A stretch of 64,000 nt of DNA from Myxococcota bacterium (GTDB lineage: Bacteria; Myxococcota_A; UBA796; JAJRTE01): NCBI GenBank assembly GCA_024278455.1, contig JAJRTE010000315.1, forward strand, positions 1 to 64,000, read 5' to 3'. Below the pieces are notes generated by a model. It was not told the DNA's origin. It searched no databases and saw only the letters and a list, made by a program, of their open reading frames with translations. Below, in pieces: positions 1 through 64,000 of this stretch (position 1 is its first letter; each line of letters opens with the position of its first letter). The translations under genes and the position numbers were made by a program.

Positions 1-242
1 ACCCCCTGCATGGACATGGCGCCGACCAGGAAACGGTCGCCGTACCGGGCCCGGATCTCTTCCATGGCCCGGCGGACGAGCCAGGTCTTGCCCGCCTGCC
101 GGGGCGCCCATACGGTGAAGAAGTGCCCCCCCTCGTCCACGTCGTCCACCAGTTGGGCGACACAGGCCTCGACCAGCGCTCGCCGCGGCACGCAGAAATG
201 GCGCGCGGGGTCGACAGGGCCGTAGGATGAGAAACGTCGCAT
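1..242 (-). CDS. AAA-like ATPase, N-terminal part (cut by window edge)
   Basis: This reading frame starts with an ATG at 242 and runs open off the left edge, so only about 80 residues are visible. The protein begins MRRFSSYGPVDPARHFCVPR and then shows a P-loop, APRQAGKTWL, at about residues 46-55. The pattern of an R-rich start, a short helix and an early Walker A matches the AAA-like (AAA_35-type) ATPases that are often found in bacterial genomes as single proteins or fused to TPR or sensor domains. Partner and substrate cannot be read from the fragment. The 350 bp downstream of its start carry tandem repeats rather than a gene, so it is probably the first gene of a unit reading leftwards. 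The family call is moderate and the P-loop is clear. Confidence 0.7.
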   Translation of the reverse strand, partial: MRRFSSYGPVDPARHFCVPRRALVEACVAQLVDDVDEGGHFFTVWAPRQAGKTWLVRRAMEEIRARYGDRFLVGAMSMQG

Positions 243-356
243 GGGTCTCTCCGTTGCTGCGATTCGGGGACGCGAGAGGATAGCCGGCGTTCGATCCGTA
301 TCGGTTCCAGTCTAGCCATTGGACAGCCCGGGTCAAGGGAATCCCGGGCCGGACGG

Positions 357-471
357 AAGGCAGTAGGGGGAAGGCAGTAGGGGGAAGGCAGTAGGGGGAA
401 GGCAGTAGGGGGAAGGCAGTAGGGGGAAGGCAGTAGGCAGTGGGCAGTGGGCAGTGGGCAGTGGGCAGTGG
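357..471. repeat. Two adjoining short tandem-repeat tracts
   Basis: From 357 to 426 the 14-bp unit AAGGCAGTAGGGGG is repeated five times without change, followed by a partial sixth copy. From 437 to 471 a 7-bp unit, GCAGTGG, is repeated five times. The short unit looks like a shortened, mutated form of the longer one, so both probably arose by slippage from the same seed. The tract lies in the 352-bp stretch between the partial ATPase start and the end of the next gene. No other gene or regulatory element was seen in that stretch. Confidence 0.9.
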
Positions 472-594
472 GGGGCGCGTCCATGAGCCAGCCGGCCGGT
501 CGCCCCCATTCGGTCACCCCGGGTCGGATCTGTCGCGCTGCGTCCGGGCCGACAGGCAACACGGGCGCTGCTCGCCGCTCGCGGGGTGTGCAGG

Positions 595-2697
595 CTAGTG
601 ACGCCACACGTGGATGTCGTCGAACCACACGTTCCCGGTCATGGTCAGCAGGCAGCCGACACGCAACGAGACGGCTTCGAGAGGGACGGTCGCCTCTATC
701 GTGACGGGGATCCATTCTTCCTGGGTCCCCTCGACGAGCGGGCTTTCGAGAGACGAGATTTCGAGGCCCCGCTCGTTGAGGAACGTGAGCACGAGGTTGG
801 CGTGTCGGTGCTGCCTGGGTCCCAGGGTGACGTTTCGCGCCCGCATTCTGCCGGTCAGGGTGACTCTTTGGCCGGGCGCCACGCCGAGGAGCCCGGATCG
901 GACCTCGAGCCACTGGCCGGTGTTGTCATCCCCGGCGAGGTGCAGGGCATAGTTTCCCTCGAAAGGGCTGTCGGCATCGAGGTTCCACAGGGAGCGGACG
1001 CTGGGGCCTGTCTGGGTCTGGATCGATACCACGTCGACCTGCCAGTCCACCGGGCCGTCCTCGTCGCCGGCCTCGAAGCCGCCGTTCCTGAGGAAGCGTC
1101 TCATCGATGGCCGCTCCACGCTCATCACGATGTCGTCGAAGAAGAGTTCGCCGGTCATGGTCAATACGCAGGCCAGGTGGAACGAGGTCGCCGATGCTGG
1201 GGCGATGAATTCGATATTGACCCGCTCCCACCCCGTGGTTCCGAGGAACTCCCGCCCCACCACGCGCCGCAGCAGGGTGCCGTCCCGGCCAAGGACTCGA
1301 GCTTCCAGGTGGGCCGCGCGGATACGACTCCCGCGAGGGGTGACGTTTCGGGAACGCATCCTGGCCTGGATCGTGACGCGGTCGCCCGGTACGACTTCCA
1401 TGGGGCGGCTCACGACGCCCAGCCACTGGTTGGTGGTTGCGTCGCCGGCGATACGCAAGGCGGAACTGTCCCGCCGAGCCCCCCGCACTCGAGTCACGCT
1501 CGAGGGCCGTGGGGCCTCGGTGGCTGGTTCGACCACCTCGATACCCCACTCGCGCGGGACCACGCCGTCCCACGATTCGAAGCCCGGGTCTCTCAACCGG
1601 GGCAGCCTGGCCGAACCTTCCAGGGAGACGACGGCCCGGTCCAGCAGTTCCGGGGCATAGCGCTCAAGGGTGGGGAATCGATGTCGCACGGCGTCCCACT
1701 GCCTGAGCCCGGCTTCGAACTCGGGAACGAGGAGGGCGGTGGGCTCGAGGTATCTCGTGCGGGCGGCTTCGGCCAGTGCAAGGCGCGCCTGGTCGAGCAG
1801 GGCAAGAACGACCGCGCGTGTGAACTGGGCCGTCACGTCCTGGCGCGAGCGGGCGAGTTCCGTGATTTCCCCGCGAAACCGCTGGAACAGGGGATCGAGA
1901 ATCCAGTAGGCGGCCTCCTCGTACCGGATCAGGGCCGCGGTCTCCTGGTCCGGAAGGCCATCCTCGCCCATGGGCAGCACACTGATCCAGGCAACCGCCC
2001 CCCCTTCCAGGGGGAGGGTGAACCGGACAGGCTGTTGGGCGAGCAGCGATGGGACGAGAAAGAGCGTGCCAGGCTCGCGCGGCATGCTGGTCCAGGTGAT
2101 CAGCTCCTCGATGGGAGCGCCGTCGGGCAGCGCCTGCTGGCAAGCGCGTATCATGGAGCCTCGAGCCTTGGCATAACGGTGCAGGATGTGTTCCAACCGG
2201 CCCGCCTGGTAGAGTGCGCGCAATCCCTCGGTCAGCCGCCGGGTATCGGCCTTGTGCTTGAGCAGCCTCTGGAGGTCGCTGGTCAGAAGTGCCGGGTCCA
2301 TGTTGCGAAACGTGGCGTCGAATACCGGGGGAGGGGTGTGCAGCAGGGCGAACCGATAGATGGTGTCCTGGGAAAACCCGTCGGCCTCCATCTGCTTGAC
2401 GACGTCGATGGCTGGGCCGCTGGACAGGGCAGTGGTGTCCGAATAGGCCTGGGCCCAGGCGGGAGTCCCGAGCGCTGGTCGCTCGTCCGAGGCCAGGGCG
2501 AGGAGAAAGGCGGCGAGTTCGATCTGCGGACTGGCCCCGACAACGATCGCGCCTTGCGTCGCGCCACCACGGACGTCGATGACGCTATCCATGGGCCCGG
2601 CCAGAGCGACGCGCGATGGCAGCGCCGACCACAGCGCGAACAGCAGGGTCGCTGCCCAGGATCCCTTCCTTGCGGCCGGCGAAAGGCGGGTGGACAT
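595..2697 (-). CDS. Secreted DUF4932-like protein with two C-terminal jelly-roll domains
   Basis: This is a 700-residue exported protein. The ATG at 2697 is preferred over upstream in-frame starts because GGAG sits five bases ahead and it opens a clean signal peptide (about residues 1-35, ending ALA-G). Residues 45-370 resemble DUF4932, with PQIELAAFLLAL and a following helical region. The place where relatives carry a zinc-protease-like HEFxH reads YEEAAYWILDPL here, so the metal site appears lost. Residues about 385-540 and 550-700 are two related carbohydrate-binding-module-like beta domains, each opening with a GFE motif (DPGFESWDG, NGGFEAGDE) and closing with FFDDI or WFDDI. The role is unknown; binding of a surface or extracellular glycan is an inference. 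The family assignment of the N-terminal half is tentative. Confidence 0.7.
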   Translation of the reverse strand: MSTRLSPAARKGSWAATLLFALWSALPSRVALAGPMDSVIDVRGGATQGAIVVGASPQIELAAFLLALASDERPALGTPAWAQAYSDTTALSSGPAIDVVKQMEADGFSQDTIYRFALLHTPPPVFDATFRNMDPALLTSDLQRLLKHKADTRRLTEGLRALYQAGRLEHILHRYAKARGSMIRACQQALPDGAPIEELITWTSMPREPGTLFLVPSLLAQQPVRFTLPLEGGAVAWISVLPMGEDGLPDQETAALIRYEEAAYWILDPLFQRFRGEITELARSRQDVTAQFTRAVVLALLDQARLALAEAARTRYLEPTALLVPEFEAGLRQWDAVRHRFPTLERYAPELLDRAVVSLEGSARLPRLRDPGFESWDGVVPREWGIEVVEPATEAPRPSSVTRVRGARRDSSALRIAGDATTNQWLGVVSRPMEVVPGDRVTIQARMRSRNVTPRGSRIRAAHLEARVLGRDGTLLRRVVGREFLGTTGWERVNIEFIAPASATSFHLACVLTMTGELFFDDIVMSVERPSMRRFLRNGGFEAGDEDGPVDWQVDVVSIQTQTGPSVRSLWNLDADSPFEGNYALHLAGDDNTGQWLEVRSGLLGVAPGQRVTLTGRMRARNVTLGPRQHRHANLVLTFLNERGLEISSLESPLVEGTQEEWIPVTIEATVPLEAVSLRVGCLLTMTGNVWFDDIHVWRH

Positions 2698-2874
2698 TAC
2701 CGCTCCGGTCATAGCGAGGACTCGATAGCAGGTATGACGGAGGATTGGCCGAGTCGCCACACGTTGGATTGGGCGCCCTGGCAGTTGCCATCCTGCCGCC
2801 TGCGTTGCGACCATACCATAACGCCAACCGGGTCAAATGCAAAGGGCATGATGCTTTTCGGGCAATCCTGCGCG

Positions 2875-3192
2875 CTACGGGACCGTCTCCTTCTGGATCC
2901 ATTCCAGGAAACCGGGATTTCCGGCGTCGATGGGCAATGCCAGCACGCAAGGGCAGTCGTAGCTGTGGGTCGCCTTGACCCGTTCGACGATGGCGGGGAC
3001 GAGGTCGGAACGTGTCTTGGCGATGAGAATGGCCTCTTGGTCCTCCTGGAGTGCGCCATTCCACCAGTAGATGGAGGACATGCCCGGAATGAGGTTGACA
3101 CAGGCAACCAGGCGTTCTTCGACGAGCGTCTTCCCGATACGCCGCGCCTCGTCCATGCTGCCCGCGGTTACGTAGATCAGGCTGAAGTTCAT
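2875..3192 (-). CDS. cutA: CutA1-like divalent-cation tolerance protein
   Basis: This is a 105-residue protein of normal CutA length. It has the conserved core YVTAGSMDEARRIGKTLVEE, then RLVACVNLIPGMSSIYWWNG, the AILIAKTRSD segment, and a C-terminal WI helix. CutA proteins form trimers with a ferredoxin-like fold and have been linked to copper tolerance, although their molecular role is unsettled. The ATG overlaps the stop of the upstream regulator gene as ATGA, with AGGAG nine bases ahead inside the end of that gene. Translation is therefore probably coupled. No link between the two functions can be read from the sequence. Confidence 0.93.
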   Translation of the reverse strand: MNFSLIYVTAGSMDEARRIGKTLVEERLVACVNLIPGMSSIYWWNGALQEDQEAILIAKTRSDLVPAIVERVKATHSYDCPCVLALPIDAGNPGFLEWIQKETVP

Positions 3193-6100
3193 GGAACGGT
3201 CTCCTGTTCGTGCCATTCGTCCCAGGTCTCGAGGATCTGCCGGTTCTCTTCCACGGCGTGAAGCATCTGGTGACGAAGTGCCTCGTCGTCGATCCGGTTG
3301 GCCCTCTCGAGGAGTTCCGCGCGGGCCTCGGACAGGTGCTGCCACGCGCCGGGGACGCCGAGAGCGTGACAGGCCCGGGCGACATGGTAGCGCGCGACAG
3401 CCATGGACTGGAGTCGGGGCGATGCGTTCTCGAGCGCCTCCTTAGCGTCTTCCAACGCGCGGAGCGCCGTGTCGCGATCGTCGCGCCGTGCTGCCACCCA
3501 GGCGTGCAAGGCGTGCAAGTGGACCGTTCGGTGGCCCCCGATGTGCAACGCCCGGGTGATGGCTTCCTCGGCCGCTTCCAGTCGTCCGGTGCCCAGATGG
3601 AGCTTCGCCAGTCCCTCGAGGGCTTCGACTTCCACGTAGGCGGCATCGCAACCCCTGGCTATCTCGATCGCTTCGCTCAGGAACGTCCTTGCGGTGTCGC
3701 TGTCTCCCAGACCGGTGTAGACCAGGCCGAGGGTCTGACAGATATTGCCCTCGGCCCAGCGTTCTTCGATCTGGCGCGCAATGGAACGGGCATCCAGGCC
3801 GTAATCCCGCGCCCGTTCGTAGCCGCCCACGCACAGCCAGGCAAGGCTCAGGTTGCCCAGGGTCACGACCTCTTCCTGGCGCTCGCCGACCTGCCGCTTG
3901 AGCACCAGCGCCCGCTCCCAGAGCGACATGGCATGGTCGATCCGGCCTTCCTGGTTCTCCAGGACGCCGAGGTTGGAGAGGATGATGCCCGATAGTCGCA
4001 CGTCCCCCTGCTCCTGGGCCAGGCGCAACGCCGCTTCGAGCTTCTTGCGACCTTCGTCCACCTGGTTCATCCGGGTCAGGATGGTGCCGATATTGGCTTC
4101 ATCACTGACGATCTCTTGCCAGTCGGACAGGTCTGCCGTCAGCGCCAGCGCTTGCTCGGCGGCCTCGAGGGCCGCGGGGAGATCGAGTCGCTGGAAATGG
4201 ACGCGACTGATGACGCGGAGGATACGGGCTTCCCGGAGAGGATCTCCCATGGTCCGGACGATACGACGGGCGCGTTGCAGCGTCTTCAGGCCCTTCAAGG
4301 GCTCCCCGGAACGGGCGAGCAGCGCGCCCTCGGCCCTCAGTGTGTCGGCGAAACGGCCGTTGTCTCCCAGTTCCTGGGCCACTTGCTGCCACCTGGCGAT
4401 GGCCTCCCGCTGGGCATCTCGATCTCCCAGAAGGTTGAGCACGCCGACCTGGGCCTCCAATACGTCGGCCGCGCCCTCCCGGTCCCCGGCCAGTAGACAG
4501 AGTTCTTCCGCGGCGCGGTAGTAGTCGTTCGCTTCCCGGTTGAGCCCTCGTCCCAGGGCCACGTCCCCCGCTTTCCGGTAGTAGCCGCGCTGCTTGTCCA
4601 CACACATCGTCCTGCGATAGTGTTCGGCGATCAAGAGAACCATCTCGTCCTGGTTCTCCCTGGTGACTCGTCGCTCCAACGCGGCCGCGACAGCCTCGTG
4701 CAGGCTCCGCCGGGACGATGCCGTCAGGGTGTCGTAGATGGTGTCACGAATGAGCGAATGCTTGAAAAAGAAGGTGAAGTCGTCCTCGGAGGTGGGAGGG
4801 CGCCCCGGCCCGGACGTTCCAGGCTGCGCCATGGTGTCGAGCGCGTCCGCATCCCGGCGGACGATGTCGAGCCCCTCCACACGCTCGATACGCGCGTCCA
4901 GCACGGCGGTGTCGAACGGCACAGGATATACTTCGCGCAAGATCGAAAGCGAGAACGTGCGCCCAATGACACTGGCTGCCTTGAGCGTGAGCTGGGCACC
5001 TTCGTCGAGCCGGGCGACTCGAGCCAGGATGATCTCCTGGATGCTCCGCGGAATGACGACACCGGGCCCCGGCAGCAGCCTGGCGACGCCCTCGTTGTCG
5101 ACCTGCACGAGGTCGGCGTCCCGCAGGAACAGGGTGAGTTCCTCGAGGTAAAGGGGTACACCGCCGGACCGCTCGATCAGTTCGGCGGAAAGCTGGTCCG
5201 AGAGCTTCTGCGCACCCATGTGACGGGACGCCAGGGCGATCAGGGCGTCGTTGGCCAGCGTTCCGACCTTGACGACGTGGGCGGAGGGGAGCCTCTCCAG
5301 GGCATCGATCCCCTCGGGCTGACCGGGCTCCTCCGGGCGCCGCGTGATGGTGATGAAGACCGGAAGGGCGCTGACATTCCGGGCAAGGTACCGGAGAAGG
5401 TCCAGCGACGCCTGGTCCATCCAGTGGGCGTCCTCGAACACGACGGCGACCGGATGCCGCCGGAAGGCGAGCTGGAAAATCTCCAGCACCAGGGAGTGCA
5501 GCGCTTCGCGCCGCCTCCTGGTGTCCAGACCGGCCGTGCTGCTGTTGTCGGGAAAAGCATGACCGGTCACCATGCCCACCAGCGGCAACCGGGTCAGGAG
5601 GTCGGGGTCCAGCGCGCCAACGCGCTCGGCGACGCGGGCCACGCAGGCTTCCAGCGGGAGGTTCGGCTCGAGGTCGAGCCACCGGCGAAAGATGGGTATC
5701 CAGGCGTGGTAGGGCGCTTGCCGGACCAGGGCGCCGCATTCGCCGACGTACACCGGAACCTTCCTCTCCTCCTGGAGATATCGGCTCACCCAATAGAGAA
5801 GGGCGGATTTCCCGATGCCGGCTGTGCCGGTAAGGCATACGAGCCTGCCATGACCGGCTACCGCTTCGTCGGCAAGGTCGCGCAACTCGGCCATGATGGG
5901 CTCCCGGCCAATCACGCCACCTCGAGACCGGGAGGTAAGCTTGGCTCCGAATGCCCCTTCGCCATACAGCGCCCTTGCCGTGCGGATATCGACATCGCTC
6001 CCGGCCGGTGCGGGGGGAGGAGGCCCCCAGTCGAAACCGAACCCGGCCCGGGATACCGTGTGCCGATCCACGAGCACTTCCCATGGGCCCGCAATACCGG

Positions 6101-7280
6101 CGAGCCGGGTTGCCAGTTCGACCCGCTCGGCGACGACACCATATTCGTGCCTGACATGCCCGCCTATCATGCCGGCGAAACAGTGGCCCCCCGCCACGCC
6201 GATACGCTGGTTGGAAACCAGCGGAAGCGCCCGGGCGAACCGCTGCAAGGCCAGCGTGCATTGCAACGCTCGAGACTCGTCGTCCGAGTGGGTCGCGGGT
6301 GCTCCGAACACGATACGCAATCGCACCGTGTTGCGCAGGTCCATCTGGAGTATCGCCCCTTCGAACGAGGCGACCACCTCCTGGACGTGACCATACCAGT
6401 CCTGGACAGGGTCGAGGCTGCCCGCGGCGGCGGGATCGATGCCATCCACCGCCACCATGAGCGTGCAGGCCTTGACGAACCGCGGGCGGCGCGGCTGGCC
6501 GAGAAGCCCCAGCAAGGGCGACGGTACCAGGGTCCTCAACGCAACGGTCGAGACACCGGAGAGGTCAGGCGCGATCCGAGTCGAAACCGGCTCGGGCGGG
6601 ACCAGGAGCGACTCGAGCCGGGTCATGGCCGGTGTGGGCAGCGGCGGATCCGTTACGAGATGCTCGGGATTCACACGGACCCCGGCAGATGGGTGCAAGA
6701 CGATATCGTATTCTCCCGCCTGCTGCGCGGCACGCCGGGCGTCTTCTATCGCGGCGCCGGTGAAGGCGACGCTGCGCCCGAATTCCGGCTTGCCGAGAAG
6801 CAGGCCATGGATCGCGCCACTGGCCACGCCGATACGCGCTGACAGCGGGCCGACCGGCTCGACACTGGCGGTCTGGGAGAACACACGCAAGGAACGGCAG
6901 ATGGCCAGCGCGCACCCCAGGCTCCTGTGAACGCTCGTCTCGATATCGGATGTGTCCGGGAAAACCGCCTGCACGGATGTGGGAGACAGGCTGAGCGTAT
7001 CCCCACCGAACCGGTCTATCCAGCTCGTGATCTCCTCCAGGCAGACACCAAGGAGCCGCTCCAACTCGGCAGCTCCAGTCGGCCCACCCGACTCGAACGC
7101 GGAGACCAGTCGCAGCAACCCTTCCAACCGGACATGCAACAGGGTCCCCTGGCACGCGAACACACTTCTCGCCGGCGCCTCCAGCACCAGGCGAGGAAGC
7201 AGCGGCCCGATTCGAGAGACGGGTGGCATCCGACTGTCCGTGACAGCGGATTCACCGGTACGCGTTGCTTCAGGCGCCAT
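3189..7280 (-). CDS. Large regulator with degenerate cyclase-homology domains, AAA ATPase and TPR repeats
   Basis: This protein has about 1363 residues. The N-terminal 430 residues contain two class III cyclase-homology segments (about 25-215 and 265-430). Neither keeps the metal-binding FAD motif: the second reads TLMVAVDGID. Catalysis is therefore unlikely. A P-loop, GTAGIGKSALL, lies near residue 484 and a Walker B, VVFEDAHWMDQ, near 612, which is the arrangement of large AAA/STAND signalling ATPases. From about 900 to 1340 there is a run of TPR motifs. Such proteins act as cytoplasmic signal integrators, and the ligand is unknown. A TTG at 7319 is in frame, but a likely -10 box at 7330-7338 would leave almost no leader, so the ATG at 7280 is preferred. 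The gene overlaps cutA by 4 bp. Confidence 0.85.
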   Translation of the reverse strand: MAPEATRTGESAVTDSRMPPVSRIGPLLPRLVLEAPARSVFACQGTLLHVRLEGLLRLVSAFESGGPTGAAELERLLGVCLEEITSWIDRFGGDTLSLSPTSVQAVFPDTSDIETSVHRSLGCALAICRSLRVFSQTASVEPVGPLSARIGVASGAIHGLLLGKPEFGRSVAFTGAAIEDARRAAQQAGEYDIVLHPSAGVRVNPEHLVTDPPLPTPAMTRLESLLVPPEPVSTRIAPDLSGVSTVALRTLVPSPLLGLLGQPRRPRFVKACTLMVAVDGIDPAAAGSLDPVQDWYGHVQEVVASFEGAILQMDLRNTVRLRIVFGAPATHSDDESRALQCTLALQRFARALPLVSNQRIGVAGGHCFAGMIGGHVRHEYGVVAERVELATRLAGIAGPWEVLVDRHTVSRAGFGFDWGPPPPAPAGSDVDIRTARALYGEGAFGAKLTSRSRGGVIGREPIMAELRDLADEAVAGHGRLVCLTGTAGIGKSALLYWVSRYLQEERKVPVYVGECGALVRQAPYHAWIPIFRRWLDLEPNLPLEACVARVAERVGALDPDLLTRLPLVGMVTGHAFPDNSSTAGLDTRRRREALHSLVLEIFQLAFRRHPVAVVFEDAHWMDQASLDLLRYLARNVSALPVFITITRRPEEPGQPEGIDALERLPSAHVVKVGTLANDALIALASRHMGAQKLSDQLSAELIERSGGVPLYLEELTLFLRDADLVQVDNEGVARLLPGPGVVIPRSIQEIILARVARLDEGAQLTLKAASVIGRTFSLSILREVYPVPFDTAVLDARIERVEGLDIVRRDADALDTMAQPGTSGPGRPPTSEDDFTFFFKHSLIRDTIYDTLTASSRRSLHEAVAAALERRVTRENQDEMVLLIAEHYRRTMCVDKQRGYYRKAGDVALGRGLNREANDYYRAAEELCLLAGDREGAADVLEAQVGVLNLLGDRDAQREAIARWQQVAQELGDNGRFADTLRAEGALLARSGEPLKGLKTLQRARRIVRTMGDPLREARILRVISRVHFQRLDLPAALEAAEQALALTADLSDWQEIVSDEANIGTILTRMNQVDEGRKKLEAALRLAQEQGDVRLSGIILSNLGVLENQEGRIDHAMSLWERALVLKRQVGERQEEVVTLGNLSLAWLCVGGYERARDYGLDARSIARQIEERWAEGNICQTLGLVYTGLGDSDTARTFLSEAIEIARGCDAAYVEVEALEGLAKLHLGTGRLEAAEEAITRALHIGGHRTVHLHALHAWVAARRDDRDTALRALEDAKEALENASPRLQSMAVARYHVARACHALGVPGAWQHLSEARAELLERANRIDDEALRHQMLHAVEENRQILETWDEWHEQETVP

Positions 7281-7329
7281 CGGGTTCCATCTTGTCCTTC
7301 GTTGGCTACGTGGCGACAACTACTCACAC

Positions 7330-7338
7330 ATTATCATA
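7330..7338 (-). promoter_or_regulatory. Possible -10 region upstream of the AAA/TPR regulator
   Basis: Read on the minus strand, this stretch gives TATGATAAT, which holds two overlapping good -10 hexamers (TATGAT, GATAAT) in an otherwise GC-rich spacer. No convincing -35 box lies 16-18 bases upstream. If it is used, transcription starts near 7323-7326, which argues for the ATG at 7280 as the start of the gene. Confidence 0.45.
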
Positions 7339-7412
7339 CTTTCGGAACCTCGTGGCATCATTCCGGGCAATGCGTGCGACTGGGACTTCTGGGGGGCGGC
7401 TGGAAGGGGTTT

Positions 7413-7433
7413 GCGGCGGCTGGAAGCCGCCGC
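7413..7433 (-). terminator. GC-rich hairpin downstream of the fused carboxylase gene
   Basis: A perfect 9-bp stem (GCGGCGGCT paired with AGCCGCCGC) with a 3-base loop lies about 60 bp past the stop of the fused carboxylase gene. There is no T-run, so termination would not be of the simple intrinsic type. It may be an RNA 3'-end stabiliser. The hairpin is clear; its role is inferred from position. Confidence 0.4.
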
Positions 7434-7490
7434 CACGTTGCTGAGGATGTTCGCCAGGGGGAGGCGTGGGTGACCGGGAGGGTCTCCGTG

Positions 7491-10400
7491 TCATGCGGGG
7501 TTCAGGCGGACGCCCGGAAACGCCTTCTGCATGCCCTGCTCGATGGCCTCGATAAGATAGGGTCTCAGGTTTGACGGGGCGATGATGTCGTGAAGGGAAC
7601 CTACTTGCTTGGCTCGTGCGACGGAATGGACGGCTTCGAACGATTCGGCCACCTCGGTCAGCTTCTCCGCGTAGACCAGGGCATAGCGTTCCGCCAGCTC
7701 CGCGTTGAGATGGGCCTTCTCGGATTCCGATGCCGACGCGAGCCGTTCCTGGATCTCCTTGACTCGAGGATCGGCACGGGTCCGCGCCTTGACCTCGTTG
7801 GGAAACACGACCGCGGCCGCGGGAGCACCGCCGATAACCGAGGCGAACGACCCCTCGAGCGCGGCCACCTTGAGGTTCTCGTTCAAGGTCCTCGAGAAGA
7901 CGACGTAGGCGCCGCCATGGTATCTCGAGATGACACAGAACACGATCGGCCCGTCGAAGTTCACGACTGCCCGGCCGATTTCGGCACCGTGCTCGAGCTG
8001 CAGGCGGCGCATGGATTCCGGTGAGCCGTCGAACCCCGAAAGGTTGGCGAGCAGGACCACGGGACGGTTGCCGCTCGAGGCATTGATGGCGCGCGCTACT
8101 TTTTTCGAGGAACGCGGGAACAGGGTGCCGCCGGACCAGGTGTCCGGGCCATCGCCCGGGATGTATCCGACCCTGGGAATATTCCTGGACTCGATGCCGA
8201 TCAGGCAGACGGCGTAACCGCCGATTTGCGCGTCCCACACCACGGCGGTTTCTGCACTTCGCATCAAGGCCCAACGTTCCAGTGGCCGTTGGCCCCGGTC
8301 GATGACGGCATGCATGACGGCTCGAATGGGGAACGGTTTCTTGCGGCCAGGGTTCTTGCCGGCAGAGAAGATGTCCCCGATCCGGGTGAACCCGTTGTCG
8401 TCGTTGCCCTGGTGGCCAAGGGGGGCGAGCGTCACGTCGCGGTCGCGCGGGTCGGAGACGAGCGCTGGCCGGGGGAAGCGTTCTCCTGGGGCCACGTAGG
8501 TGAAATAGTAGTGGTGGAACAGGAGTTGGCACGCCTGGGCGATGTCGGTCACCAGATATTGAGCCTCCCCGTTCGGCCCCATGATCCGCTCCGCACCGCC
8601 GATTCCCTGGTGATCTTCGGCGGAGACGGAACCGGAATACTCGAGCGCCCGCTTACCGGTGAGCACCATGGCGCCGTTGTGGGTCATGATAAGGATGCCG
8701 CGGGTGTGCATGAGCATGGTGGCCTCGGCATTCCAGTAGGACTGTGCCCCGACGTTGATGCCGTCCACGACGACGTTGATCTCGCCGCCGGCCTGGGTGA
8801 ACTCCACGATTCGCCGAAGGACTCGAGCGGTCCAGTCCAGGTTCTCCGTCCCGCTGTCCATGGCAATCCTGGCCCCCGACGAGATGGCGAACCACTCGAC
8901 AGGGATCCCACGCTCCTCGGCCATGTCGATCGCCTGGATGATGCGAACACACTCGGGCTCCGCGAGGGACCCCATGCCCCGGCTGGGATCCCCGAGAATG
9001 ACCACTCGAGACATGCCTTCCGGGAACTTGGGGGGATAGTTCGTGATGATGCCGACCACCACGTTGGCCTGGTTCTCGCCGTAGGAACGCTGGACCGGAA
9101 CGAGCCGCCCTTGACCATCCAGGTCATGTTCGACGAAGGTGCCATGGGGTATCATGGCCAGGCTGCCTCCGACCGTCGGGGTCATGATCTTGATGATCTC
9201 GTAGGGATAGGCCAACCCGCGCCGGCGCAGCTTCATCACCCGTTTCTTGTACGGCGTCAGCGTGCTGATGGGATAGCTCCCCGGGTCGCTTATGCGCAGC
9301 CTCAGAATGCGGCCGCGATCCAGGGTCGTGTGCATGACCTTTTCGATACGAACACCCGTCCTCGGGTCGACGACCCAGGCGTGGACGGCGACACGGTCGA
9401 CACCCAGGTGCTGCGTGGGACGGGCGAGGATCGGTGCCATCTCCGGGAGTAGAAGCTCCATCTCCTCCAGGCTCATGTCGAGCTGCGGGGTAATGAACAG
9501 GGTGAGGCGGTTCCAGTCGAGACGGGTATCGGGGTGCCTGAACATGTAGTCGCGCATGGCGTCCAGTGCCTGGAGCGTGCGCCGCTCGATATGGGGAACG
9601 CGAACGAGTTTGCCGGATTCGTCCCTGAAGGGGATCAGCTCGTGGACCTCGACCAGGGCGAAAAGCCGCTGGTCCGTCGGGTTGTCCCGTGCCGTGCCGA
9701 GGTAGAGGTAGCAGTCTTCGGGCGACGGCAGGCGAAGGAGTTTGAAGTTCTCCAGGCGCCAGAGTTCGAGCCGGTCGCCGTGTGCGGGATGAATCCCACG
9801 GTATCGGTGCACCTCCCGGAACCCCCCTCGAGACCCGGGAACGAACGTGAAATGGCGGGCCACCGTGTCACCGGCGGTGTCGAGGACGTTGAAGGCGATA
9901 CGGCGCGGCCTGTTGGTCCACTGGACGCGATCGAGGTGGCGCGCGAGCGTGGCGGCCATGGTGTCCTCGTCCGGATACGTCTCCCTCCATGCGATCACGA
10001 GGTGGTCGACGAGAAGGTCAGGAGGAGGACCGTCTTCGCTGTCTCCAGTGTGTCTCGCGGCGAGCGCTGCGACGCCGGCGAGCGCCTGGCGAAGCTGCTC
10101 CAGGGGCACGTAGGCCCCCACCGTGCACGTGTCCCTGCGATTCATGCTGAACCGGGCCACCGTGAACGCCGTCCCCTTGACACTCCGGTGCCGCACGCCT
10201 TCGACACGCCGCGTGCGGTACATGCGCCGGACCAGCACTTCGTAGAAAAGCGCCCGCTTCGGCTGCGACTCCACCATCAGTCGCGTGAGAAGAAACTGGC
10301 CAATGGGCTGAGGTTGATTGGCCAGGGAGGCCAGTTCCTGTTCGCGGTCGAACCGGTCAGGGTCTGCTGACAACATGTCCAGCCTGGTCGTCATGATTTC

Positions 10401-13199
10401 GAACACCTTGGCTCGCGACCGCTCCAGGCGCTGGGCCTCGAAATAGCGATAGTGGACCAGGCGGGCCATCTGGTTCAGGCCGGGGAAGTTGTCCTGCGTG
10501 GCGTCGATCAGTCTGTCGAGCAGGTCCTTGAACGACTTGCCGAAAAGGGGCGCCAGCACATCGACACTCTCGATCCGGGCCTCGATGAGCTTGAGGATGA
10601 ACGCCCGGTGCCGCCCGATGTTCCGGTACGACTTGTGGAGCCATAACAGGGCCTCGGCGAGAGCCGGACCGCGCTGGATACGCTCGATACCGTAATGGCG
10701 AAGCACCCGCTCCATGCGTGTGGCAAAGGCTCGAGGCAAACGTTCGTCCGTCGGATCCATGGACTGGATGAACGCAAGCAGGCACTCACGCCGGGACAAG
10801 CCCTGCTCGGCCGACCTGTTCGGCCTGCGCTCGAATAGATCGATAACATCCGCGAAAATGCTCAGTATCTCGTTTTCCCGCTCCAGGAGCCGTTTCATCG
10901 CTTCGGGGAGATCCTGGCCCACGTCCCCGGAACAGCCGTTCGCCAGCCTGTGCCACGGCGTGCGCCGCGGCGCGCTCGGTGCGTCGTCCACAGAACGGCC
11001 AGGGCCGGGCTCGAGCCACTCGGCGACGAGAGTCTCCACTTCCGCGACAGGCACCTCGTAGCCCATGACCAGGTGCTTCAGCTCACAAAAGACCCGTTCG
11101 CCGAGCCTGGCCATGTCGCCCGGGATGGGCTCCGGCGCCTGGGGGTGCGGTTCCAGCGTCTCGAACGACACCCGCTCCGTGCCGGATTGGCCGTTGCCGT
11201 CACCGAGCGGCTCGAGCATGAGCAAACGGGAGCCGGCGGCGACATGGATGCCAGGTCCGACCGCCACGTCTCGCACTCTGCCGGAAAAGGGGGCGGACAC
11301 CACGGTTTCCATCTTCATGGCTTCCATCACCAGGAGCGCCTGTCCCGCTTCGACCTCGTCCCCGGCCTTCACCTGAAGCGAGAGCACGACGCCTGGCCCC
11401 GGAGCGAGCACCGCACCACTCTCCTCGCTCGAGACGCGGTGATACGTGCCGTTCACTTCCACCAGGAAACTGGTGCCTTGCAACGAGGTGACGACGCGGA
11501 AGGAGCGGCCCGCGATCCGTACCCGTCGCTCGAACCGGTTCATCCTGTCCACCTGGACGTCGAACCGGTGGCCATCGATCTCGAGGCGATAACGCCTGGG
11601 GCCGACCTGGTAGACCTGGAACTGGTAGGCCTGTCCGGCGTGCCCCAGTTCCACGGATATTCCGTCCTCGTCGCGTAGCGCTATCCGTTCTCGAGCCGCA
11701 GAGGCCAGGAAGGCTTGCTTCTCCACTTCCAGCGCCCGGTCATACATCTCGATGGCCACGTGAGCCAGCGCGACACCGGCATGACGCCTGATGCGCGTGC
11801 CGCTGTCGTCCCAGGTGCGATCGAGCCAGCCTATGTCGATCCGGCTCTTCTGCACGTCCTCGTGCTGGAGCAGCTCGAGCAGGAAGGCCTTGTTGCTGCG
11901 GCCCCCGTCGATGACCACGACGAGTTCCGCCAAGGCGCATTCGAGCCGCCCGAGCGCTTCTTCGCGCGTCCGGCCATGGGCGATGAGCTTTGCGATCATG
12001 GAGTCGAAGTCCGAGGCGATCGTGTCGCCTTGCGCGACACCCGTGTCCACGCGGAGCCCGGGGCCGGTGGGGAGGCGGAGCAGTTCCACCACGCCGGGGG
12101 CCGGGGCGAAGCCGTTGTCGGGATCCTCCGCATTGATGCGCACCTCGATGGCATGCCCTTCCGCCGCCGGCGGAGCGCCCTCGAGACGGCGGCCGTCGGC
12201 CACGTAAAGCTGGCACTTGACCAGGTCGAGCCCGGTCGTGATCTCGGTCACCGGGTGCTCTACCTGCAATCGCGTGTTCATCTCCATGAAGTAGTATCGA
12301 CCGGCCCGGACGTCGAACAGGAATTCCACGGTTCCGGCGTTCACGTACCCCGCGGCCCTGGCGATTCGCGCTGCGGCTTCACACAGTCCCCGGCTCACGT
12401 CGGCAGGCAGGGCCGGCGAAGGCGCCTCCTCCACGACCTTCTGGTTGCGCCGCTGGAGCGCACAGTCGCGGACGCCCACCGCCCACGTGGTGCCGTGGCT
12501 GTCCGCCAGGATCTGAACCTCCACGTGGCGCGCGTTCTCCACGACCTTTTCGATGAACACGGTGGCATCCCCGAAGGCCTTCAATGCCTCGGCGCCCGCG
12601 CCGTCAAACAAGGCCTCGAGCTGCCCGGCGTTCCGTGCCTTGCGGATGCCTCGCCCACCGCCCCCAGCCGACGCCTTGATCAACACCGGGTACCCGATCC
12701 GATCGGCCACGGCTCGAGCCTCCTCCACCGTGGTCACGGGACCCCCACTCCACGGGGCCACAAGGACGTCAGCGGATTCGGCCAGCTTCTTGGACGCGAT
12801 CTTGTCTCCCAGTACGCGCATGACCTCGCCGCTCGGGCCAATGAAAACAATGCCCAGCTCCTCGCACAGGTCCACGAATTCGGCCCGCTCGGCGACGAAA
12901 CCCCAGCCGACCCAGGCGGCTTCTGCATGCACCTCGAGAAGCGCGCGGCGGAGACAGGCCGGGTCCAGGTAGGTACTCTTGCTGCTGTTGTCTCGAGGAT
13001 CGATGAATGTGGCGGGGCCGATGCAGAATGCTTCGTCAGCCTCCCGAACAAACATGCTATTGAAATCCGGCTCGGTGTAGAGTGCGATGGTCTTCAGGCC
13101 ACAGCGATGCTCGGCGTTCATTTCGCGCACGGCGTGGATGAGCCGCATGGCCGGCTCTCCCCGGTTCACGATGGCGATGCGCGTGAATCGGAAATGCAT
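7491..13199 (-). CDS. Fused acyl-CoA carboxylase: biotin carboxylase, biotin carrier, central region and carboxyltransferase
   Basis: A single 1902-residue chain carries a complete acyl-CoA carboxylase. Residues 1-470 are biotin carboxylase, with the glycine-rich KASAGGGGRGIRK loop and the EMNTRLQVEHPVTE active-site strand. A biotinyl domain follows with EAMKMET, so K629 is the predicted biotinylation site. Residues about 700-1300 are a long helical central region. About 1330-1870 is a crotonase-fold carboxyltransferase pair (SSGARIAMDSG, GGSLAMIPHGT, SRTLNENLKVAALEGSFASVIGG). The order resembles eukaryotic ACC and matches bacterial fused acetyl/propionyl-CoA carboxylases. The product would be malonyl- or methylmalonyl-CoA; substrate choice cannot be told from sequence. 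The start has AAGGAGG five bases upstream. A separate accA lies directly upstream, so this enzyme may not be the only ACC. Confidence 0.92.
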   Translation of the reverse strand: MHFRFTRIAIVNRGEPAMRLIHAVREMNAEHRCGLKTIALYTEPDFNSMFVREADEAFCIGPATFIDPRDNSSKSTYLDPACLRRALLEVHAEAAWVGWGFVAERAEFVDLCEELGIVFIGPSGEVMRVLGDKIASKKLAESADVLVAPWSGGPVTTVEEARAVADRIGYPVLIKASAGGGGRGIRKARNAGQLEALFDGAGAEALKAFGDATVFIEKVVENARHVEVQILADSHGTTWAVGVRDCALQRRNQKVVEEAPSPALPADVSRGLCEAAARIARAAGYVNAGTVEFLFDVRAGRYYFMEMNTRLQVEHPVTEITTGLDLVKCQLYVADGRRLEGAPPAAEGHAIEVRINAEDPDNGFAPAPGVVELLRLPTGPGLRVDTGVAQGDTIASDFDSMIAKLIAHGRTREEALGRLECALAELVVVIDGGRSNKAFLLELLQHEDVQKSRIDIGWLDRTWDDSGTRIRRHAGVALAHVAIEMYDRALEVEKQAFLASAARERIALRDEDGISVELGHAGQAYQFQVYQVGPRRYRLEIDGHRFDVQVDRMNRFERRVRIAGRSFRVVTSLQGTSFLVEVNGTYHRVSSEESGAVLAPGPGVVLSLQVKAGDEVEAGQALLVMEAMKMETVVSAPFSGRVRDVAVGPGIHVAAGSRLLMLEPLGDGNGQSGTERVSFETLEPHPQAPEPIPGDMARLGERVFCELKHLVMGYEVPVAEVETLVAEWLEPGPGRSVDDAPSAPRRTPWHRLANGCSGDVGQDLPEAMKRLLERENEILSIFADVIDLFERRPNRSAEQGLSRRECLLAFIQSMDPTDERLPRAFATRMERVLRHYGIERIQRGPALAEALLWLHKSYRNIGRHRAFILKLIEARIESVDVLAPLFGKSFKDLLDRLIDATQDNFPGLNQMARLVHYRYFEAQRLERSRAKVFEIMTTRLDMLSADPDRFDREQELASLANQPQPIGQFLLTRLMVESQPKRALFYEVLVRRMYRTRRVEGVRHRSVKGTAFTVARFSMNRRDTCTVGAYVPLEQLRQALAGVAALAARHTGDSEDGPPPDLLVDHLVIAWRETYPDEDTMAATLARHLDRVQWTNRPRRIAFNVLDTAGDTVARHFTFVPGSRGGFREVHRYRGIHPAHGDRLELWRLENFKLLRLPSPEDCYLYLGTARDNPTDQRLFALVEVHELIPFRDESGKLVRVPHIERRTLQALDAMRDYMFRHPDTRLDWNRLTLFITPQLDMSLEEMELLLPEMAPILARPTQHLGVDRVAVHAWVVDPRTGVRIEKVMHTTLDRGRILRLRISDPGSYPISTLTPYKKRVMKLRRRGLAYPYEIIKIMTPTVGGSLAMIPHGTFVEHDLDGQGRLVPVQRSYGENQANVVVGIITNYPPKFPEGMSRVVILGDPSRGMGSLAEPECVRIIQAIDMAEERGIPVEWFAISSGARIAMDSGTENLDWTARVLRRIVEFTQAGGEINVVVDGINVGAQSYWNAEATMLMHTRGILIMTHNGAMVLTGKRALEYSGSVSAEDHQGIGGAERIMGPNGEAQYLVTDIAQACQLLFHHYYFTYVAPGERFPRPALVSDPRDRDVTLAPLGHQGNDDNGFTRIGDIFSAGKNPGRKKPFPIRAVMHAVIDRGQRPLERWALMRSAETAVVWDAQIGGYAVCLIGIESRNIPRVGYIPGDGPDTWSGGTLFPRSSKKVARAINASSGNRPVVLLANLSGFDGSPESMRRLQLEHGAEIGRAVVNFDGPIVFCVISRYHGGAYVVFSRTLNENLKVAALEGSFASVIGGAPAAAVVFPNEVKARTRADPRVKEIQERLASASESEKAHLNAELAERYALVYAEKLTEVAESFEAVHSVARAKQVGSLHDIIAPSNLRPYLIEAIEQGMQKAFPGVRLNPA

Positions 13200-13399
13200 C
13201 CCACCTCCTTGACGTGTTTCCTGCTGCGCGTATCGACTGGGCAGGTGAACCGCTCAGCATGGCATGACGTTGATGGACTCGAGGTGTCGACCGGCAGTCG
13301 GTGACAGGTCAGCACATCAGATTAGGTGGTTTCGGGGCGGTTGTTAAGCACATTGTGCCCGGCGGACTCCCGGGGAGGGTGTCGGGGCGGTGATGGGGG

Positions 13400-14380
13400 T
13401 CACGGTGCGTCGGCCGGGGGCGGAGAAGGGTCGGCGACAGCGAAGCTCCCGAGTGCTCGGAATCGCCGGTAGCGGTCCTCGGCGACCTCCTCGGGAGACA
13501 TGGCCATGAGTTCCTCCAGGTGGCGCGCGAGCGCTGCGCGGAGTGCCGAAATCACCATGTCGAAGTCGTGGTGCACCCCTCCCGGGGGCTCGGGAATGAT
13601 GTCGTCGGCCACGCCCAGCTTGAGGCAATCCCTGGCGCCATACTTGAGGGCGTCGGCGGCGAGGGGTCCCTTGGACTGGTCGCGCCACAGGATTGCTGCG
13701 CACGATTCTGGGGAAATCACCGAGTAGAGGGCGTTCTCCAGCATGATGACACGGTTGCCCACGCCGATGGCGAGTGCGCCACCGCTCCCACCCTCGCCGA
13801 TGACTGTGACGATGATGGGAACCTTGAGCCCGCTCATGACAATGATGTTGCGCGCGATGGCTTCGGCCTGGCCTCGAGCCTCGGCATCGATTCCGGGGTA
13901 GGCCCCGGGGGTGTCTATGAAGGTGAAGATGGGAAGGCGGAATCGGTCGGCGAGTTCCATCAGGCGCAGCGCCTTCCGATAGCCCTCGGGGCGGGCCATG
14001 CCGAAGTTGCGTGCGAGGTTTTCGCGCGTGTTTCGTCCTTTCTGCTGGCCGATGACCATGGACGGCTGTCCTTCGAAGCGCGCCAGCCCGCCGACGATGG
14101 GGGGATCGTCCATGAACAGCCGGTCTCCATGGAGTTCGGTCCAGTCGGTAAAGAGCCGATCGATGTAGTCGAGAGTGTATGGGCGCAGTGGGTGCCGGGC
14201 GATCTGGGTCCGCTCCCATGGGCTCAGGTCGGCGTATGCTTCCTTGCGTAGTTCGTAGACGCGCCGCTCGAGTTCCCGGAGTTCGAAGCTGACGTCGATG
14301 TCGGCGTCGCTGCGCGAGAGTGCTTTCAACTCTTTGATCCGTTTGTCCAGCTCCGCCAACGGTCTTTCGACGGATACCAT
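13400..14380 (-). CDS. accA: Acetyl-CoA carboxylase carboxyltransferase subunit alpha
   Basis: This 326-residue protein is close to the usual 319. It begins with the coiled N-terminal helix typical of AccA (ERPLAELDKRIKELKAL) and continues through HPLRPYTLDYIDRLF, HGDRLFMDDPPIVGG, IDTPGAYPGIDAEARGQ, GEGGSGGALAIGVGN and SPESCAAILW, all hallmark blocks. AccA pairs with AccD to transfer carboxyl from carboxybiotin to acetyl-CoA in fatty-acid synthesis. No accD, accB or accC is in the window, so its partners lie elsewhere. The ATG at 14380 has GGAGG six bases upstream. A good promoter (14477-14506) sits just ahead and overlaps the end of miaA, so accA can be expressed on its own. Confidence 0.96.
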   Translation of the reverse strand: MVSVERPLAELDKRIKELKALSRSDADIDVSFELRELERRVYELRKEAYADLSPWERTQIARHPLRPYTLDYIDRLFTDWTELHGDRLFMDDPPIVGGLARFEGQPSMVIGQQKGRNTRENLARNFGMARPEGYRKALRLMELADRFRLPIFTFIDTPGAYPGIDAEARGQAEAIARNIIVMSGLKVPIIVTVIGEGGSGGALAIGVGNRVIMLENALYSVISPESCAAILWRDQSKGPLAADALKYGARDCLKLGVADDIIPEPPGGVHHDFDMVISALRAALARHLEELMAMSPEEVAEDRYRRFRALGSFAVADPSPPPADAP

Positions 14381-14476
14381 GCCACCTCCAGAAGATGTGT
14401 TGCGCTGCATGACGAACCATCTGGTGGATGCCCGGGCTGCCGCGACCCGGCCCGCCCGGCCCGTTGCCTGCAAGAC

Positions 14477-14506
14477 ACAATAGGCGGTTGAACCGGCCGG
14501 CGTCAA
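14477..14506 (-). promoter_or_regulatory. Housekeeping-type promoter for accA
   Basis: On the minus strand, TTGACG (14506-14501) and TATTGT (14482-14477) are separated by 18 bp. The predicted start is near 14470, leaving a leader of about 90 bases to the accA ATG. The -35 box overlaps the miaA stop codon. Confidence 0.6.
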
Positions 14507-15510
14507 GCAGGTGCGACTCGGGAACCGGCTGATGTGTCGTCCATCAGGCCGGAAGCGCGGACGGCGTCGAGCAGGACCGCCCGGTCCGGAGCCACCCATT
14601 GCACGCCGGGTTCCTTGCGGAACCAGGTGTGCTGGCGGCGGGCGAAACGCCTGGTGTCCCTTTGCGTCAGGCGTATCGCCTCGTCGAGTCCGTATTCTCC
14701 GAGGAGGTGCTTCGAGAACTGGGCATATCCCAGCCCTTTCATGGGCTTGACGTTCGGCCCGTATCGCTCGAGCAGCCAGGCGGTCTCGTTGGCCAGGCCC
14801 TGTTCTGCCATCATCTCGACACGGCGGTCGATCCTGTGGTAGAGGATGTCTCGCGGCCATGAGAGGGCGAGCTTGACCCAGCGGTAGCGCTGTTCCGCGA
14901 ACCGGTGTTCGGCCTGCCAGGCGGAGAGTGGTTTGCCGGTGAGGTGGTAGACCTCGAGCGCCCTGACGATGCGCACGTGGTCCCTGGGGTGGAGCCTGCT
15001 TGCTGCCTCGGGGTCCACCTCGAGCAGCCGGCGGTGGAGAGCGGATACGTCCCCCTGTTGGAGTTCCGGGCCGGCGGCGGCCATGAGGTTGGCCCGGAAT
15101 GCCGGGTCGGTCGGGGGGCCCTGGAAGAGCCCGTGGACGAGGGCCCGGAGATAGAGCCCGGTACCGCCCACGAGTACGGCAGGGCGTCCCTCGGCATGTA
15201 GGCGCGCGACGATGGGGGCGGCTCGAGCGACGAAATCGGCGGCGGTGAACGGTTCGTCGGGGTCCGCCACGTCGATGAGGTGGTGAGGAATGCCGCGGCG
15301 TTCCGCCAGGGAGGGCTTGGCCGAGCCGATGTCCATGTGACGATACACGGTCATTGCGTCCACGCTGATGATTTCCGTGCCGAGGGCTTCGGCGAGCGCG
15401 ACACCGAGCGCGGTCTTGCCCGAACCGGTGGGTCCTACCAGGGCGACGATGCGGGGTCTGTCCCGGTCGTCGTCGTGGTTGGCCGGCAGGGGCGTGGAAT
15501 CGTCGTTCAT
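14503..15510 (-). CDS. miaA: tRNA dimethylallyltransferase
   Basis: This 335-residue enzyme transfers a dimethylallyl group to N6 of A37 in tRNAs that read codons starting with U. The P-loop GPTGSGKT lies at residues 26-33, followed by the substrate-contact blocks ISVDAMTVYRHMDIGSAKP, PHHLIDVADP, VLVGGTGLYLRALVHG and the anticodon-binding segment with MKGLGYAQF, then TRRFARRQHTWFRKE. Length and motifs are normal. The ATG at 15510 has GGAGATGGGCC ahead. The gene lies 57 bp below the CGGC-domain gene and just upstream of accA, so it may share a transcript with both. Confidence 0.96.
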   Translation of the reverse strand: MNDDSTPLPANHDDDRDRPRIVALVGPTGSGKTALGVALAEALGTEIISVDAMTVYRHMDIGSAKPSLAERRGIPHHLIDVADPDEPFTAADFVARAAPIVARLHAEGRPAVLVGGTGLYLRALVHGLFQGPPTDPAFRANLMAAAGPELQQGDVSALHRRLLEVDPEAASRLHPRDHVRIVRALEVYHLTGKPLSAWQAEHRFAEQRYRWVKLALSWPRDILYHRIDRRVEMMAEQGLANETAWLLERYGPNVKPMKGLGYAQFSKHLLGEYGLDEAIRLTQRDTRRFARRQHTWFRKEPGVQWVAPDRAVLLDAVRASGLMDDTSAGSRVAPA

Positions 15511-15567
15511 GGCCCATCTCCGGGTCTGGAATGGGAACCGGGCGGGGGTTCCTGCCGGGGGCGGAGG

Positions 15568-15912
15568 CTAGTGGTAGCCATGTGTCCCCTGGACGACCGG
15601 GATGCCCGTCTTGCTCTCCAGGACGCTGGCGAGTTCCTCGGCGGTGGTGTAGGGGCACCCGGGTCTGGCGTTGACGAGGCAACTCGACAGGTAGATGGCG
15701 TCGGGGCGCGTCTCAGAGAGTTTCATGGCCATGCCGAGGTTGGGGGCCACGGTGCGCCCGGGACATTCGCAACGGATGAAGGCCACGACCTGGGATGGCT
15801 CTTCGAAGAGGTGATCGCCCTTTGCGGCGGCCTTCAGGCATCGCCACTCCCCCGGGCAGCCGAATCCTGCGTCCATGTAGGCTCCACATCCGACGATAGC
15901 GACTGTTTTCAT
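15568..15912 (-). CDS. CGGC-domain protein, putative metal binding
   Basis: This small cytoplasmic protein of 114 residues has seven cysteines: C9, C19, C25, C48, C50, C78 and C86. The pattern VGCGAYMDAGFGCPGEWRC, then RCECPGR, then SSCLVNARPGCPY matches the CGGC domain family, thought to bind a metal or iron-sulfur cluster. The biochemical role is not known. The start is backed by GGAGG seven bases upstream. A perfect TATAAT lies about 85 bp ahead. It is probably the first gene of the unit leading into miaA. Confidence 0.85.
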   Translation of the reverse strand: MKTVAIVGCGAYMDAGFGCPGEWRCLKAAAKGDHLFEEPSQVVAFIRCECPGRTVAPNLGMAMKLSETRPDAIYLSSCLVNARPGCPYTTAEELASVLESKTGIPVVQGTHGYH

Positions 15913-15996
15913 ACGCCGACCTCCTCGCGTCTGGCAGGTTGAATCGATACGTTGGTGCCGGCGGCGACATGCCGTCCGGCCCGTGGGTCCAGCAGC

Positions 15997-16002
15997 ATTA
16001 TA
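15997..16002 (-). promoter_or_regulatory. Perfect -10 box upstream of the CGGC-domain gene
   Basis: The minus strand reads TATAAT here, in GC-rich surroundings, with the predicted start near 15990. The hexamers at the expected -35 distance are poor (CCCACA or CCACAA), so it may be an activator-dependent promoter. Confidence 0.45.
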
Positions 16003-16062
16003 GCCTGCCTTGGGTGCGCTTGTGGGGGAACTTGACCGCTGCGGTGCGGGCGTGGTGGTTGC

Positions 16063-19000
16063 CTACTCCCAGTACGCGACGCCGGTGGCCAGCCAGTAGT
16101 CCTCGAGGAAGGGGAGCATGTCCGGGTCCAGGTTGAAGGACTCCCACCCGTAGCCGGTGGTGAAGATGGTGGCGCCCATGATGTAGGCGTCCTTCATCAG
16201 TTCAGTGTCGTACCATGCCAGTTGTTCCATGTAGTAGGCCTCGGGGTTGGTGTGCCCGCCGCCATCGGGAGACGCCCAGTAGTCGGCGAAGTCCTTGTAA
16301 CCGGCGGCGTCGCTCGGTCCGGGTCGCACCCCGGCAAGCACGCCGCCGTCGACGCCGGTTTCGGTAATGACAATGGGAATGACCAGGTCGTTGGGGGACA
16401 GGTACTGCCGGAAGACTTTCCGGTAGCGGCCGGTGAGCCATCCTTCGTCGCCCTCGTCGGCGTCGGGGTCCACCTGGTTGTCTCCGTAGGCGAAGGTCAT
16501 GTCAGGTGCACTGTACTCGTGGAGCCCCATGACACCGTCGTTGTTCAGGGCGGTCTCGATGGCGCCGAGGAACGGTGTCCACCCCCAGTCGAGGTCGGGT
16601 GTACCCGTGGCGAAGTTTCCGATGCAGGCCCTGAGACCATAGGAGGCCATGAGGATGACCCGTTGCGTCTCCATCTCGCCGTACCAGGCCACGGCGTCCG
16701 CACTGCCCACACTGGGCTCGTTGTAGCCTTCCCAGTAGTCCACGTCCGGGTACTGGAGCATGGTCGCGAGGTTGCGATCCAGCCACTCCTGGGCACGCGC
16801 GCCGGGGTCGCCGTCCTGCGGCTGCGATTCCGAGTAGAACCTTCCAATCACGATGGTGCCAGGGGAGGCCTGCTTGATTTCGGCCGCGGAGGAGAAATTG
16901 TCGACGAACTTGACGACCGCCGGGCGGGCGGACATCACCGTGGAGGCGGTGGTGGCCGAGTAGGCGCCGTTGATGTGTATGCCCAGCTTGGAAAGCTGCG
17001 GGACGCAAGCGTCGCCCACGCCGTTGGCGTCGCTGTCCGACTGATCCGGGTTGCTCACTTGCGGGCAGTTGTCCTGGGCGTCCGGAACGCCGTCCCCGTC
17101 CACGTCCGAATCGGGGCAGTTGGCCTGGCCCAGCATGAGCCAGGTGATGCCGAGGAGCGCGAACAGGCGCCCCGGGCGGTGCGCTGACTTCCGGCGCCGT
17201 CGTCGTGACAGCCATGGGAGGGCCACGCCGGCAGGCAACCATGCCACCGAGGCGCCGTTACCCTGGCACCCTCCCTGGTCGCCGCAAAGGGATTCATCCA
17301 CGCAATCGAGCTGCAGGTCGACGTTCGTGTCCATGCCTTCGGATACCTCCACGTTGAATTCGGCCATGCTGTCATACCCGGCCAAGACGCCCATGACGCC
17401 ATAGACGCCCACCGGGATTGCCTCGAGTCGATATTGGCCCCGGTCATCGGTGATGGCGGTATGCTCGCCGATAGTGGTCGAAATCTCCACGCCGGCCAGG
17501 GCGTGGCCCGATGTGTCGGTGACTGTCCCCGCGATGGTCCCCGAGGGGGGCGTGACCGCGACACGGTTGCCGCGGATCGTACCATACAGGTCCCAGCCCG
17601 GCATGCTCGAGTCCCCGACCCAGGCGTTCCCGCCCTCATAGGGATTGCTGTCGCTCGCGTAGAGATAGACCTGCTGGCCATCCAGCCGCTCGATCTTCAT
17701 GAAGTAGGTGTGGTCCGGCTGGACCGGGATGCCGTCTCCCTCGGCCTCTCCCCCGATCATTTCTCCGCCGAACGCGGCCTCGAGGTAGGCGCTCGTGATC
17801 TCCCCGACCAACGGTGCGCCGGGGTTGTCTCCGTCGAGGATCGAGAACTTCAGGTACAGGTCGCCGACGTTGGGTTTGGCTGCGGCGAACGTGATGTACC
17901 CCACATCCGGCGGTGTGCGGAAGGTCTGCCCGAGGAAGTCGGCGTAGAGGTTGCAGCCGTCGCACGAACCGGCGCAGTAGCTACCGGGCACGCAGTCGAC
18001 GAAGTACCAGCCTTCGGGGTCCTTGCCGAGGTAGGCCAGGTCGAAACTGGCGTTGCTGATCTCTCCGGCGGCGACGGTGACGCGCCGGGTGGAGGGGGCA
18101 TACCCGTTCTTCTCCACGGTGATGTCGTAGGTCCCGGTGGGAATGTCGCGGATAGCATACACGCCGAGGTTGACGGAGGGGCCGCCATAGGCATGGCCGT
18201 TGGTGTAGAGATTGGCGTACTTGACCGGCTCCCCGGTGTCGTACCGGTGCACGACCCCTTCGATCGTTCCCGTCTCCCCCCGGTAGGGTGTCATTCGTCC
18301 CGGAGGGAGCGCCATCTCCATGCGGAGGTCCCGGACGGCGGTGTACTGGGGATAGGGGGCCGCCGGCGTGCCGTCCGGGTTGCTGGAACTGCCTCCCACG
18401 ACCCACGCGAAGGCCTCCCAGGCGTAGTTATTGAGCAGAAAAGGGTGGACGGCGATGAGTTCCGGCCAGGCGTACCACCAGGTCCCGAACGCCTCGACGT
18501 TGTAGTCCGCGGCCATCTCCCTGGTGGTCTTCGGGTAGCCCTCGTAGGAGATCCCCAGGTGATCCCCGTAGGCGGTCTCGGTAATCATCACCGGGAATCC
18601 GACCCGGCCGTACTCGGCCAGCACGTCCAGATCGAGCAGGTAGCTGTCGATGGTCTTGTGCTGCGTAAAAAACGGCGTCCCTTCATGGTGGTTGTAGTGG
18701 GGCGGGTACGACTCGGGATAGGGATGGGTCGCCCACACATCGAACGAAAAGGCCACGCCGGGGTTGTGGGCCAGGGCGTCCCGCCACCAGTCCGGGTTGT
18801 TCTGCCCCGGCGTCATCACCTGGAGGGTGCCCAAAACGTCGGGGTTGATCTGCGCGGCCGCGATCTCCGTGTCCCGCACGGCGGCGTAGGCGTCGACGAG
18901 GTAGTCGGCGTAGACGTCTGCGGGGACGAAGTCTCGAGGGTCGCTCGGCTCGTTCCACAACTGGAGATAGACGTATCGGTCCGCCAGGTCGGGCCGTTCA

Positions 19001-19434
19001 TACAACTTCCAGTTCAGAATGTCCGAGGCCACGATCTGGACGAATCCCACGCTCGGCGTGTCCCCGCCAGACCCTTCCTGGACGCGAATGCAGGGGATGA
19101 GCCCCCGGTCCATCACGGACTCGACCCAGGAGACGTCGTTGTTGACCCAGTCGAGGACGTACCCGCCCTCGCCGACGAGGCCGAGGGTCCAGTCCAGGCC
19201 GGTTTCGGTCTCGGCGCCCCCGTCGCGCAGGTTGTGCATGCCGAAAAAGCTCCGTCTCGTGGCGCTGGACGGGGGTTCGTCTCCCGCCTCCTCCGTCGAG
19301 ATCCGTTCCGATGCGCGAGCGTCGCCCGGCGTGGCTGCCATGGCCGGGGTGGTGACGCCCGCGAGACAGCCGGCGAGCCACGCGGCGAGAACCACTGCAA
19401 TCGTCGCAGACGTGTGTGTTTCGCTTCTGTTCAT
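16063..19434 (-). CDS. Secreted double glycosidase-like protein, apparent fusion of two surface proteins
   Basis: This 1123-residue exported protein has a signal peptide (residues 1-32, cut near MAA). The ATG at 19434 has AAGGAGG six bases upstream. Residues 60-420 form a clan GH-A-like barrel with the acid/base motif LWNEPS (E162) and nucleophile strand ITETAYG (E286). Two carboxypeptidase-regulatory-like beta domains follow (about 430-490 and 670-720). Then comes a tail typical of a protein end: a Cys/Gly segment, a hydrophobic stretch and RRRRRK (about 722-752). The frame continues into a second hydrophobic segment ending GQANC, like a lipoprotein signal, a calcium-type DxDGDG block, and a second GH-A-like domain with YNEPS (E906) and ITETG (E1025). 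It reads as two proteins joined head to tail. Substrates are unknown. A promoter lies at 19504-19532. Confidence 0.8.
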   Translation of the reverse strand: MNRSETHTSATIAVVLAAWLAGCLAGVTTPAMAATPGDARASERISTEEAGDEPPSSATRRSFFGMHNLRDGGAETETGLDWTLGLVGEGGYVLDWVNNDVSWVESVMDRGLIPCIRVQEGSGGDTPSVGFVQIVASDILNWKLYERPDLADRYVYLQLWNEPSDPRDFVPADVYADYLVDAYAAVRDTEIAAAQINPDVLGTLQVMTPGQNNPDWWRDALAHNPGVAFSFDVWATHPYPESYPPHYNHHEGTPFFTQHKTIDSYLLDLDVLAEYGRVGFPVMITETAYGDHLGISYEGYPKTTREMAADYNVEAFGTWWYAWPELIAVHPFLLNNYAWEAFAWVVGGSSSNPDGTPAAPYPQYTAVRDLRMEMALPPGRMTPYRGETGTIEGVVHRYDTGEPVKYANLYTNGHAYGGPSVNLGVYAIRDIPTGTYDITVEKNGYAPSTRRVTVAAGEISNASFDLAYLGKDPEGWYFVDCVPGSYCAGSCDGCNLYADFLGQTFRTPPDVGYITFAAAKPNVGDLYLKFSILDGDNPGAPLVGEITSAYLEAAFGGEMIGGEAEGDGIPVQPDHTYFMKIERLDGQQVYLYASDSNPYEGGNAWVGDSSMPGWDLYGTIRGNRVAVTPPSGTIAGTVTDTSGHALAGVEISTTIGEHTAITDDRGQYRLEAIPVGVYGVMGVLAGYDSMAEFNVEVSEGMDTNVDLQLDCVDESLCGDQGGCQGNGASVAWLPAGVALPWLSRRRRRKSAHRPGRLFALLGITWLMLGQANCPDSDVDGDGVPDAQDNCPQVSNPDQSDSDANGVGDACVPQLSKLGIHINGAYSATTASTVMSARPAVVKFVDNFSSAAEIKQASPGTIVIGRFYSESQPQDGDPGARAQEWLDRNLATMLQYPDVDYWEGYNEPSVGSADAVAWYGEMETQRVILMASYGLRACIGNFATGTPDLDWGWTPFLGAIETALNNDGVMGLHEYSAPDMTFAYGDNQVDPDADEGDEGWLTGRYRKVFRQYLSPNDLVIPIVITETGVDGGVLAGVRPGPSDAAGYKDFADYWASPDGGGHTNPEAYYMEQLAWYDTELMKDAYIMGATIFTTGYGWESFNLDPDMLPFLEDYWLATGVAYWE

Positions 19435-19503
19435 CTCTCCCTCCTTGGCGCAGGGATGTGCCGCCGGTCTCCATGACATGGGTGGCATCGTGTGCCCAGG
19501 TGT

Positions 19504-19532
19504 ATTCTCGATGGGTTCGATGTTCAGGTCAA
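19504..19532 (-). promoter_or_regulatory. Probable promoter for the double glycosidase-like gene
   Basis: Minus-strand TTGACC (19532-19527) and GAGAAT (19509-19504) are spaced 17 bp apart. The predicted start near 19497 gives a leader of about 63 bases to the ATG at 19434. Confidence 0.45.
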
Positions 19533-19653
19533 CCACGAATCGGCACGGCCGGTGTGCCGGGCCGGCAGCCGGCAGGGGTAGGTGGGGGGCACACTGGATG
19601 GGTGTTCCCGCATGCCGCGCGCGGTTGCACACGATCGCACTTCGTGAACGGTA

Positions 19654-20559
19654 TCAATAGCCCATGGTGCCAGGCCGATTCTGGTCGAAGCCGGCTTCGC
19701 TGCCTTGCTCGACTTTCTTCTTTCCCGGCTCCACGGCCGTCTTTTCCTGTGGAATGATGGCGAGCACGCGGGCCGGTGCCCCCGATCCGCCGGCAACCGG
19801 GATGGGAAACGCCAGGATCACGGTGCCTCGAGACGGCAACTGGTCCAGGTGGGTCAGGTTGTTGATGTGGAACTTACCGGTGACGAGGAACGCGCGCTGC
19901 CCTGCTTCGTTGCCTGAGCCCAGGTAGACCGAGGCCGTGTCGATCCCCACGGCATGCACGCGCCTCTCCCGGATCAAGAAGTCCACGGCTTCCGACGAAA
20001 TGCCCGGGAATACAGGGGAACCATCGGCGCCGGCATTCCAGTAGCGCTCGGGATCCGGCCAGCGGGCATCCCACCCGGTCCGTATCAGCACGATGGCCTC
20101 TGGCGGGATCGCGCCATGGTCCGCCTCCCAAATCTCGATGTCATTCTGTGTCAGCGCGTAGTCCGGAGTCTCCGCCACGTTCTCGCTGATATCGATGACC
20201 ACGCCGTAGCCCATGAACTGCCTCAGGGGCAGCCTGTCCACCGCCGGACTGCTCGACAGGATCCGCGCCGGCGCCTCGATGTTGGTTCCCGCTGTCTCCG
20301 CGAGGGTCAATTCGTTGATGTAGTGGCCATCGACATCCAACGTCTGCACGGGCCGAACACGGCAGGTGCCCGGTGCCGGTCTGACGTCGAGGCCATCCTC
20401 GAGGGGATGAGACAGGTCCACGATCCTCGACTGGCCCGCGAACACCTTCTCGAACGCCCCCTGGTTGGCGGCGGTGCAAGCGGAGAGGAAACATGGCACG
20501 ACCATCGCCCCCAATAGGACACTCGCTCGCTGCGCCCTCGGCAGCCACACGTGACTCAT
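19654..20559 (-). CDS. Cyclase-family (kynurenine-formamidase-like) lipoprotein lacking the metal ligands
   Basis: This 301-residue lipoprotein has lipobox FLSAC with C28 as lipid anchor. The fold matches the PF04199 cyclase/formamidase family, with RIVDLSHPLEDGLDV near the start, the LIRTGWDARWP block, and VHAVGIDTASVYLG further on. The family normally needs HxGTHxDxPxH for metal binding and catalysis. Here that strand reads TAGTNIEAPAR, so all three histidines and the aspartate are changed. It is therefore probably a non-enzymatic relative, perhaps a binding protein, or one with altered chemistry. The ATG at 20559 has GGAGG six bases upstream. It lies 126 bp downstream of nuoI on the same strand. 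Confidence 0.82.
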   Translation of the reverse strand: MSHVWLPRAQRASVLLGAMVVPCFLSACTAANQGAFEKVFAGQSRIVDLSHPLEDGLDVRPAPGTCRVRPVQTLDVDGHYINELTLAETAGTNIEAPARILSSSPAVDRLPLRQFMGYGVVIDISENVAETPDYALTQNDIEIWEADHGAIPPEAIVLIRTGWDARWPDPERYWNAGADGSPVFPGISSEAVDFLIRERRVHAVGIDTASVYLGSGNEAGQRAFLVTGKFHINNLTHLDQLPSRGTVILAFPIPVAGGSGAPARVLAIIPQEKTAVEPGKKKVEQGSEAGFDQNRPGTMGY

Positions 20560-20685
20560 CGTTGCCTCCAGGGTTTTCCATTCTGGGCGCTCGGCCCCGC
20601 TCGTGCGCGACACGACAACGGCCTCGAGGTTTCCCCGGGCTTGCTCCGGCCGGCCACACTCCCCCCTCCCGTCTGGGCGCCGGGG

Positions 20686-21288
20686 TCACGCACCTGCTGT
20701 CCGGGCGGCCGGGCGCCTTGCTCGAGGAACCGCGATGTGGCCACCGGGCCAATGGGGGATGTCCTTCAACGACGCGCTTTCCGCCGGCGCGGTGCCGTGC
20801 ACGGTTTCCAGGTACGAGGAGACAGGGTCCATCCCGTCCGGGTGGTTGTTGAGCAGGTAGTCCGTGTCGTGGACGAATGCCTCGCGCGTGTAGTCCACCC
20901 GGTAGAGCTTTTGCGTGTCCATGCGGATGGCGTCGCAGGGACAGGCCTCGACGCAGGATCCGCAATAGATGCACTTCAGGGCATCTATTGTGTATGAAGC
21001 GGCGAACTTCTCGATCGCGGGATCGGGGTGATCCGCCGCCACGATGGTGATACAGTCGGCCGGGCAGGCCGTCGCGCAGCACATGCATGCCGTGCAGCGA
21101 ATCGTCCCGTCCTGCCTCTGCATGAGACGGTGCTCGAGCTTCATGGCAGGCGGCAACGTCTTCCGGAACTCGGGATACTGAACCGTTTGCATTCGAGACG
21201 GGTTTCGGAGGTTCTTGAACAGGTGCTTCCCGGTGATGCCAAGTCCCTTGACGATTTCAACCAGGTATATCTTCTCTGCGATTCGCAT
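20686..21288 (-). CDS. nuoI: NADH-quinone oxidoreductase subunit I-like ferredoxin protein
   Basis: This 200-residue protein carries two [4Fe-4S] motifs, CTACMCCATACP and CIYCGSCVEACP, separated as in NuoI. It also has the N-terminal amphipathic start (EKIYLVEIVKGLGITGKHLFKN) and the typical ending with YLLNNHPDG. NuoI carries electrons through the peripheral arm of complex I. No other nuo gene is nearby, so it is detached from its usual operon or serves another complex. The ATG at 21288 (GGGGGA six bases upstream) gives the normal length. The open frame extends further upstream to 21516 with coding-like codon use, but that part does not look like NuoI. Confidence 0.9.
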   Translation of the reverse strand: MRIAEKIYLVEIVKGLGITGKHLFKNLRNPSRMQTVQYPEFRKTLPPAMKLEHRLMQRQDGTIRCTACMCCATACPADCITIVAADHPDPAIEKFAASYTIDALKCIYCGSCVEACPCDAIRMDTQKLYRVDYTREAFVHDTDYLLNNHPDGMDPVSSYLETVHGTAPAESASLKDIPHWPGGHIAVPRARRPAARTAGA

Positions 21289-21514
21289 GATGGTCCCCCG
21301 CCGCGCCGCCGCGGAGACGAAACGCCTTTCGCTGCGAACGACGTGCTCTTTTCGGTTGATCTGTCGCCCCAGGGAGTCAACCATGAGGGAGATTTCCGGC
21401 CATGTCAAGTTCAAACCGGCGAAGCCCGTGGCAAGGTAATGGCCCCAACGCGGTGACGGCACGTATCCGAACACGAAGGCCCTTTCCTTGCCGCCGGCGT
21501 CTCGATACCGAACC
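21289..21514. other. Spacer between nuoI and the divergent NifU-like gene, with a coding-like remnant
   Basis: No full gene was found here. The minus-strand frame that continues upstream of nuoI encodes a 76-residue segment (GGKERAFVFGYVPSPRWG and following) with GC-rich third positions. It resembles the last strand of a Cache-type sensor domain only loosely. It may be a gene remnant or chance. No strong promoter was found for either flanking gene. Confidence 0.3.
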
Positions 21515-22174
21515 ATGGAATCCGACCCGACCGTGGAACACGAATACTACTCCCACCCGTTCATCGAGCAGATGCGCCACCCGGTGGGCCAGGCTGAAAG
21601 CCCGGACTTCCCGGTGTCCGGAGAAGCAACCTTGACCGGCCGCGTCGCCGGTTCCTTCGTCTCCCTGTGGATAGCCGTAGACCTCGAGGCTCGACTCGCA
21701 CGACTTGCATGGCGCTCCCGGTATTTCCCCCGGATCGTGCCGGGCATGTCCGCGATGGCGGCGTGGATAGAGGAAGGAGACGGCCAAGGGCCAGGAAGAC
21801 CGCTCCAGGAAGCGCTCGGCCTACGACCAGACTTCCTCGCCGACCGCCTCGGTGGATTGCCCGTACGCATCATCCACGAAACCATCATCGGCCCGAGACT
21901 CCTGGAGAACGCCATCACGGACTACTTCCTATCCATCGGACTCACCGGGCGCAAGGACCAGCCTCCTCCCGGATCGCCGGCAACCCGTCCGCCTCCCTGC
22001 AACTGCCTCGAGACCACGGAACGGATACTGTTGGATGCGTTGCACGCTGACGCCAACGGGCCGGGAGACGTTCCTCCATCGCGACTGCCGGACTGCCCCA
22101 CCTGCCAGGCGTTCGCTCCGGCTGTCTTCTCCTGGTGCCGGCTGCGCAGGCGAAGGCGAGAAATGGAGCGGTGA
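21515..22174 (+). CDS. NifU/IscU-like protein without scaffold cysteines, with a Bfd-like Cys motif
   Basis: This protein has 219 residues. Positions 10-142 follow the IscU/NifU N-terminal scaffold: YYSHPFIEQMRHPVG at the start and LGGLPVRIIHETIIGPRLLENAITDY at the end, matching the conserved LGGLPxxKxHCxxLAxEAxxxAIxDY pattern. The three cluster ligands are missing: ACGD is AGSF, the second cysteine site has none, and HCS is HET. After a Pro-rich linker there is C162-x-C164, 29 residues, then C194-x-x-C197, the spacing of a Bfd-type [2Fe-2S] domain as in the middle of NifU. The protein thus looks like NifU with a dead scaffold and an intact electron-carrying module. The ATG at 21515 is preferred to the upstream 21488 start. 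It is convergent with the rhomboid gene, 29 bp away. Confidence 0.65.
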   Translation: MESDPTVEHEYYSHPFIEQMRHPVGQAESPDFPVSGEATLTGRVAGSFVSLWIAVDLEARLARLAWRSRYFPRIVPGMSAMAAWIEEGDGQGPGRPLQEALGLRPDFLADRLGGLPVRIIHETIIGPRLLENAITDYFLSIGLTGRKDQPPPGSPATRPPPCNCLETTERILLDALHADANGPGDVPPSRLPDCPTCQAFAPAVFSWCRLRRRRREMER

Positions 22175-22203
22175 CGGCTTTTCCAGCGGCGCAACGGACC
22201 CTT

Positions 22204-23751
22204 TCAAGGTCCTTTCTCCTCTGCCGCCCCGGTCTGGGCAAAGGTGGCCAGCGCCAGTTCCCTGAATCGGATGGCTTCTCGAAAACCATCCCGCCTCGGC
22301 ACCCAGAGCGCCTCGGCCGCGGCGAATCTCGCCCTCGCGGTCTCGCCGTCCCCCTGGGCGTCATAGGCCAGCGACAGCATGTACAGGTCCAGGCACATCT
22401 CCTCTCTGCGTTCTCCCGTCGGCGGAGTCGATATCCTGGGCACGGACCACCCGGAAGACTCCGCCAGCAGAGCGAGCAGCGCGTTGCCGGGAAGCAGAAC
22501 CTCGCGCACCCGGTCCGTCAAGGTCGCTCGAGACGCACGGCGGTAGGCGGCCTCGAGCTGGGCGACCGCTGCCAGGTAGTCCCCCCGCACGAAGTAGACC
22601 CAGCCCAACGTGTTCAGGTACGCAGCCGCCCGCTCTTCCCGGACCGCGGCTCGAGCCAACCGCAGGGCCTCGTCGAGGGCGGGGTCGTCCCCGGCAGCGT
22701 TCAGCGCCAGGACCCAGGCGAGGGCATTCTTCACCGCCGCCGAACCGTAGCCGGACGCCAGGGCAGCGCGGTAGTCTTTTTCGGCTGCCGGCAGCCTGCC
22801 GGCTCGATAGCGTGCTTCTCCGCGAAGGTAGTGGAGAAAGGCGTCACCAGGATCGGCGTCGAGGAAACGAGACAGCACCTCTATTTCGCCCAGTTCGTCG
22901 CGACCTCCCGCGGATGGACCCAGGAGTTCGAGAGAGTCTCGAGCACCCACTACCCCGTGATAGCCTGCCGACAGCGAGACCAGGCAGGTCGCCGCGAACG
23001 CGACGCCCTGCACGACCCGGGTCACGCGCGATGGGGGCGATGGCGAGAGCCGGGTATCCAGGAGAAGGCCCAGCGCGGCGCCCGCCAGGAGCCCTCCCAG
23101 GTGTGCCCAGTTGTCGATCGCACGATAGAACATGCCCAACCCGAGCATGACGGCCACCCAGGGCAGCAGGTACCAGGTGAAATGGCGCCTGAGCGACGGG
23201 GGAATCCGGCGATAGGAACGGAAGCCGAACACCAGCAAGGCGCCCATCAGGCCGGCAAGGGAGGCCGATGCTCCCGCTGAAATCGTGTCGGTCATCACCG
23301 CGCTCAGCAAGAATCCTCCAGCTCCGGAGAGGACATGGAGAACGACCAGCCTGGCCCGCCCGAAGAGGTTCTCGCACACCATGCCCAACTGGATCAGCGT
23401 CAGGCTGTTCACGACGAGGTGGAGCCAACCGATGTGCAAAAAACTCGCGGTGACCAGCCGCCACCATTCGCCATGGAACACCAGGGAACGGGCCTTGGCA
23501 CCGAATACGAGCAACAACACCTCGTTGGTACTGCCTCCTCGAGCTTCCAACAGCAGGAAGACAACCAGGTTGATGACCATGATGGCCACGGTGACCGGGG
23601 GAAACCGGAACAGCGGCGCCACGAACGCGCGTTCCTGTTCCAGCACGTCGTCGGCGCCGGGCTCCCGCGCGACAGCATTGAGTGGTTCTCCGCAGAAGGG
23701 ACAGTTCGAGAAGCGGTCCGGGAGGTTGGCACCACAGGCCTGGCATTGCAT
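22204..23751 (-). CDS. Rhomboid-family intramembrane protease with zinc ribbon and TPR tail
   Basis: This is a 515-residue membrane protein. The N-terminus is a four-cysteine zinc ribbon (C3, C6, C17, C20). A hydrophobic rhomboid core follows, from about residue 50 to 310, with the HIGWLHLVVN segment (H106, H111, N115), a serine loop GASASLAG with S162 as predicted nucleophile, and H217 in NWAHLGG as its partner. The usual GxSG is GASA here. From about 330 the protein has TPR-like repeats, likely cytoplasmic or periplasmic depending on topology. Rhomboids cut transmembrane segments of client proteins and may act on anchoring tails such as the MYXO-CTERM-like ones coded nearby, although this is a guess. 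In-frame starts exist upstream (23853, 23940), but the ribbon favours 23751. Confidence 0.88.
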   Translation of the reverse strand: MQCQACGANLPDRFSNCPFCGEPLNAVAREPGADDVLEQERAFVAPLFRFPPVTVAIMVINLVVFLLLEARGGSTNEVLLLVFGAKARSLVFHGEWWRLVTASFLHIGWLHLVVNSLTLIQLGMVCENLFGRARLVVLHVLSGAGGFLLSAVMTDTISAGASASLAGLMGALLVFGFRSYRRIPPSLRRHFTWYLLPWVAVMLGLGMFYRAIDNWAHLGGLLAGAALGLLLDTRLSPSPPSRVTRVVQGVAFAATCLVSLSAGYHGVVGARDSLELLGPSAGGRDELGEIEVLSRFLDADPGDAFLHYLRGEARYRAGRLPAAEKDYRAALASGYGSAAVKNALAWVLALNAAGDDPALDEALRLARAAVREERAAAYLNTLGWVYFVRGDYLAAVAQLEAAYRRASRATLTDRVREVLLPGNALLALLAESSGWSVPRISTPPTGERREEMCLDLYMLSLAYDAQGDGETARARFAAAEALWVPRRDGFREAIRFRELALATFAQTGAAEEKGP

Positions 23752-23847
23752 GGCAATCCATCTGGAAGGGCATCCGAATGTGGGGCGGGCGAACCATTGC
23801 CCCCATCGAGCCCCGGGGTGTGTCTTGTGCAGCTTTCGGGTTTCATT

Positions 23848-23876
23848 TTGCATAGAACAGTCAAATGGGCTAGAAT
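23848..23876 (+). promoter_or_regulatory. Promoter for the FG-GAP/MopE giant protein
   Basis: TTGCAT (23848-23853) and TAGAAT (23871-23876) are spaced by 17 bp. Predicted initiation near 23883 leaves about 45 bases before the ATG at 23929 and makes the ATG at 23887 an unlikely start. Confidence 0.6.
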
Positions 23877-23928
23877 CAATGCCACCATGAGACCGTGCAC
23901 CATCCAGAAAGACAGGAAGGATTGCGAT

Positions 23929-26900
23929 ATGAAGTGGCACAATGCGTGGCTTCGCCGTCCCGGGATGCTGGCGGCCCTGGCGCTCCCGGTGTTCCTGGCG
24001 ACAGGCATTGCCCTCGTGTGGGCTGAATGGCCTGAATTTTCCCCGGTGACCCTGGATGAACCTTCCGATCCGAGTTCGGAGACGAACTACTCTACCGCGA
24101 TCTATCCGTCCATGGGTCCGGTCATCGACGCCGGCGCGGATCTCGACGGCGACGGCTACCAGGATATCGTGTTTTCCAACCCCGACAGCAGTACCACGGG
24201 TGCCGTCTTCATCTTCTACGGAGACGGCACGGCGCCTCGCGGCACCATCGACACGGCTCAGGCTGTCGTCATAACCGGCGGCAGCGCCGGTGACCTTTTC
24301 GGCATGTCGATCGCCACCGGGGATGTCACCGGGGACGGAATCGACGACTTGGCCGTCGGCGCCCCGGGTGAAAGCGGGGGCACGGGTACGGTTTACGTGC
24401 TGCCGGGAGGGGCGAGGCTTTCGGGGGGCTCCATCGATACGGTCTGCGGCTCCGGATGCGTCACACTGAGCGGGACCGATACCGAGTTGGGGGGGAACGC
24501 TGATGGTGGCGAGGTCGGGTACTCGGTGGCCATCGGCAACGTGGGGAAGGGGTGGAACCCGGGTGCAGAACCGACGAATGGTGTCGAGGATCTTCTTGTC
24601 GGCGTCCCGGGCACCTCGAGGGCGTATCTCATCTACGGCCCGGTTGTCGGGTGGGTGGACCCTGCTGGCTTGCTTATCGAGTTCTTCGACTATGACGGAA
24701 CGCGTGCCGGAGAAGCGGTGGCGATCCTGGATGATATGAACGACGACGGCGAGAGCGCCAGAAATGAAAGACGTGAAATCGCCATCGGCGCTCCTTCAGC
24801 CCTGACGGGAGGAGGAAAGATGTTTCTCTTGGGGGGGCGCGGGGCCTACTACCTCAATTCGTCGCCCTATTTTCTCCCTGATGCTCTCACCTTGAGGGTC
24901 TTGATAAAGGGAGATCTTCTGGCTGGCACCTCCAAGGTGGGGAACCTGGGTGCTGCCATCGCCGACGTCGGGGACGTGGACGGCGACGGCTACCCCGACG
25001 TGGCGTTCACCGCGCCTTACGCCCCCATGGTGAGCAGTTCCACCAACCCATCGAGGCTCGAAGCCGGGCGGGTGTACATCTACTTCGGGGGGCCGAACGC
25101 GCTCGACACCCAAACCTTGGACCTGTCGACTCTCGGGTGCTTTTTCTACGGAACGTCCACGGGGAGTCATCTCGGCCATGCCGTTTCCGGTGCCGGCGAT
25201 GTGGATGGAGATGGCTGGTCGGATTTCCTGGTCGGGGCACCCCAAACCTCGAGTATCAACAAGGGTGCGGCCTACCTGGTCGCCGGCCGCCCGGAGGCGC
25301 AGTGGCCCGGGGCGGGGGGCGGAACGGGGGGGGCGACGGTCGATGGGTCGCCCAACGCCGTATTCGTGGGCAGGTCTACGGGAGCCAATGCGGGCGGGGG
25401 CGTTTTCGGGAGCCCTGAGATCGACTTCGACAGCGATGGCTACGGTGACTTTTTCATCGCGGCCCCAGGCGACACGAGCGACGGCACGACCTATTTCATC
25501 TCGCTCAGTGACTTCTATGACCGGGATGGCGACGGGCAATCGATTGCGAACGCGGATTGCGACGACTTCGACGACTCGGTGTACGACGGCGCGGACGAGG
25601 TCTGTGACGGACTCGACAATGATTGCGACACACTCATCGACGACGCGGACAGTTCGGTAATCGGCCAGAATGCCTACTACCGGGATCGCGACGGTGACGG
25701 CTATGGTAGCAACACGACCACCTACACCTGTTCCACTATGCCTCCGGCCGGCTACGTGTCGGACACCGGAGACTGCGATGACTACGATTCGAGCATACAC
25801 CCCGGCGCGACCGAGGTCTGCGACGGGGACGACAACGATTGCGACGGCCTGGTCGATGACGACGACGATCCCGTGTTCGGCCAGACGACCTACTTCGGAG
25901 ATTCCGACGGAGACGGATACGGCGGGCCAGGGAGCGGAACGCTGGAGACCTGCGCCACCACGGTACCCAGCGGCTACTCGGACAATACCGACGACTGCGA
26001 CGACGGCAGCGCTGCGGTGCACCCCGGCGCGACCGAGGTCTGCGATGGGATCGACAACGACTGCGACGAGCTGGTCGATGACTATGATGATTCCATCACC
26101 GACCAGAACACCTACTATTTCGACAGCGACGGCGACGGCTATGGCGATGAGACGATCGTGACCAAGACGTGCGACACCACGCCACCGGCAGACAACACCG
26201 CCACCGGCGAAGACTGCGACGATGACGACCCGGACATCAACCCAGAGGCCACGGAAGTGTGCGACCTGATCGACAATGACTGCGATGGCAAGGTGGACGC
26301 AGCGGATCCCTCGCTGGATGGCGTGCCCTTCTATCCCGACGCGGACGGCGATACCTATGGCGACGAGACTGCCGATCCGACCCCGGGGTGCGAGGACTAC
26401 CCCCCTGCCGGCAAGGTGACGGACCACGGCGATTGCAACGACTCCGACCCGGACATCAACCCGGGAGCCCAGGAAGTGTGCGACGGCCAGGACAACGATT
26501 GCGACGGGAAAAAAGATGACTACGACGATTCCGTCACCGGTCAGACCACCTACTACCGGGACAACGACGACGATGGCCACGGCAGCCTCACCAGTGGGCA
26601 GACGAAGACCTGCTCGAGTTCGCCTCCTGACGGATATGCCGTGTCTCACGATGATTGCAACGACACGAATCCGGCCATCTACCCGGGCGCGGTGGAACTG
26701 TGCGACGGGGGCATAGACAACGACTGCGATGGGTTGGCCGATGACGACGATTCTCCCGTTCAGGGCCAGAACACCTACTACGCCGACAAGGACGGCGACG
26801 GGTATGGAGACGAAGAAGACGTGATCATGACCTGCTCGAGCACCCCACCCGATGGGGCGGTCTCCACTACCGGTGACTGCAACGACGTGGCCGCCACTGT

Positions 26901-28437
26901 CTACCCCGGTGCCCCGGAGGGCGTTACGACCGACCCGCTCAAGGGCTGTCTCGTCGGCGATGGTATCGACAACGATTGTGACCCGGACACCCCCACGGAC
27001 CAGGGAACTTGCGGTTTCGACGATGACGGCGACGGCGCCACGGAGTACGACGGCGACTGCGATGACGCCGACCCGAGCGTCAACCCATCAGCAGTGGAAC
27101 TGTGCGACGCCATCGACCATGACTGTGACGGCAACGCCACCAACGGTTATGACTTGGACGGCGACGGCCACTTGTCCCAGGCCAACTGCACTGGCGAGTT
27201 GCTGGGCGACGATTGCGCGGACAGCGACCCCGAGGTGTACGCCGGAGCCACGGAACTGTGTGACAACAAGGACAATGACTGCGACGGGGTCACCGACGAA
27301 GGCTTCGACGTGGACGAAGACGGATACCTCTCCCTCGAGACCTGTCCCTCCAGGGGCACCGACTGCGACGATCTCGACGCCACCATCCACCCCGGTGCCG
27401 AGGAATTGTGCGACGACATAGACCAGGACTGTGACGGCGACGCGACCAATGGCTTCGATCTGGACGGCGACGGCTACGTCTCCGAATCCCTTTGCGGCGA
27501 CTACTGCGCCACCGCGACCTGCGACTGCGACGACTCCGACCCCAACATCAACCCGGCCGAGATCGAGATCTGCGACGGCGTCGATAACAACTGCCAGGAC
27601 GGGATAGCGGACGAACAGGCCGACGCGGACGGCGACTCCGTCTTCGTCTGCAACGCCTCCGACACCTCGCTCCAAGACTGCAACGACACCAACGACACGG
27701 TGTATCCCGGTGCCGACGAGTTGTGCGATGGACTGGACAACAACTGCGACAGGATTCCCCCCGAAGAGGAGGACGAGATCGACGGCGACGGCGACGGCGT
27801 CATGGTGTGTGCCGGGGACTGCGACGACACCACCCAGGATGTCAACCCAGACCAGGTGGAAGTGTGCGACGGGCTGGACAACGACTGCAACGGCGAAGTC
27901 GACGATGTGGCAGACGTGAGCCCGGCCGTGAGCGGCGCGGGCACCTACTACGAGGACGTTGACGGCGACGGCCACGGTGCTCCAGGTGCCGGCACGTTGA
28001 GTTGTAGCCCCATACCGGGCCATGTCGAGGGCAGCAACGACGACTGCGACGACTCCGATGTGGAGACCTATTTGGGGGCCACCGAACTGTGCGACGGTAA
28101 GGACAACAACTGTGACAACTTGCCGGACGAACAGGTGCTGGCCTTTGACCGCGACGGCGATGGATACCTGGATGCCAAGCAATGTACCCTGTTTACAGAT
28201 ATCGAACTGGACTGCGACGACGGGAACAAGTCGATAAACCCGGCAGCCAAGGAAGTCCCCGGTGACGGTGTCGACAATAACTGCGATGGGCAACTGACAC
28301 CAAGCGACACCACTTTCGAAGACTCGGGAATCGGGTGCAGCACCTCGAACAGCAGGCCGCTTTCCAGCACCGCTCCATGGTGGGTCGCCGGCTTGTGGAT
28401 GGGTCTCTCGGCAAAGCGACGGAGAAAAGCCGGGTAG
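23929..28437 (+). CDS. Giant surface protein: FG-GAP propeller, about 15 MopE repeats, MYXO-CTERM-like tail
   Basis: This 1502-residue exported protein has a signal peptide (about 1-32) ending VWA. Residues 60-510 contain repeated FG-GAP units (DLDGDGYQDIVFSNP, DVDGDGYPDVAFTAP, DVDGDGWSDFLVGAP, DSDGYGDFFIAAPGD), as in calcium-binding integrin-type propellers. From about 526 to 1453 there are about 15 copies of the DCDD..PGATEVCDGxDNDCDG unit (putative metal-binding MopE motif, paired Cys). The end has a GCSTS motif, a hydrophobic stretch and KRRRK, a MYXO-CTERM-like sorting signal. It should be exported and surface-anchored, with calcium or other metal bound along the stalk. The ATG at 23929 is chosen by AAGGA nine bases upstream and the promoter at 23848. 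Confidence 0.92.
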   Translation: MKWHNAWLRRPGMLAALALPVFLATGIALVWAEWPEFSPVTLDEPSDPSSETNYSTAIYPSMGPVIDAGADLDGDGYQDIVFSNPDSSTTGAVFIFYGDGTAPRGTIDTAQAVVITGGSAGDLFGMSIATGDVTGDGIDDLAVGAPGESGGTGTVYVLPGGARLSGGSIDTVCGSGCVTLSGTDTELGGNADGGEVGYSVAIGNVGKGWNPGAEPTNGVEDLLVGVPGTSRAYLIYGPVVGWVDPAGLLIEFFDYDGTRAGEAVAILDDMNDDGESARNERREIAIGAPSALTGGGKMFLLGGRGAYYLNSSPYFLPDALTLRVLIKGDLLAGTSKVGNLGAAIADVGDVDGDGYPDVAFTAPYAPMVSSSTNPSRLEAGRVYIYFGGPNALDTQTLDLSTLGCFFYGTSTGSHLGHAVSGAGDVDGDGWSDFLVGAPQTSSINKGAAYLVAGRPEAQWPGAGGGTGGATVDGSPNAVFVGRSTGANAGGGVFGSPEIDFDSDGYGDFFIAAPGDTSDGTTYFISLSDFYDRDGDGQSIANADCDDFDDSVYDGADEVCDGLDNDCDTLIDDADSSVIGQNAYYRDRDGDGYGSNTTTYTCSTMPPAGYVSDTGDCDDYDSSIHPGATEVCDGDDNDCDGLVDDDDDPVFGQTTYFGDSDGDGYGGPGSGTLETCATTVPSGYSDNTDDCDDGSAAVHPGATEVCDGIDNDCDELVDDYDDSITDQNTYYFDSDGDGYGDETIVTKTCDTTPPADNTATGEDCDDDDPDINPEATEVCDLIDNDCDGKVDAADPSLDGVPFYPDADGDTYGDETADPTPGCEDYPPAGKVTDHGDCNDSDPDINPGAQEVCDGQDNDCDGKKDDYDDSVTGQTTYYRDNDDDGHGSLTSGQTKTCSSSPPDGYAVSHDDCNDTNPAIYPGAVELCDGGIDNDCDGLADDDDSPVQGQNTYYADKDGDGYGDEEDVIMTCSSTPPDGAVSTTGDCNDVAATVYPGAPEGVTTDPLKGCLVGDGIDNDCDPDTPTDQGTCGFDDDGDGATEYDGDCDDADPSVNPSAVELCDAIDHDCDGNATNGYDLDGDGHLSQANCTGELLGDDCADSDPEVYAGATELCDNKDNDCDGVTDEGFDVDEDGYLSLETCPSRGTDCDDLDATIHPGAEELCDDIDQDCDGDATNGFDLDGDGYVSESLCGDYCATATCDCDDSDPNINPAEIEICDGVDNNCQDGIADEQADADGDSVFVCNASDTSLQDCNDTNDTVYPGADELCDGLDNNCDRIPPEEEDEIDGDGDGVMVCAGDCDDTTQDVNPDQVEVCDGLDNDCNGEVDDVADVSPAVSGAGTYYEDVDGDGHGAPGAGTLSCSPIPGHVEGSNDDCDDSDVETYLGATELCDGKDNNCDNLPDEQVLAFDRDGDGYLDAKQCTLFTDIELDCDDGNKSINPAAKEVPGDGVDNNCDGQLTPSDTTFEDSGIGCSTSNSRPLSSTAPWWVAGLWMGLSAKRRRKAG

Positions 28438-28598
28438 TGTGACGTGTCTGTCGAGCCCCAGACCATCGACCGCGTTCGCCGTCGCATGTCATGTGCCCCG
28501 GAGCACGTGGTTGGGGTTCACTGCAGCACGTTCACGAAAAATAGGTAACGCCCCTGTGGATCGCCCTGCGGGTGGCAGCGAACCAGGACCGAACGCCC

Positions 28599-29468
28599 AT
28601 GGCGTGGCAACGCTGGCGGTTCAAAGGAAATAAGGTGTACGCCAGGGTGGGAGCGAAGGACCAGTTGCTTCCGGCCAAGGGGCGCGTGGAGATCCGCTAC
28701 AAGCTCGACGACCCCCGGGCGTACCGCGTGAATCCATCGAGCCTCCAACCGCTTCCGGCCGAAGAGGGAGGGGACCGACTCTGGCCGGATGGCGACGCCG
28801 CCCCCGTGGATCCGGCTTCGCGCCCTGAGGTCCTGGGTCGCGAGGAAACTGCGTCCGGTGAAGATACGGCCGGGACGGCAAGAGACTCCCGGCCGCCCGG
28901 TACCCCTTCTGTCGGGGTGATCGAGAAAACGCTCCTTCCCTCCGGGTCGCAACGTACGACGCTATTGAACGACAAGCCCCCCATTGTCATTTTCACCGAC
29001 GGTTCGTGCCAGGGCAACCCTGGGCCCAGCGGCATTGGCATCGTGATGACCTGCGCCGGCCGGCGCCGGGAGCATTCGGAATACCTGGGGCAGGGTACGA
29101 ACAACACGGCGGAACTGACGGCCATCCTGCGGGCGCTGGAACTGGTGAAGGACCCTGATCGTACAGTCATTCTGTACACGGACAGTCAGTACAGCATCGG
29201 CGTGCTCGGCGGCTGGAAGGCCAAGGCGAACCAGGACATCATCGAGCAGATCAAGCGGGCCCGCACCCGCTTCCCGGATCTCAGGTTGCGCAAGGTGGCC
29301 GGCCATTCCGGGAACATCGAGAATGAACGGTGCGACGAACTGGCCAAGGACGCCATCCACAGGCACGCCGCGAGAGCGCCGGCAGTGCCGCAATCCCAAG
29401 ATGGTGCCACGGGGCGGGCTGCGACGAGCCCGGTCCGTCCGTCCTCGCCGGAATCCTCCAAAGGTTAG
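28599..29468 (+). CDS. rnhA: Ribonuclease HI with N-terminal basic domain
   Basis: This 289-residue protein has its RNase H fold at residues 128-255. The catalytic acids are D134 (FTDGSCQGNPGP), E172 (TNNTAELTA), D195 (YTDSQYSI) and D246 (NERCDELA), with H236 in AGHSGN, so it should cut RNA in RNA-DNA hybrids. Residues 1-55 are a small basic beta domain (AWQRWRFKGNKVYARV, VEIRYKLDDPRAYRV), followed by a flexible linker. Standalone RNase HI is about 155 residues, so the front half is an extra module that may bind nucleic acid. A GTG at 28572 is also in frame. The gene ends 116 bp before the Sm-like gene, which has its own promoter. Confidence 0.92.
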   Translation: MAWQRWRFKGNKVYARVGAKDQLLPAKGRVEIRYKLDDPRAYRVNPSSLQPLPAEEGGDRLWPDGDAAPVDPASRPEVLGREETASGEDTAGTARDSRPPGTPSVGVIEKTLLPSGSQRTTLLNDKPPIVIFTDGSCQGNPGPSGIGIVMTCAGRRREHSEYLGQGTNNTAELTAILRALELVKDPDRTVILYTDSQYSIGVLGGWKAKANQDIIEQIKRARTRFPDLRLRKVAGHSGNIENERCDELAKDAIHRHAARAPAVPQSQDGATGRAATSPVRPSSPESSKG

Positions 29469-29503
29469 GGAAGCCTGGCCGTGGAGCTTTCCGCGTCTCT
29501 TCG

Positions 29504-29533
29504 TTGACGCTCCCGCGCTCCCATGCCTATAAT
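29504..29533 (+). promoter_or_regulatory. Strong housekeeping promoter for the Sm/Hfq-like gene
   Basis: TTGACG (29504-29509) and a perfect TATAAT (29528-29533) are separated by 18 bp. The predicted start near 29540 gives a 45-base leader. This is the best promoter match in the window. Confidence 0.75.
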
Positions 29534-29584
29534 GGCCGAGATACAGAGAATACCAGACGAAGAAACATCGAGTTGGAGAGCGGC

Positions 29585-30523
29585 ATGAATGGACACCGCA
29601 GGGGCCCACAGGGCAAGAGCGGCTCGAGAGCAACGAGAGAAGACGGCAGGGGGAAGGGGGGCGACTCGAGGCCCCGCGCGGGTCGTGCTCGGGGCCCGAA
29701 TGCGAGGTCCGGTTTCAAGAAGGGGCAAGGGCATCGCCGACAGGGGGGAGCGCCGGGGGCCCGCAAGGGGCCACGCGCGAGGCGGCCCAGGCTTCCCGTC
29801 GCGGTGATCAAGCAGGCCAAGACCCTGGTGGCTCAATCCGGTATTCCCTTTCCTGCTGCGCTCCGGGTGGTCCAGGGGAAGACCACGCTCAACGAAGTGC
29901 TCCAGTCGCTGCTCCGTGAGGAGAAAATCAGGAAACTGATGACCGCTCACACGATAAACCGCGCGCTGGCCACCAACGTCGCCCTGGGAAGAACGGACCT
30001 GGAGATCGTGTTGTTGAGGCGGCGAAATAACGAGACGCTGCATCAGCACTACCATCGGAGCTGTCTCGAGGAGTATCGCCTGTCAGGCTCCAGGATCGCG
30101 CTTGCACTTCACGGGCACAAGAAGGTGATGGGAACCGTGGAGGAAAACGGCAAGTTCACCATCTTGTTCCGGCAGGATCCCCAGGACGACCCCGTGGAAA
30201 TCCACAAGACCGAGATCAAGTTCGCCTACGACCCGGATCAATTCAAGGTGGTCAAGAAGTTCCTCAAGATCGACAACAAGGTGAAGGCCATGCATCTCGG
30301 ACCGCTCTTGAATCCTCGAGATCGCCACCACTTCAAGAACTTGACACTCCAAAGGGCACTCGACGCGCACGAAGAAGTCCAGGTGACGACCCTCGAGGGT
30401 GACGTTCTGCGAGGCCACGTGGAGTGGTTCGGGAGATGGGAGTTTGGCTTGAAGTTCAAGGGCGGAGCGCGCGCCACCGTGTTCCGGCATGCCGTCTACA
30501 AGCTCCACAGGGTCACTCGGTAG
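29585..30523 (+). CDS. RG-rich protein with two Sm/Hfq-like segments, putative RNA-binding protein
   Basis: This protein has 312 residues. Residues 1-70 are disordered and very basic, rich in Arg, Gly and Lys. Residues 71-150 look helical (VAVIKQAKTLVAQSGIPFP, TLNEVLQSLLREEKIRKL). Two beta-rich segments follow that resemble Sm/Hfq barrels: about 165-215 (SRIALALHGHKKVMGTVEENGKF, VEIHKTEIKFAY) and about 262-310 (EVQVTTLEGDVLRGHVEWFG, ATVFRHAVYKL). The last block parallels the Hfq Sm2 motif YKHAIS. Hfq itself is about 80-100 residues and forms hexamers; here two units lie in one chain. An RNA chaperone or regulator role is inferred. The ATG at 29585 follows GAGAGCGGC. The stop overlaps the end of convergent folC by 11 bp. 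It is not a family I can name. Confidence 0.72.
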   Translation: MNGHRRGPQGKSGSRATREDGRGKGGDSRPRAGRARGPNARSGFKKGQGHRRQGGAPGARKGPRARRPRLPVAVIKQAKTLVAQSGIPFPAALRVVQGKTTLNEVLQSLLREEKIRKLMTAHTINRALATNVALGRTDLEIVLLRRRNNETLHQHYHRSCLEEYRLSGSRIALALHGHKKVMGTVEENGKFTILFRQDPQDDPVEIHKTEIKFAYDPDQFKVVKKFLKIDNKVKAMHLGPLLNPRDRHHFKNLTLQRALDAHEEVQVTTLEGDVLRGHVEWFGRWEFGLKFKGGARATVFRHAVYKLHRVTR

Positions 30524-31916
30524 CGAATTCGCCGTCGAGCGGGAGGACTCGCCCGCGCTCGACAATGGCCTCTTCCCCGTCGAAGCGGCGCCTCACTTCG
30601 CTGACCAGGTAGGTCGAGCCGGCAACCAGGGCCAGCCCTTTGCCGGTTCGAAGTGCTGTCGACACGGCGTCCACCGGGTCGAGCCGGATGGTGACTTCAG
30701 CGAACAGGGCCTCGGCCTTCCGGGCGAGAAGCAGCGGGGATGCCATCTTCCTGTGGCTCGCCAGGGGGCGCGTCACGACCAGCTTGCGGAACCCCTGCCC
30801 CAGCGCCTCCAGGACGCCATCGATGTCCTTGTTTTCCGCCACCGAGACGACGGCGGCGCCATCCTGTCCGAAATGGCCGGACCAGGTATCCACCAGTGCT
30901 CGAACCTTGTCCACGTTGTGCGCGATATCCAGAACCAGGAGCCCGTTGCCGGCCAGCCGGACCCTCTCGAATCGTCCCGGGAGAAAGGCGTTCCCTATGC
31001 CCGACCGTATGGCATCCGCGTCGAGTGTGACGCCCTGCCGGCGAAGACTCAGGGCAGTGGCCACGGCCAGGGCCGCATTCCGCTGTTGATGCCGTCCGTC
31101 CAGGCGGCTCCGAAGCCCAGCCACATGGCCCTCCGGCGTTCGCACCAGGAAACCATCCTGGCCCAGCTCCAATGCCAACTCGTTGCCCAGGAGCCAAACC
31201 GGGACACCCACCTGCTTCGCCCTTGCCAGGATCTCGTCTCGAGCGGCCTGCCTACCGGCACCTACGATCGCGGTCGTCCCAGGCTTGATGATGCCCGCCT
31301 TGTCCCGGGCGATGGTGCGAAGGTCCTGTCCAAGAAGCTCCGTGTGGTCCTTCCCCACGTCGGTGATGACCGCCACCAACGGGCTCGATATCACGTTCGT
31401 CGAGTCGAGACGCCCGCCGATTCCGACTTCCAGCACAACGATTTCACAGCCCAGGCGCCGAAACGCCAGGAGGGCGATGGCCATGACGAGTTCGTGGTAG
31501 GATGGGACCCCGAACGGGCCTGACATGTACTCCTGCTCGACAAGACCTTTCAGGTCGGCAACACACTCGAGCCACGTCCCCAGCGGAACGAACGACGCAC
31601 CGACGCTGATGCGTTCCAGTGCCGTGGTGACATGGGGGGACACGTACGACCCGACACGAACGCCGGCCCGATGCAGGATCTCATGAACCATCCGCACCAC
31701 GGAACCCTTCCCGCTGGTGCCTCCCACGTGAACGAACCGCAGGTCATTCTGTGGATTTCCAAGATACTCCAGAAGCCGGCGGCAGCGCCTGAGTCCCACC
31801 GGCCCTCCCGGGACCGTGCTATCAACCTTGCTGATCAGCCTGTCCGGCTCCAGCGTGAGCAGGGACTCCAGGAAACGCACACTGTCGCGATACCGCGCAT
31901 ATTTCTTCGAACCCAT
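30513..31916 (-). CDS. folC: Folylpolyglutamate synthase / dihydrofolate synthase
   Basis: This 467-residue Mur-ligase-family protein adds glutamate to folates using ATP. It has the P-loop HVGGTSGKGSVV (residues 65-72), then YVSPHVTTALERISV, EVGIGGRLDSTNV, TDVGKDHTELLG with the carbamylated-lysine region ARDKAGIIKPG, and the C-terminal LVLDIAHNVDKVRAL block. Length and motif order are normal. The ATG at 31916 has a GGGAGGGG ribosome site eight bases upstream. The 3' end overlaps the Sm-like gene by 11 bp on the opposite strand, so strong convergent transcription could affect both. Confidence 0.95.
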   Translation of the reverse strand: MGSKKYARYRDSVRFLESLLTLEPDRLISKVDSTVPGGPVGLRRCRRLLEYLGNPQNDLRFVHVGGTSGKGSVVRMVHEILHRAGVRVGSYVSPHVTTALERISVGASFVPLGTWLECVADLKGLVEQEYMSGPFGVPSYHELVMAIALLAFRRLGCEIVVLEVGIGGRLDSTNVISSPLVAVITDVGKDHTELLGQDLRTIARDKAGIIKPGTTAIVGAGRQAARDEILARAKQVGVPVWLLGNELALELGQDGFLVRTPEGHVAGLRSRLDGRHQQRNAALAVATALSLRRQGVTLDADAIRSGIGNAFLPGRFERVRLAGNGLLVLDIAHNVDKVRALVDTWSGHFGQDGAAVVSVAENKDIDGVLEALGQGFRKLVVTRPLASHRKMASPLLLARKAEALFAEVTIRLDPVDAVSTALRTGKGLALVAGSTYLVSEVRRRFDGEEAIVERGRVLPLDGEFATE

Positions 31917-32045
31917 CGCGTCGCCCCTCCCGGAGGCTGCCAGGCAACGAGCCGGCCCCACCGGCAATCGCCCTTACCGGCGTGTCTCACCACCGCTCAC
32001 TCACCCGGTCATGCCGGGCGGTGGCCACACCATCTGGTATGGGGT

Positions 32046-33299
32046 TCAGTCGCGTGTCCCGGACGACATGGAAGGGAACCTGCGCAAGTCGGCCAGCCGG
32101 GGAGCCTCCGCATGGGTCTCGCGGCGCGCATTCACGGCTTTCGGTCCCCGGGCACCGAACGTATACTCGAACCCGACAAGTACCTTGCCCAGTGGGAACC
32201 GCGTTCCATCCGGAACGTAGAAGGCCGGCGTATTCTGCCCCAGCACCTTGAGCGTGTAGTTGACATACAGGGTGGCGCTGTAGCGAAGCCGGAACAGTAC
32301 GCCTGCGCCGAGCAGGAAGAAATCTTCTTCCATGGTTGAAAGCAGATCCGCGGGGTCACCATCCACCTGGTACACGGGCGCGCCGGATGAGTCCTTCTCT
32401 TGCATACTGGATACCGTGGCGAAGTAGTCGTCGATGTTCGTCCCCCCAAATGCGTTGTTGACGCTTCCGTTGAGAAAGAGGTAGGTCTTGCGCGAGACGA
32501 AGAGGCCGGCCACGAAGTCCAGGAACACTTCGTCTGACGGTCCGACAACCGGTGTACGCCGCACGACCCCTTCGTTGTCCGACAGGGTGACGAACACGGT
32601 GTCTGCAAAGGGGAACCGGAAGCGGTAGCCCGAAGTGACGTTGTAGACGAACTTGCGCCGGAACGCATGACCCCAGAGCCTGGCCCCGAATTCCAGGTCG
32701 GGCTGCCCACCGCCCGCGGCCACGATGGCGTTGGGGGAGTAGGTGCCAGGCAGCTTCAAGGCGGTGCCGAGACCCAGGGTCAGGGGAGCATCGGGGGTCG
32801 CCTGCCACGTGGAACGCAGCCAGGTGTCGCCGAGATTCCACGTGCTCGAGGGTGACGAAACGTAGGCGAGTTGGGTGCTGGCAGCCACGAGGAGACGTTC
32901 CAGCAAGCCGTATTCGACTCGAAACCCCGTGATGGCCAGCGTCGTGGTCTCCATTGCGGCCGATTGGGTTCCGATCACCGGCACGTCGATAGAGTCGTAG
33001 CTGTTCAGGTTGGCACGGCTGCACGGCAGTCCGTTACAATCGGTTTCGCCGTTGTAGTGATACCAGTATCGGTTGTAGCGTGCAAAGGACTGGTACGCCC
33101 CGATGGCCACGTCACCCTGCCGGAGGCTCTCGGCCCGGATTTCCGACGCCATGAAACAGACCAGTCCGGCCAGGAGAAAACGGCCTGCCGGACGGCCTGC
33201 GGCGGCGAACGCGAGGCCCAAATGGCGGGCGAGACGCCATGTCCGGGGCCGCCGATGCGGGAAAGCCTCATCTTGCGGTACGAGGAGCCACCATGACAT
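32046..33299 (-). CDS. Outer-membrane beta-barrel protein of the PEGA/cytochrome operon
   Basis: This 417-residue exported protein has a long basic N-terminus, then a signal peptide ending near EIRA-ES (about residue 58), then alternating hydrophobic beta strands rich in Tyr and Gly through to the end. Strand examples are LVAASTQLAYVSS, LTLGLGTALKLPG and VLVGFEYTFGARGP. It resembles generic porin or transporter barrels, but the exact family and any substrate are not clear. Its ATG overlaps the cytochrome stop (TGATG), which indicates translational coupling, and GGAGG lies about ten bases upstream. It is the last gene of a three-gene unit that seems to span the envelope. Confidence 0.72.
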   Translation of the reverse strand: MSWWLLVPQDEAFPHRRPRTWRLARHLGLAFAAAGRPAGRFLLAGLVCFMASEIRAESLRQGDVAIGAYQSFARYNRYWYHYNGETDCNGLPCSRANLNSYDSIDVPVIGTQSAAMETTTLAITGFRVEYGLLERLLVAASTQLAYVSSPSSTWNLGDTWLRSTWQATPDAPLTLGLGTALKLPGTYSPNAIVAAGGGQPDLEFGARLWGHAFRRKFVYNVTSGYRFRFPFADTVFVTLSDNEGVVRRTPVVGPSDEVFLDFVAGLFVSRKTYLFLNGSVNNAFGGTNIDDYFATVSSMQEKDSSGAPVYQVDGDPADLLSTMEEDFFLLGAGVLFRLRYSATLYVNYTLKVLGQNTPAFYVPDGTRFPLGKVLVGFEYTFGARGPKAVNARRETHAEAPRLADLRRFPSMSSGTRD

Positions 33300-34006
33300 C
33301 ACCTGAATTCCTCCGTCTGGCCCGCGACGATCTTTCTCTTCACCGAGTAGAACAACTCGACAGTCTTGGGAGAAAACAAACTAGCGTCCACGTCGATGGT
33401 CGGATCGGTCTCGACCGCCATCCTGAAATGATCCTTGGCCATTTCCGGCTCGGCCAACACGTGGAACACGATGCCCAGCATGACGTGGGTCTGAGCGATG
33501 TGGTACTTCGACTGGAGCTGCGGCAGGGCCCTCTCCAGGTAGGTCTTGGCCCCTTCGAAGTCTCCATCAGCGAACAGCTCCGCGCCGAGGTTCATGAGCC
33601 GGTCGACCTTCGGGTCCTCATCCACCACGGCGTGGAGACCGTAGACGGTGTAGATGTACTCCATGATACCGTCGAACTCCGGCGTTCCCGGCTGAATCTC
33701 CTCGTTCTTCACTCGAGTCGCCAGGCACCACTGGATCTGCTTGGGCAACTCCTTCTTCCTCTTGGCAAGGGCATCCCGCCGCAGTGGCAGCTTCGATTCG
33801 TGGCAAGCCGCGCAGTTTTTTCCATCTCTTCCCACGAACTCGTCCGTGTAGTAGATGAGCTTTCCCAGTTCGAATGGGGTGAGCTTCTTGTTTTTCGGCA
33901 ACTGTGGCGGTGGGACGGCTCGAGACGCCACGAGATCCTGCCCCGCCCCCGCGGCCACGCCTATCGCTCCCATGCCAGCGAGGATCGACCAAAACCACAT
34001 CTTCAT
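33299..34006 (-). CDS. Periplasmic mono-heme c-type cytochrome with TPR-like C-terminus
   Basis: This 235-residue exported protein has a signal peptide (residues 1-22). One heme-binding site, NCAACHE (C65, C68, H69), lies in a short cytochrome segment with the preceding helix LTPFELGKLIYY. From about 130 the chain is helical with TPR-like repeats (LMNLGAELFADGDFEGAKTYLERALPQ, HVMLGIVFHVLAEPEMAKDHF), suggesting a protein-protein role. The axial second ligand is not obvious; M or H residues are available. The start is chosen for the signal peptide and the CGGAGAT nine bases upstream. It sits 32 bp below the DUF4388/PEGA gene and overlaps the barrel gene by one base. Confidence 0.8.
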   Translation of the reverse strand: MKMWFWSILAGMGAIGVAAGAGQDLVASRAVPPPQLPKNKKLTPFELGKLIYYTDEFVGRDGKNCAACHESKLPLRRDALAKRKKELPKQIQWCLATRVKNEEIQPGTPEFDGIMEYIYTVYGLHAVVDEDPKVDRLMNLGAELFADGDFEGAKTYLERALPQLQSKYHIAQTHVMLGIVFHVLAEPEMAKDHFRMAVETDPTIDVDASLFSPKTVELFYSVKRKIVAGQTEEFR

Positions 34007-34038
34007 TGCACATCTCCGGGATGCCGGGAGGGGTTGCG

Positions 34039-36027
34039 CTACCTCTGGCAGTTCTTTTCGTCGTCGAGACGAAGATGGACCCACTTTCGCTCGCCTGGTT
34101 TCACGACCACCTCGGTGGAGCATGCCCCCAAATCCGGATTGACGACTCGAATAAGGTACTTCCTGGGAACGACCTTGTTGAGATGGACAGGGGTGTATCC
34201 ATACTTCTCACCATCGACGTAGACAATACCATAGGGAAATGCATTGATGTGCAGCTCTGCCGGTGCGTTCGGGTTCACCTCGGCGGAGCCCTTCAGGCGG
34301 TCGATGGCTTCCGACGCCTCCCGGGACGTCGGGTCCAATTCGGCGACCTGCGTATACACGGCGAGCGCTTCTTGCAGCTTCCCGGCCCGCTCCAGCTCTC
34401 GAGCCTTCTGGAGATTCCGGTCAGGGAGCACACGGGATACCGAGTCCATGGTAATCGGCTGCACAGCCGTCTCGACCTTTGCCACTTCGACGGGCTCAGG
34501 CGACGGGGACACGGGAGCAACGACAGCGGGCGTTGGCGTCCCCCCTTCCTTCACCACCGGTGTCGGTTCGACGGGGATGGGCGTGGCCTTGATCACCACT
34601 GGAACGACCACCTTGGCGACCTTGACAGTTTTCGGGGTCGCCACCGGCGGGGGGGCCACTGGGGGACGAACCGGCGTCGGCTCGAGCACGTGCACCTCGG
34701 GAGAGGGCGAAACGGCGGGTTGCGGTGTGACCCTGTGCTCACGGATGGGGGTCGGGGCCTTGGCGGCAGGGGATGACGCCGGGCTGGGCGAGACCGCCCT
34801 TGGCATGCTTGGTGCAGGCGGTATGGTGGCCGGTACCTGGACAACCTGCACGGGACCAGGTGGCCACAGGCTCTTGGCAACAAAGATGCCACCCACCGCC
34901 ACGACAAACAGCAGGGCAAGCCACAACACGGCACGCGACCGCCGCTCTTCGGGCTCGAAGCCTGGCTCGAGCGGAGACGCATCCTGTCCGGCCGTCACAC
35001 GGTGGCCGCCCGGCTGACCCAACGCCGGCACCTCGAGCGCCGCCATCTCTCCCATACCCGCCGCCGGTCGCTCACGATCCCCGGGACCGGGAGGCGGTGG
35101 CGGCATCAGCGGGTCCGGCGACCAGGTTCCTACCTCTTCCTGGGGCCGCTCCTCGCCGGGCGACGGTACCGCAGGGGGAGGTGCGAGCCCCTCCCCCCCT
35201 TCCTCCGCCTCCGCCGGGCGTTCCCCATCCTTCCAGGGCCGCGCGCCGACCGCCGTGACCTCGTCCGGCTCGGGCGGTTCAGGCTCGGGACCTGGTTCCG
35301 GCTCCTGAAGAAGCCACGCCGTGACGCTCCTGTCGACAAACTGCTTGCGATCGACAGGTTGAAAGGACAGGGTGAAACTGCCGGACTTGAAACGGCGAGC
35401 GAGCACCAGGGAGTCTTGCCATTCGAGCGCTCCGACCTGGGCGTCGATCAGGCGACCTTCCTTGAAAAACAGGTTTCCGCGCCTGCCCTCGCACTCGAGT
35501 CCCAGGATACAGTCCTGTCGCCCCAGGTATATCAATTGAACGAGATTCCTCAGCGTCGTCGGCCCCAAGGCACCCCGGTAAACGGTGTCCTCATCATCCC
35601 CGTCCCCCGGGGTCGCCTGGATGAAGTGGTCACGCGCGAGCAGAAGCCGAAAGAGACAGTACGACAGGTCCGTCGCCTTGAGGGGCCACCGGACGTGCGC
35701 ATCGCATTGGGTCCGAAGCGTTTCGACCGTCTCTTCATCGGCGTTGGTAGACACGATCGCGACTCGAGGCAAGTCCAGCAGCCCTTCGTAGGCGCCCATC
35801 GCTTCGAAATAGGCGGTGATCTCCTCCCTGGTCTGGAGATCGACGACCAGGGCATGGGGCACTTTCAGCGCCCACGCGCGACCAAGCTCGGCAGGTGACG
35901 CTATGTTGAACACCGTCACACCGCGCTGCCGGTAGTAGGCACTCAGCTTCTTGAGTCCAGAATGCAGCTTCCCGAGAAAGTAGAGGGTCAGTCCTTGGTG
36001 TGCCTGGTACTCAGGAGCCCTGTCCAC
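34039..36027 (-). CDS. Receiver-like, DUF4388, single-TM, PEGA-domain membrane protein
   Basis: This protein has about 662 residues. Residues 10-125 look like a receiver domain (ALVVDLQ holds the phospho-acceptor position, VRWPLKATDL the lysine), but the first acidic pair is missing. Residues about 150-225 are DUF4388/PATAN (RGALGPTTLRNLVQLIYLG, GNLFFKEGRLIDAQVG). A proline-rich linker follows, then one membrane span (about 366-388, AVLWLALLFVVAVGGIFVAK). The outer part is Pro-rich, with a short TPR-like helix pair and a C-terminal PEGA domain (residues about 590-660, HINAFPYGIVYVDGEKYGYTPV). It probably passes a cytoplasmic signal to the envelope. GTG at 36027 has GGAGG ten bases ahead; GTG at 36054 is the alternative. 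The promoter is at 36163-36192. Confidence 0.75.
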   Translation of the reverse strand: MDRAPEYQAHQGLTLYFLGKLHSGLKKLSAYYRQRGVTVFNIASPAELGRAWALKVPHALVVDLQTREEITAYFEAMGAYEGLLDLPRVAIVSTNADEETVETLRTQCDAHVRWPLKATDLSYCLFRLLLARDHFIQATPGDGDDEDTVYRGALGPTTLRNLVQLIYLGRQDCILGLECEGRRGNLFFKEGRLIDAQVGALEWQDSLVLARRFKSGSFTLSFQPVDRKQFVDRSVTAWLLQEPEPGPEPEPPEPDEVTAVGARPWKDGERPAEAEEGGEGLAPPPAVPSPGEERPQEEVGTWSPDPLMPPPPPGPGDRERPAAGMGEMAALEVPALGQPGGHRVTAGQDASPLEPGFEPEERRSRAVLWLALLFVVAVGGIFVAKSLWPPGPVQVVQVPATIPPAPSMPRAVSPSPASSPAAKAPTPIREHRVTPQPAVSPSPEVHVLEPTPVRPPVAPPPVATPKTVKVAKVVVPVVIKATPIPVEPTPVVKEGGTPTPAVVAPVSPSPEPVEVAKVETAVQPITMDSVSRVLPDRNLQKARELERAGKLQEALAVYTQVAELDPTSREASEAIDRLKGSAEVNPNAPAELHINAFPYGIVYVDGEKYGYTPVHLNKVVPRKYLIRVVNPDLGACSTEVVVKPGERKWVHLRLDDEKNCQR

Positions 36028-36162
36028 GATGGTACTACCTCCGAGCGCGACCACGCCCTACCGCTGCGTGGCGTGCCGCCTGTCGCCCTGCTGCTGAGGT
36101 GGCAAACGAGTCCACGTAGGATGATATATGAGTTCGCCAGGTGATGCCAGCCCGTTTTCGGC

Positions 36163-36192
36163 TATATACCACCGCAGCGAAGGAGTTGTCAA
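36163..36192 (-). promoter_or_regulatory. Strong promoter for the PEGA/cytochrome/barrel operon
   Basis: Minus-strand TTGACA (36192-36187) is a perfect -35 box, and TATATA (36168-36163) follows after 18 bp. The predicted start near 36156 gives a leader of roughly 100-130 bases. Confidence 0.7.
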
Positions 36193-36220
36193 TCCGCCCC
36201 GGTCCAAGGTTTTGTTCTGG

Positions 36221-37636
36221 TCAGAACCGGAAGTAGATGAACTGTCTGCCGTAGGAGGCTCCGAACCAGACGATCGCCACGAACATCCACGCCGAGACCG
36301 CTGCCTGGGCCCATGCCGGGAGACGAATCAGCCACATCCGGTCGTTCCGCCACCAGGCGATCAGCTCGAGGGCCAGCAGGAACCCGGCAATCGCTGCCAG
36401 TTGCGCCAGCAACGACCCAGCCTCTCCTGGGCGGGACCAGCCGGTCGCCAGGCTCCACAGCAGCGTGCCGGCGTGGGACAGCGAATGTGCGCGAAAGACC
36501 AGGAACCCCAGAGCGGTGACGTGAAACATCAAGACGATGGACAGGACCCGGGTGAGGCAAGCCGGCAGGCGCATGGGGCGTGACGGCAGAACGCGGTGCG
36601 CGACGCGCTGGGCGACCAGGGCGGTACCATGGTAGGCCCCCCAGGCGACGTAGGTCCAGGCGGCGCCATGCCACAAACCGCCGAGGACCATGGTGGCGGC
36701 AAGGTTGAACAGGGTCCGCCGGCGCCCGTGACGGGAGCCTCCCAGCGGAATGTACAGGTAGTCCCGCAACCACTCGGACAGGCTCACGTGCCAACGCCGC
36801 CACAGGTCTCGAGGATTCGAGGCAAAAAACGGCAGGCGGAAGTTCTCCGATAGGTCCACGCCCAGCCACTTGCCGAGACCTCGAGCGATGTCCGTGTACC
36901 CGGAGAAATCACAGTAGATCTGCCACGTGAAGGCATAGGTCGCGACCAGGACCATTCCGCCCGAAACGGCTGCGCGCGATTCGAACACCTGCGCCACGAC
37001 AGGGGCGAGGTTGTCGGCGACGAACACCTTCTTGTACAGGCCCAGCAGGACCAGGTGGGCGCCCTCGGCGAACTGCACGCCTGTCGCCTGCCGGCCCTCG
37101 GCCAACTGGGGCACCAGGCGCTGGCTCCGCTCGATAGGACCGGCGACGAGCTGCGGGAAGAAGGACACGAAGAGCGCGAACAACACGAAGTCCCGCACTG
37201 CCGCGGTCTCGCCTCGGTACACGTCGATGACATAGCCCATGGACTGGAACGTGTAGAATGACAGGCCGATGGGCAGCACTACCGAAAGTACGGGCACCGT
37301 GTCCACGAGGCCCAGGCCCTGCAAAAGCGAGGCGGCCTCCCGGACGAAAAACCCCGCGTACTTGAATACGCCCAGAACCACCAGGTTGGTCACGACACTC
37401 GCCGCCACCAGCGCCCGGCGGGTCCGCGCCGTCCCTGTACGTTCGATGACCAACGCCAGGCCGTAGTCGACCGAGGTGCTGAACAGGAGCAGGAACAGGA
37501 ATCGCCAGTCCCACCAGGCGTAGAAGTACCAGGAGGCGATGAGCAGGAGGATGTGCCGCGGCCTTCCGTGGACCAGGCGGGAGGCCACCAGGACCAGGGG
37601 AAAGAAGGTCCAGAACGAGAAGGAATTGAACAGCAC
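36221..37636 (-). CDS. MBOAT-family O-acyltransferase (AlgI-like)
   Basis: This 471-residue polytopic inner-membrane protein has the conserved MBOAT blocks SFYTFQSMGYVIDVYRGE, FPQLVAGPIERSQRL, WQIYCDFSGYTDIARG, NFRLPFFASNPRDLWRRWHVSLSEWLRDYLYIPLGG and the catalytic GLWHGAAW, with H323. AlgI-type enzymes move acyl groups across the membrane to a polysaccharide, usually with a DltD/AlgJ-like SGNH partner. No such partner is next to it; the closest SGNH-like gene is the fragment at the right edge. The acceptor polymer is unknown. The start at 37636 gives a normal AlgI-like N-terminus (LFNSFSFWTFFPLV). It lies about 130 bp below the esterase gene. Confidence 0.93.
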   Translation of the reverse strand: MLFNSFSFWTFFPLVLVASRLVHGRPRHILLLIASWYFYAWWDWRFLFLLLFSTSVDYGLALVIERTGTARTRRALVAASVVTNLVVLGVFKYAGFFVREAASLLQGLGLVDTVPVLSVVLPIGLSFYTFQSMGYVIDVYRGETAAVRDFVLFALFVSFFPQLVAGPIERSQRLVPQLAEGRQATGVQFAEGAHLVLLGLYKKVFVADNLAPVVAQVFESRAAVSGGMVLVATYAFTWQIYCDFSGYTDIARGLGKWLGVDLSENFRLPFFASNPRDLWRRWHVSLSEWLRDYLYIPLGGSRHGRRRTLFNLAATMVLGGLWHGAAWTYVAWGAYHGTALVAQRVAHRVLPSRPMRLPACLTRVLSIVLMFHVTALGFLVFRAHSLSHAGTLLWSLATGWSRPGEAGSLLAQLAAIAGFLLALELIAWWRNDRMWLIRLPAWAQAAVSAWMFVAIVWFGASYGRQFIYFRF

Positions 37637-37768
37637 CGGTAACCGCTTCCGCGAAACGGGTCGACGACGCCGGCTCCGCTGTCCGGCTCGAGGGCTCCAC
37701 CAAGACCACTCTACCAGAACTTGCGCGGGATTGGCACGATTCTTGACCAGAAATCGCGGTACCAGGGG

Positions 37769-39397
37769 TCAGGGGATGTCGGCCCACCTGGCCACGGTGT
37801 ACTCGAGGGTCTCGGTGCCGGCGGCGTCCGCCACGCGGTTGGCCATCTCGCTGCCGTCAGCCGCCTTCTCCACGGTCGCCCAGGAGCCTCGAGTGAACTT
37901 GAAACTGAAAGTCGTGCCTCTCGGTGCAGAAAAGGTCGTGGTCCAGAGGGTGGTGTCGAGGGGCTCGAGAGCCCTGCCGGCAGGATTCCAGTAGCCGCCG
38001 AAAGCGCTACCCAGGTCTCCTGCTACGTAGATGGTGTCCTCGTCGGGCGTGTCCTCGGGCACCGTGACCAGGAACGTGATGTCAACGGTTTCGCTCAGCG
38101 ATTCGACCACGTCGATCGAAGCCTGCGCGGTCAGTCCGCGGTAGCCAGCGGACACCGTGGTGGTCCCTTCCGAGACGCCGGTCACCACGCCGTCTGGGGA
38201 CACCGTGGCCACGCCGGTGTCTGCGACCAGCAGCCCGGCGAGGGGATTCGGCACGGTCATCTCGAGCCCGTTGGAGCAGGCTTCGTTGACCTCGAGGTGG
38301 AGGGTGTTGGTGCCGCTCAGCCCCACCTGGTCGCCGTAGGTCACAAGGTCCAGGCCGGAAATGCCCGGTGAGCGGTCGGTGCTGAAGAAGAAGAGCAGGG
38401 GATTTGCCACGCGGGCGGCCCACGCGGATTCGTCGTGCACCCCCCCCTGGACTTCCTGGTAGCCCACGGACGATTCGAACGCCAGGCCCAACGCGATCAT
38501 CCGGTCTCGCACGCGGCGCGCCTCCCATACCGGGTCCGCCAGGCCGTCGCCGTCGGCGTCGTCCCCCTCGCCGGTCCCGATGTCGATCCAGAAACGGGCG
38601 ACCGGGACCTCGGTGCCCGGGTCGCTGATGGCCTCGAGGAACGCCTCGTCATCCCACCAGAACGAGGGGGACACGCAGCCTGCCATGCCGAATACGTCCG
38701 AGTAGTTCCACCCGATATGGCAGGATATCAGGCCGCCGAGGGAGGATCCCATGATCGCGGTGTTCGTCGTTCCGCAGGCTGTCAGGTAGTGGGTGTCGAT
38801 GTAGGGTTTCAGCTCGTCGATGATGAACCTGGCGTAGAGGTCTCCGTCGCCGCCGCCGTAGAGAGGATCGACGGTGGGGGTGTACTCGGCGGTCCGGTCC
38901 GATGTGTTGTCGATCCCCACCACGATGATCTCGTCCATCCGTCCCTGCGTGACCAGGGCGTCCACGTTCTCGTCGACCTCCCATTCGACGCCGAAAGCCG
39001 CGGTGGCGGCGTCGAACAGGTTCTGTCCGTCCTGCATGTAGAGCACAGGATAAGGCGTGGCCGGGTCGTTGCCATAGCTCGCGGGGAGGTACACGCGGAT
39101 GTCCCGGCTCTCGTCCAGGTAGGCCGAGGGGAAATCCTGGACAATCTCGAGGCGATCCTGACGCAGGACGTCCGGTTCCGATCCATTGTAAGGAACGCCA
39201 CACCCGGTCGGCCAGGGGGTGGGAGACGGAGTGTCGAGCGGTGTCGGACCCGGGAGGGGCGGCGAAGGCTCGAGGGTTCCCGGGAGGGTGGGCGTGAGCG
39301 GCCCCGGAGACGTGTCGCCGGGCGGTTCCCCCTGGCAGGATGCCAGGACGGCGGCGGCCATCACGAAGATCCACCAAGCCGATCCGTGGAAAGACAT
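37769..39397 (-). CDS. Secreted alpha/beta-hydrolase esterase lipoprotein with Big2-like and CBM20-like domains
   Basis: This 542-residue lipoprotein has lipobox LASC (C21). A Pro/Thr-rich linker leads to an esterase domain of the Fes/esterase D type (residues about 75-365) with nucleophile S219 in GSSLGG and the likely catalytic histidine in GGVHDESAWAARV. Then come a Big2-like beta domain (about 370-445) and a C-terminal starch-binding-like domain (CBM20, about 450-540, IYVAGDLGSAFGGYWNPAG, TFSFKFTRGSWATVEK). It may remove ester groups from glycans or siderophores outside the cell; the substrate is not known. The start at 39397 follows GGGGGGGT and lies one base after the stop of the MopE gene, so translation is likely coupled. 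Confidence 0.87.
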   Translation of the reverse strand: MSFHGSAWWIFVMAAAVLASCQGEPPGDTSPGPLTPTLPGTLEPSPPLPGPTPLDTPSPTPWPTGCGVPYNGSEPDVLRQDRLEIVQDFPSAYLDESRDIRVYLPASYGNDPATPYPVLYMQDGQNLFDAATAAFGVEWEVDENVDALVTQGRMDEIIVVGIDNTSDRTAEYTPTVDPLYGGGDGDLYARFIIDELKPYIDTHYLTACGTTNTAIMGSSLGGLISCHIGWNYSDVFGMAGCVSPSFWWDDEAFLEAISDPGTEVPVARFWIDIGTGEGDDADGDGLADPVWEARRVRDRMIALGLAFESSVGYQEVQGGVHDESAWAARVANPLLFFFSTDRSPGISGLDLVTYGDQVGLSGTNTLHLEVNEACSNGLEMTVPNPLAGLLVADTGVATVSPDGVVTGVSEGTTTVSAGYRGLTAQASIDVVESLSETVDITFLVTVPEDTPDEDTIYVAGDLGSAFGGYWNPAGRALEPLDTTLWTTTFSAPRGTTFSFKFTRGSWATVEKAADGSEMANRVADAAGTETLEYTVARWADIP

Positions 39398-39398
39398 G

Positions 39399-43421
<4,023 letters not shown>

Positions 43422-43653
43422 CTGGACCTCCCGTTGTCGGGCGACTCGGCGCCCACGATTCGCGCAAGGTTTGCCCCCGGGACGGCAACCGGGTTGGCGA
43501 CGGGGGTGCGCGACCAGGTATCGCTCTGAAAGGAAGTTTAGCATGGCGAAGGGTGTGTTGCCATGGGCGACAGTCTGCCGCGTGCCGCTTTCCCACCAGG
43601 TGTGGCGGCCCGGACGCAGCGAGAGCAAACCGGGACGCTGGCAGTGCAATCGC

Positions 43654-43682
43654 TTCACAACCGGGGCGCTGGGTTGTATATG
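43654..43682 (+). promoter_or_regulatory. Probable promoter for ccmC
   Basis: TTCACA (43654-43659) and TATATG (43677-43682) are spaced by 17 bp, with initiation near 43690 and a leader of about 65 bases. The remaining 334-bp stretch from 43422 to 43755 between the divergent genes shows nothing else distinctive. Confidence 0.5.
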
Positions 43683-43755
43683 AAGAAGTACGGGCACGCG
43701 GGTCGTCTCTGGCGGATCCTGCTGTGCCGGTTTGGCGTTGGATTGCGAGGTGGCA

Positions 43756-44439
43756 ATGGAACGAAGACTGGTAGCCATGGCACGGCCCGTGGGGGTCGTT
43801 GCGCTTGTGCTTGGAATGGCGGCCGCGGGGATGGCGGTGTTCTACGCCCCTGTCGAACGTGTCCAGGGGCCCATTCAGAAGATCATGTACATACATGTCC
43901 CGTCGGCCATCACCTGCTACGTGGCCTTCATCGCAAGTGCCATCGCCGGGGGTGTCTACCTGTGGAAGGGGACGCCGAACTGGGACCGGATCGCCCGGTC
44001 GTCGGCGGAACTCGGCCTGCTCTTCTGCTCCGTGGTGTTGACAACCGGGCCCTTGTGGGGCCGGCCGGTGTGGGGCGTCTGGTGGTCATGGGACGCTCGC
44101 CTTACCTCCACCCTCCTGTTGTGGCTCATCTTCATCGGCTATTTCATCGTGCGGCGCCTCGCCCCGGGGGAACAGGGTGCCCGGTTCGCCGCGGTGGTGG
44201 CCCTCGTGGGAGTGCTCGACATTCCGTTCATCCACATGGCCGCCGAGAAGTTCCAGAGCCTCCATCCGCCCAAGAGCATCATCGAGGGCGTGGGGATGAC
44301 GCCGGAGATGCACAGCTCCCTGGGAATCTGCATCCTTGCCGTGTTCGCCATCTACCTCTACCTCCTGGCACGCCGCGTGGAACTGGAAATGCTGTCCGAC
44401 CGGTTCCTCGAGGCCCAGGCCGCGGCCGGAGAAGTGTGA
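43756..44439 (+). CDS. ccmC: CcmC/CcsA-type cytochrome c assembly membrane protein
   Basis: This is a 227-residue membrane protein with six predicted helices. The tryptophan-rich heme loop reads WGRPVWGVWWSWDARLT, and the histidines in IMYIHVPSA and IPFIHMAAE fit the heme-handling ligands of this family. It would export heme for c-type cytochromes, such as the mono-heme protein coded at 33-34 kb. Other ccm genes are not nearby. The start at 43756 has GAGG six bases upstream; the track frame extends a few codons further. A glycosyltransferase gene follows after 85 bp. Confidence 0.92.
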   Translation: MERRLVAMARPVGVVALVLGMAAAGMAVFYAPVERVQGPIQKIMYIHVPSAITCYVAFIASAIAGGVYLWKGTPNWDRIARSSAELGLLFCSVVLTTGPLWGRPVWGVWWSWDARLTSTLLLWLIFIGYFIVRRLAPGEQGARFAAVVALVGVLDIPFIHMAAEKFQSLHPPKSIIEGVGMTPEMHSSLGICILAVFAIYLYLLARRVELEMLSDRFLEAQAAAGEV

Positions 44440-44524
44440 CCGCCAGGAGCTTCGGATCTCCCGCGGGCGGGGACGGCAGGGATGATCTTTCGGTCCGGCG
44501 GCCCGCCGCTGGCAGGAGGGCGCC

Positions 44525-45256
44525 ATGAAGCCGAGATTCTCCATCGTGATTCCCGCCCGTGATGAGGAACACTACCTGCCGGCATGCCTGGACGCGATCG
44601 ACCGGGCGGCAACACGCTTCCCGGGAGATGCCCAGGTCATCGTCGTCATCAACCGGTGTACCGACCGCACCGAGGAGATTGCCCGGTCTCGAGGGGCACT
44701 GGTCGTCCACGACGACAGCAGGTGCCTGTCGGCGATTCGCAACGCCGGCGCGCGAGCGGCCACCGGGGAGATCCTGGTCACCATCGACGCGGACAGCACC
44801 ATGTCGCCAGGACTGCTCCGCGACGTGGACCGCCTACTGCGCACGGGCAAGTATGTCGGTGGCGGAACACGGTTTTCCTTCGACAGGCGCTCGATCCTCC
44901 TGTCCATCATGCTGGCGTTGGTGGTGCCCCTGCTCGTGCTGTTCCGGGTGGCGAGCGGCTGTTTCTGGTGCTTCCGCGAGGATTTCGAGAGAATCTGCTG
45001 CTTCGACGATAACCGTATCGCCTTCGAGGACGTGGATTTCGCGCTGAGGTTGAAGCGCCATGGCAAAAGGCAAGGAAAGCGCTTCAAGGTGCTGCTGAGG
45101 TCATCGATACGCACGTCGGCGCGGAAGTTCGATGTCTTAGGGGATACCTTCTTCCTGCGTCACCCCCGTCTTCTGTTGGAGCTGTTCCGGGGTGTGAGCC
45201 GGGAGACCGCGAACCGGCTGTGGTACGACTTCCCGAGGAAGCGTGACGAGGACTGA
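44525..45256 (+). CDS. Family 2 glycosyltransferase
   Basis: This 243-residue GT-A fold protein begins with FSIVIPARDEEHYLPACLDAI, the NDP-sugar-binding start of family 2, and has the DXD-like VTIDADSTMSPG for metal and nucleotide. EDVDFALRLKRHGKR is the acceptor-side motif. One hydrophobic segment (ILLSIMLALVVPLLVLFRV) suggests a membrane-associated role. It would add sugars to a lipid or polysaccharide, acceptor unknown. It lies 85 bp downstream of ccmC and probably shares its transcript. It faces the next gene tail to tail across a hairpin. Confidence 0.9.
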   Translation: MKPRFSIVIPARDEEHYLPACLDAIDRAATRFPGDAQVIVVINRCTDRTEEIARSRGALVVHDDSRCLSAIRNAGARAATGEILVTIDADSTMSPGLLRDVDRLLRTGKYVGGGTRFSFDRRSILLSIMLALVVPLLVLFRVASGCFWCFREDFERICCFDDNRIAFEDVDFALRLKRHGKRQGKRFKVLLRSSIRTSARKFDVLGDTFFLRHPRLLLELFRGVSRETANRLWYDFPRKRDED

Positions 45257-45260
45257 TTTC

Positions 45261-45284
45261 AGGGGCGGAGCGCGCAGCGCCCCT
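45261..45284. terminator. Hairpin between convergent genes, likely bidirectional terminator
   Basis: A 7-bp GC-rich stem (AGGGGCG paired with CGCCCCT) encloses a 10-base loop exactly at the junction of the convergent glycosyltransferase and possible regulator genes. No T-run follows on either strand. It overlaps the stop of the minus-strand gene. Confidence 0.45.
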
Positions 45285-46029
45285 ACTCTCCCGCCTGGAA
45301 CTCGTCCGGCGCGCAGAGCAGCATCGTCTTGAACGCCACGACACCTTTCCCCGCAGCATCGGCGCCCGGCGCGGCAGCATGGGCCTCGAGCACTTGCTCG
45401 ATAGCGGCTTTCAACTCCTCGGCGACCGCATCGGCACGGTCGGCTGGGATGTCCACCGAGGCGAGTTCGAACCTGGCTCCCTTGCCTCCTCGCACGAAGG
45501 ATTCCGCGATCGGGTATATCGCAGCGGAACGCGCTGCCAGTGCCTGCTTCCGGTCCCGGAAATGGCGCGGGTTGGTCTGGGTCAGTCGTTCCGTGGCCCG
45601 GTACAGCGTCACGTCGTCCGGGTTCCTCTCGAGGAACCCGAGGCCGACGTGGAAAGCCAGCAACGACTCGAGGATACTCCGGGGATAGCGGAGCCGGCAA
45701 CGGCGCAGGTACGAATGGAGTTCGGAAATCGGCGTCCACTCGGGATACGCCCGGCGCATGTGCAGGAAGATTAGCTTCTGCAATCGATCGGGTTGCCGGT
45801 CGTCCTCGCTGCGGTCTTCCGGCTCCATCATCCGGTACAGCCACCGCACACTCTTGCCCAGGTACGGTGCGATGACCTCCTTGGGGGCGGGATGATGTGT
45901 GTTCAGATAGCTCACGACAGAGCGTTTCAACAACGTGATTCCTGTGTTGATGTCGCCTGCTTCCGCAATTGCAGGGGCTGCCAGGGAAGGCACGAGCGCA
46001 TCACGTACCAACTGCTTGAGCGTGGGCAT
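45283..46029 (-). CDS. Uncharacterised protein with HTH-like segment, possible regulator
   Basis: This is a 248-residue cytoplasmic protein, all helical by appearance. Near residues 50-75 there is HHPAPKEVIAPYLGKSVRWLYRMM, which looks like a helix-turn-helix. A longer winged-helix-like region follows, and the rest has no motif I recognise. No membrane segment or signal peptide was seen. GTG at 46035 is also in frame, but the ATG at 46029 has GAGGTGAAC ahead. The upstream spacer is AT-rich by local standards and contains three TTGAC boxes and a possible promoter. A DNA-binding role is inferred only from the helix pattern. Confidence 0.65.
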   Translation of the reverse strand: MPTLKQLVRDALVPSLAAPAIAEAGDINTGITLLKRSVVSYLNTHHPAPKEVIAPYLGKSVRWLYRMMEPEDRSEDDRQPDRLQKLIFLHMRRAYPEWTPISELHSYLRRCRLRYPRSILESLLAFHVGLGFLERNPDDVTLYRATERLTQTNPRHFRDRKQALAARSAAIYPIAESFVRGGKGARFELASVDIPADRADAVAEELKAAIEQVLEAHAAAPGADAAGKGVVAFKTMLLCAPDEFQAGE

Positions 46030-46093
46030 GTTCACCTCATCTTCAATTCGGGTCTCACAGCCGATTTTGGCCCAACCGCCTACTACTAGGAAC

Positions 46094-46122
46094 TATTTAT
46101 TTGAATTTTTCTTCGGAGTCAA
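46094..46122 (-). promoter_or_regulatory. Possible promoter with repeated TTGAC boxes
   Basis: On the minus strand, TTGACT (46122-46117) and TAAATA (46099-46094) are 17 bp apart. Two further TTGACA hexamers lie directly upstream (46128-46123 and 46137-46132), so the site carries three copies in 21 bp. The -10 match is weak (3 of 6). An autoregulatory operator is conceivable. Confidence 0.4.
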
Positions 46123-46288
46123 TGTCAATCGTGTCAATTCGGCAGGAAGAGCGTTTTTTTTCGGCGATCTGGTCTTCCCGGGCGTAATGCCGTCAGCCAC
46201 GGATTGCCGCCTATGGCGGACATCGGTGCCATTTTCCGACATCGTGGGTGCTGGTGCTCATGCCAACTCTGTCGGCACCCGGCCGGAC

Positions 46289-47998
46289 TCAGAATCCAAC
46301 CTGGAGGGTCGCGGCGACCTGGACGACGGATCCTCTCGAGCGGTAGGCCCCGTCCACGGGGTAGCCGTCCGGGTAGTCGCCGCCCGGGTCGAAGGCCTTC
46401 TCGTGCAGCGTGGGCCACAGGTAGTGGTACTGGAGCGACAGGTCGAGGGAGAGGGGCAGGGCGCGGTCCGGTACGAACGGATTGTGAGTGGTGGCCCCGA
46501 TTCCGGTGGTGCCAATCACCCGGTCGCTGTTGAGGAGATTGGTCTCGAGCGTCTGTCTGGGGAAGGGGTTTTTCTCGAAGGCGCCACCGGCGCGGAGATA
46601 GAGATCCAGGGTTCGCATGCGGGTGTGCGTGTCGAAAGGTCCCAGGCGGCCTTCGATGCCGAGCCTTGGGACCCAGGTATCCCGGAAAGTCGATGTGTCG
46701 ACGGTCCTCCCGGAAGCCAACAGGACGTCGATGCCGAGCATGGTCTGCACGCTTTCCGGCAGTTCGGCCATGGCCGGCACGAATGCGCTCCAGTCGACCC
46801 ATGCCAGGTCGGCCGCCAGTCGCACCCGGCCGGCAAGGTGGGCAGTCAGGCCGAGTGTGAGCTGCCGGGGGGTGAAGAAGCCGACCACGTCGGTGCCGAT
46901 TCCGGTGACGGTGGTTCCGTAGGTGACCGGATTGTCATCGGTGTCGATTTCCGCGGCGACGGCCAGGTCCGCGTTGATTTCGGCCTGGGCGGTCATCTTG
47001 CTTTCTCCGCGGTAGGACAGGCCGATCCTCCAGTTTTCGAGGGCGGGACTGACGGTGCCGGGGTCCCATAGCAGCCCGGCGACAGGGCTTGCCCTGGTGA
47101 CGAGGGCCATCGAGAGCTGCGGGACTGTTTCGAGGATCACCTCGGTGGTGGGGTCGCCCCCGCTGTCCGGCGGCCCTGGGGCCAGGGTCACGGTACCCTT
47201 CATATTCACCTCGAGTTCGGATCCGGCCAGCATGGTCACGCCGAGTCCTGCTGCCAGGCCGGGGATGACCTGGAAGGCCAGCCCGGAGTAGACGGCGAAG
47301 CGCTGTGCTCTGTTCTGGTACAACACGTAGTCCGGCAGATAGGGGTCGGTAGTCTGGAAGCGTGCCAGCCGGACGCCCACGCCGGTAACGTGGCCCTCGG
47401 CGTCGAACCGGACGTCGACGGGCAGGTAGGCCGAGAGTCCGAACGTGAGCCGCTGGTACAGGGGCAAGGCGAGGCCCACGGTCAATCCGTGAGGCTGGTC
47501 GTAGCCGTAGCGCTTCTGCTGGGTCGTCAGTTGTCCGCCTTCGGTGTAGTAGAAGGGCTCGGAACAGCCGACGCCGTCCTGCTCCACGCACAGATTCGGG
47601 TCGCCGAGGGCGCTGTGCCCGAGTTGGATGCCCAGCACGGCCGCGGTTCTGCGCACCTGGGCCAGGCCGGCGACGTTGTAGTAGGCGGCGGAGGGGTCGT
47701 CGGCGATGGCCGTGAAGGCATTCCCCATCGCCGCTGGCCGGGCTCCCACGCCAAACAGGTCGATCGGGTTGGCCCGCGCGGTTCCGCACGAACCGGCGAC
47801 CAAGGCGGCGAGCACGACCGGGATCGCGGCGGGGATCCCCTTCCCGGCGCCTTCCCGGGTCCTGTCTGGCGGCGTGCTCGAGGCACTCCGGGTGCGCGGT
47901 CCCCGTGCTTCCGTCCGACCCGGTTGCCGGCGCGGGCGTTCGGCCTCGAGTGCGTGCTTTCTGCCACGGGGATTGTCAGGGTACCGCATCCGTGTCAT
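46289..47998 (-). CDS. FadL/OmpP1-type outer-membrane transport protein
   Basis: This protein has about 569 residues. After a long polar leader there is a hydrophobic signal (about residues 56-75, ending TARA-NP) followed by the FadL hallmark GARPAAMGNAFTAIADDPSAAYYNVAGLA. The rest is beta-barrel, with strands such as LTVGLALPLYQRLTFGLSAYLP and LSLDLSLQYHYLW and an aromatic final strand ending QVGF. FadL proteins take up long-chain fatty acids or other hydrophobic compounds through a lateral opening; the substrate here is unknown. The ATG at 47998 has GGAG six bases upstream and overlaps the end of the upstream lipoprotein gene by 23 bp. The long pre-signal segment is unusual; the true start could be internal. 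Confidence 0.85.
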   Translation of the reverse strand: MTRMRYPDNPRGRKHALEAERPRRQPGRTEARGPRTRSASSTPPDRTREGAGKGIPAAIPVVLAALVAGSCGTARANPIDLFGVGARPAAMGNAFTAIADDPSAAYYNVAGLAQVRRTAAVLGIQLGHSALGDPNLCVEQDGVGCSEPFYYTEGGQLTTQQKRYGYDQPHGLTVGLALPLYQRLTFGLSAYLPVDVRFDAEGHVTGVGVRLARFQTTDPYLPDYVLYQNRAQRFAVYSGLAFQVIPGLAAGLGVTMLAGSELEVNMKGTVTLAPGPPDSGGDPTTEVILETVPQLSMALVTRASPVAGLLWDPGTVSPALENWRIGLSYRGESKMTAQAEINADLAVAAEIDTDDNPVTYGTTVTGIGTDVVGFFTPRQLTLGLTAHLAGRVRLAADLAWVDWSAFVPAMAELPESVQTMLGIDVLLASGRTVDTSTFRDTWVPRLGIEGRLGPFDTHTRMRTLDLYLRAGGAFEKNPFPRQTLETNLLNSDRVIGTTGIGATTHNPFVPDRALPLSLDLSLQYHYLWPTLHEKAFDPGGDYPDGYPVDGAYRSRGSVVQVAATLQVGF

Positions 47999-49052
47999 GC
48001 ATGACTCCATTCCGCGTTGGCCACCCGGGTTCCGTCTCGCGCCGGGGCACGGACTGGCAGCGGGTTCTCGAGTTCCGGACGAAGGTCCCGCGGATGGCCG
48101 TGGAAAGATTTCCAGCGGCGTCGGGCTGTGAGACCCTTGCTGCCGGCGTGGGGGACGCTTCCTCCCCGGGCAGGGGTATCTCCACCGGCTTCTGGCCGAA
48201 CATGGCCAGCCGGAACTCATCGTGGCACGATATACCGGCATTGTCCGGGCCGGAATCGACCTGGACGAAGAAGGTGCCGCCGTCATCCGCGTCCTGGCTT
48301 CCGCGTAGCTCGATCGTCATGTCGCCGCCGCTGTCCTGGGTGTCCAGGGTCGCGATTTCCGAGGGTGTGCCTCCTTGGTCCCGGAACAACGTGACCTGAA
48401 ACTCGAGCCCTTCGGGGATGGCCTGGAGTTGCACGGCCACCCAGAACAGGCAGGCGGAATCGCATGACGGGTCGGATTCGGCGTCGCACACCTGGAAGCG
48501 GAAGACATCGGTGTCCCCCTCCCTGTCCAGGTTGATCTCCACGACGCCGTAGTCGCAGGTCAAGTCGCCCATGTCGTAGGCGGTGTCGAGCCCGTCGTTG
48601 GGTTCGTAGCTGTCCTTTGCGTCCTCGTCGACCTGCCCGTCACAGTCGTTGTCCGTCCCGTCGCAGCCATCGACGTGGCCGGGGTGAATCTGGCCGTTGG
48701 TGTCGTCGCAGTCGTTCTGGCGTTCCGAGTAGCCGTCTCGATCGTCGTCGTGGTCCAGGGTACCCTCGTCGACCACGCCGTCGCAGTCGTTGTCCACGCC
48801 GTCCCCGTCGAGTTGCCCCGGTGTCGTGGTCGAAGCCGTCCCCTCGGCCTGGCCGGGGTGAATGTCCGGGTTGCTGTCGTCGCAGTCGCCATCTTCCGGA
48901 CGGTAGCCGTCTCCGTCCACATCGGCGGGCGGGGTCGGCGTCACCCAGGTTGCGAGGAGGATTCGCGGCTCTCCTTCCTGGCGGCAGGCCATCACAGCCA
49001 GTGCACCGAGCATGACGCAGAACGTCGCGTACCGGCGCAGGATTCGTTGCAT
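47976..49052 (-). CDS. Lipoprotein with two MopE-type repeats
   Basis: This 358-residue lipoprotein has lipobox VMAC (C23). Two MopE units occupy about residues 45-145 (DGDCDDSNPDIHPGQAEG, NDCDGVVDEG, NDCDDTNGQIHPGHVDG, NDCDGQVDED). A beta-sandwich domain, similar to bacterial pre-peptidase C-terminal domains, covers about 150-305, with extra cysteines (DLTCDYG, VCDAESDPSCDSAC). The final 50 residues are basic, low-complexity and probably unstructured. They overlap the start of the barrel gene, so the coding sequence may be artificially long there. The ATG at 49052 follows GGAGCCAAC. It may sit in the outer membrane next to the FadL-type barrel. Confidence 0.82.
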   Translation of the reverse strand: MQRILRRYATFCVMLGALAVMACRQEGEPRILLATWVTPTPPADVDGDGYRPEDGDCDDSNPDIHPGQAEGTASTTTPGQLDGDGVDNDCDGVVDEGTLDHDDDRDGYSERQNDCDDTNGQIHPGHVDGCDGTDNDCDGQVDEDAKDSYEPNDGLDTAYDMGDLTCDYGVVEINLDREGDTDVFRFQVCDAESDPSCDSACLFWVAVQLQAIPEGLEFQVTLFRDQGGTPSEIATLDTQDSGGDMTIELRGSQDADDGGTFFVQVDSGPDNAGISCHDEFRLAMFGQKPVEIPLPGEEASPTPAARVSQPDAAGNLSTAIRGTFVRNSRTRCQSVPRRETEPGWPTRNGVMHDTDAVP

Positions 49053-49144
49053 GTTGGCTCCTTTTTCCCGTTCGCCCGCATGGTCCCCTGTCACTATTTC
49101 ATCCACGAACCGCCGTGCCAATCAAATGTTGCGAGGTGGCGCCA

Positions 49145-50593
49145 TCATGGGAGGGGGCGGTGGTAGGTTCGCGCGGGGCGCGGGAGCGGGGGCCGTTCGA
49201 GGTCCTGCATCGAGGCGGGCGACTCGACACCTGCCCAGCGCTCGAGGATACTCAGTGCGTCGGCACGATCGGATGCGGACAGGTCCATGATCGTCGACCC
49301 GTGGTTGCCCCCCGGGACGATGAAGAGATGGGTGTCTTCCGCGGTTCCGACCTGGAAGGCGCCGGCGGTCCAGGGATCGTTCTCCCCGTAGATGTACATC
49401 AGCCGCTGGCCTTCGGTCTGCGACCAGGTGTCGATGTCCACCATGGCCTGCGTGTCGAAATCCTCGTCGATCTCGAACGTCACGTAGGTTTCCGCCACGT
49501 CTGTTCCTGGGTAGTGTAGCAGGTCCGCAACGGCATTTTCGGAAATGGCCGGGTACCCCAACTGTGTGGCCGCCTGGTAGTAGTAGGGCTCGTAGTCCAG
49601 GATGTCCTCATCGGAATAGAAGCTGAACCAGCTCACGTAGTCGACGAACGCGGCGACGTCCGTGGGTGGCGCGTCGCTGGATGGGATGCTCGAGCAGAGC
49701 CACTCCCCGTAGTACTGCCAGAAGGCGAAAGGCAGCTCGAGCACGGCGTGTTCGACGGCCATGTCGATGCCGAGGATGTCGTAGGTGAGTCCCCAGGTGG
49801 CTGCGAGATCGACCACGTAGTCTACGAGAGCCTCCCGGTCGAGCAGCGCGGTGCGCTGGAACTCTGCGAGGCGGTCGCGACAGTCGGCGGGGCCGACTTG
49901 TTCCAGGAAGTCGATGTATCGCGTGTCGTTCGGGCCGAAGCTCAGGGGGGCCACGTAGGCCACCGTGGCGTACAGGTCATCGGGATGGAACCGCCGATGG
50001 TACACGGAAGTCATGCCCCCCTTGCTGGCGCCGGTACCTATCCACCGCCCGGAGTAGTAGGGCTGGAAGGCCTCGACGACCCGGTGGAAGTCGTCGGCCG
50101 ACTGGGCGATGGTCAGCGCATCCCAGCTCGAGACATCGGGGCGCGACGGTACGAAGAACCGGTGTTCCACGGAAAGCTGGTTGGCACCCAGGATTGCCGC
50201 GGGTTCGGAAAGCCGGTCTCCTTCGGGGGCGAAGTAGCCGGTCGTATGCAGCACCATCGGTGCATCGAACGATCGATGGAGCAGCACCAGTCGTTGTTCG
50301 AACCAGGGTCCCTCGGGCGCCCCGTGGTCCACCGGCTGCGTGAATTCGAGATAGTAGAGGCCATAGTCCGGGTTGGAACTGGCCTCCTCGACCCATGTCA
50401 ACCCGGGGATGGCCTCGAGCATGGCAGCCACATCCGGGGGCGCGGTCTCGCCGGAACCCGGTGGTGTCGGATCCACGACAGTATCGTGATAGCATCCGGC
50501 CCACCCTGCGGCGCAGCAGAGCGTCAGGGCCAGGGCCAGGTGTGTCTTCCCGGCGTCGATGGCCGGGTTGCGGGTGGTTCTAGCAGCGTTCAT
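49145..50593 (-). CDS. S37-type (tripeptidyl aminopeptidase) serine peptidase lipoprotein
   Basis: This 482-residue lipoprotein has a signal ending WAGC (C34). The chain matches family S37 alpha/beta-hydrolase peptidases: the front block YYLEFTQPVDHGAPEGPWFEQR, nucleophile S190 in GTGASKGGMT, acid in YIYGENDPWTAGAF, and histidine in VPGGNHGSTI. These enzymes remove short peptides from the N-terminus of proteins outside the cytoplasm. The start ATG is preceded by GAGAG. A 370-bp spacer with three direct repeats separates it from the divergent PilQ-like gene. Confidence 0.9.
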   Translation of the reverse strand: MNAARTTRNPAIDAGKTHLALALTLCCAAGWAGCYHDTVVDPTPPGSGETAPPDVAAMLEAIPGLTWVEEASSNPDYGLYYLEFTQPVDHGAPEGPWFEQRLVLLHRSFDAPMVLHTTGYFAPEGDRLSEPAAILGANQLSVEHRFFVPSRPDVSSWDALTIAQSADDFHRVVEAFQPYYSGRWIGTGASKGGMTSVYHRRFHPDDLYATVAYVAPLSFGPNDTRYIDFLEQVGPADCRDRLAEFQRTALLDREALVDYVVDLAATWGLTYDILGIDMAVEHAVLELPFAFWQYYGEWLCSSIPSSDAPPTDVAAFVDYVSWFSFYSDEDILDYEPYYYQAATQLGYPAISENAVADLLHYPGTDVAETYVTFEIDEDFDTQAMVDIDTWSQTEGQRLMYIYGENDPWTAGAFQVGTAEDTHLFIVPGGNHGSTIMDLSASDRADALSILERWAGVESPASMQDLERPPLPRPARTYHRPLP

Positions 50594-50657
50594 GGGGGCT
50601 CTCGATGCGGTGTTTTGCCCTTGGTGCTGACAACCTCAGCCTATCGCGGCGTGCGTT

Positions 50658-50787
50658 CGATTGCAATCGCCGTGCGCGGTGGGGATGCCGACCCCGGTTC
50701 GTAGTCCACGACCGGGGATGTGGCAATCGCCGTGCCGGGATACAGCGATCCTTCACGACGATTGATTGCGGGCAATCGCCGTGCGCG
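50658..50787. repeat. Three direct copies of GCAATCGCCGTGC, with a hairpin between
   Basis: Copies lie at 50663-50678, 50723-50735 and 50772-50787; the first and third share 16 bases. The first copy is part of a perfect 12-bp palindrome, CGATTGCAATCG (50658-50669). Between copies one and two is a hairpin with CCCCGG and TCGT arms around AGTCC (50691-50719). The array sits in the 370-bp divergent spacer and ends 22 bp before the -35 box of the PilQ-like promoter. This arrangement suggests binding sites for a regulator, or a small repeat family. Both readings are inferences. Confidence 0.7.
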
Positions 50788-50809
50788 TGGGCGTGCCTGG
50801 GCTTTCCCC

Positions 50810-50838
50810 TGGACAGTCGCGGCTCGCCTCTCGTATGA
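50810..50838 (+). promoter_or_regulatory. Promoter for the PilQ-like gene
   Basis: TGGACA (50810-50815) and TATGAT (50833-50838) are separated by 17 bp, with predicted initiation near 50845. The leader is about 120 bases. The three direct repeats lie at roughly -180, -120 and -70 relative to this start. Confidence 0.55.
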
Positions 50839-50963
50839 TTCTGGGAGACGCTGCCCGGGGAGCCGGGTTCGGTCCGGCTGTTCGTGCCGAATGGGTCACG
50901 TCCGGGCGATGGAGAACCAGGTCCGTGGGAAGGAAGTATGTCGAAGAGAACGGGAGGAGGCGC

Positions 50964-51491
50964 ATGCCCGGGGTCCTGGCGCTGGTGGCCCTCCTCGGTG
51001 CGGGCGCGCCCGTGTGGGGCAGCGGCCCCGCGCCTCGAGCGATCACGCTCGACGTCAAGGAAGCGGACATCCACAACGTATTCCGGTTGCTGTCGCTGGT
51101 CGGGGGCACCAACATCGTGGTGGCCGAAGGCGTCACCGGACGTGTCACGCTACGGCTCGACGGTGTGCGTTGGGCTGATGCGTTCCAGGCTGTCCTGGTC
51201 AGCGAGGGACTAGGCGTCGAGAAGATCGGAAACGTCATGCTGGTCGACACGCTCGAGCACATCACCGAGCGGGCCGGTCAGCGCCGGGCCGTGGTCGATG
51301 CCGAGGTTGCTGCGGCCCCGCTTCGCACGGTCATGATCCCTGTCAACTACGCCAGTGCGGAAGAACTCGCGGTAATCATCGCCGAGGTTTTGTCCGAACG
51401 GGGGTCGGTGTCGGTGGATAGCCGCACGAACACGCTCATCGTGACCGACGTGGCGGAGAACCTGGGCCGGGTCGAGTCGTTAGCCGAGTAG
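50964..51491 (+). CDS. Short PilQ-like protein: STN and N-domain only, secretin pore missing
   Basis: This 175-residue exported protein has a signal peptide of about 20 residues. It follows PilQ closely in the segment before the pore: ITLDVKEADIHNVFRLLSLVGGTNIVV (STN domain), VRWADAFQAVLVSEGLG, then TVMIPVNYASAEELAVII and the N-domain SERGSVSVDSRTNTLIVTDVAENLGRVE. Full PilQ continues for several hundred residues into the secretin barrel, but here the frame stops cleanly at SLAE. Nothing downstream in any frame resumes the secretin. It is either a truncated gene or a free-standing periplasmic partner of type IV pili. The start has GGGAGGAGG in front. murA follows after 57 bp. Confidence 0.85.
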   Translation: MPGVLALVALLGAGAPVWGSGPAPRAITLDVKEADIHNVFRLLSLVGGTNIVVAEGVTGRVTLRLDGVRWADAFQAVLVSEGLGVEKIGNVMLVDTLEHITERAGQRRAVVDAEVAAAPLRTVMIPVNYASAEELAVIIAEVLSERGSVSVDSRTNTLIVTDVAENLGRVESLAE

Positions 51492-51548
51492 GACGCCACG
51501 GGGTGACGGACGGGCGCCTGTTCAAGGCCCGCACGATGGAGGTTGACC

Positions 51549-52877
51549 GTGGAAGCCAACAAGAAGCGCCTGTTTCGAGTGCGAGGGAGGGCCCGTCTCG
51601 AGGGAGAGGTCACGGTGGCGGGTGCCAAGAACGCCGCGACCAAGCAGATCGTGGCCTCCCTGCTTTCCGGAGGTGTGTGCAGGTTTCACAACGTGCCCCG
51701 CATCGGGGACGTGCAGACCACCATCGACGTGGTGACGTCGGTCGGAGCCCGGTGTCGTTGGGTGGACGACAACGTCCTGGAAGTGGACGCCTCGAGCCTG
51801 ACCGGGACCACGATTCCCATCGCCTTCAGCGGAGTCAATCGGATTCCGATCCTTCTCATCGGCCCGCTCCTCCATCGCATGGGCGAGGCTCGAGTCCCGG
51901 TGCTCGGCGGGTGTAGCCTCGGCCCGCGCCCGGTGGACTTCCACATCGACGGCATGCGTGCCCTCGGCGCCCGGATCACGTTCGAGGACGGGTTCTACCA
52001 CGCCCGTGCCGACGGGCTGAAAGGGACCATATTCACCCTGCCGTATCCCAGCGTCGGAGCCACGGAGAACGTGCTCATCGCCGCCAGCATGGCAAGGGGG
52101 ACGACGGTGATCCAGAACGCCGCGATCGAGCCTGAAGTCGTGGATTTGGCGCAGTTTCTCCAGCGCATGGGCGCGATCATCTACGAGGATGTCAACCGGA
52201 CCTGGGTCGTCGAGGGCGTGGACAGGCTCCACCCGGCCGACCACTGGGTGATCGGCGACCGGATCGAGGCGGCCTCCTTCGGCGTGGCCGCTGCGGTGAC
52301 CGGGGGCGAGATCGTGGTCCGCGGGTGTTCCCAGGACCATCTCATCACCTTTCTCAACGCCTATCGCAAGGTCGGCGGCTCGTTCCAGGTGCTCGAGGAC
52401 GGGATCCGTTTCCACGGGGACCCGGCCGCGTTCCGGCCCATAGCCCTCGAGACCGACGTACACCCCGGCTTCATGACCGACTGGCAGCAGCCCTTCGTGA
52501 TCCTGTTGACCCAGGCTCGAGGCGTCTCCGTCATGCACGAAACGGTGTACGAGAGACGGTTCGGCTACACTCGAGCCCTCAACAGGATGGGGGCGCAGAT
52601 TCAGCTTTTCTCGCAGTGCCTCGGGGGGAAGGCGTGCCGCTTCCGGCACCGCGACCATGAGCACAGCGCCGTGATCGTGGGACCGACACCTCTCAAGGGC
52701 ATCGCGTTCGAGGTCCCTGACCTGCGTGCCGGGTTTTCCTACCTGATCGCCGCCGCGCTCGCCGAGGGAGAATCCACGATTCGCAACGTGCACTACATCG
52801 AGCGGGGTTACGAAAACATCGCCGAGCGCATGCTGCAGTTGGGCGTGGACCTCGAGGTCGCCTACGAGACGCTGTGA
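51549..52877 (+). CDS. murA: UDP-N-acetylglucosamine 1-carboxyvinyltransferase-like enzyme
   Basis: This 442-residue protein has the MurA/EPSP-synthase double fold. It starts with RLEGEVTVAGAKNAATKQIVASLL, has the loop with the catalytic cysteine GGCSLGPRPVDFHIDGM (C122, equal to C115 of E. coli), and ends in RAGFSYLIAAALAEGESTIRNVHYIERGYENIAERM. It transfers enolpyruvate from PEP to UDP-GlcNAc, the first committed step of peptidoglycan synthesis. Having the cysteine implies fosfomycin sensitivity. A GTG start at 51549 with GGAGG six bases ahead is preferred to TTG at 51543. Sequence blocks are somewhat divergent, so it could be a second MurA copy. Confidence 0.93.
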   Translation: MEANKKRLFRVRGRARLEGEVTVAGAKNAATKQIVASLLSGGVCRFHNVPRIGDVQTTIDVVTSVGARCRWVDDNVLEVDASSLTGTTIPIAFSGVNRIPILLIGPLLHRMGEARVPVLGGCSLGPRPVDFHIDGMRALGARITFEDGFYHARADGLKGTIFTLPYPSVGATENVLIAASMARGTTVIQNAAIEPEVVDLAQFLQRMGAIIYEDVNRTWVVEGVDRLHPADHWVIGDRIEAASFGVAAAVTGGEIVVRGCSQDHLITFLNAYRKVGGSFQVLEDGIRFHGDPAAFRPIALETDVHPGFMTDWQQPFVILLTQARGVSVMHETVYERRFGYTRALNRMGAQIQLFSQCLGGKACRFRHRDHEHSAVIVGPTPLKGIAFEVPDLRAGFSYLIAAALAEGESTIRNVHYIERGYENIAERMLQLGVDLEVAYETL

Positions 52878-53018
52878 TCCGGTCCCGGGAGTCGTCGCGT
52901 CGCGTCGTATTTCCCGGGGGAGAAGCGCGGATACCGCCTGGCACGGCGTGGCCTGTGTCAGGCGGAGAGATCGCATCTCGAGGCGCATGCCGGCCTCGAG
53001 CACGAGGAGGTTCTGCCC

Positions 53019-54848
53019 GTGGGTCATGGGCGCCTGTTCTGTTGTGGGCTGTTGTTCGTGGTCGTCTCCACGACCTCGACGGCGTCTCCGGCTGGAGAGC
53101 CGGACAGCAGGGCGGGGGGGCACGCGCGCGTCCTGCCTGGCGTCTGGCAGCGGCTGGAGACCGGGGCCCAGGCCGATGTGATGGTGTGGATCGAGCGTCC
53201 CACCGGCATTCGTCCGTGGCAGCGGACCGCATGGCAGACCGGTATCCGCGACGTGCAGGAAGCGGCCCTGTCCTGCGGGAACGTGTCGCCGGCCGAAGTG
53301 CGCGACCGGTTCCGGTGGGTGCCCGCGCTGCACCTGTCCGCAACCCGCGGCACCATTGAGAACCTCGCCCGCTGCCCCGCCGTTCGTGTCGTCGGGGCGA
53401 ACCGTCTCAATTATCCCCTGTTGAGCGAGAGTGTGCCGCTCGTTCATGCTGCCCAGGTCGTGGATGGTACCGGGCACGACGGGTCGGGCACCACCATTGC
53501 CATCGTGGACACCGGGGTGGACTACACCCAGGCCGAACTCGGCGATTGCTGGGGGGAGTCCGGCTGCAAGGTCGTCGCCGGCCATGACTTCGCCGACAAC
53601 GACGAAGATCCTCGAGCGTGCGACGAGCACGGGACCAACGTCGCAGCCATCGCGGCCGGGACTCGAGGCGTCGCTCCGGGTGCCCAGGTTGCGGCGCTCA
53701 AGGTGTTCTCTTCCAATGATTGTACCGCAGCGTGGGACGACGATGTCACCGCGGCCCTGGACTGGGTCGTGGATCACTGGGCAGAATACGCTATCGTGGC
53801 GGTCAACTTGAGCTTGGGAAGCGGGCGCTACACCACGGCGTGCGACTCTGGCGACGTGGCGGGGTACTCGAGCGCCATCGACATCCTGGCCGAACTCGGT
53901 ATCCTCGTGGTGGGCGCTGCCGGCAACGACGGGTTCACCGACGCCGTCGCCTACCCGGCCTGCCTCGAGAATGTCATGGCGGTGGCCAACTCCTACGACT
54001 CGGACATGCAGGGAATCCTCCTCTGGGAGGCGTCGTCGGTGCCGGGAACGAGTTGTGCCGACCGCCAGCCGCGAGAAGACCAGTTGGTCTGCATCTCCAA
54101 TGGCGGCGACTTGATAGACCTGGCAGCGCCAGGAGCCCTGATCGATGCGGGAGGAGCCGAACTGGGGGGCACGTCCCAGTCGGCGCCGCACGTCGCCGGG
54201 GCCGCTGCCATCCTCGCGGAGGCCGCACCCGGCCTGGCTCTCCCTGACATCTGGGACGCCTTGACGACATCGAACACCGTCGTGATCGACGATCGGACCA
54301 GTGTGACATGGACCTATCCTCGCCTCGACGTGGCCGCGGCGCTGGCCATGCTGCCGGACAGCGATGGTGACGGCTTCCCCCCGACATCGGACTGTGACGA
54401 GGGCGATCCGGAGATCAATCCCGCCGGGTTGGAAGTGTGCAATCAAAGGGACGACAACTGCAACGGCTTGATTGACGAGGGGTTCGACAGCGACGGAGAT
54501 GGTGTGGCCTTCTGCGCGGGCGACTGCGACGACGGCGACCCGGACACCTACCCCGGGGCGAGCGAATTCGAGGACGGGATCGACAACGACTGTGACGGCG
54601 TCGTAGACAACAACGTGGTCCACCCCCTGGAGTTGGACAATGCCCAGGGGTGTGGCTGTGCCGTTTCGCGTCGCCGGCCCTACGCCGGTTCGGCCGTGCT
54701 GGTATCGCTGCTCCTGCTCGCACTGCGCCGCGGCCGCCGCGGTGGCCTGGCCCTGGTCCAGGCGGAGTCCCTGGAGTGTGCGGCCAAGACAGTGCTCGAG
54801 AACGGCACGCCCCGAGGGGTGGACGCGGCTCGAGCAGCGGAGGAATGA
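53019..54848 (+). CDS. Subtilisin-like protease with MopE repeats and MYXO-CTERM-like tail (first of a pair)
   Basis: This 609-residue exported S8 protease has a signal peptide of about 25 residues and a pro-region of about 115. The catalytic triad is D164 (IVDTGVDY), H204 (EHGTNVAAI) and S386 (GGTSQSAPHVAG). Cysteines flank the active site. About 450-535 carry two MopE units (SDCDEGDPEINPAGLEVCN, GDCDDGDPDTYPGASEFED). A GCGC motif, a hydrophobic stretch and RRGRRG form a MYXO-CTERM-like tail, but 30 more residues follow. Those codons include the ribosome site for the next gene. Start GTG 53019 has GAGGAGG nine bases upstream. It probably matures surface proteins or digests prey proteins. Confidence 0.9.
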   Translation: MGHGRLFCCGLLFVVVSTTSTASPAGEPDSRAGGHARVLPGVWQRLETGAQADVMVWIERPTGIRPWQRTAWQTGIRDVQEAALSCGNVSPAEVRDRFRWVPALHLSATRGTIENLARCPAVRVVGANRLNYPLLSESVPLVHAAQVVDGTGHDGSGTTIAIVDTGVDYTQAELGDCWGESGCKVVAGHDFADNDEDPRACDEHGTNVAAIAAGTRGVAPGAQVAALKVFSSNDCTAAWDDDVTAALDWVVDHWAEYAIVAVNLSLGSGRYTTACDSGDVAGYSSAIDILAELGILVVGAAGNDGFTDAVAYPACLENVMAVANSYDSDMQGILLWEASSVPGTSCADRQPREDQLVCISNGGDLIDLAAPGALIDAGGAELGGTSQSAPHVAGAAAILAEAAPGLALPDIWDALTTSNTVVIDDRTSVTWTYPRLDVAAALAMLPDSDGDGFPPTSDCDEGDPEINPAGLEVCNQRDDNCNGLIDEGFDSDGDGVAFCAGDCDDGDPDTYPGASEFEDGIDNDCDGVVDNNVVHPLELDNAQGCGCAVSRRRPYAGSAVLVSLLLLALRRGRRGGLALVQAESLECAAKTVLENGTPRGVDAARAAEE

Positions 54849-54849
54849 C

Positions 54850-56721
54850 ATGACGATATCCAGGCCCCGGGATCGGCGTCCCGGGGAACGGTGCGGTGCT
54901 GGTTCGCGTTCCCGGCGGTGCGTCCGCCGGAGCGTATCCTGGCGATACATCGGCTGTCTCATCGTGGGATTCGCCTGTCACCTGGCGTGGGCCGGCGAAG
55001 CGCCGGTGACGGTCAGGGTCGATCGTGCCGTGGAAGAGGCGGTGCGGGAGATGGGCCGGGCGGAAGCCATGGTCTCGCTCCAGTGGCCCGCTGGCGTCGA
55101 GCCTCGAGCGTTGGTTCCCTGGCAGCGGGCGGTCGACGTTGCCAAGAGCCGGGTGATTGCCTGCGCGGGCCTGGCCTCGAGCGACGTGCTCCACAGGTAC
55201 ACCTCCATCGCCATGCTCCACGTGCGTTTGCACGCCAGTACGCTGGAGCGGATCCGGGCCTGTGCAGGGGTGGAGGCGGTGGGAAGGATCGCGTTCTACC
55301 GGCCGCAGCTCGTGGAGAGCATCCCCCTGATCCGTGCCCGGCAGGCCGCGACCGAGTATGGGGCGAGTGGAGAGGGCGTCGCGGTGGCGATAATCGACAC
55401 CGGTGTCGACTACACCAGGGACGAACTGGGTGGGTGCCTTGGCGAAGGGTGCAAGGTTGTGGCAGGCACGGACATCGCCGACTGGGACAACGACCCCATG
55501 GACTGCATGGGACACGGGACCAACGTTGCCGCGATTGCTGCCGGTCCCCCGGTGATACCCGCCGGGTGCGCCTCGGACTGTTCGAGCTGTGAGAACAGTT
55601 CGGACCTGTACTGGTGCACGCCGGGAGGGGTCGCCACCGGCGCCGACATCGTGGCGGTGAAGGTTTTTGGCGAGGAGGACGGGTGCAGCAGCACATCGAC
55701 GGACCAGATCGCCGGCGGGCTGGACTGGATCCTGTCCAACCACCTCACCTACAACATCAGGGTGATCAACCTGAGCGTCGGCGGGGACCCCACGCGATAT
55801 CCGCAGTATTGCGACAGCGAAACCGGGTACACGAACGCGGTGAAGTCGGCGTCGAACGCGGGCATGCTCGTCGTCGCCGCTGCCGGCAACGATGGGTCTC
55901 CCAAAGGGGTGAGCTACCCTGCCTGCCTGAGCCGGGTCGTTGCGGTCGCCAATTCCTACGATGCGCAACTCGTCGAGGAGGGTTACGTCATCTGCTGGGG
56001 CGAGAATGGGTGCGTGGACCCGATGTGCACGGACAAGGCGTGGTCGGCCGATGTGCTCAACTGCACCTCGAACGGCGGGCCATTGATAGACCTTGCCGCC
56101 CCGGGCACGCTGATCATCGCCGGGGGGTATGCCATGGCCGGGACTTCCCAGGCGTCTCCACACGTGGCCGGTGCCGGGGCCGTCCTCATGAGCGCCTGGC
56201 CCGATGCCAGCCCCGAAGATGTCCGCTACGCGCTGACCATCTCCCACAGCTTCGTCGAGGACGACCGTAGCGGAACGACCTACGAATATCCCCGGCTCGA
56301 CGTCGTGGATGCCCTCTCCGTCATGCCCGATGTTGACAACGACGGCTTTCTCGAGGACGATTGCAACAGCACGGATGGGGCGGTCTACCCCGGGGCCGAG
56401 GAGTTGTGCAACAGCCGGGACGACGATTGCGACGGGCTGGTGGACGAGGATTTCGACCTGGATCATGACGGGTACACCACGTGCAGGGGGGATTGCGACG
56501 ACACCAACCCCCTGGCCTATCCTGGCGCGGTGGAGGTGTTCGGGGCACCGTGGGAAGATTGCACGGACGCGGTCGATGCCCAAACGCCGCAATCCGACAC
56601 GGGCAGCACAGGGTGTGCCTGCCGAATGGGTGCAACGCACGGAACCGGGACCCTTGGCGCGGTCCTGGTGGCGATGATGGTCCTGGGTGTAGAAGCGGTG
56701 CGGAGGGCTCGAGCCCGTTGA
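54850..56721 (+). CDS. Subtilisin-like protease with MopE repeats and MYXO-CTERM-like tail (second of a pair)
   Basis: This 623-residue S8 protease is a diverged paralogue of the preceding one. It has a basic N-terminus, signal segment (about 33-48) and pro-region, then the triad D183 (IIDTGVDY), H222 (GHGTNVAAI) and S433 (AGTSQASPHVAG). A Cys-rich insert (residues about 236-256, six cysteines) lies after the histidine loop and is absent from its neighbour. Two MopE units follow (about 497-560), then GCACRMG, a hydrophobic segment and RRARAR as a MYXO-CTERM-like tail right at the end. The ATG lies one base after the previous stop (TGACATG) with GGAGG seven bases ahead, so the pair is translated together. 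It is likely a surface protease. Confidence 0.91.
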   Translation: MTISRPRDRRPGERCGAGSRSRRCVRRSVSWRYIGCLIVGFACHLAWAGEAPVTVRVDRAVEEAVREMGRAEAMVSLQWPAGVEPRALVPWQRAVDVAKSRVIACAGLASSDVLHRYTSIAMLHVRLHASTLERIRACAGVEAVGRIAFYRPQLVESIPLIRARQAATEYGASGEGVAVAIIDTGVDYTRDELGGCLGEGCKVVAGTDIADWDNDPMDCMGHGTNVAAIAAGPPVIPAGCASDCSSCENSSDLYWCTPGGVATGADIVAVKVFGEEDGCSSTSTDQIAGGLDWILSNHLTYNIRVINLSVGGDPTRYPQYCDSETGYTNAVKSASNAGMLVVAAAGNDGSPKGVSYPACLSRVVAVANSYDAQLVEEGYVICWGENGCVDPMCTDKAWSADVLNCTSNGGPLIDLAAPGTLIIAGGYAMAGTSQASPHVAGAGAVLMSAWPDASPEDVRYALTISHSFVEDDRSGTTYEYPRLDVVDALSVMPDVDNDGFLEDDCNSTDGAVYPGAEELCNSRDDDCDGLVDEDFDLDHDGYTTCRGDCDDTNPLAYPGAVEVFGAPWEDCTDAVDAQTPQSDTGSTGCACRMGATHGTGTLGAVLVAMMVLGVEAVRRARAR

Positions 56722-56737
56722 ACGAGCGGACACGGAC

Positions 56738-58324
56738 ATGCTGAGAACAGAATCACGCCCCGTCGTGTGGGCGTTCGGTATCGCGCTCGGTCTCATGGCG
56801 GTGCCACCTCGGGCCGTGGGCGAGGCGGACGCCGGCGGTGGCGGCGCGATCGAACTGGAAGAGGCCAGGACGCTGCTCGAGGAACAGCGGTACCACAAGG
56901 CGGCGGTGGCCGCTTTCGACGTCCTGTCGCGGCCGTGCTCGTCTCCGGTCGGTGCCGAAGCCCGGTGGATTCTCGGTTCCAGCCTGGACATCATCGGGTT
57001 GCCCCAGCTCGCCGCCACCTGGTACCGGGATGTCGTCCGGTACGGCAGCACCGGTGGCCCGTTCGCCGGCGATGCTCTGCAGGCATGGGCCGCCGCCGTC
57101 GTCCGGCTGGACGACACCTCCGAATTGATCCAGCGGCTCGAGGCACTCCCTTTCGATCCCGGGTTTTCTTCCCCTCGAAGCGAGGCCTACCAGTACCTGA
57201 AGGCGGTGGCGTTGTGGCAGTCGGATGACCCGGACGGCGCCCGGATGCTCCTGGATGCGGTCGTCAATCTGGACACGCTGGTCGGCTGGCAGGCTACCTA
57301 CCTGCTTGCACTGCTGGACGTCTCGGTGCATAACCGTGACGCGGCATACAACCGCCTGGTTCCTCTGTCCCGGGGACACCCCGACATGCCGGAAGACGGC
57401 TCCCCACACCTCGAGATCCTGGCCTCGAGACTTCACGACCTTGCCCTCGCCGGCATTGCTCGCATCCAGTTCGCGGCGGGCGAATACGAAGATGCGCGCA
57501 CCCTCTACGAACGCCTGGGGCCGGACTCCGAGCAATGGCCCAGGACATCCTACGAACTGGCCTGGACCGACTTCCACCTCGGTCGCCTCGACGAGGCTGT
57601 CAAGGCGCTTGCACCGCTGAGACTCGATCGGCTCGACCCGGAGGAACGCGCCGCGTTCGTACCCGAAGCGGAACTGCTCGCCGCGCTCATCTACATCTGG
57701 ACGGGACAGTACGACCTGGCAGATGGCGTCTTGCGGGAATACCTGGACCAGGTCCACGAACTCAGGGCGGCCCTGCGCGACGTCCAGGAGGCCTACCACG
57801 GCATCGAGGACGCCCCTGCAGTGATGGCCGCGCTGTACGGTCTCGTCCCCCTCCTGCCCCCCGAAGACGCTGCCCCGGGTGAAACGCCGGAGACCGGCTT
57901 CGCCGCCGGGAGTCCGACCGATCCTCGAGCGGAGATGGCTCGAACACGCCTGCCGGTGTTGCGGCCCATCCTCGAGGATATCCGGCGCGACCGGAATGTG
58001 GCCGGCGCGATGCACCGGGTGTACAACTGTCGCGCCGACTACGAGACCCTGTCTCGCCAGATGTCGTGGTGGCAGGAAACGGACCTGTGCGCGCACCTGC
58101 GCGCGCTTCTGGTCCAGGAGGAGCAGCGTGCGCTGTTCGAGGCGGGGCGAGGCGTTCAGGCGGAACTGGAACGGTACCGGATGTGGCTCGGCGAACTCGA
58201 TGTGCTCGCGCTCGCCTATCGCCGGGAAGTGACCTTGCAGCGGCTGCGGGAGGCAACCGGGGAAGAGGGGTTTCCGCGGTACGAAGGAGAGCCCCTGCCT
58301 CCTTTCGACTTCGTGCACCCTTGA
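56738..58324 (+). CDS. Exported TPR-repeat protein
   Basis: This 528-residue protein has a signal peptide of about 28 residues and then a long run of helical hairpins. TPR-like segments are seen at about 40-130 (EEARTLLEEQRYHKAAVAAFDVLSR), 140-220, 240-290 (AGEYEDARTLYERLG) and 310-370 (YIWTGQYDLADGVLREYLDQV). The last third holds a helical coiled region (EEQRALFEAGRGVQAELERYRMWLGELDVLALAYR). TPR proteins act as scaffolds. It follows the tandem proteases by 16 bp and probably shares their transcript, so it may organise them at the envelope. No catalytic motif was seen. Confidence 0.8.
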   Translation: MLRTESRPVVWAFGIALGLMAVPPRAVGEADAGGGGAIELEEARTLLEEQRYHKAAVAAFDVLSRPCSSPVGAEARWILGSSLDIIGLPQLAATWYRDVVRYGSTGGPFAGDALQAWAAAVVRLDDTSELIQRLEALPFDPGFSSPRSEAYQYLKAVALWQSDDPDGARMLLDAVVNLDTLVGWQATYLLALLDVSVHNRDAAYNRLVPLSRGHPDMPEDGSPHLEILASRLHDLALAGIARIQFAAGEYEDARTLYERLGPDSEQWPRTSYELAWTDFHLGRLDEAVKALAPLRLDRLDPEERAAFVPEAELLAALIYIWTGQYDLADGVLREYLDQVHELRAALRDVQEAYHGIEDAPAVMAALYGLVPLLPPEDAAPGETPETGFAAGSPTDPRAEMARTRLPVLRPILEDIRRDRNVAGAMHRVYNCRADYETLSRQMSWWQETDLCAHLRALLVQEEQRALFEAGRGVQAELERYRMWLGELDVLALAYRREVTLQRLREATGEEGFPRYEGEPLPPFDFVHP

Positions 58325-58393
58325 TGAAACTGCCGGATACCGTTGGGGAATAACACCGTGCCGCGGGTTCGACGCCGGCAACTCGTCCGGAGA

Positions 58394-60031
58394 TCAACGG
58401 TCGAACAGGGCGTCGAGGAGATGTTCGCGGGCACGAATCTCCTGCTGCATCGACGACGGCTGCACCAGTCCCTCTTCGGTTATCAGCCCCGTGATGAACT
58501 CCGACGGCACACGCTCGTGTCGCACGTTGCGCACTTCCAGCCCCTCGATGGGGTCGTTCCACACGTCCGCGGGGTCACCCTCCTCGAGGACGATCTCGCG
58601 CGCCGTGCCGGGACGCAGATCGAGTGCACCGAGGGGTGCGGCGACATAGAACGGCACTCCGGCCGCGTCGGCTACCAGGGCGAGGGGATAAGCTCCGATG
58701 TCGCAAACGGCGGAACCGTCGGCAAGCAATGCCTCGGCGCCGATGACGACCATGTCCGCCTCCTGGATGTGCAGTCCCATGGCGTTGTCCACTATCAACG
58801 TGACGCTCTTGCCCAGCGCGACCGCGGCGCGGGCCAACAACCGGCCGTCCTTGGCGGGATGATGTTCCAGGACGAGCACACGGATACCGAACTGGTTGCA
58901 CCGCTGAAGTCCTTCCACCAGCGGCACGCAGTAGGACGAGGTCATGATGGTGGCCCCGGGGGAGATCAACCGGGAGACTTCGCCGGCGATCTGGGACATG
59001 TCGGAAAGGTGCTGCTCGGTGAGCCTGGCAACGGCCTGGTCGAGCGTGTTGCCGAGGTGCTCGAGCGATGGATCTCGTGCGATCTCGAACTCGAGTTCGT
59101 ACAAGAGCAGGGCGATGGCATGGGTCAGGGAGGCCGAGGTGGGACGGATGTCCGCTATCAGGCGTCCGACCAGCCTCAAGTCTTCCAGGAGATCCTCGCA
59201 AACCTCCGCGCCGCTCCGGTCCGCCGCAGTACGGAGTGCCTCGAGGCCTCGCTGGATGAGCAGCGCCTGCCCGCGGTTGCGCTCGTGACGCAGCCGGTCG
59301 AGCAGTGGATGGAGGCCGGGGTCCTTGAGCAACGCCTTGCCCCGGGGCTTCCTGGATACGGCACCCGCGGCCGGTGAGGGGGTGGCGCCGGAGAGGTTGG
59401 GGATACTGCTCGCGCGGACCACGCGCACGGGAATGCCTTGCCGGGATGGGGTCTCGCCCTCCTGCTCCGTTCCATCGCCGGGCCGGTCGGTACGACCAGA
59501 GAGCGTGGGACCGACCCGATCCCGCCTGAGTTCCGGGTCGTCGGGGAGCCCGAAGAGCCGGACGGCGGGCGAGCCTGTCCCGGCCTCCTCGCGTGCACCG
59601 GTCGTCCCGTGCGGGCCGAGTTCCCTGTCGTCCCAGACCTTCTCGAGCGTTTCGCGGAGCATGGGAACGGTCTCGAGGGAGCCGAGTTCGCCGGGGTCTA
59701 CCCACCTGTGCTCGGCATGCTGCCACGTCAACTGGATGCCCTCGGGATCCGTGACCCGGAACAGGAACGGGTGAACCAACCAGGTGGTCTTCTTGGCCTT
59801 CTCGGTTACGCTGAGCGGAGAACCCCGCCGCACCAGGTGCAGGGAGGTGGGCGCGATGCCGGTCGTCTCCTGGATCTGGCGCACGGACATGGTCATCGGA
59901 TCGGCGGAGACCGAACCGTTGATGGCCGTCCAGCGTCCCCGGTAGGCCCGGACCAGGTCACTCCGCTTGAGCAGCAGGAGCCTCTGGTTGGACACCAGGA
60001 AGCAGGTGACGACATGGCGCTCGGTCTGCAC
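58394..60031 (-). CDS. Fusion of NUDIX-like domain and eIF2B/ribose-bisphosphate-isomerase-like domain
   Basis: This protein has 545 residues. Residues 1-140 are a NUDIX fold (HVVTCFLVSNQRLLLLKRSD, YRGRWTAINGSV), but the Nudix box is eroded: RQIQETTGI replaces RExxEExGx and the first Glu is missing, so hydrolysis is doubtful. Residues 235-545 match the eIF2B alpha/beta/delta superfamily, with MTSSYC holding a candidate catalytic cysteine and VDNAMGLHIQEADMVVIGAEALLADGSAVCDIGAYPLALVAD the conserved core with its aspartates. This is the ribose-1,5-bisphosphate or methylthioribose-phosphate isomerase fold, and a similar NUDIX front is known in some haloarchaeal homologues. It may serve nucleoside or pentose-phosphate metabolism. 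Start GTG 60031 has GAGG six bases upstream. Confidence 0.86.
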   Translation of the reverse strand: MQTERHVVTCFLVSNQRLLLLKRSDLVRAYRGRWTAINGSVSADPMTMSVRQIQETTGIAPTSLHLVRRGSPLSVTEKAKKTTWLVHPFLFRVTDPEGIQLTWQHAEHRWVDPGELGSLETVPMLRETLEKVWDDRELGPHGTTGAREEAGTGSPAVRLFGLPDDPELRRDRVGPTLSGRTDRPGDGTEQEGETPSRQGIPVRVVRASSIPNLSGATPSPAAGAVSRKPRGKALLKDPGLHPLLDRLRHERNRGQALLIQRGLEALRTAADRSGAEVCEDLLEDLRLVGRLIADIRPTSASLTHAIALLLYELEFEIARDPSLEHLGNTLDQAVARLTEQHLSDMSQIAGEVSRLISPGATIMTSSYCVPLVEGLQRCNQFGIRVLVLEHHPAKDGRLLARAAVALGKSVTLIVDNAMGLHIQEADMVVIGAEALLADGSAVCDIGAYPLALVADAAGVPFYVAAPLGALDLRPGTAREIVLEEGDPADVWNDPIEGLEVRNVRHERVPSEFITGLITEEGLVQPSSMQQEIRAREHLLDALFDR

Positions 60032-60104
60032 GACGTGCCTCGATGTGGCGGCAACCAGGCGGGTCCCTCAAGTCCCTCCCCTCCCTGGTTGCCGGATGGG
60101 GCCT

Positions 60105-60761
60105 TCACGGATGTTCGCGGCTGGATGCCAGCCACTTTCTCGTCAACTCCGCCGCAGCCTTGTGGTGCCTTTCGATATCGTCAATCAGGTGTTGCTCGAG
60201 CACCTCCCCGACTCCGGGGATGGCCAGATTGATCTCTCCCTTGATGACCCTCCGGCACCCGTCGCCATCGGGAACGGCCTCGATCGTGCCCGCGAAATCA
60301 CAGACATCCTTGAACAGTTCCGGCGTAATCCGCCATCGCAGGATCTTCTCGTCCCGCTTGAACAGCCCCTCCTCGATGTAGGTCAAGCTCACGTCCGACA
60401 TGTTCGGCGACGACTGGCCGCCGCCTGGCTTGAGGAGTCCCTTGAAGGCCGACTTGCCCCAGTTGATCATCTTCCGCATGGGCTCGGGCAGGTCGTCCGT
60501 GGAGGAACCGGAGTCGATGATCTGCTGGAGGAATTTCAACCCGTTTTGCAGCATCTGCTGGACATGCGGTGGCAGTTCGCGTTTGGGCGTTATTCGAAAC
60601 CGGGAATGGAACTTCTCCGCGTCATCGACGATCATCAACTCCTCGCGGGAAACGAGTCCGGCCTGGGCATCCAACTCCGCCGTGAACACCGGATCCAGAA
60701 ACGTGTCCCAGAATTCATCGGGCGTGCAGTCGAAGGTGTCTATCAGCTCGAGCGTTTTCAT
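60105..60761 (-). CDS. DUF2505-like START-fold protein
   Basis: This 218-residue cytoplasmic protein begins MKTLELIDTFDCTPDEFWDTFLDPVFTAEL, the opening of START/SRPBCC-type lipid or ligand binding proteins, followed by strands such as FHSRFRITPKRELPP and LRWRITPELFKDVCDFAGTIEAVPDGDGC, and a final long helix, GVGEVLEQHLIDDIERHHKAAAELTRKWL. The pattern fits DUF2505, a family of unknown function with a hydrophobic cavity. The ATG at 60761 has GAGGA upstream. Its promoter at 60861-60890 is one of the best in the window. It lies 73 bp ahead of the NUDIX fusion gene and may be cotranscribed with it. Confidence 0.78.
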   Translation of the reverse strand: MKTLELIDTFDCTPDEFWDTFLDPVFTAELDAQAGLVSREELMIVDDAEKFHSRFRITPKRELPPHVQQMLQNGLKFLQQIIDSGSSTDDLPEPMRKMINWGKSAFKGLLKPGGGQSSPNMSDVSLTYIEEGLFKRDEKILRWRITPELFKDVCDFAGTIEAVPDGDGCRRVIKGEINLAIPGVGEVLEQHLIDDIERHHKAAAELTRKWLASSREHP

Positions 60762-60860
60762 GTTCTTCCTCAATTGGTTCCAAAGAGTTACCGGCGCGCG
60801 GTCGCACACTCCCTCAGCACCGGAAATGCCACCAACCTGCCGCAATCCAGGGAGATTCCC

Positions 60861-60890
60861 AGTATAGCCGCACGCACTCCCGCCTGTCAA
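60861..60890 (-). promoter_or_regulatory. Strong promoter for the DUF2505-like gene
   Basis: Minus-strand TTGACA (60890-60885, a perfect -35 box) and TATACT (60866-60861) are separated by 18 bp. Initiation near 60854 gives a leader of about 93 bases. Confidence 0.72.
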
Positions 60891-61261
60891 TCCATGCAGC
60901 GGCGTTCACCTGCACACCGGCAGAGTCGCCCTGGGGCGATTGGCTGGCGTGCGCCCAGGCAGCTTTTGCCATGCGGACCTGCAACTTGAGCCGCAGGACC
61001 ACCCGAATCCAGGCACGGCGTCATCGTGTCCCGGCAACCCGATGAGACATCTCGCGAAAAAGCGTGTGGCTCGAGACCATCCCGCCCGGCTCGGCAACAG
61101 CGCAAATGGTTCGATGTTCTGCCGGTTGACGTGCGGGACACTATCGCCGTATGATTGGCTATTGCGCATGAGCCCGCGTTCCGCCGGATTTCTCCTGGAT
61201 CGACAGCAAGGCGTGTCCGCCGGCGCGGCATTTCCACCCGAAACCACCAGCGAGCCGTGAC
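60891..61261. other. Remainder of the divergent spacer between DUF2505-like and kinase genes
   Basis: This is the right-hand part of a 500-bp divergent spacer. Beyond the two promoters it holds only an open frame of about 100 codons (60940-61260) with poor codon use and no recognisable protein, taken here as noncoding. No structured RNA or terminator was recognised. Confidence 0.4.
61126..61155 (+). promoter_or_regulatory. Strong promoter for the Ser/Thr kinase gene
   Basis: TTGACG (61126-61131) and TATGAT (61150-61155) are separated by 18 bp. The predicted start near 61162 leaves a leader of about 100 bases before the ATG at 61262. Confidence 0.68.
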
Positions 61262-63823
61262 ATGGCCGAGTTCGAGACTGGAGACATCCTCGAGGGGCGG
61301 TTCGAAATCGCTGGCGTGATCGGCCGTGGTGGCATGGCCACGGTCTATCTTGCCACTGATCGGCTCCGGGGTGAACGTATCGCGCTCAAGGTGTTGCACG
61401 AACACCTCGCAAACACCCCGTCGATGCGTGCCCGGCTGCGTCGTGAAGTCGTCGCCTCGGGTCGCATACGCCATCCCAACGCGCTCGTGGCCCTGGACAT
61501 CCACGAAGTCGGCGGCCGCCTGGCGCTGAGCATGCCGTTTCATCCTGGACGAACCCTCGACGACTATGTGGCCGCGAACCCCAACCTCGACGCCCACACC
61601 CTCGTCCGGCTCGGAACCGGGCTGGCCGAGGCGCTGGCCGAAGCCCACCGCCGCGGCATCGTCCATCGCGACGTAACCCCCTCCAACATCTTGATCGACG
61701 ACGACGGCAACGGGGTGCTGACCGATTTCGGCCTCGCCCGCCTCGAGGACTTCCGGACGGCGACCGCTACCGGAGCGATGGGCACGACCGGATACGCGGC
61801 TCCGGAGATCTACGAGGGCCAGCGCGCCGATCCACGATCCGACATCTACAGCCTCGGCGCCGTCCTCTACCTGGCCGCGACGGGCAAGCCCGCTTTCGAC
61901 GCCCCGACGCCGCTCGGGATCCTGGAGCAGCAGAATGCCGAGGCGTTCGCTCCTGTCGCGACCTGCCGGCCCGACCTTCCGGAGCCCGTGTGTCAACTCA
62001 TCGAGTCCATGTTGGCTCGAGACCCGAAGGCTCGCCCCCAGGTTGCGTCGGAAGTCGTCCATGCGCTGCGAGCCGGCATGTCGAGGGAGGGCCGGCACGC
62101 GCGGGAAGATGCGGATATTCGGTCTGCCCGCTCGCCGAAGGAGGCGGAAGGCCGGGAGGCGCGGGAGGGGGCTGGTTCCGGCGGCCCGTCGGCAGGGGCC
62201 CGGCCCGGCGTCGTGCGCAATCCCGCGCTCCCTGCTTCATCCCGCCTGGAGAAGACGAAGGCGGGAGGCCCGCCAGCGCCGCCGCCAGGGCCGCCACGGG
62301 TCGAGCGCCTCCCGCTTCCCAGGGAACCTGTCGAACCGCGCGACCAGGCCGAGAGTCCCCTGGCCATGCGAGCGCTCCCCAAGGGTTCCTGGACCGTGGT
62401 CATTCGGGAGCACCCCAAGGACCGGCACAGGCGAATGAAGGCGCGCCGAAAGCACCGCCGGCGACGGGCACGTCATCGCCGGCGACGGTCGCGGCTGGAA
62501 ACGCAAATCGGCCCGGTGGTGGACGACATCTGGGAGGGAGTCAAGACGCTTCTGGCCATCCCGGACACTGAGGGCCCGGAAGCCGCTCTGGCTCGAGCCG
62601 TGGCGCGCGAGGGGGGCCTGCCCGACGACGCTCTCATGATACCCCCGGCAATGTTCGTCAGGCGATTCCGGCTCGTCTCCGATGTGGATCTGGTCTGCGC
62701 CGAGCGCCTGAAGAAAGCGGCCCTGGACTGGGGATTCGTCACCGAACTCCACAACGTCGGCTCCGGGGACGACCCCGGGGAGGTATCTCGAACTCTGGGG
62801 GGTTACTGGGCGCTGCTGGCGGGGCTCGTCGTGATGATCCTGGCGTCCGAACTAGGCACCATGGGTGCCATTGCTTTTGTGATTGCAGCCCTCTTGGTCG
62901 TCATGGTGGTTCGAGGACCGAAGCCGCGCTTCTCGTCCCGAAACCTCCCATTGGCTTTCGCTCACGACCTTCGCCCCTATCTCTCGGAAAAGTACCGTCA
63001 ACGGGCGCCCGCGCAACTCGCTGCGCCGGGAGAGATCGCCAGCGAAAGACACGAGGCGCTGCCGCTCTCGAGGGAGAAGGCCCCGCCCGCCCCGCGTGGC
63101 GCAACGCCTGACCGTGAGGTTCCCGCCGACAACGCCGGTGACGCCAGCCGGCAGGCGACGCAGGCTGTAGACGGTGATGGCGAGGAGAACCCCGTGCGCG
63201 ATGTCATTCGGCGCACGCGTGGGCAACTCGATGGCCTTGAACGGCAGCTCGAGGAGCGACGAGACGATCTGCCCCAGGTCGTCGTGGCGGAACTGTCCGG
63301 CACCATCTCGGCATTGCGCGGCCAGGTGACCGTTCTGGGGTGCGAGGCGGAACGTCTGCACCGAAGGCTGGTCGATACCGACGACGATGCCGAAGCGACA
63401 GCGGCCTCCCGGATCGAAGCGCGTATCCAGAGGATACAGACCCTGAAGCGGGCCGGAGAACCGGTCGATGACGAGGAACTCGAGAAGCTCGAGAGTGGAC
63501 TCGCCGCCCACCGGCAGGCGCTGGAATCCGTCGAGGCCTGGGAATCGCAATCCACTCTCCTTCTCGCCCGCTTGCTCGAGATCGGCTCCGCCGCCAGGCA
63601 GGCCATGATCGACCTCGCGAGTGCTCGAAGCCGTCGGGAAACCAGCTCACGCCTTCTCGAGCGCTTGCGAGAGGAGTCTTCCGCCGCCGCGCACGCGCTC
63701 GAGGAGGTGAATCGGTTGCAAGCGACCGGCCGGGCAAGCCAAGTGCCTGCCGGCCGGAGCGTGCAGGCAGCCGAAGACCACAAGGCCGGTCTCGTCGCGG
63801 CCAGGCAGCCCGACCGCCGTTGA
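61262..63823 (+). CDS. Hanks-type serine/threonine protein kinase with Arg-rich, membrane and coiled-coil regions
   Basis: This 853-residue protein has a kinase domain at residues 10-275 with GRGGMATVYLA (glycine loop), K43 in ALKVL, D137 in HRDVTPSN and D155 in DFG, then GTTGYAAPEIY and SDIYSLGAVLYL, so it should be active. A Pro/Arg linker with a very basic block (RMKARRKHRRRRARHRRRRSR, about 388-408) follows. Two membrane segments lie near 515-552 (ALLAGLVVMILASEL, IAFVIAALLVVMVVRG). A long coiled coil follows from about 645 to 830 (LEERRDDLPQVVVAELSG, LEKLESGLAAHRQALESVE). No extracellular PASTA or sensor domain is present, so the coil may be the input or partner site. Targets are unknown. 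Confidence 0.92.
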   Translation: MAEFETGDILEGRFEIAGVIGRGGMATVYLATDRLRGERIALKVLHEHLANTPSMRARLRREVVASGRIRHPNALVALDIHEVGGRLALSMPFHPGRTLDDYVAANPNLDAHTLVRLGTGLAEALAEAHRRGIVHRDVTPSNILIDDDGNGVLTDFGLARLEDFRTATATGAMGTTGYAAPEIYEGQRADPRSDIYSLGAVLYLAATGKPAFDAPTPLGILEQQNAEAFAPVATCRPDLPEPVCQLIESMLARDPKARPQVASEVVHALRAGMSREGRHAREDADIRSARSPKEAEGREAREGAGSGGPSAGARPGVVRNPALPASSRLEKTKAGGPPAPPPGPPRVERLPLPREPVEPRDQAESPLAMRALPKGSWTVVIREHPKDRHRRMKARRKHRRRRARHRRRRSRLETQIGPVVDDIWEGVKTLLAIPDTEGPEAALARAVAREGGLPDDALMIPPAMFVRRFRLVSDVDLVCAERLKKAALDWGFVTELHNVGSGDDPGEVSRTLGGYWALLAGLVVMILASELGTMGAIAFVIAALLVVMVVRGPKPRFSSRNLPLAFAHDLRPYLSEKYRQRAPAQLAAPGEIASERHEALPLSREKAPPAPRGATPDREVPADNAGDASRQATQAVDGDGEENPVRDVIRRTRGQLDGLERQLEERRDDLPQVVVAELSGTISALRGQVTVLGCEAERLHRRLVDTDDDAEATAASRIEARIQRIQTLKRAGEPVDDEELEKLESGLAAHRQALESVEAWESQSTLLLARLLEIGSAARQAMIDLASARSRRETSSRLLERLREESSAAAHALEEVNRLQATGRASQVPAGRSVQAAEDHKAGLVAARQPDRR

Positions 63824-63830
63824 TACGAGA

Positions 63831-64000
63831 ATGCGCTCCATGAGACTTCGAGCCGCTGTCAAATCCCTGTGTTTCGTTCTTGTCGCCGTAGTTGCGTTCT
63901 TTGCGCTGCTGGAGGCCGTCTTGTGGATCCTGGGCGGTTTCGAGTCCCGGTGGGTACCCCCTCGAGTCGCCGGAGCAGGAGAACGCACCCTCATCTGCAC
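63831..64000 (+). CDS. Membrane-anchored SGNH/GDSL hydrolase-like protein, N-terminus only
   Basis: This open frame starts at ATG 63831 (or 63840), seven bases after the kinase stop, and runs off the right edge. The 56 visible residues contain a single hydrophobic span (LCFVLVAVVAFFALLEAVLWILGG) and then VPPRVAGAGERTLIC, where SGNH proteins normally continue LGDSxTxG. The start of this pattern is common in membrane-anchored SGNH hydrolases, some with TPR tails. The serine motif itself lies outside the window, so the call is tentative. It could be a partner of the MBOAT protein at 36-37 kb, although they are far apart. Confidence 0.5.
   Translation, partial: MRSMRLRAAVKSLCFVLVAVVAFFALLEAVLWILGGFESRWVPPRVAGAGERTLIC

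Follow-up and report, generated by a model that had tools for sequence, protein, structure and literature searches.

A probable fused and strongly diverged Hfq with two Sm units in a class of Myxococcota

Classical Hfq consists of one Sm unit of about 70 residues per chain. Chains with two Sm units have been described as tandem-Sm Hfq in Zymomonas mobilis and six other Sphingomonadales species, for which a ring of three chains was raised, and the Zymomonas protein is reported to be 60% identical to Escherichia coli Hfq (PMC2877685). Two fused Sm units in a single chain are therefore not unprecedented. Other members of the Sm superfamily vary in their assembly: the archaeal Hfq-like protein MJ1435 is a single Sm unit of 71 residues, and the eukaryotic Lsm1-7 ring is built from seven separate proteins. 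Here, we describe a bacterial protein that likewise carries two Sm-like units per chain, as do the Sphingomonadales proteins, and assess how it compares with each of these systems.

The gene lies on the plus strand at positions 29585 to 30523 of the window, by which we mean the entire 64,000-nucleotide stretch of contig JAJRTE010000315.1 that was analyzed. It starts with an ATG at 29585, its stop codon ends at 30523, and its translation yields a product of 312 amino acids. A sigma-70-type promoter-like site (TTGACG-18-TATAAT; 29504 to 29533, plus strand) is located 52 bp 5' of the start codon. This site, pointed out in the first-pass annotation, agrees with the consensus at 11 of 12 positions and is the sole match in 2.3 kb, against 0.3 expected from shuffled sequences; its identification as a putative promoter reflects a consensus match. 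The 3' end of the gene overlaps by 11 bp (30513 to 30523) with that of a convergent Mur-ligase-type (FolC-like) gene on the minus strand.

The same annotation had proposed an Arg/Gly-rich disordered stretch of about 70 residues followed by a helical part and two Sm/Hfq-like segments, and this architecture is borne out throughout. We modeled the protein with AlphaFold2 from an alignment of 38 sequences. Residues 1 to 71 (29585 to 29797, plus strand) are 65% R/G/K/P and predicted to be disordered, with a pLDDT of about 45 over most of the tail, while the pLDDT reaches 97 to 98 for most of residues 70 to 310. Residues 72 to 155 (29798 to 30049, plus strand) are predicted to form helices and represent a tandem duplication of a repeat of about 36 residues with the motif AxxVAxGxxxLxxVLxR, the two copies aligning to each other with hhalign at E = 4e-11. 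No Pfam family matched this repeat. Variants of 435 to 485 amino acids, with a longer helical part ahead of the two Sm units, are found in family f46 (L138, L139, and L142).

The remainder of the chain comprises two units with the alpha1-beta1..5 topology, and both adopt the Sm fold of an N-terminal helix and a five-stranded bent sheet in the model and in Foldseek comparisons. Sm unit 1 spans residues 160 to 215 (30062 to 30229, plus strand), with a helix at 160 to 167 and strands at 171 to 215; Sm unit 2 spans residues 252 to 309 (30338 to 30511, plus strand), with a helix at 252 to 261 and strands at 264 to 309. The pLDDT of the Sm units is mostly 95 to 98. The structure prediction and fold search that the first-pass annotation called for place Hfq as the nearest solved structures: Foldseek matches, whether for the complete model or for Sm1 by itself, are Hfq in almost every case with a probability of 1.00, at E-values of 5e-4 to 1e-2 that are modest, as is usual with folds so small. 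Identity to the Hfq chains in these alignments is about 20%. The Lsm1-7 ring (PDB 4m75) also appears in the Foldseek list of Sm1, at rank 45.

The signal from the single sequence is weak. Pfam Hfq matches residues 255 to 305 with E = 0.003 and 17.5 bits, below the 27-bit cutoff, and the protein falls below all curated Hfq cutoffs of the Pfam and NCBIfam Hfq models. We thus gathered evidence from the family, on which the assignment to Hfq rests. Pfam Hfq matches 19 of 31 members (best E = 2.6e-9), Hfq_1 matches 24 of 31, and TIGR02383 matches 15 of 38. Most members score under the curated cutoffs of these models; only two members from the class exceed that of Pfam Hfq, and L134 exceeds that of Hfq_1. 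Profile comparisons connect each unit to Hfq separately. The Sm2 profile matches archaeal Hfq-like and bacterial Hfq chains in the PDB with E = 9e-5 to 7e-4, and the Sm1 profile matches Staphylococcus aureus Hfq with E = 0.002. The two profiles also match each other (E = 4e-5). The Sm1 profile also picked up gp41 chains, which we set aside as coincidental matches or unrelated helices. We found no family model that covers the protein under another name and no already named family with another function.

The proximal face of Hfq forms a uridine pocket from residues K56, H57, and F42. Corresponding positions are strongly conserved in both units of the new family. In Sm2, all 38 sequences share G277, E286, R301, and H302, and residue 285, which aligns to F42 of Hfq, is always W, Y, or F (38 of 38). 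The parallel drawn in the first-pass annotation between the segment FRHAVYKL and the Hfq motif YKHAIS is real, since R301-H302 aligns to the K-H of Hfq. In Sm1, all 38 sequences have H207 and K208, and all have Y or F at residue 191; the window's class carries HK at this site, compared to KH in Hfq. In distant relatives, Sm1 carries KHDIK, and Sm2 carries RHA, THA, or FHA. Judging from these sequence patterns, the conserved residues resemble the uridine pocket of Hfq of the (K/R)H type and constitute a putative binding site. The position equivalent to Q8 of Hfq is mostly Ser in the family and Lys in the window protein, indicating that the pocket differs from that of Hfq.

These features define how the protein relates to the known systems. 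It shares the Sm fold with an N-terminal helix, the (K/R)H signature, and the aromatic residue at the F42 position with both Hfq (PF17209, TIGR02383) and Hfq_1 (PF21979, NF047718), but, unlike classical Hfq with its single unit, it has two diverged units preceded by an RG tail at the N terminus and a domain of helical repeats. The tandem-Sm Hfq of Sphingomonadales is close to canonical Hfq, whereas both units of the window protein are far from it, at about 20% identity, and the helical repeats and RG tail are absent from the description of the Sphingomonadales proteins; the two are set apart by that description (PMC2877685). MJ1435 (PDB 2qtx) and the related chain 5dy9 are the best PDB profile matches of Sm2 (E = 9e-5 to 1.5e-4), but MJ1435 has one Sm unit versus two. 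The Lsm1-7 ring has the Sm fold in common and, if the ring model outlined below holds, would also share a ring of unlike units, although its structural match is much weaker than that of Hfq.

We assessed the distribution of the family by searching with residues 70 to 312, which detected orthologs in 60 of the 71 genomes of the window's class, nearly always in a single copy. The matches mostly have 27 to 41% identity and cover the greater part of the query; where a genome has two matches, as a few do, they look like one gene split across contig ends. A profile that included distant members showed that 70 of 284 sampled genomes of the phylum carry the protein, including members of the scattered families f14, f35, f37, f41, f45, f46, and f52 outside the class, and the same 70 genomes were recovered with a profile restricted to the two Sm units. 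An alignment-based scan of named genomes identified 47 loci, labeled as Deltaproteobacteria, Myxococcota, Myxococcales, or Proteobacteria, of which a few bear obviously wrong labels, such as Klebsiella. A strict single-sequence scan of genome contigs returned nothing. The gene was not found in families f2 and f3 of the class. A viral origin was rejected, given that no relatives were found in viral contigs and no PHROG match was obtained.

The first-pass annotation suggested checking whether a standard hfq is absent from the genome. In the window's own genome, which is 94% complete, the tandem-Sm gene is the sole Hfq match. A PF17209 search found no stand-alone Hfq in 67 class genomes or in 141 phylum genomes, where the only matches over the cutoff belong to the tandem-Sm family, while all controls (E. 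coli, Bacillus subtilis, Caulobacter, Thermotoga, and Methanocaldococcus) were matched. Hfq was not found in families f2 and f3 either. ProQ was likewise detected in 0 of 67 class genomes, with the E. coli control matched, and we rejected it as an alternative chaperone in the class; non-detection of Hfq or ProQ in incomplete genomes is not equivalent to proof of absence, and it is consistent across many genomes. The Myxococcus marker TIGR02265 occurs in at most two copies per genome in the 141 phylum genomes, so the sample probably does not include Myxococcus. Weak Hfq-like matches outside the family (genomes G115 and G094; L094:49-1422 and L095:851-1654) were rejected as Hfq, as they sit in larger, seemingly exported or membrane proteins with signal-peptide-like or membrane segments; these are probably short Sm-like beta segments with no relation to Hfq.

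The computations thus show that proteins of this family have two predicted Sm folds, are homologous to Hfq, keep residues of the pocket type, and occur class-wide, and that searches for Hfq and ProQ found neither. We consider it probable that the tandem-Sm protein is a strongly diverged Hfq with fused units that serves this lineage as an RNA chaperone, likely with three chains forming a six-unit ring. It is the best candidate for a general RNA chaperone where neither Hfq nor ProQ was found. We infer that the protein binds RNA, assembles into a ring, and takes part in regulation by small RNAs, along the following lines. Three chains would close into a ring of six Sm units carrying (K/R)H-type uridine pockets, and this ring would hold small RNAs and mRNAs by their U-rich ends. 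The basic Arg/Gly-rich tail could speed RNA-RNA annealing, and the helical repeats may modulate the ring or attach it to a partner. The first-pass annotation proposed a previously undescribed type of RNA-binding protein that may replace or supplement Hfq. The Sm folds and the failure to find hfq agree with replacement or supplementation, but the tandem-Sm Hfq of Sphingomonadales is a precedent that weighs against the claim of a new type (PMC2877685). Families f2 and f3, with neither the tandem-Sm gene nor a detected Hfq, count against the chaperone reading, since a chaperone may be dispensable there.

Gene neighborhoods point to a possible different function. The RNase HI gene reported just upstream in the first-pass annotation is indeed present at 28572 to 29468 (plus strand; Pfam RNase_H, E = 1e-26), but it is not the adjoining gene in relatives, and we judged it to be outside the system. 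A tblastn search found none of the window's RNase HI, FolC, outer membrane, or TPR neighbors at the relatives' loci, and a functional link between the tandem-Sm gene and RNase HI was rejected because this neighbor is not conserved. The window also contains a very long open reading frame at 23335 to 28437 with many DxDGDGY and DCDDxDxxxxPGAxExCDGxDNDCDG repeats, which by eye resembles a MopE-like or calcium-binding surface protein. A different arrangement is conserved in the class. In 42 of the 43 loci with enough downstream sequence, the Sm gene is followed by an N-terminal half of RdgC of about 205 amino acids (Pfam RdgC, E = 1e-5 to 3e-9) and then by a third open reading frame of about 175 amino acids, for which we found no Pfam match and no convincing PDB match. 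The ends of the latter two genes mostly overlap. The pair is found at L040:6764-7881, L046:2936-4089, and about 40 further loci, and the two parts are also present at L146:3210-4520. The pair resembles an RdgC divided between two genes, and in the window's genome, a single long open frame on a different contig holds both the RdgC-like and the third-frame part.

This conserved neighbor makes a DNA-side role possible, in which the protein would be a nucleic acid-binding Sm ring that acts on DNA or the nucleoid together with the RdgC-like ring protein, for example in recombination or replication, and not as a small-RNA chaperone. We regard this alternative as unlikely despite the near-constant gene order, for several reasons. 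The RdgC-like gene is on another contig in the window's genome, neither it nor the third open reading frame was found beside members outside the class, and families f2 and f3 retain an RdgC-like gene without the Sm gene. Coupling between the Sm and RdgC-like genes is therefore not obligatory. Moreover, the residues conserved in the family are those of the uridine pocket of Hfq. A more elaborate version of the preferred reading, in which a previously undescribed, class-wide RNA chaperone, made of fused Hfq units with helical repeats and an RG tail, replaces both Hfq and ProQ in part of a deltaproteobacterial phylum, forms a three-chain ring in which unlike units alternate, and is functionally coupled to the RdgC-like system, is one that we put forward tentatively and with some doubt.

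We assign a similarly low probability to the possibility that the protein, rather than being a general small-RNA chaperone, is an Sm-type factor with a single housekeeping task, such as the maturation of rRNA or tRNA or the decay of mRNA. Its single-copy, near-universal occurrence in the class would fit such a task, and the helical repeats and tail, which classical Hfq lacks, could serve one fixed partner; its absence from f2 and f3 shows that the gene is not strictly essential everywhere. However, the homology in the hit lists is with Hfq rather than with other Sm-like folds, and the (K/R)H signature is retained. Finally, the idea that short beta-rich stretches resemble Sm units by chance, which the single-sequence match under curated cutoffs might suggest, is highly improbable and refuted as far as prediction allows by independent profile and fold evidence for both units and by conservation across the phylum.

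We found no paper describing the tandem-Sm family in the open-license literature. Work on the small RNA Pxr of Myxococcus xanthus noted that myxobacteria lack an hfq homolog and that another protein may be the chaperone (PMC5684412, PMC5568312). The tandem-Sm family, probably a fused and diverged Hfq, is a concrete candidate for such a role in a seemingly related part of the deltaproteobacterial tree. If its two Sm units are unlike, such a chain would also illustrate a route by which homomeric Hfq rings can evolve toward rings of different units, as the eukaryotic Lsm rings did.
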